In this document: positions 1 through 20,389 of the stretch, piece after piece
Layout: the number at the start of each line of letters is the position of its first letter
Numbering within the stretch: the stretch's first letter is position 1
Source: a virus
Length of the DNA: 20,389 bases
Virus record (IMG/VR): IMGVR_UViG_3300021197_001041
Location: 1 to 20,389 of that record
Strand: one strand, 5' to 3'
The notes under the pieces: model-generated
What the model was told of the DNA's origin: nothing
The model's database searches: none
The model's input: the letters and a program-made list of their open reading frames with translations, nothing else
Translations under genes and position numbers: made by a program

Positions 1-2
1 AT

Positions 3-467
3 ACTATAACAGATAATGTTATCTTACAGAACAGAGTAATACAGATGGACGGTATTATCTCTAATATAAATTCAAGTAAGGAAACTACCTTATCTACAGA
101 CCAGTGGATTAGTCAAATAAGACAATATAGGAAATCCAAGGGTTTATATGTTGTCCAAGTTCACGACCTAGAGTTCATACCTAACTGCACTATAACTGGT
201 ATGCAGATCTCTAAGACAAAGAAAGAGGGTAACACAGCTTGGTTATGTTCTCTCTCTTTCAAAGAGATACGTGTATCTGTTAGGGCAAAATTAGTAGATA
301 TCCCTGAACCTTTTGCCGACCTGAAAGACAATGTTAACCCTAAAAAGGATAATGGGGACAGTAGCACCAAAGATGTACCTGAAAAACTATCTACAACAGG
401 GACTCACGCACTGTTTAAGTACTTCACGGATGATACAGGTACAAACACTGACGAGGAGGGAGGTTAG
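3..467 (+). CDS. Dit-like baseplate/tail protein, 5'-partial
   Basis: The reading frame is open from the left edge of the window, so the true start lies upstream; the ATG at 45 is internal. About 154 codons are visible. The visible part reads ...NRVIQMDGIISNI, then an amphipathic helix (WISQIRQYRKSKGLYVVQVH), then alternating beta-strands with NCTITGMQISKTKKEGNTAW and LSFKEIRVSV. This pattern (short 'effect on whole protein' strand, helix, then strands ending in SFKxIR) resembles the N-terminal domain of Dit-like proteins that connect tube and baseplate in many contractile-tailed phages. The C-terminal 45 residues are polar and probably flexible. It is followed two bases later by the baseplate plug gene and then the hub, which supports a baseplate role. 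The assignment rests on fold pattern and gene order, not on a search. Confidence 0.65.
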   Translation, partial: TITDNVILQNRVIQMDGIISNINSSKETTLSTDQWISQIRQYRKSKGLYVVQVHDLEFIPNCTITGMQISKTKKEGNTAWLCSLSFKEIRVSVRAKLVDIPEPFADLKDNVNPKKDNGDSSTKDVPEKLSTTGTHALFKYFTDDTGTNTDEEGG

Positions 468-469
468 TA

Positions 470-817
470 ATGCCAAAACAAATAAAGATCTCAGCTAACG
501 CTTATCAAGAAAGTGTTGTCACTTTGAACGGTAAAACTTTCAAACTGACCTTAAGTTTCAATAACCTCAGTACTGTCAATAGGTGGTTTCTAGACATATC
601 TGATATCCAAGGAAATGACCTTGCTACAGGTATGAAGGTCTTACCTAATAGAGACCTTACATCTAAATATAGTGTTTTAGTAGAAGCACTAGGGGGTATG
701 ATAGCATGTGTTAATATTTCAGGTGATAAATCAGAAGTTACTAGGGAAAACTTAATTACAGATGGTAAGTTTCAACTCTGGTATTATACGGAGCAGGAGA
801 TATTAGATGCAACATAA
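470..817 (+). CDS. Baseplate plug protein (Pam3 gp18-like)
   Basis: A 115-residue protein with a strong ribosome binding site (GGAGGGAGG upstream of ATG 470). The sequence shows VVTLNGKTFKLTLSFNN, then WFLDISDIQGNDLATGMKVLPNRDL, a short beta-rich module. The element 'hydrophobic-WFLDI-D-GxxL-xGxxLxPxxxL' is typical of the small baseplate plug proteins named after cyanophage Pam3 gp18, which sit between Dit-like protein and hub in many myoviruses. It lies exactly there: two bases after the Dit-like gene and overlapping the hub gene by 11 bases (807-817), implying translational coupling. The middle (residues about 70-95) is less conserved. The name is inferred from motif and gene order. Confidence 0.7.
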   Translation: MPKQIKISANAYQESVVTLNGKTFKLTLSFNNLSTVNRWFLDISDIQGNDLATGMKVLPNRDLTSKYSVLVEALGGMIACVNISGDKSEVTRENLITDGKFQLWYYTEQEILDAT

Positions 818-1799
818 TTTCTCTAGGAAGTATTCTCTTGTTATAGGTAAACCTAAAACGGTAGTTTATACTGGACAGGTAAAGGTGGACACGGAGGATG
901 TTTTAAATGCGGTTGAGTATGTGACTGATACTAGATTAGAAGATATCAACGCTGCAGAGATTACAGATTTAGACATAACAGCTAATGTTACTTCCTCTTC
1001 GACCACAGCAGCTAATGCTTCTGGTGCTACGATAAGGATAAAGAACCTATCCAAGCAAACACTTAATATTATATGTAAGCAAAATAACTATGTAATACTA
1101 TCTGCGGGGTATGAGCAACAAGAAGATATAGGTATTATCTTCACTGGGCAGGTAATAGATTACCGTACTGAAAGATCAGGTTCAGATTTAATAACTACGT
1201 TAGTATGTAAAGACGGTTACACACCCTCTAACGGTATCAGGGTTGCCCGTAAATGGGCATCAGGTGGCTTGACGTATGCAAAATTGATAAGGGACTTGGC
1301 AGGGATATATGCTGATAATGGAGTTCCTTTAGGGTACATCATAGACCAAGGGGTTGAGAGTAACTTCAGACAAGATTACGTGCAGCTCCCTCCTCCCGAC
1401 ACCACCCCACTAGCTAACGGTTTTTCAGCTTTCGGATTTCTCCACCAAATACTTACAAATGTTTGTTCTAGTATAGGGTATGTTTGGTATATAACTAATG
1501 GTAAGCTTTTTATTCACCCTAAGGGTTATACCAAGATCGTAGAGAAGATTACTATACCTGAGCTTAACATTAAGAGTGTCCGTCCACAAGGTTCACAAAC
1601 AGGTAGTACCTCTACAGGTAAAGCTTCTACAGGTATAACACTTACAACATTCTTAGATTACAGACTAGCATCCGATAAGTTTATAAGTATAACCTCGGGT
1701 GATTACATCGGAGACTATAAGATTGATAGTGTGTCTCACTCACTAGATAGTCGTTTTGGTGAATGGAGTACCAAGTTAGTATGCAGACTCTTAAATTGA
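807..1799 (+). CDS. Baseplate hub protein (gp27/gp44-like)
   Basis: A 330-residue protein whose start overlaps the end of the plug gene. Residues about 45-130 form a beta-rich domain (DITANVTSSST, ATIRIKNLSKQTL, VILSAGYEQQEDIGIIFTGQV), the usual N-terminal beta-barrel of hub proteins of the phage Mu gp44 / T4 gp27 type: 'xxIxNLSxxTxxxI...VxLxAGY...GxIFxGxI'. Residues about 155-240 contain a helical insertion with LIRDLAGIYADNGV and a GFLHQILTNVCSSIGYVWYI segment, as in the middle domains of these hubs. The C-terminal part returns to strands (LTTFLDYRLASDKFISITSG, GDYKIDSVSHSLDSRFGEWST), matching the usual 'xGxYxIxxVxHxGDxxG' end. The product should be a trimeric hub carrying the spike encoded next. 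Confidence 0.8.
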   Translation: MQHNFSRKYSLVIGKPKTVVYTGQVKVDTEDVLNAVEYVTDTRLEDINAAEITDLDITANVTSSSTTAANASGATIRIKNLSKQTLNIICKQNNYVILSAGYEQQEDIGIIFTGQVIDYRTERSGSDLITTLVCKDGYTPSNGIRVARKWASGGLTYAKLIRDLAGIYADNGVPLGYIIDQGVESNFRQDYVQLPPPDTTPLANGFSAFGFLHQILTNVCSSIGYVWYITNGKLFIHPKGYTKIVEKITIPELNIKSVRPQGSQTGSTSTGKASTGITLTTFLDYRLASDKFISITSGDYIGDYKIDSVSHSLDSRFGEWSTKLVCRLLN

Positions 1800-1824
1800 A
1801 TGAAGTGCTTATATACGGTATAAT
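1796..1824 (+). promoter_or_regulatory. Candidate sigma70-type promoter before the spike gene
   Basis: TTGAAT (1796-1801), a 17-base spacer, then a perfect TATAAT (1819-1824). The -35 box overlaps the stop codon of the hub gene and the -10 lies 30 bases before the spike ATG at 1855, in the only spacer of any size inside this tightly packed baseplate run. The -35 matches TTGACA at four of six positions. The spacing and perfect -10 make it plausible. In an AT-rich phage genome such a match can occur by chance, so it needs a transcript start to confirm. Confidence 0.45.
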
Positions 1825-1854
1825 GGTATTATGCAATAACTACAGGATTGATAT

Positions 1855-2499
1855 ATGTCGGCAGATTTAACAGGTCTAATGAAAAGCTTCATAGACCAAT
1901 TAGAAAGTCAATTATTCACCTCATTACCTGCCACTATTATTCGATTCAATCCTAATACTCAAACTGCTACAGTAAAACCCGTAGGTTTGGAGCATTATAG
2001 TGATGGAGTTTCAAAAGATTACCCTGAAATTGATAACATCCCTGTTGTTTTTCCTTCGTCTAACGGAGGTAGTCTTACTTTTCCTATCAAACCTAAAGAT
2101 GAGGTTTTACTTATATTCACCTCTAGAAACTATGATAATTGGTTTGCTACAGGTAATACTAAGAAAGGTTCTACATCTCAAAGATACCATGACTACAACG
2201 ATGCTATAGCGTTAATTGGTATGAGGTCTAAGGGTAATAGTTTAAACGCTAATCAAGACTCGGTAGTTCTTAGTTATTTAGATAACTCACTACTGTTGAA
2301 TGAGGATGGAAGTGTAGAGTTGAATGTTAAAGATACACTAAAGATCAGTAATAGTAGTTACGAACTTATAGACCTACTATCTCAACTGGTAGATGCAGTA
2401 TCCAGTATAACAACACACACTATCTATGGACCAAACCCTGTGCTTAATAAAGCCACGTTCATAGACCTGAAAAACAAAATAGATACTTTCAAGGAGTAG
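1855..2499 (+). CDS. Baseplate spike protein (Gp138 N-terminal-like)
   Basis: A 214-residue protein. Residues about 24-120 read LPATIIRFNPNTQTATVKP, then NIPVVFPSSNGGSLTFPIKPKDEVLLIF, then YDNWFATG...QRYHDYNDAIALIG. This is the signature order of the OB-fold Gp138 N-terminal / gpV-type spike domain: 'LPAxVxxxxPxxqTaxVqP ... xxVPVxFPxgggxxxtfPvkxGDexLlxFxxrxxdxW...R.HxLxDaxAixG'. Residues about 140-165 (SVVLSYLDNSLLLNEDGSVELNV) look like the short beta-prism of such spikes, and the tail is helical. The protein would form the trimeric membrane-contacting spike under the hub encoded just upstream. ATG 1855 is preceded by an AGGA ribosome binding site at the right distance. Confidence 0.82.
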   Translation: MSADLTGLMKSFIDQLESQLFTSLPATIIRFNPNTQTATVKPVGLEHYSDGVSKDYPEIDNIPVVFPSSNGGSLTFPIKPKDEVLLIFTSRNYDNWFATGNTKKGSTSQRYHDYNDAIALIGMRSKGNSLNANQDSVVLSYLDNSLLLNEDGSVELNVKDTLKISNSSYELIDLLSQLVDAVSSITTHTIYGPNPVLNKATFIDLKNKIDTFKE

Positions 2500-2501
2500 G
2501 T

Positions 2502-3077
2502 ATGGCAGTAACTTTAAACCCAGAAGATCTAGTAACACTTCTTCAAGATGGTATTGCAGGTATTGACCTAACCTCCCCCTCTAAAGATAATACAGAGGTA
2601 TTGACAGTATTAGCTCAGAGCATCACAGACTACCTCAAACCTACCTTAGAGGGTCTAGATACAGATGGTACTATAAACCAAGAATTGAGTGCGATAAAGC
2701 AGGATATAGTAACTAATACTAATAGTATAACAACTAATACTAATAACATAACAACTAATGCTAATAACATAACAACTAATGCTAATAACATAACAACTAA
2801 TGCTAACAATATAACAACTAACTCTAATAACAATACACTGACTGCGGGTAATGTAGTTAAGTTGTTTGGAGAGGCACTACCTACAGAGTTCAACATAACT
2901 ACCTCTTATGCGGTAGACGATAAGGTGGAGTATAACAACAACCTGTATAGGTGTACCAATGCTCATGCTGCGGGTGTATGGGTAAGTTCTAATTTCAAAC
3001 GTATAGACCTTGTTACTGTGAACACCAAAGAAGTTTACATTGAAGCACGTTCAGATGCAATAATTATAGGAGATTAA
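2502..3077 (+). CDS. Baseplate-associated fibre-like protein with heptad repeats
   Basis: A 191-residue protein, ATG two bases after the spike stop with AAGGAG in front. Residues 1-70 are mixed helical. Residues 71-112 are a run of seven-residue units of the form TNANNIT (six copies at DNA level), with Ile and Asn/Thr periodicity expected of a polar, Asn-rich trimeric coiled coil like those in phage fibres. Residues about 130-170 (SYAVDDKVEYNNNLYRC, then HAAGVWVSSNFKRID) resemble the small Trp/Tyr-containing carbohydrate-binding modules found in fibres ('Y-xGDxVxYNGxLYxxxxxHxxG-W'). It lies between the spike and gp25-like wedge genes, so it is probably a minor structural component that may bind glycans. 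I do not recognise a named family for the whole protein. Confidence 0.6.
   Translation: MAVTLNPEDLVTLLQDGIAGIDLTSPSKDNTEVLTVLAQSITDYLKPTLEGLDTDGTINQELSAIKQDIVTNTNSITTNTNNITTNANNITTNANNITTNANNITTNSNNNTLTAGNVVKLFGEALPTEFNITTSYAVDDKVEYNNNLYRCTNAHAAGVWVSSNFKRIDLVTVNTKEVYIEARSDAIIIGD
2711..2836 (+). repeat. Six tandem 21-bp repeats coding for TNANNIT-type heptads
   Basis: Six head-to-tail copies of a 21-base unit: 2711-2731, 2732-2752, 2753-2773, 2774-2794, 2795-2815 and 2816-2836. Copies 3 and 4 are identical. The others differ by a few bases (for example ACT/GCT and AACAT/AATAT). Each unit encodes seven residues, so gain or loss of a unit keeps the frame and only changes the length of the coiled-coil stalk. 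Confidence 0.9.
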
Positions 3078-3078
3078 T

Positions 3079-3417
3079 ATGGATTTTTTATTAGATCCTC
3101 TGACACATGATTTAAAGTTAGAGGAGGGTAATACTCTATCTGTAGAAAACCAAGCAGGTTTGGCTCAGAGATTAAAGGTAAGATTACTATTGCACAAAGG
3201 TACTTGGTTTCGAGATATCTCTGAGGGTGTTCCTTACGGAAATATATTGGGCAGGAGTTACAGTAAAGAATACGCTGACACCAGTATAAAAAGTAGGATA
3301 CTTGCTACAGAGGGGGTACTAACTTTAGATGAGTATACTTCAACGCTACAAGATAATAATTTTCGGGTAATATTTAAAGTAAATAATAGTGCAAACTCTA
3401 TTATTTTGGAGATATAA
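3079..3417 (+). CDS. Baseplate wedge protein, gp25-like
   Basis: A 112-residue protein with GGAG before ATG 3079. It contains the core of the T4 gp25 / gpW-lysozyme family: a helix with GLAQRLKVRLLLHKGTWFRD, then SEGVPYGNILGR, then a helix IKSRILATEGVLTLDEY and a closing strand pair FRVIFKVNNSA. The 'LRxRLLxxxGEWFxDxxxGxPYxxxILG...I...ILxxxGV' pattern is diagnostic. Known members nucleate the sheath and join the wedge to the hub and to gp6/J-like proteins; the J-like gene follows two bases later. Length fits the family (about 110-130 residues). Confidence 0.85.
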   Translation: MDFLLDPLTHDLKLEEGNTLSVENQAGLAQRLKVRLLLHKGTWFRDISEGVPYGNILGRSYSKEYADTSIKSRILATEGVLTLDEYTSTLQDNNFRVIFKVNNSANSIILEI

Positions 3418-3419
3418 TA

Positions 3420-4877
3420 ATGACTTTCGGAGTTACACCTCAGGGTTTTAAAGCCAAGCAATTCAGTGATATAATGGAAGAGATAGCTGCAGACCTTAAA
3501 TCTGATGCGGGTGTTGATATAAGTAGTGGCAGTGATACTTTAGCAGATATCTATACGAACATTATCTCTTTAGCAATATCGGATACTTGGAAACAACCTC
3601 AAGACCAACAAGGTATGTTCTCTATAGACTCTGCGGAGAAGAATCATTTAGAAGACCTAGTGAATTACATAGGTTTAAAAAGAGAGTTGGCAGCACCAAG
3701 TCAAGGTAATATTTACATAACCGCAGATACCGAGTTTGAGTTACCCAAGACAAACTCTTTTTATGATATTTATGATACAGAATTTGTTAACCCTAATCCA
3801 ATCCCTGTTAAAGTTTCTCAGTGTGTATCAGCTACTTTTAGGCTAGCAGACAATATACCTTCTGGAACTGTAGTTAGTATCACAGTCCAAGGTGAAGTAT
3901 CTTCTGTTACAGTAGGTACAGACTATGCTGTAGCACTTAACGCACTTAGTGGGGATATAACATCTTCAGATAATACCGCCACTTCCACGGTAGATACTAC
4001 TGGCGTAACCCCTCTGATAACTATACAGAATGAGATAGGGAATAGTAATATAACTGTTATTCCTAGCAGTTTCACTACTCTACAGGAATTAACATCTAAA
4101 GGTGTGGTGATATCCCTCGTAGATGGTGCAACACAGGTACTACAAGATACCGTAACTACCCCACCTAGTTACGCACAAATATTAAGTGTCACCAACAGAG
4201 AAAACTTTATATTAGGTAGGTTAGTAGAGAGTGATGAAGATCTAAGAGCAAGGCACAAGATATCCCTGAATAACACAGGTTCTTGTACTGTAGATAGTAT
4301 AACAGCGGCTATCAGTAATCTAACAGGGGTTACAAGTGCAGTGGTCCTAGAGAATGATACTATGACAGCCACAGATATCCCTACAAAAGCTTTTCATTGT
4401 ATAGTACAAGGGGGCAGTGATCAAGATATAGCCGATACTATATGGGCTAATAAAGCAGGTGGTATAGAAACTTACGGTAATACGGAAGTAGCTATATTAA
4501 ACTCTCAGAGAGATTTGAAGTATGTAAACTTCTCTAGATTAGAGGCTTTATATGTTCACGCTATTATAACTTTCAAGAAATACACTGCTGATGGGGAAGC
4601 TTTTCCACAGGGAGGAGAAGAGTTATTGAAAGCTAGGTTAGTGTCTTACGGAACGAGTCTTATTGCAGGGAAAGATTTAATACCTAACAAATTTGCTGCT
4701 GACTTACTTATAAACACATTAGGTACAGAGGATGTTACCGTTAAGCTTGTAACCACAACAGGTCAACATGATACACCAAATGTGGGTGCGTATTCTATTA
4801 CTAAACCGATACCTGTGGAATTATGGCAACAGGGTGTGTTTGATATAAGCAGAGTAACTGTTGAGGAGAATATATGA
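3420..4877 (+). CDS. Baseplate J-like wedge protein
   Basis: A 485-residue protein, start two bases after the gp25-like stop. The N-terminal region (GVTPQGFKAKQFSDIMEEI, AADLKSDAGVDISSGSDTLADIYTNI) is the common entry of J-like/gp6-like wedge proteins ('GF..k....I..el...lk..fG.dl...p.s..g.l....a'). A long beta-rich middle (about 95-260) precedes a second typical block, NFILGRLVESDEDLRARHKISLNNTGSCTVDSI and ISNLTGVTSAVVLENDT (about 259-320), then GIETYGN, and a C-terminal helical and strand region. It forms the wedge ring with the gp25-like protein. It ends ATGA, with the next gene's start inside the overlap (4874-4877). The beta-rich middle insert makes it longer than a minimal J protein. Confidence 0.88.
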   Translation: MTFGVTPQGFKAKQFSDIMEEIAADLKSDAGVDISSGSDTLADIYTNIISLAISDTWKQPQDQQGMFSIDSAEKNHLEDLVNYIGLKRELAAPSQGNIYITADTEFELPKTNSFYDIYDTEFVNPNPIPVKVSQCVSATFRLADNIPSGTVVSITVQGEVSSVTVGTDYAVALNALSGDITSSDNTATSTVDTTGVTPLITIQNEIGNSNITVIPSSFTTLQELTSKGVVISLVDGATQVLQDTVTTPPSYAQILSVTNRENFILGRLVESDEDLRARHKISLNNTGSCTVDSITAAISNLTGVTSAVVLENDTMTATDIPTKAFHCIVQGGSDQDIADTIWANKAGGIETYGNTEVAILNSQRDLKYVNFSRLEALYVHAIITFKKYTADGEAFPQGGEELLKARLVSYGTSLIAGKDLIPNKFAADLLINTLGTEDVTVKLVTTTGQHDTPNVGAYSITKPIPVELWQQGVFDISRVTVEENI

Positions 4878-5668
4878 GGTTAGCAACTGAGTATGTAGAC
4901 CTCTTACCATCACCTCAGTTCGATAACAGTCCTAAGGTGCAGGCGTTCTTATTAGCTTTTCTTAAGTCTATACAAAGATTACAAGAAAGTTTAACTGATT
5001 ATGAAGCTGTGACAACTAATATAGATCTGGCTTACGGTAAGCAGCTAGATATTATAGGCAGTCTTTTAGGTGCTGTACGAGGTAGTTTAGATGATATTGG
5101 TTACAGGCAAGAGATAAAGCTACAGATAGCTAAGAATAATTCCAACGGTACACCAGAGAATATTATTCAACTTATAGCCAGTATTACAGGCTCTAGTTAT
5201 GTAGGTTATTGGGAACACTACCCTGCATCCGTGATACTATCTGTGAATGGTGATAATGTACCTCAGAATATAGCAGATATCATGGATAGGTTAGGTGCTG
5301 CGGGTGTCAATATAAGCGCGGTCTTATCACTGAGTGGAGGTTTTGAATACTTAGCTTTGTCTGATGTATTCAGTATACCCTCTGCAGAGATAGTAGATAC
5401 AAATATTATAAATGAAGATGGTTCAGACGAACACACCGAATCAGACGAAACCATAGGTGGGTCTTTTCGTGTATACAAACCTGTAGCAGGTGGGGAGGGT
5501 TTTAATGTACTTCCTGATATAGTCCCCGTTAACCTTAATAAAGGTGCTAACCAACCTTACATGGAAGGTGGTGATGAGGGTGCAGAGGCAGGATCATATA
5601 GATACGATGTATATGGTAGTGGCGGAATACTACCAGATGTTTATCAGAAAAATACAGGAAATAAATAA
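4874..5668 (+). CDS. DUF2612-like baseplate protein (gpI/wedge-type)
   Basis: A 264-residue protein starting within the ATGA at the end of the J-like gene. Residues 1-130 read LATEYVDLLPSPQFDNSPKVQAFL, AYGKQLDIIGSLLGAVRG, DDIGYRQEIKLQIAKNNSNGTPENII and LIASITGSSYVGYWEHYPASVIL. This is the DUF2612 pattern: 'LipsQf..kpki..ll.........l......l......A.G.qLD.iG...g..R....D..Yr..i...i..N.s.Gt.e.li'. Such proteins follow J in many myoviruses and probably act as the tail-fibre-proximal wedge part, like P2 gpI. The last 110 residues are acidic and Gly-rich and look like a linker to the next protein. The stop overlaps the next start by one base (TAATG). Confidence 0.8.
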   Translation: MRLATEYVDLLPSPQFDNSPKVQAFLLAFLKSIQRLQESLTDYEAVTTNIDLAYGKQLDIIGSLLGAVRGSLDDIGYRQEIKLQIAKNNSNGTPENIIQLIASITGSSYVGYWEHYPASVILSVNGDNVPQNIADIMDRLGAAGVNISAVLSLSGGFEYLALSDVFSIPSAEIVDTNIINEDGSDEHTESDETIGGSFRVYKPVAGGEGFNVLPDIVPVNLNKGANQPYMEGGDEGAEAGSYRYDVYGSGGILPDVYQKNTGNK

Positions 5669-6363
5669 TGGCGTTTGATTATGAGTTAGTTAGATGGGCT
5701 TCAGGCACAGAAGAAGAACCCGCTGTGGCAGACCCAACAATAAAAGTACCTAATAAAGATGAACCACCACCAGAACTTAAATCTTCTGGTCTTAAATCGG
5801 GGCAGACCATAGGAAGACAATGGTTAAATCATCAGTTTGATAATACATACCTAGCACTAGTAGACCTACAAAAGCAGATAACAAACATAGTACAGGATGG
5901 TACAAGACCTACATTGGAGGCTATATACCCTGTCGGTAAACCTTATATGTCTTTTGATGACACTGACCCAAACACAGTGCTTGGTTTTGGTACGTGGTCA
6001 AAAATTGAAGGTCAGTTTCTTCTAGGGACCACAGGTGCAGAATCTTCAGGTATTTCAGGTGGTAATTCCACACATACACATAACGATACTTTAGCGGTAG
6101 GCAGTCATACTTTAACAAAAGAGAATTTACCCGCAGAATCACCAGTAGGTTTAACAGTTACCACTACAGGCAGTGGTGCTACGGAGTCTGGTAATAGTAA
6201 TCCATTAGCAGGTGACAATGTTAGTAGTGTAAGTAACGCAGGTAATAATATTACTTGGGCAGGACAAAGCGAACCAGTGGAACATACTGTGACTGGTGGT
6301 ATCCAATCTGCTAGTAACTTACCTCCTTTCATAACGATACATATGTGGCGTAGAACAGCATAA
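5668..6363 (+). CDS. Collar-domain tail protein (Gp10 C-terminal-like)
   Basis: A 231-residue protein coupled by TAATG to the previous gene. After a Pro-rich N-terminus there is a helix with GRQWLNHQFDNTYLALVDLQKQI (read as two parts around residue 50), then the C-terminal module: IYPVGKPYMSF, DPNTVLGFGTWSKIEGQFLLG, GGNSTHTHND, then LPPFITIHMWRRTA at the end. The order 'YPVGSiYmSt...nPatlfGgTWekI.d.FLLgag....aGatGG...H.H......LPPY..vymWkRtA' is that of the Gp10 C-terminal / phage collar-like domain in baseplate and short-tail-fibre proteins. The HTH triad is where such folds bind metal. It probably joins the baseplate rim to the tailspike encoded next. Confidence 0.8.
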   Translation: MAFDYELVRWASGTEEEPAVADPTIKVPNKDEPPPELKSSGLKSGQTIGRQWLNHQFDNTYLALVDLQKQITNIVQDGTRPTLEAIYPVGKPYMSFDDTDPNTVLGFGTWSKIEGQFLLGTTGAESSGISGGNSTHTHNDTLAVGSHTLTKENLPAESPVGLTVTTTGSGATESGNSNPLAGDNVSSVSNAGNNITWAGQSEPVEHTVTGGIQSASNLPPFITIHMWRRTA

Positions 6364-6379
6364 GCATAAGGAAAAAGAA

Positions 6380-9028
6380 ATGGCTTTAAATTTAATAACT
6401 AGGTACCTCACTACCCGTATCGACAACACAGATCTTGTAGGCTACCCATACGGTAAGGCACAGAATGTACAAGGAGGTGTCGATGGTACAGGTACTCCGT
6501 GGGAGGCCGATATTATCAACGATACACAAGGTTTCCTACAAGCACTTTTGTCAGAAGCTAATATTACACCATCAGGTAATGCTGATATGGTTGGAGTTTC
6601 AGACTACCTAGACAGCCTAAAAACTGTCATAGGTGCAGAGAGCGCTTCTAATATCAAAGTACCTTCTGATGCACCATACAACGCACAAGGTAGTGGTGTT
6701 GATGATACGGTCGCTCTACAAGCCTACATGGATGGAGAAGATGTTTGGTACTTTGACCAAGACTATACGTTCTCTTCTACACTGACATCTACAGACCGTA
6801 AGATCGTATCAATCCCCTCGTCAGGTAGTTTGATAGGAACTTCATTAACAGAAGATTTTATTGTATTTACAAGATGTGATGATAGCATCATAGATGGCTT
6901 GAACCTAGACGTTTCTGGACTAGATGCCACCGCATATATTGATGCTTTTCGTGACGCAGTTAAGTTTGATAACTGTAAGAACTTCACCTACCAGAATTCA
7001 AGGATTGTCGGTGCACCAGTACAAGCACTTAATGTATTGAACGGTTGTGATGGTGCTAAGATCATAAATAACTGGATATTGGATGCGGGACGTAAGCAAA
7101 GACGACACGCTGTAAGTAATATCTCTATCGGTGGTGGTATCCTGTGTTACAACAGTAAGCGGGTGACCATCACAGGCAATCATGTGCTTAGATGTTGGTC
7201 AACTTGTATATACTACTATGGTGATGCCCCTATAGAGTCTAACACGGCATCTAGCCCAGAACAATCTATACTTTCAAACAATATCCTTTACTACTCTCAG
7301 TCAAACGGTATCCGTATTCAGGATGACAACTATGATGGTAATCTAGCAGACCACAATAATAATTCTATACTTGGCAGAGCTAGTGCATCTTGTTCTGTTA
7401 CAGGAAATGTTATTATTGATATGTCCCGTTCAAATATAAGACCTAATGGCGTTGGTCATGTAGTTGATGGTAATGTTTGTATTTACACTGGTCAAGATAT
7501 TTACGGTGTGTCTGATATAAGGGCAGATGGTATAGCAACTAATCATGGAGATGGTTTAGTTATAAGTAACAACTACTTCAAAGAGGTTGGTGCAGCAATA
7601 TGGCTAATACCTAACGGTTTAGTGGATTTTGGTGCAGAGAATATTATTGTTGATAATAATATGCAGGTAGGTTGTAGCTACTTCCTCGCATGTGCACAAG
7701 GTACTACAGTTCCTACTGGGGAAGTATGGCCTGTCACTGGTATAACTGCCACAGGTAATAGAAGTTATAATCCTAGGGTTACACACATACAGTTATCAGA
7801 CACAGGTGATACTGACCTGACAGGTAACCACTTAGTGGGCGCAAACACCGATGGTAATCAATTACCTGCAATAAGATTATTCCGTAATGGTGATCTTACA
7901 CTGCAAGAGAATAAGATAATAGACGCATTATACGGAGTGACAGTTACTACAGCAGATCGTGTAATTGCTAATGACAATACTCTGATAAACACAAGAATCA
8001 ATGGTATGTCTTTTAGTGGTATAACTAGAAAAGTTAATGCATCTAGAAACGATATTGATTTTGGTAATCTCTTTGATAACAGTTTAACCACTACTAATGT
8101 AGCAGATTTTGCATCACTACCTGTCACAGGCACAGCAGGTATATACTACCAGACAGATGACAATGATAAAATCTACCTGTGGATCACTAATGCATACGTA
8201 GAACAAGGTGCTATAGGTATTACTATAGATAATTGTCCTCAGGTACGAATAGAAAGTAATGATTTTGTATCAGACTCAGAAGCTAATAACAGTGGTATAC
8301 TCTTAGCTAGAAGTGTGGATGTGGCAGATGTAATAGGTCATGTTAAGAACAATACCTTCGACACTGAAGTAGGTTTTAACAACCAAGCGAACCCTTGTGA
8401 TGGACTAAACCTACAGCAAAGCGGTAATGTCAGTTCAGGTGTCACTATATTGGAGCATGATACCTCCGTTATACGTTGGGTAGAGAGTGCTGTTAGTGTA
8501 CAAGCTAGTGAGGAGGAATCAGGGACAGGTGTTGTATTCACTGCAAACAACAGGGCACTGACCATACCTGCAGACCTACCGATAGGTTATACTAGGTACG
8601 TAAGTTCAATAGGTAATCACGACTTCCAAATAGTTAATGCAGTCGGTAGTGCAGAGATCCTACAAGGAACACTTACATCTACAGGTGGTGAGATGCTGAC
8701 AGTTACTAAAGTTGCACCTGTCCACTGGGTTGTTAGTGGTGCAGGTAGCGCAGCCGGAGCAACACCTCAAAGTACTTTTGTAGGTGAGATATCAAGTACA
8801 GGAACAGGCACTACATTACCTGCATCTTGGACAGTAGCTAAACTAGGTACTGGTGAATACTCCGTCAATACTAATGGAACAACTAATTACATAGCTACAG
8901 CCAATTCAAGAGTCAATGGTACTCTAGCTACTGTAGTTAACTTTGGTACTAGTTTTGAGATACACACCTATGATGCAGCAGGTACTGCTGTTGATGCAGG
9001 TACATATTTCTCAGCTACAGTATCTTAG
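6380..9028 (+). CDS. Tailspike with parallel beta-helix
   Basis: An 882-residue protein with AAGGAAAAAG before ATG 6380. Residues 1-90 form an N-terminal attachment part (ALNLITRYLTTRIDNTDLVG, GTPWEADIINDTQGFLQALLSEA, a type seen at the start of many tailspikes). Residues about 95-130 carry VPSDAPYNAQGSGVDDTVALQAYMD, the pectate-lyase-like entry ('A.GDGvtDDT.Alq'). From about 130 to 690 there are many short repeats of the right-handed beta-helix kind (ITGNHVL, ILSNNILYYSQSNGIRIQDDN, VISNNYFKEVGAAI, LTGNHLV, RIESNDFV). The last 190 residues form a separate beta domain (SVQASEEESGTGVVF..., then Thr/Gly-rich strands), probably for trimerisation or binding. The likely role is recognition, and possibly enzymatic cleavage, of host surface glycan; catalytic residues cannot be assigned by eye. 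The stop overlaps the convergent deacetylase stop. Confidence 0.85.
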   Translation: MALNLITRYLTTRIDNTDLVGYPYGKAQNVQGGVDGTGTPWEADIINDTQGFLQALLSEANITPSGNADMVGVSDYLDSLKTVIGAESASNIKVPSDAPYNAQGSGVDDTVALQAYMDGEDVWYFDQDYTFSSTLTSTDRKIVSIPSSGSLIGTSLTEDFIVFTRCDDSIIDGLNLDVSGLDATAYIDAFRDAVKFDNCKNFTYQNSRIVGAPVQALNVLNGCDGAKIINNWILDAGRKQRRHAVSNISIGGGILCYNSKRVTITGNHVLRCWSTCIYYYGDAPIESNTASSPEQSILSNNILYYSQSNGIRIQDDNYDGNLADHNNNSILGRASASCSVTGNVIIDMSRSNIRPNGVGHVVDGNVCIYTGQDIYGVSDIRADGIATNHGDGLVISNNYFKEVGAAIWLIPNGLVDFGAENIIVDNNMQVGCSYFLACAQGTTVPTGEVWPVTGITATGNRSYNPRVTHIQLSDTGDTDLTGNHLVGANTDGNQLPAIRLFRNGDLTLQENKIIDALYGVTVTTADRVIANDNTLINTRINGMSFSGITRKVNASRNDIDFGNLFDNSLTTTNVADFASLPVTGTAGIYYQTDDNDKIYLWITNAYVEQGAIGITIDNCPQVRIESNDFVSDSEANNSGILLARSVDVADVIGHVKNNTFDTEVGFNNQANPCDGLNLQQSGNVSSGVTILEHDTSVIRWVESAVSVQASEEESGTGVVFTANNRALTIPADLPIGYTRYVSSIGNHDFQIVNAVGSAEILQGTLTSTGGEMLTVTKVAPVHWVVSGAGSAAGATPQSTFVGEISSTGTGTTLPASWTVAKLGTGEYSVNTNGTTNYIATANSRVNGTLATVVNFGTSFEIHTYDAAGTAVDAGTYFSATVS

Positions 9029-9837
9029 TAACCTAAATCTCTCATCTGTAGGAAATCTAAACCTATAGATGAGGCATGACTTAGAATCTTTTCTAGGTCT
9101 TCAGGACTAATCTTATAATCAGTATCATGGTCTTCACTGATCACATGCATACCGAGGACTAAGGTTAGTCCTTTTTCTTTTGCAGTCTCCATAGCAGCAA
9201 ACAAAGCTTCCTCATATAACCATAGACTATCTACACTTACCCCGAAATAGAAATAACCATCCTCATAAAACCCCTCAGAGTAGTCCATGTTAATACTACC
9301 ACCAAAACCCCTGACAGTCTTGAAATAAGGTTTCAGTTGCATATCTGTCTCTAAAGAATGTATACCAAATGGATAAGCAAAACTATCCACCTCTAAACCA
9401 TATAAACTCATATTCTTCAATGGCTTCTTTACTTCATCTTGTAACCACAAAGCAGCACTATGTTCTGCTACGTACTCTACAGCGTTATAATGGTTTTGTG
9501 TATGTAACCCAATCTCCCAACCACGATCCTGTAGGTCTATTAAGTCCTGACTCATACCGTGATTAAATCCAGATACAAAATAAGTACCTTTAGCTCCGTA
9601 TTTATCAAACAAATATTCATTCTCTAACAAGAAAGGTAAACTAACACCATCATCAATACTTAATACAATACCTGTTTTTTGCTTACGGTCAACTTTCTCA
9701 ACCTCAACAATCACTTCCTTGATCACCTCTACAATCTTAACAACCTCCACTTCTTTAATTACTTCTTTAGTCTCACCACCACAACCAACTACAGATAATA
9801 ACGCTACACCTAGTACTGACATTTTAAGTTTATTCAT
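9025..9837 (-). CDS. Lipoprotein polysaccharide deacetylase (CE4-like)
   Basis: A 270-residue protein with AGGAG before ATG 9837. Residues 1-19 are a lipoprotein signal (positive MNKLKM, hydrophobic core, lipobox VVGC with Cys19). Residues 24-50 are a Lys/Glu/Val-rich spacer. From residue 55 the NodB/CE4 fold appears: motif 1 SIDDG (Asp62-Asp63), GAKGTYFVSG, motif 2 HTQNH (His112, His116) for metal, the motif-3 region with SFAYPFG, and LVLGMHV near the C-terminus. CE4 enzymes remove N- or O-acetyl groups from glycans. As a lipoprotein it would be anchored in the infected cell's envelope, not in the virion, suggesting surface modification, for example receptor masking against further infection. 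It is transcribed against the tailspike gene from its own promoter. Substrate is unknown; Ile in the Thr/Ser position before the Asp pair is a mild deviation. Confidence 0.85.
   Translation of the reverse strand: MNKLKMSVLGVALLSVVGCGGETKEVIKEVEVVKIVEVIKEVIVEVEKVDRKQKTGIVLSIDDGVSLPFLLENEYLFDKYGAKGTYFVSGFNHGMSQDLIDLQDRGWEIGLHTQNHYNAVEYVAEHSAALWLQDEVKKPLKNMSLYGLEVDSFAYPFGIHSLETDMQLKPYFKTVRGFGGSINMDYSEGFYEDGYFYFGVSVDSLWLYEEALFAAMETAKEKGLTLVLGMHVISEDHDTDYKISPEDLEKILSHASSIGLDFLQMRDLGY
9041..9073 (+). other. Long hairpin just past the tailspike stop, inside the opposite gene
   Basis: Left arm 9041-9052 (CTCATCTGTAGG) and right arm 9062-9073 (CCTATAGATGAG) form a 12-bp stem with one G.U pair and a 9-base loop. 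It begins 13 bases after the tailspike stop and falls in the last codons of the opposite-strand deacetylase. Both strands can fold. There is no run of T after either side, so it is not a textbook intrinsic terminator. It may block or process convergent transcripts. Confidence 0.5.
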
Positions 9838-9868
9838 TTGTTCAATCTCCTATTTAGTAAGTGTGTGT

Positions 9869-9897
9869 ATAATACACCCTACCAATAGCAAGGTCAA
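9869..9897 (-). promoter_or_regulatory. Sigma70-type promoter for the deacetylase gene
   Basis: On the minus strand: TTGACC (9897-9892), a 17-base spacer, TATTAT (9874-9869). Each box matches consensus at five of six positions. The expected start near 9862 gives a leader of about 25 bases to ATG 9837, including the AGGAG site. This is the best promoter match in the window. The host RNA polymerase should read it, so the gene can be expressed on its own. Confidence 0.7.
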
Positions 9898-9930
9898 TAC
9901 CTATTCATAGTTAATTCCACTTTATTTCAG

Positions 9931-9976
9931 GTAATAAAAAACCCTGCTAAACTAATTAAAGTCTAACAGGGTTCTG
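9931..9976 (-). terminator. Intrinsic terminator of the leftward SSB/replication operon
   Basis: On the minus strand, about 40 bases after the SSB stop, arms AACCCTG and CAGGGTT (9967-9973 and 9940-9946 region) pair, with partial extension toward the loop. They are followed by a T-run (complement of the A-run at 9935-9940). It separates the SSB operon from the deacetylase promoter that follows, making the deacetylase a free-standing unit. Confidence 0.75.
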
Positions 9977-10011
9977 TTTCTAGTTAAAAACCTTTATAAA
10001 ACAAGGCTTTG

Positions 10012-11187
10012 CTAGAAAGGTACGTCATCGTCAAAATCTACAGGAGGCTCACTTGGAGCACTTGCACTACCACTATTCTGCGGAGCAGGTGCTTGAGACT
10101 GTTGTGGTGCAGCAGGTTTATCATCTTGCTTAGGTTCAGGCAAAGGGTCAGTCTTACCTAAATCCTCCGCCTTATTACCAATACCTGCAGCATAATAAGC
10201 TTTAGCAATATCTGAATCCATCCAGTTGCGACCCATCAACCACTCACCATTCTCAGGACGACCCAATGATACGTTTTTATCGAATTGAGTTGACTTCTTC
10301 ATCTCATCCCACCACATACCACGAACCTGTTTTAAGTTCTCTTTTGAGTAATCACCACCGTTAAGCAGTAAACCACAGAACTTAGGCACTTCAGGTAAAT
10401 CAGCTAACTGTTCAGCTACCGTATAGTTACCACTACGCTCTTTAATATCTTGTAGTGCTGTAGGGTTCTTAATCTGAGTCTTGTAGTATGTTTTACCATC
10501 TTTTACATTCTTCGTCATAACAACATCCCAATTACAAGTTGCTTGGATTAAGTACTTCAAGTTATGACCGTCATTCTGATACTGCTCTAATTGACCAGTG
10601 GCACTCATGATCTTATACTTGATATCTTTATCACCAAACTTCTTAGTCTTGTAATTAACCTCATTAACCACTGTACGCTCAAACTTACGTTGGAACTTAC
10701 CATTGTAGTCTACACGGAAAGGACGTAAATCACTTTCTTCTGACTCACTTGCAGGGTGCTTAGAGTAATCAAACTGTAATGCGGGAAAATCTACAGCTAA
10801 TACAAGAGACTCTACAGGATCTTGATTCCAGAAAACCTTACGAACAGTCTTCATAGCTTTTTCATTGTTATCCCACTCATCTACCCATTCAAACCAGTTA
10901 CTCTTGAACTTCTTAAGACGTTCAATCTCTGCAACTGACATCTCTTCACCGTTTTGAGGTGGAGCTGTTGTAGATACCATAGAGAACGGAGCTTGTGGTT
11001 GAGTACCAAGTTCAGCTACGAAGTTTAGAACACCGATAAGTGTTGCTGTCTTTGTTTCTTTACCTTTTGCATCTTTAACAGGATTTACATCAAGTAAGTT
11101 CCACTCAAGTTCATTGTATTTAGACCAATCATCACTTGAGATTGCTGAACCTGTGCTACCTGTTTCTACTGCTTTATCAAAAGACAT
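10012..11187 (-). CDS. ssb: Single-stranded DNA-binding protein, large phage type
   Basis: A 391-residue protein, ATG 11187 with AAAGGAAA in front. The main sign is the C-terminal end: about 55 residues of Pro/Gln/Ala/Ser-rich linker, then an acidic tip ending DFDDDVPF. That is the bacterial and T7-type SSB tip, which binds partner proteins through its terminal Phe. The body (1-320) is rich in aromatic and basic residues (SNWFEWVDEWDNNEKAM, KFQRKFERTVVNEVNY, YLIQATCNWDVVM), as expected of an OB-type DNA binder, but I cannot trace an OB fold by eye. It is more than twice the length of bacterial SSB. It is the last gene of the leftward run before a terminator and has its own promoter, fitting an abundant replication protein. 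Confidence 0.72.
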   Translation of the reverse strand: MSFDKAVETGSTGSAISSDDWSKYNELEWNLLDVNPVKDAKGKETKTATLIGVLNFVAELGTQPQAPFSMVSTTAPPQNGEEMSVAEIERLKKFKSNWFEWVDEWDNNEKAMKTVRKVFWNQDPVESLVLAVDFPALQFDYSKHPASESEESDLRPFRVDYNGKFQRKFERTVVNEVNYKTKKFGDKDIKYKIMSATGQLEQYQNDGHNLKYLIQATCNWDVVMTKNVKDGKTYYKTQIKNPTALQDIKERSGNYTVAEQLADLPEVPKFCGLLLNGGDYSKENLKQVRGMWWDEMKKSTQFDKNVSLGRPENGEWLMGRNWMDSDIAKAYYAAGIGNKAEDLGKTDPLPEPKQDDKPAAPQQSQAPAPQNSGSASAPSEPPVDFDDDVPF

Positions 11188-11206
11188 ATTTGTTTCCTTT
11201 TATATA

Positions 11207-11222
11207 GTTCGCTTCTTCGAAC
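11207..11222 (-). promoter_or_regulatory. Small hairpin in the SSB leader
   Basis: On the minus strand GTTCG and CGAAC enclose AAGAAG, about 20 bases before the SSB start codon and just before its AAGGAAA site. The mRNA leader from the predicted promoter is about 150 bases and A-rich. Leaders of this sort allow some phage SSBs (T4 gp32) to repress their own translation. That role is an inference here. Confidence 0.3.
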
Positions 11223-11341
11223 CTTTTATTTAAGTTTTGGTTTGATATGATTAATTCTTATCTCTCCGTTGCATAACATCTCTGTTAAGTATTACACACC
11301 CTATCTTACGTAGGTTTTAATGTTCTTGTTATTATAAGACC

Positions 11342-11369
11342 ATTGTAACATATTGATTTGTAAAGTCAA
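11342..11369 (-). promoter_or_regulatory. Candidate sigma70-type promoter for SSB
   Basis: On the minus strand: TTGACT (11369-11364), a 16-base spacer, TACAAT (11347-11342), five of six matches in each box. It lies just after the stop of the preceding small gene and about 150 bases before the SSB start. The bases before the -35 (GGTATTGAC) are the same as at the deacetylase promoter. Confidence 0.55.
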
Positions 11370-11373
11370 TACC

Positions 11374-11559
11374 CTACTTAACCTCCTTGATTTCAATTAA
11401 GATACAATCTAAATCTCCTCCAATAGTACCACCGCAGTAACTATAGAAGTATTCTACAGAGTCTTGCATACTCTTCCTTGCGGTATGTAAGAATACATCA
11501 TCTGTTGTCTTATCATGAATAACCCAATACTTAGGTGATAGTTTTTGGTTACTGTTCAT
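11374..11559 (-). CDS. Small protein of unknown function
   Basis: A 61-residue protein. The start chosen is ATG 11559 (MNSNQKLSPK), because GAGAGGG lies five bases in front. A GTG at 11565 is also in frame but badly placed. It overlaps the previous gene's end by a few codons. It contains KYWVIHDKTTDDVFLHTARKS and a central CGGTIGGDLDCILIEI, suggesting a small alpha/beta protein with two Cys. No family recognised. It is the last of the small-gene run before the SSB promoter. Confidence 0.6.
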   Translation of the reverse strand: MNSNQKLSPKYWVIHDKTTDDVFLHTARKSMQDSVEYFYSYCGGTIGGDLDCILIEIKEVK

Positions 11560-11770
11560 TAGCACCCTCTCTATGTTGTAAGTATTTTAATACGTAATGG
11601 CTATTTTGTTCAAGCACATCCATTATGTTGCCTAGATCTATTTGACCATATGTTGCACTTTGTTTGAAAGCCTCCAGTAGATAGTGATAATTCTCATGAG
11701 CTGAACATTTGCCCTCCGTTTCAAATAAAGTACCATCAACAGAAGATTTGAATGCAGTTACTTCCTCCAT
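11549..11770 (-). CDS. Small protein of unknown function
   Basis: A 73-residue protein whose ATG at 11770 overlaps the previous stop by one base (TAATG). It begins EEVTAFKSSVDGTLFETEGKC, a short strand-turn-strand. Many small phage proteins start with such a 'target sequence-D-G-x-x-F-x-T' element, followed by a helix (SAHENYHYLLEAFKQS). The rest is helical (LGNIMDVLEQNSHYVLKYL). I do not recognise the family and assign no function. Good start context and tight coupling make it a real gene. Confidence 0.65.
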   Translation of the reverse strand: MEEVTAFKSSVDGTLFETEGKCSAHENYHYLLEAFKQSATYGQIDLGNIMDVLEQNSHYVLKYLQHREGANEQ

Positions 11771-11985
11771 TAGTCATTCTCCACGGTCACACCAAGTCTT
11801 TGACACTCAGCAATACATTCATCCACCTTACGTGCTAAAAGCTCTAAGGATTCCATAGGGACACTCTGAGAGGACATATCAACTCCCTCTAAAGCTAGTT
11901 GATATTCTTGTGTAGCATGATTTAACTCATCCAATGCTAAGATTCTATTCTGCTCTGTAATCCAATCTTTACTTTGTTCTATCAT
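11770..11985 (-). CDS. Small helical protein of unknown function
   Basis: The longest frame starts at 12033, but the likely start is ATG 11985 (MIEQSKDWITEQNRI), with a GGGGG stretch six bases in front and only a 17-base overlap with the gene before. That gives 71 residues. The protein is nearly all helix (ITEQNRILALDELNHATQEY; SLELLARKVDECIAECQRLG), probably a small coiled-coil or helical bundle. Two Cys lie near the end. If the upstream start were used, the added residues would form a short hydrophobic segment. No family recognised. Confidence 0.6.
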   Translation of the reverse strand: MIEQSKDWITEQNRILALDELNHATQEYQLALEGVDMSSQSVPMESLELLARKVDECIAECQRLGVTVEND

Positions 11986-12286
11986 ACGATACCCCCAAAA
12001 ACCAATGATTAATAGAAGAGAATACTCTTGCATTCAAACCCTCTAACCGTAACAGTTCAACAACTTCCTCTATATCCACAAGACCATTCCCGTCTGTGAT
12101 CGGAAGCTCTTTGTTATACTCCTTGACATTACCATTACTGTAGTAGATGTAATAAGGTATATGAACACTATCCTCATCTACAAGCCTGTTTATGAAACTC
12201 TCACTGTTGAAGTATTCTAGTACCTCAGAGTACATATTATTAAGTTTCTTAAACCGAGCAGCTTTTACCTTGTCGTGTATAGTCAT
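11969..12286 (-). CDS. Small protein of unknown function
   Basis: A 105-residue protein. Start taken as ATG 12286, seven bases after GGAG; GTG 12289 in the same frame is too close to the ribosome site. A helical N-terminus (KVKAARFKKLNNMYSEVLEYF) precedes strands (VHIPYYIYYSNGNVKEYN) and an acidic helix (GLVDIEEVVELLRLEGLNARV), ending in SSINHWFLGVSYDR. The look is of a compact alpha/beta protein. It overlaps the next gene by 17 bases with the preferred start there. No family recognised. Confidence 0.62.
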   Translation of the reverse strand: MTIHDKVKAARFKKLNNMYSEVLEYFNSESFINRLVDEDSVHIPYYIYYSNGNVKEYNKELPITDGNGLVDIEEVVELLRLEGLNARVFSSINHWFLGVSYDRTK

Positions 12287-12296
12287 CACACCTCTC

Positions 12297-12515
12297 CTAA
12301 ATTAACCATTTACATATATCACCACCGTGATATATAACATTATAAGCTAATTGCTTAGCCTCAATTCGTGTAAGCATTTTACCTCTGTTATCTGAGTGTG
12401 TCAATAGTATTTTATTAACTTTATTACAAAACATTTGATGACGATCACCTGATAGTGTTTCAATGTAACACTCAATCAAAGCTTCTTTTATCTCTTTCTC
12501 TAAATCAATGTTCAT
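12297..12515 (-). CDS. Small helical protein of unknown function
   Basis: A 72-residue protein with an excellent AGGAGG seven bases before ATG 12515. It starts MNIDLEKEIKEALIECYIETL, a long amphipathic helix, and ends RIEAKQLAYNVIYHGGDICKWLI. It is the first gene after a gap of about 100 bases holding a promoter-like sequence. No family recognised. Position in the small-gene block suggests an accessory or host-takeover role, but nothing in the sequence shows this. Confidence 0.62.
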   Translation of the reverse strand: MNIDLEKEIKEALIECYIETLSGDRHQMFCNKVNKILLTHSDNRGKMLTRIEAKQLAYNVIYHGGDICKWLI

Positions 12516-12576
12516 AATATCCTCCTATTAATTATATTTACAATAAGTATTTAGTGCTTCTTATCTCTTGAAACAA

Positions 12577-12605
12577 ACTATACCAAACACTTATTAGGAA
12601 TACAA
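12577..12605 (-). promoter_or_regulatory. Candidate promoter for the distal small-gene run
   Basis: On the minus strand: TTGTAT (12605-12600), 17-base spacer, TATAGT (12582-12577), in the 104-base gap between two small genes. The -10 matches at five of six, the -35 at three of six. It would give a leader of about 55 bases to ATG 12515. The gap has no other feature that I can see. Confidence 0.35.
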
Positions 12606-12619
12606 CTGCTTTTTAATAT

Positions 12620-13000
12620 TTATTTCGATTTATTAATGTAATCCCTAATGGTTTTAAATATCTTATCTAGATCAGTCAATGTAGTTGACTCTAAGTAACC
12701 TAATGTAAAACCATGCTTAGCTCCATATCTTTCGGTCACCTCTTTACCATTAACGGATGTAAGGTAAATCCAAGGAATATTAGCACCACTTGTAATATCA
12801 ATACCTATCTTAGATAAACGGTTTGTAAGCCTCTGAACAGGGTGTGTATCATAAGTATTAACAATATCACCTATAGAGGCATTCTTCATACCATGAGACT
12901 TGGTTTGACTATATCTCCCACAAGTAGAGAGGAGGTCAGCTTCCTTATAAGAACCAAAATGAGACTTAATATCCCGTAATGCAACTATTTTAAATTTCAT
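12620..13000 (-). CDS. Protein of unknown function (126 residues)
   Basis: A 126-residue, basic protein with AGGAGA before ATG 13000. It begins MKFKIVALRDIKSHFGSYKEAD, then CGRYSQTKSHGMKNASIGDIVNTYDTH, a helix PVQRLTNRLSKIGIDI, strands IPWIYLTSVNGKEVTERYG and a helical end. The many Lys/Arg/His residues and the 'QRLTNRLSKIGI' helix could suit a nucleic-acid-binding protein, but I recognise no family. It is the largest of the unknown small genes. Confidence 0.65.
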   Translation of the reverse strand: MKFKIVALRDIKSHFGSYKEADLLSTCGRYSQTKSHGMKNASIGDIVNTYDTHPVQRLTNRLSKIGIDITSGANIPWIYLTSVNGKEVTERYGAKHGFTLGYLESTTLTDLDKIFKTIRDYINKSK

Positions 13001-13012
13001 AAATTGTATCTC

Positions 13013-13216
13013 CTATTTTATAATCAAGAAATCATCGTATACGGTATCTACTACAAAAGTATCATTTCCGCTTTCAGAACTAACTTCGAATTCAAGGCAT
13101 TTAATACGCATTTCGCTCACAAAACCTTTAAATAGAAGGTTAGCCCCTCCCTCATCTGAGTAACCAATCATAACCTTATCACCCAGTTCTACTTTTATAC
13201 CGTTAATATCTTCCAT
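13013..13216 (-). CDS. Small beta-rich protein of unknown function
   Basis: A 67-residue protein with a perfect AGGAGG site before ATG 13216. It is beta-rich: IKVELGDKVMIGYSDEGG, LLFKGFVSEMRIKCLEFEVSS, TFVVDTVYDDFLIIK. The 'G-I-x-V-x-x-G-D-x-V-x-I' start followed by strands is the look of a small SH3-like barrel, as in several phage-encoded small proteins. Function is not assigned. Confidence 0.65.
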   Translation of the reverse strand: MEDINGIKVELGDKVMIGYSDEGGANLLFKGFVSEMRIKCLEFEVSSESGNDTFVVDTVYDDFLIIK

Positions 13217-13225
13217 AACTACCTC

Positions 13226-13459
13226 CTATTTTATTACATTACCTACTGAAGAGATCATGAACTCATAACTATTAGTAACACCAACACTAATCTCTCCATC
13301 GAGATGTGCATCCATATCGTCATACATAGTTACAATCACTTCACTACTAAACTGCTCTTGCATCTTATCTTTAAACTCACCAATACCATCACACACTACA
13401 AATAAGGTGTTATTGTAAAAAGGTGAACCGTCAGGGAATTCTAATAAGTAACCTTCCAT
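13226..13459 (-). CDS. Small protein of unknown function
   Basis: The longest frame begins at 13498, but ATG 13459 (MEGYLLEFPDGSPFYNN) is preferred: it has GGGAG at the right distance and begins one base after the previous stop codon, avoiding a 38-base overlap. That gives 77 residues. A strand-turn (LLEFPDGSPFYNNTLFVVCDG) precedes a helix (GEFKDKMQEQFS) and strands (VIVTMYDDMDAHLDG, ISVGVTNSYEFMISS). Acidic. No family recognised. Confidence 0.6.
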   Translation of the reverse strand: MEGYLLEFPDGSPFYNNTLFVVCDGIGEFKDKMQEQFSSEVIVTMYDDMDAHLDGEISVGVTNSYEFMISSVGNVIK

Positions 13460-13460
13460 A

Positions 13461-13649
13461 CTACATCTCCCATAATCTGTTCTGTAAAGCCTCTGCAAGG
13501 TCTTCTTGTTTATCTACAATACCATTTAAAGCTTTGATTGTCAGTTCTTGTGCAGGATGTATATATTTAATACTTTCTTTTATTGAAAGTACGGATTGGT
13601 TCAAAGCTTCGATACATTCTTCTACTTCCCAAGTGTGCAATTCGATCAT
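13461..13649 (-). CDS. Small helical protein of unknown function
   Basis: A 62-residue protein with AGGAGA before ATG 13649. It is predicted entirely helical from its heptad-like pattern (EVEECIEALNQSVLSIKESI; LTIKALNGIVDKQEDLAEALQN). It is Glu-rich and probably forms a helical hairpin or oligomer. A cUUCGg hairpin lies just in front of its ribosome site. No family recognised. Confidence 0.62.
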   Translation of the reverse strand: MIELHTWEVEECIEALNQSVLSIKESIKYIHPAQELTIKALNGIVDKQEDLAEALQNRLWEM

Positions 13650-13664
13650 CTTATTTCTCCTAGT

Positions 13665-13678
13665 GTACCCGAAGGTAC
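13665..13678 (-). other. Intercistronic cUUCGg hairpin
   Basis: On the minus strand GTACC-TTCG-GGTAC: a 5-bp stem closed by a C(UUCG)G tetraloop, sitting between the stop of the 107-codon gene and the AGGAGA site of the next gene. C(UUCG)G hairpins are exceptionally stable and known from T4 intercistronic regions. It may protect or pause the message or shape translation of the next gene. Confidence 0.6.
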
Positions 13679-13680
13679 TG

Positions 13681-14001
13681 TTAATTGTGACCTGATTCCT
13701 TAGCCCAATGGTATAGGGCTACATCAAGAGGGTTATCATAATCTACTGTGCTGATAGTACGACCTAAAAGTCCCACATATTGCTTACTACCGTAATCTTG
13801 TAGGATACGTAGTTCCTTAGTGTCATTGACTTTAATAACCTCGGTTAGTCGGTGGTGTTCTTGTTTACTTACCTGAACTAAAATCTCAGATGGAAGTAAA
13901 TCTTCATCACAATGAGGACAGTACGCATCATATCCCTGTGTCACTGTGTTTAGGTCTTTACTTGCAACTGTTTTACAACGATCGTGTATTACTTTATACA
14001 T
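13681..14001 (-). CDS. Protein of unknown function with a CxxC motif
   Basis: A 106-residue protein. Start taken as ATG 14001, preceded by AGGAGA; the frame's GTG at 14004 is less well placed. It overlaps the end of the methyltransferase gene by eight bases. It contains DAYCPHCDEDLLPSEI, a lone CxxC half of a zinc site, with Cys and His elsewhere (HDRCKTVA, QEHHRL) that might complete it. Then strands (ELRILQDYGSKQYVGLLG) and YDNPLDVALYHWAKESGH. No family recognised. Confidence 0.62.
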   Translation of the reverse strand: MYKVIHDRCKTVASKDLNTVTQGYDAYCPHCDEDLLPSEILVQVSKQEHHRLTEVIKVNDTKELRILQDYGSKQYVGLLGRTISTVDYDNPLDVALYHWAKESGHN

Positions 14002-14671
14002 CACTCTCTCCTATATACTCTTTAGCTATATTGAACATCTTTTCTTCTATCTCAATACCTATAAAGTCACGACCTAAACTAAGGCATACTTTACCTAATG
14101 ATCCACTACCCATAAAGGTATCTACTACAGTATCACCCTTTTTACTATGAAGTTTTAGTAAAGTTTGTAGTACCTGTGGTGGTTTCTGTGTAGGGTGTAC
14201 CCTCGCCTTGCTGCTTAGTGTGGGGCATGTTATCACTTTCTTTTTACCCTGTATACCTACATCATTATCAAAAGGAGCATTCTTACCTCTTACAAAGATG
14301 ATAAATTCCACCTCCTCTTGGTATTTACCATGTGCAAATGGTACGGGGTTGGTCTTCTGCCATATAAGTAAAGTAGTACTCAGCTTTCTAGCTTCGAAGA
14401 ATGCCATAGTCTTAGCTATCTGTTTATTAGAGCAGAAGATAAGAAGATTAGGTGTCTTACACACCCTCAACATCTCAGAAAATACATTCTCCATATCGAA
14501 ACCATTAGAGATTTCTTTAATATGGTTATCGTGTAACTTACGTTTAAGGTTTACATTCTTAGTACCACCATGCGTATCTAACTCATAAGGTGGGTCAGTA
14601 AACACTAGGTCTACACTCTTACTGTCCATTCTCTTTAATACTTCTAGGCAATCTTCGTTGTATAATTCCAT
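13994..14671 (-). CDS. DNA adenine-N6 or cytosine-N4 methyltransferase, beta class
   Basis: A 225-residue protein with GGAG before ATG 14671. It has the catalytic motif IV DPPY at 26-29, preceded by SVDLVFT. A middle target-recognition region includes LIWQKTNPVPFAHGKYQEE. HPTQKP lies at 159-164 and the AdoMet-binding motif I DTFMGSGSLG at 185-193, followed by GRDFIGIEIEE. Motif IV before motif I defines the beta class (N6/N4 family, PF01555 type). These enzymes transfer a methyl group from AdoMet to an exocyclic amine in DNA. No restriction endonuclease is nearby, so it is a solitary phage methylase that could protect phage DNA from host restriction or act in regulation. Target site cannot be read from sequence. 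Confidence 0.9.
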   Translation of the reverse strand: MELYNEDCLEVLKRMDSKSVDLVFTDPPYELDTHGGTKNVNLKRKLHDNHIKEISNGFDMENVFSEMLRVCKTPNLLIFCSNKQIAKTMAFFEARKLSTTLLIWQKTNPVPFAHGKYQEEVEFIIFVRGKNAPFDNDVGIQGKKKVITCPTLSSKARVHPTQKPPQVLQTLLKLHSKKGDTVVDTFMGSGSLGKVCLSLGRDFIGIEIEEKMFNIAKEYIGESDV

Positions 14672-14713
14672 ATTATTTCTCCGTTATATGTTTATGTATT
14701 TAGTTGATATAGA

Positions 14714-14741
14714 GCATTCTACACGAGATAATGTAGAATGC
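14714..14741 (-). promoter_or_regulatory. Perfect 10-bp inverted repeat over promoter-like boxes
   Basis: Arms GCATTCTACA (14714-14723) and TGTAGAATGC (14732-14741) are perfect complements with an 8-base loop. On the minus strand, TTGCAT (14743-14738) and TAGAAT (14721-14716) are spaced 16 bases and overlap the two arms, about 45 bases before the methyltransferase ATG. This is the arrangement of an operator over a promoter. There is no T-run, so a terminator is less likely. Alternatively, it is an RNA stability hairpin after the polymerase gene. Confidence 0.45.
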
Positions 14742-14772
14742 AAGGGTTATTTTAGTATAATTTTACAATTAG

Positions 14773-14991
14773 TTAGTGGGTTTGTAGGTAAGTCCCTTTA
14801 CTACCTAAATCACTGACCTTAAAACCACCATCAAGGTTAAAAGCAAACTCAGGTGATCCTTGATTAGGGAAATACTCAGGGTTTTTCTTATACCAATCAA
14901 ATACGTAATCACTTGCATATTTATAAGATTCACACATAAGTTCACCTATTAAATCCTCAGAACCATCCCAAGCTTCACATAAGTACTCATC
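14773..14991 (-). CDS. DNA polymerase exon 3 (C-terminal 72 codons)
   Basis: It starts with GAT GAG (Asp-Glu of motif C), then YLCEAWDGSEDLIGELMCES and YKYASDYVFDWYKK, and ends GGFKVSDLGSKGTYLQTH before TAA 14775-14773. The 'DEYLxE...A.E.ashYf....l.G..KxG..W..tH' end is that of T7-like polymerases (T7 ends NWAICH). Confidence 0.92.
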   Translation of the reverse strand, partial: DEYLCEAWDGSEDLIGELMCESYKYASDYVFDWYKKNPEYFPNQGSPEFAFNLDGGFKVSDLGSKGTYLQTH

Positions 14992-17879
14992 CCTACTGTT
15001 ATAGAGTTCGTCATACCTTAAGTAATCTCTACTCTCTGGGGTTTCTCCCAGTGGCGGACTAAATCACGTTCCTATTAGGAACTTCCACGTTTCGACTTCA
15101 CTTGAAGCCTACTCCCTCTCGGGATAGTCTCTGCACACGCTTTCGCTTGCTCAGTATTGCCTTCTACTAACAACATTACACTAGTCTCACGACTATAATA
15201 ATACGCCTAGCTAAGGTTTCACTGAATTAGTGGAATTCTTCGACTCACCTTACGATGAGAAGCCACAATGTTGTCTATGGTAATCTAATACTTGGTAACC
15301 CTTATCTATTAAACCTCTACTTACTAATTCTCTATTAAACCAGTTCACCGCTATCTTTTGACAAACTGCTTCAGTCGGATTCTTCAAAAAGGTTCGTTAG
15401 ACCTCTCTAGCAGCTTTACCTGCATCTCTATGTCACCATAGAAGCCGAGACTATATCTTCACCCTCTGTATTAACAGTAGGGGCTGTGCGCTTCCCTTTA
15501 AAGCTCTCGCTACCACTTGGCGGTATGGTGTTCATAATCCTAAGAGGATCGTATCACCTAGTCGTTGCACCTTCAAACCGATCACTCGGTGAGCTTGGCT
15601 CAGAATTACCTAATATAGGCTTCCTCTGAATTCACACAGTTTCCAACTAAGATTACTCTTAGTACAAGGCAATGATAAATAAAACCTTGGATCAAATAAT
15701 TTATGGCTTTATGGTCAGATTTACAAAAAACCCAATAACCACAGGGTAATGGTATATACCAACCTTTACCTCTTTTATACTTACTCTTATTAGCTTTAAG
15801 CCAAGCACCTACTCCATCTAGACCCATTTGTCTTAAGAAGTTCTCTCTCTTCTCATCACCCTCACTAGCAGGAATACCTAACATAAATGCTAGTAACTCT
15901 CCTGCACAACCAAAGATAACTCCGAAGCTACTACCTTTAGATTTCTTACGTCTAAGAGCTATAGAGTGTAGTAGTTCTGGGTCTTGTGTCTCAATCGCAA
16001 GTTTAAACTCAGCATCTGATACTAACCCAAAATTTCTAGCGGAGTGACAGTGAGCAGACTGTCCTACATAGACCTCTTTGCCTGTCTCATCTTTAACTAC
16101 TTCTTGCCCTGATGCAACAGCTTCATAGTACTCGGAGTTCTTAGCGAAGAAAGCAGCAATAGCTAATTGAGCAGACTTCATATCAGCACCAACCAACCTC
16201 ATACCTTCTTCAGCTATCAAGATACTTCTTATTTCCTCTCCAAGCAGTGCACCTTCTCCGGCTGCATTGACCCAAACTCGGTGGCTTCCCCGAGATGTAG
16301 CAGTAGCGAAGTTATTAACCCCCGCAGGTAACCTACCATCTTCTCTGACATAAGCAAGTAACCCTTTATGTTCAGGATCTTTCACATTAGAGATAAACCT
16401 ACGTCTATGTACTGTAGTGTTATACTCTCCTATATCTTTACCTAGACCTCCTTCTATATTCTCGTAATCTTTCTCACCTATTTTAGGGGAAGTTGGGATC
16501 ACTTGCCTTTTCTTAACCTTCTTGTGCATCTGGTTCTCATACGCTGCTTTAGGCGGATAACTTACCACCATATCATATTCTGCCCTAACCTTAGTGCCGT
16601 TTGAATCCGTCTTATCATTCCATTCAGCTACCTGCTTCAAACCCCCTTTTATCAGCATACCCTTAACAACTTCGTGTTGTGTCATACTACTCTTATTAAA
16701 AGCTACCCTAGTGTGTGGACCACAAATTAAATCTGTATCCTCTGGGGCTACACCAAAATACTGACAACAATTAGCATTCAATACTTTAGTCTCTAATACT
16801 TCTTTCTCTATATCCCAATCTTTAGGTTTAGTATCAGGGTGGTTTGTTTTAATCCACTTAGTTAGGTCAGCTTTCTTTATATAAGTAGGTGACTCACCGT
16901 AACTAATATTAAACCCTGAGTAGTTATTAACTTTCTCTGTCTTATGGAAATTCACTGAGGGTTTCACATAAGGTTTAATAGGTTGTATCTTAGTTTCACC
17001 TGCTCTTGTAACTGTTTCTAGTTCATCGGGTGGTATTTTATTCTCAGGCCAAGACAATGCTCGCATGAGGTCACTTCTAGGGACTTTAGCACCTGCGGGT
17101 TTAACCGTAGGAGGTAGTAAGGGTTCAATCTCACTAGAGAGTTTATCCGTGACTATATCCCACTCTTTAACACACCGTTCCATATGAGGGACATCTGCTT
17201 TAACACCTCTTATTTCTTGTTGTGCTGCGTTCTCTGCATATTCGAACTCAACTTTGTAGGCTAATGTTAGGTCTATGCCTATGTTCTTTAGTTTACGTGC
17301 TTCTTCATCTAAGTATTTATGGCAGAAAGCTTGGGTCTTTGTATCTACTATACATCTATGAAGCATCCAAGCATTCATAACACTAAAATCTTCTACTTTA
17401 GGTTTTTTATTACCTTCTAGTAATGAGTAAGCTAGTAAACCATGACCACTTTTAGCTCCTTTTGGGCAAGGTCGGTCGAACAGTTGCATCTTACTTTGTA
17501 TGAACGTATCAACCCAAGCTTCTGGTGGTATGACACACTTAGGCCATATCTTCTTGATAACTACAGCATCGTATGTAGCTGTATTGTGTACAGAGAGTTT
17601 GCTACCGTTCTTTGCTGCTAAGTACCAGAACCTAACTCCATCTAAAAGTGAGCCATCTCTTTTAGGTATTATGTGTTGTTCTTCTGTATCCTCATCTAGT
17701 ACAGTAGTGTTATCATATTCAGGGTAATCATGGAATACGAACACTTCATCTGATTCTAAATCTCGGCTTACAATACACCAAACATCTTCTGGTTTGTTAA
17801 CAACATCAATAAAACCCCTACATTCTATATCACTAGCAAGTATTCTATTGGTGTATTTACTTTTATCTGGTATTGCCAT
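14773..17879 (-). CDS. Family A DNA polymerase, split by two group I introns
   Basis: The gene joins 17879-15684 (732 codons), 15375-15277 (33) and 14991-14773 (72 plus stop) to give 837 residues. ATG 17879 has GAGGAG in front. An N-terminal 3'-5' exonuclease domain begins ASDIECRGF (DxE, as in T7 DIE), then VHNTATYDAV. The polymerase domain has motif A GADMKSAQL (Asp566), the O helix RKKSKGSSFGVIFG (about 644-656; Phe652 where T7 has Tyr526), then NYLIQG|TEAV, like Pol I QGTAAD, and motif C DYH|DEYLCEA. The unspliced frame stops 25 codons into intron 1 (TAA at 15606) and lacks motif C, so splicing is needed for an active enzyme. It lies after the primase-helicase gene and copies the phage genome with it. 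Confidence 0.93.
14992..15276 (-). ncRNA. Group I intron 2 in the DNA polymerase gene
   Basis: 285 nt on the minus strand, no ORF. The 5' exon ends CCAT; P1 pairs CCAU with GUGG across a 10-base loop, with U.G at the cut. The four bases CAUU before GUGG can pair with the first exon 3 bases GAUG as P10. The core shows a P/J segment GGCAATACTGAGC (close to intron 1's), a GCGAAAGC loop, Q/R TGTGCAGAGACTA, P7.1 TCCC-GAGA-GGGA, P7.2 GGCTTCAAGTGAAGTC, P8 GTTCC-TAATA-GGAAC, S GATTTAGTCC (P7 GACTA/TAGTC) and a P9 hairpin CTGGG...CCCAG. P3 may be TTCCAC with GTGGAA. It ends ...CAGTAGG. Removal joins the His codon to GAT GAG. Confidence 0.9.
15277..15375 (-). CDS. DNA polymerase exon 2 (33 codons)
   Basis: A 99-base exon, in frame with neither stop nor start of its own. 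It encodes TEAVCQKIAVNWFNRELVSR, then GLIDKGYQVLDYH. It aligns with the T7/Pol I segment after Q-G/S (AGALICKLW..., TAADIIKRAM...) and ends with the His of the HDE motif. Read on, the frame meets TAA inside intron 2. Confidence 0.92.
15376..15683 (-). ncRNA. Group I intron 1 in the DNA polymerase gene
   Basis: 308 nt on the minus strand, no ORF. The 5' splice site follows CAAGGT. P1 pairs CAAGGU with GCCUUG, with U.G at the cut. P2 is ACTAAGA-GTAA-TCTTAGT. P3 is CTGTGTG with CGCACAG. The P/J region reads GGTAATTCTGAGCC, P5 is ACCGA-GTGA-TCGGT, the Q/R segment is GAAGGTGCAACGACTA, and P8 is CCCT-a-CTGT with ACAGAGGG. The S segment GAAGATATAGTC pairs GACTA with TAGTC as P7. A P9 hairpin with GTGA loop follows. 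The intron ends ...AATCCG, giving the terminal G. Removal joins QG to TEAV. The P7.1/P7.2-like insert fits subgroup IA. The exon 2 side of P10 is weak. Confidence 0.92.
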
Positions 17880-17908
17880 AATTTTCTCCTCTATTTTATA
17901 CTAGAAAG

Positions 17909-17934
17909 GCAACTATACCCGAAGATATAGCTGC
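17909..17934 (-). other. cUUCGg hairpin between primase-helicase and polymerase genes
   Basis: On the minus strand GCAGCTATATC-TTCG-GGTATAGTTGC: an 11-bp stem (two G.U pairs) closed by C(UUCG)G, in the 68-base gap ending about 30 bases before the polymerase start. A weak T-stretch follows. It is probably an RNA processing, pausing or stabilising element controlling the ratio of the two replication proteins, like intercistronic hairpins in T4. Confidence 0.65.
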
Positions 17935-17947
17935 TGTCTACTGTTAA

Positions 17948-19861
17948 TTAAAAGTTATGATCAGGGTGTATCACCTCTTGCTGTTGACTACCTTTACCAC
18001 CTCGTCTTTGGTTAGTAGTTTCATCTTCTACAGGAAGCCTAGTAGCTGCTAATTCAGGGTTAGCTGCCATGTGGTCATCTAAATCATGTAGAGTCCTCTC
18101 TTTGTAATCATAGTATATGTCACAAGCATGACCTGTAGTGCCTCCTCGTATCTTTGGTAAATCCACACAAGTGGTATTACGTAGGATAGGACATTCTGCC
18201 ATCTTATCTCGATTGATAACTATATTACAATCCGCAGATTGAACGAAAGTACCCGAACCTAGTACATCATATTCAGTAACCTTACGAACCTTACCATCTT
18301 TATCAGAACTGGGTTTCCTAGTATGCATCACATTTATGAATACTATACCTTCCTTTTTCTTCTGCTTCTGCCACATCATGAAATCTTCTTGTGCTTCAGT
18401 TCCTAATGAGCGTAAGAAGTCTGTAAGTGGATCAAAGATAATAAGCTTAGACCCATACTGTGATACTGCTCTTTCTACACAGGCTTTAAGGCTATCAGGA
18501 CTACCACTCCTTTCATCTAATACATGATAGCGGGATTCACCTGCATCATTAGTAAGAAGGTCTTGTATAAGATCTTCGTTAGCAGGGTCATCTAGTACAG
18601 CCAGTGCATCTGCACCTTCTTCAAACCAAGATAGGTTATTCTTCAAGTGCATACTAAGGAAATCTACAGTAAGCTCACCTGTGGTTCGCTCTAACGACAC
18701 AATAGTTGGGACTAATGGACTGTTCCAAAACCAATCATATAGTAGTGCATCAGTGAACAAACTCTTACCTATAGAAGTATCACCCACAAGATTTATGATG
18801 GCCCCAGTGGTTTTTATACCACCACGCATAGCCTTTTGTAGTCTATGTAAGAAAGGCGGTAATGCAATCTTTTCACTGTTTAAAAAATCCTTAGCTTCTT
18901 GTAGTGCACCTGCAGAGTGTTTTAATTCTGATGGTAAAAACTCTTTAGCACCGTAGAAACTACGAACAAATTGTTTCTCCTTACCACTACGCAACATATC
19001 ATTAGGGTCATTACTGGAAATCTGTGCTATACGTACTTTTTCTTTAGGTAATACTGCGGCAGTAGCCTTATTAGCGGCTTGACCTGCTTCATCCATATCA
19101 AAACACAATACTATAATATCGAAAGAGTCACAGAATTCATAGTTAAGTGCTACTTGTTTAGCTGCACTACCTTCCCCTGTAGTAGGACTTACTACCGCAA
19201 TAGGATCATAGTCTCCTTGTTTTCTTCTCTCTTGGTCATCTTTTAACATTTGGAATGCAGATGTCTTACATAACTCACCGCCTACAATAAGCAGATACTT
19301 GCCACCTGTATTAAACTTACTCTGACCTGATAATTGACTATTAACACCAGTGACACCTGTTTTATTCCAAGCTTTAGGCTCATACTTTATCTTGTATCCC
19401 GTAGGCCAAGGACTCCCTGCTGTAGTTTCTGGATACCTCTGAGAGACTACCTTACCTGCACAGTTAAGTTCTGTTAAATGCCCAAAGAATTGACTTATTT
19501 CATCTCTAACACCTCTATGATTGTTAGATACATATCCGAATTTCTTGATGTAATTCCGTACTGCATCTTTTTCCATAGGCTTTGCCTTAGGCTTCTTGAC
19601 GAAATTCTTTTTATCAACAACAACACCACCCTCACAACCTAGTTCACCACCGACACTTGAGTTGTGTGTTTGTTCCATAGTGAAGCTTTGAGAGCATGAG
19701 TAACAGTAGGCATCATACCAAACCTCTCCGTTAGTTTCTTCATTACCACAATGTTCGTAAACAGCGAGAGCATCTGAAGAATTACATTCTTTCTTACCTT
19801 TCACTTCCCCTGCAATACAATGATAATGTTCTACGCAATCCCCTGAATCTAAATCTTTCAA
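17948..19861 (-). CDS. DNA primase-helicase, T7 gp4-like
   Basis: A 637-residue protein starting at TTG 19861, with AAAGGAG seven bases in front; the TTGA overlaps the previous stop. Residues 14-60 form a zinc-binding region (C26-NSSDALAVYEH...YCYSC), less regular than usual because only one close Cys precedes the NSSDA element. A TOPRIM-like primase core has VGGELC (Glu196) and LCFDMDEAG (Asp255, Asp257), then NDPNDML. The RecA-type helicase has Walker A GDTSIGKS (360-367), the catalytic Glu region VSLERTTGE, Walker B KLIIFD (472-477) and NVMHTRKP. The hexamer unwinds DNA and makes primers, acting with the polymerase encoded next. The C-terminus ends ...DHNF; a terminal Phe matters for partner binding in T7 gp4. 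Confidence 0.9.
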   Translation of the reverse strand: MKDLDSGDCVEHYHCIAGEVKGKKECNSSDALAVYEHCGNEETNGEVWYDAYCYSCSQSFTMEQTHNSSVGGELGCEGGVVVDKKNFVKKPKAKPMEKDAVRNYIKKFGYVSNNHRGVRDEISQFFGHLTELNCAGKVVSQRYPETTAGSPWPTGYKIKYEPKAWNKTGVTGVNSQLSGQSKFNTGGKYLLIVGGELCKTSAFQMLKDDQERRKQGDYDPIAVVSPTTGEGSAAKQVALNYEFCDSFDIIVLCFDMDEAGQAANKATAAVLPKEKVRIAQISSNDPNDMLRSGKEKQFVRSFYGAKEFLPSELKHSAGALQEAKDFLNSEKIALPPFLHRLQKAMRGGIKTTGAIINLVGDTSIGKSLFTDALLYDWFWNSPLVPTIVSLERTTGELTVDFLSMHLKNNLSWFEEGADALAVLDDPANEDLIQDLLTNDAGESRYHVLDERSGSPDSLKACVERAVSQYGSKLIIFDPLTDFLRSLGTEAQEDFMMWQKQKKKEGIVFINVMHTRKPSSDKDGKVRKVTEYDVLGSGTFVQSADCNIVINRDKMAECPILRNTTCVDLPKIRGGTTGHACDIYYDYKERTLHDLDDHMAANPELAATRLPVEDETTNQRRGGKGSQQQEVIHPDHNF

Positions 19862-20046
19862 TATTTTTCTCCTTTATCATTTTTACTATAACAACCATAA
19901 CATACAATTTTACCTTCACTATTATTCCATTGTATATTACCCTCCGTAAACCTATGACCACACTCATAACATTCACTAGGCTTTCCTACTACCAAGCCTA
20001 TCATTACCAATACAAGTATAATTAATAGTGCTATAATTAACTCCAT
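19858..20046 (-). CDS. Small membrane-anchored zinc-ribbon protein
   Basis: A 62-residue protein. Residues 1-21 are a single hydrophobic helix (ELIIALLIILVLVMIGLVVG), followed by a C-x2-C...C-x2-C ribbon: CYEC at 26-29 and CYGC at 49-52, with basic residues between. It probably anchors a zinc ribbon at the inner membrane. The ribosome site (AAAGG) is modest. Its TGA overlaps the TTG start of the primase-helicase gene, so translation is coupled. I do not recognise the family; membrane association of replication is one possible role. Confidence 0.6.
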   Translation of the reverse strand: MELIIALLIILVLVMIGLVVGKPSECYECGHRFTEGNIQWNNSEGKIVCYGCYSKNDKGEKY

Positions 20047-20057
20047 ATCAAAAACCT

Positions 20058-20389
20058 TTATGTATTGTTTGTAGTGTTAAGTATTTCTTCTAATAACTCT
20101 CGGACTTCATTAAACCTCGGTGTCTCTACAATACCTCGGTCTTTAATCCAAAACTCACCCAGTTTCTGCCAAGAAGGTAGTTCACCCCACACAATATCAT
20201 GATCATTCTCTACCTTGGTGATTAAAGTTTTACAATTAACACCTTGTAACTCTTTGTGTGAGTAAAGAGATTGACCTAGCATTTGGACAGAATTCCTCTC
20301 CCAATCTTGCTGTCTCCAAAGTAAGTAGTTGATTACATCTTCCTTAGGTAGGTTGAAACAACGACTATCAAATAGTGCAGTTTTAGTAA
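20058..20389 (-). CDS. Thg1-like tRNA(His) guanylyltransferase, C-terminal part
   Basis: The frame is open to the window end, so the start lies outside and the ATG at 20282 is internal. The 109 visible residues begin ...ALFDSRCFNLPKEDVINYLL, then WRQQDWERNSVQMLGQSLYS and HKELQGVNCKTLI. The order 'FD.R.FNlPkeeV.NYflWRQQDa.RNSi.mLa...fshkELhgk' is the signature of Thg1-like proteins. They add nucleotides to RNA 5' ends in the 3'-5' direction, classically G-1 on tRNA(His), and in Thg1-like forms repair truncated tRNAs. The metal-binding catalytic residues are in the part not seen. Its stop is 11 bases before the zinc-ribbon gene. It could maintain tRNAs attacked by host anti-phage nucleases. Confidence 0.85.
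   Translation of the reverse strand, partial: TKTALFDSRCFNLPKEDVINYLLWRQQDWERNSVQMLGQSLYSHKELQGVNCKTLITKVENDHDIVWGELPSWQKLGEFWIKDRGIVETPRFNEVRELLEEILNTTNNT

Follow-up and report, generated by a model that had tools for sequence, protein, structure and literature searches.

A family A DNA polymerase gene of a marine tailed phage interrupted at two catalytic motifs by predicted group I introns

The window (the whole 20,389-nt stretch of viral DNA analyzed here) carries on its minus strand an open reading frame of 757 codons (17879-15606), which matched the DNA polymerases of PHROG_17 (3.8e-70). A primase/helicase gene on the same strand lies upstream of it (17948-19861; PHROG_239, 1.3e-130), and a DNA methyltransferase gene is located downstream (13994-14671). 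Elsewhere in the window, a minus-strand ORF (9025-9837) that begins like a lipoprotein and contains a polysaccharide deacetylase domain (PF01522) adjoins a beta-helix tail-fibre-like ORF (6380-9028); its product possibly acts on host surface polysaccharide.

The polymerase reading frame stopped early, and its last 25 codons (FIYHCLVLRVILVGNCVNSEEAYIR) were found to consist of insert sequence, termed intron 1 below. When the minus-strand segments 17879-15684, 15375-15277, and 14991-14773 were joined, a single open frame of 837 residues plus stop codon resulted, to which the segments contributed 732, 33, and 72 codons, respectively, and in which the motifs QGTEAV and HDEY were restored. Exon 1 (15684-17879) covers the domains on the exonuclease side and runs as far as the QG of QGT. 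Exon 2 (15277-15375) comprises 99 nt (TEAVCQ...LDYH), and exon 3 (14773-14991) comprises 219 nt including the stop codon (DEYLCEAW...LQTH). The two inserts, intron 1 (15376-15683, 308 nt) and intron 2 (14992-15276, 285 nt), lie on the same strand, are assigned to group I, and contain no ORF. Both splice junctions, 15684/15375 and 15277/14991, fall between codons. The first-pass annotation had described an early stop with two downstream pieces restoring the two motifs; its coordinates proved right to the base, and the 837-residue product it named is the open frame obtained here.

The joined product was recognized by the Pfam model DNA_pol_A (PF00476) with 48.5 bits (cut-off 34.3), the match reaching residue 784. 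The unspliced ORF scored 32.8 bits, below the cut-off, and its match stopped at residue 702. After splicing, the protein thus combines a PF00476 score above the cut-off with the HDE of motif C, as expected for a family A DNA polymerase, and its QGT and HDE aligned with the same motifs of Taq polymerase. The polymerase of Pseudoalteromonas phage J2-1 is encoded by an uninterrupted gene and was 62% identical to the joined product over residues 3-837; the genes of Shewanella phage 1/40 and Vibrio phage P018-4 are likewise uninterrupted. Identities to J2-1 amounted to 457/727 residues for exon 1, 22/31 for exon 2, and 47/72 for exon 3. On this comparison exons 2 and 3 are as well conserved as exon 1, whereas sequence cut off by stop codons would not be expected to be so.

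Intron 1 follows the CAAGGT of the QG codons, between Gly and Thr of QGT. The Rfam covariance model RF00028 (Intron_gpI) matched it over its full length (model positions 1-253; 15693-15426) with 88.9 bits, well over the curated gathering score of 50 bits. The 5' exon ends in U, and the intron ends with ...ATCCG before ACT. The exon strand of P1, CAAGGU (15684-15689), ends at the 5' splice site and pairs with an internal guide sequence, GCCUUG (15670-15665), which was read from the sequence and the RF00028 alignment, so that U15684 and G15670 form a U.G pair at the splice point. The same two sources gave P3, in which CUGUGUG (15633-15639) pairs with CGCACAG (15490-15484). In P7, taken from the RF00028 alignment, GACUA (15559-15563) pairs with UAGUC (15453-15449). 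Intron 1 pairs imperfectly with the 3' exon in P10. Because no same-site relative was present among the examined loci, the boundaries of intron 1 rest on P1, the terminal guanosine, the reading frame, and exon homology.

Intron 2 falls exactly at the junction of the His and Asp codons in HDE and ends in G before GAT. RF00028 matched it at 15286-15035 with the full model aligned (35.6 bits; E = 4e-7 in a 1.2-kb search), short of the 50-bit gathering score, a threshold that is a convention and not a structural requirement. The covariance search suggested in the first-pass annotation returned a match at both elements, above the gathering score for intron 1 and below it for intron 2. Homologues of intron 2 at the same site passed the model with 60.0, 75.1, 77.3, and 52.3 bits, and group I membership of intron 2 was accordingly judged by homology. 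Because of its score, intron 2 was also tested with a nucleotide profile built without the window sequence. This profile, made from 12 same-site introns of other phages, matched 15272-15041 with E = 3e-32.

A hand-drawn structure of intron 2 (P1, P2, P3, P4, P5, P7, P8, and P9) was then scored for covariation across 13 aligned introns. Paired cells made up 92.1% of the total, a measure on which the structure is favored because it was drawn from the window sequence, whereas the count of double changes is free of this bias. Two-sided changes were seen in 28 of the 42 pairs, and 105 cells were compensatory. None of 500 shuffles scored as high on pairing, two-sided, or compensatory measures. As a control, partners were slid by 1 to 3 columns, and pairing dropped to 39-44%. 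The pseudoknotted P3/P7 core is supported by this covariation: 5 of the 6 pairs of P3 (UUCCAC, 15230-15235, with GUGGAA, 15088-15083) and 2 of the 5 pairs of P7 (GACUA, 15125-15129, with UAGUC, 15061-15057) showed two-sided changes, and every position of P7 was paired in all 13 sequences (100% of cells). The core helices P1, P3, P4, P7, and P8 are complete in the window copy. In P1, the exon strand CCAU (15277-15280), ending at the 5' splice site, pairs with the guide sequence GUGG (15266-15263), an assignment supported by covariation. The U.G pair at the splice point was invariant in 13/13 introns, and the intron closes with the terminal guanosine noted above. The pair furthest from the splice point switched from C-G to G-C in two relatives whose exon reads TGCAT instead of ACCAT; exon and guide sequence thus change together. 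By eye, both introns contain hairpin-forming sequence between the 5' strand of P7 and the 3' strand of P3, where P7.1/P7.2 would be a trait of subgroup IA.

An intein reading of the inserts was considered and rejected. Stop codons occur in all six frames of both introns, so neither insert is an intein or encodes a homing endonuclease. A Pfam scan found no homing endonuclease domain in the neighboring window ORFs that it covered. Neither element therefore carries the intron-encoded homing endonuclease that defines a mobile (homing) intron, and the endonuclease behind their spread would have been either one that was lost later or one provided by another source. The H|D-site intron of phage J2-1_QLiu-2017 still contains an HNH frame.

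The insertion site of intron 2 is shared widely. The boundary CAT^A...G^GATGA was identical in at least 15 distinct related phage loci, comprising the named phages 10AMN, HM1, 249E41-1, J2-1_QLiu-2017, IBT_VpB-34, K470, 424E50-1, 2L372D, S4-7, and VPMCC14 and the metagenomic contigs L009, L025, L027, L029, and L031. We take the His-Asp-Glu of motif C to be residues 881-883 of E. coli Pol I. A cyanophage paper lists three known phage polymerase intron sites, 674 (SPO1, SP82, Bastille, and Pf-WMP3), 676 (phiL7), and 881 (PhiI and W31) (PMC3428280). Site 881 having been reported for PhiI and W31, the site of intron 2 was already known. Three candidate parallels were set aside. T7-like Pectobacterium phages that matched the core of intron 2 carry their intron in a head-tail connector gene and not in the polymerase gene, the Pakpunavirus polymerase intron is located at motif B, and the polymerase intron of pYD6-A follows motif A. 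Pseudoalteromonas phage pYD6-A (locus L053, 1-3472) encodes an N4-like phage polymerase whose gene is correctly annotated as joined; its intron contains an ORF and follows motif A closely, which adds a further catalytic motif to those that host introns.

An intron at the exact QG|T site was not found among approximately 45 polymerase loci examined, some of which are duplicates. Introns 6 nt upstream of it, after NYLD, were present in PH357, 1.161.O, 1.121.O, and 424E50-1, and in other relatives introns were located in motif B (FGV, codons 654/655) or followed residue 531. The NYLD introns belong to a different sequence lineage and are not close relatives of intron 1. The closest kin of intron 1 were the toprim intron of 1.161.O (77% identity over 217 nt), the TerL introns of qdvp001, H101, and J2-1, and the motif B introns. 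The terminase is annotated in qdvp001; for H101 and J2-1, the intron hosts are unannotated ORFs that we read as probable terminases. The core pattern of intron 1 occurred at four positions in a scan of viral contigs, all of them outside polymerase genes. These relationships suggest that intron 1 arrived from another gene or site and not by a shift from the neighboring NYLD site.

Two introns in one polymerase gene were observed in five public relatives: 424E50-1 (NYLD|Q and H|D, the closest parallel to the window), S4-7 and VPMCC14 (both motif B and H|D), PH357 (motif B and NYLD|Q), and 10AMN (after residue 531 and H|D). Family A polymerase genes of Bastillevirinae contain one, two, or three group I introns, the splicing of which was demonstrated in vitro and in vivo (PMC11878797). 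The suggestion in the first-pass annotation that two introns in tandem are unusual is not supported by these cases; the arrangement in the window is unexceptional, one more case of a known kind. Among the loci examined, the sole feature that seems to lack a match is the exact position of intron 1. The expectation that ORF-based annotation would misread such a gene was borne out, since the annotation of several deposited relatives lists fragments or separate polymerases. In Vibrio phage VPMCC14 (L023, 1446-4660), one polymerase is annotated as DNA polymerase II, III, and IV because of its introns.

Other genes of these phages showed similar patterns. In Vibrio phage R16F (OP793884.1; L060, 591-3081), five separate genes are annotated for the terminase large subunit, and four group I intron matches (72-94 bits) were located between them; a single terminase gene appears to carry four introns. 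Vibrio phage S4-7 (L019, 1626-3035) had four consecutive group I matches (48-96 bits) between two pieces annotated as tape measure protein. In phages H101 and J2-1 (L021 and L022, 2950-4340), several group I matches lay downstream of a large hypothetical ORF, the probable terminase, with HNH endonuclease genes nearby.

We propose, with a probability of about 94%, that the locus codes for a family A enzyme, the replicative DNA polymerase of a tailed marine phage akin to J2-1, and that two independent, self-excising group I introns would be removed to yield the mRNA for the 837-residue enzyme. The presence of group I introns at QG|T and H|DE, as claimed from the outset, is supported by covariance, by homology, and by the empty sites of relatives. 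Each intron would fold around its P3-P7 core and pair its guide sequence with the 5' exon as P1; guanosine-initiated transesterification would excise each from its exons and leave a continuous mRNA to be translated into the polymerase. Intron 2 is an HNH-less member of the family residing at the His/Asp nucleotide of motif C in many related phages, and intron 1 belongs to a lineage whose nearest known members reside in terminase, primase, and polymerase motif B and which here targets QG|T. We infer that splicing occurs, that it is autocatalytic, and that it is needed for an active polymerase, because the unspliced ORF lacks the QGT-to-HDE region. Judged by its sequence, the unspliced product should be inactive as a polymerase.

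A decayed gene, in which degenerate introns have lost the ability to splice and translation of the 757-codon ORF yields a fragment with the exonuclease alone, would fit the low Rfam score of intron 2 and the in-frame continuation that ends 25 codons into intron 1. This explanation is very improbable: the exons beyond the stops are 71% (exon 2) and 65% (exon 3) identical to J2-1 with catalytic residues intact, the core helices of intron 2 are complete, and intron 1 scores far above the threshold. That the interruptions are artefacts of assembly or sequencing is less credible still, indeed hardly conceivable, given that homologous introns occupy the same nucleotide in independent isolates sequenced by other laboratories and that the elements are structured RNAs with covariation, even though the window is a 20-kb viral record, probably a fragment, for which no near-identical record was seen.

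Alternative splicing deserves somewhat more weight but is still improbable. Exon 2 is 99 nt long and the junctions lie between codons, so that joining 15684 to 14991 would skip it in frame and give a product without the region from QGT to His, which would be regulatory or dead. The tandem group I introns of the phage SIOphi terminase indeed showed exon skipping (PMC11878797). However, one length in three would be divisible by three by chance, and the protein sequence accounts for the identical 99-nt spacing in 424E50-1.

Beyond the main reading of a polymerase gene with two self-excising introns, we put forward a more speculative proposal that we consider possible but doubtful: QG|T, at approximately 850/851 in E. 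coli Pol I numbering, would be a site unrecorded for phage polymerase introns, reached by ectopic movement of the terminase/primase/motif B lineage, and intron 1 and the H|D intron together would permit in-frame skipping of the 33-codon catalytic exon. The locus adds one natural example to a phage group with introns at nearly every polymerase catalytic motif, two positions being in QGT and one each in motifs B and C. It leaves knowledge of group I introns unchanged and illustrates that genome annotations of these phages split single polymerases and terminases into several genes.

Compared with known systems, the window resembles SPO1, SP82, Bastille, and Pf-WMP3 in having group I introns in a phage family A polymerase gene; those introns occupy another insertion site (674) and encode HNH nicking endonucleases (PMC3428280). 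The T7-like phages PhiI and W31 share the gene family and the site, 881 being the His of HDE (Bonocora and Shub 2004, as cited in PMC3428280). Their introns encode the HNH endonuclease I-TslI, unlike those of the window; the parallel drawn here is one of gene family and site. The Bastillevirinae differ in their Gram-positive hosts and in their larger introns (mean 802 nt), many of which contain endonuclease genes (PMC11878797). In Vibrio phage 424E50-1 (L016), two group I introns flank a 99-nt exon with QGTEA and the His of HDE, as in the window; its first intron, at NYLD|QGT (Asp/Gln), precedes the QG|T site by 6 nt and is no close kin of intron 1. The H|D intron of J2-1_QLiu-2017 has an HNH frame and that of 2L372D a longer loop, neither of which is present in the window copy. 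With the H|D introns of Vibrio, Pseudoalteromonas, and Aeromonas phages (HM1, 249E41-1, K470, 424E50-1, S4-7, and 2L372D, among others), intron 2 shares the gene, the nucleotide, and homologous sequence and structure.
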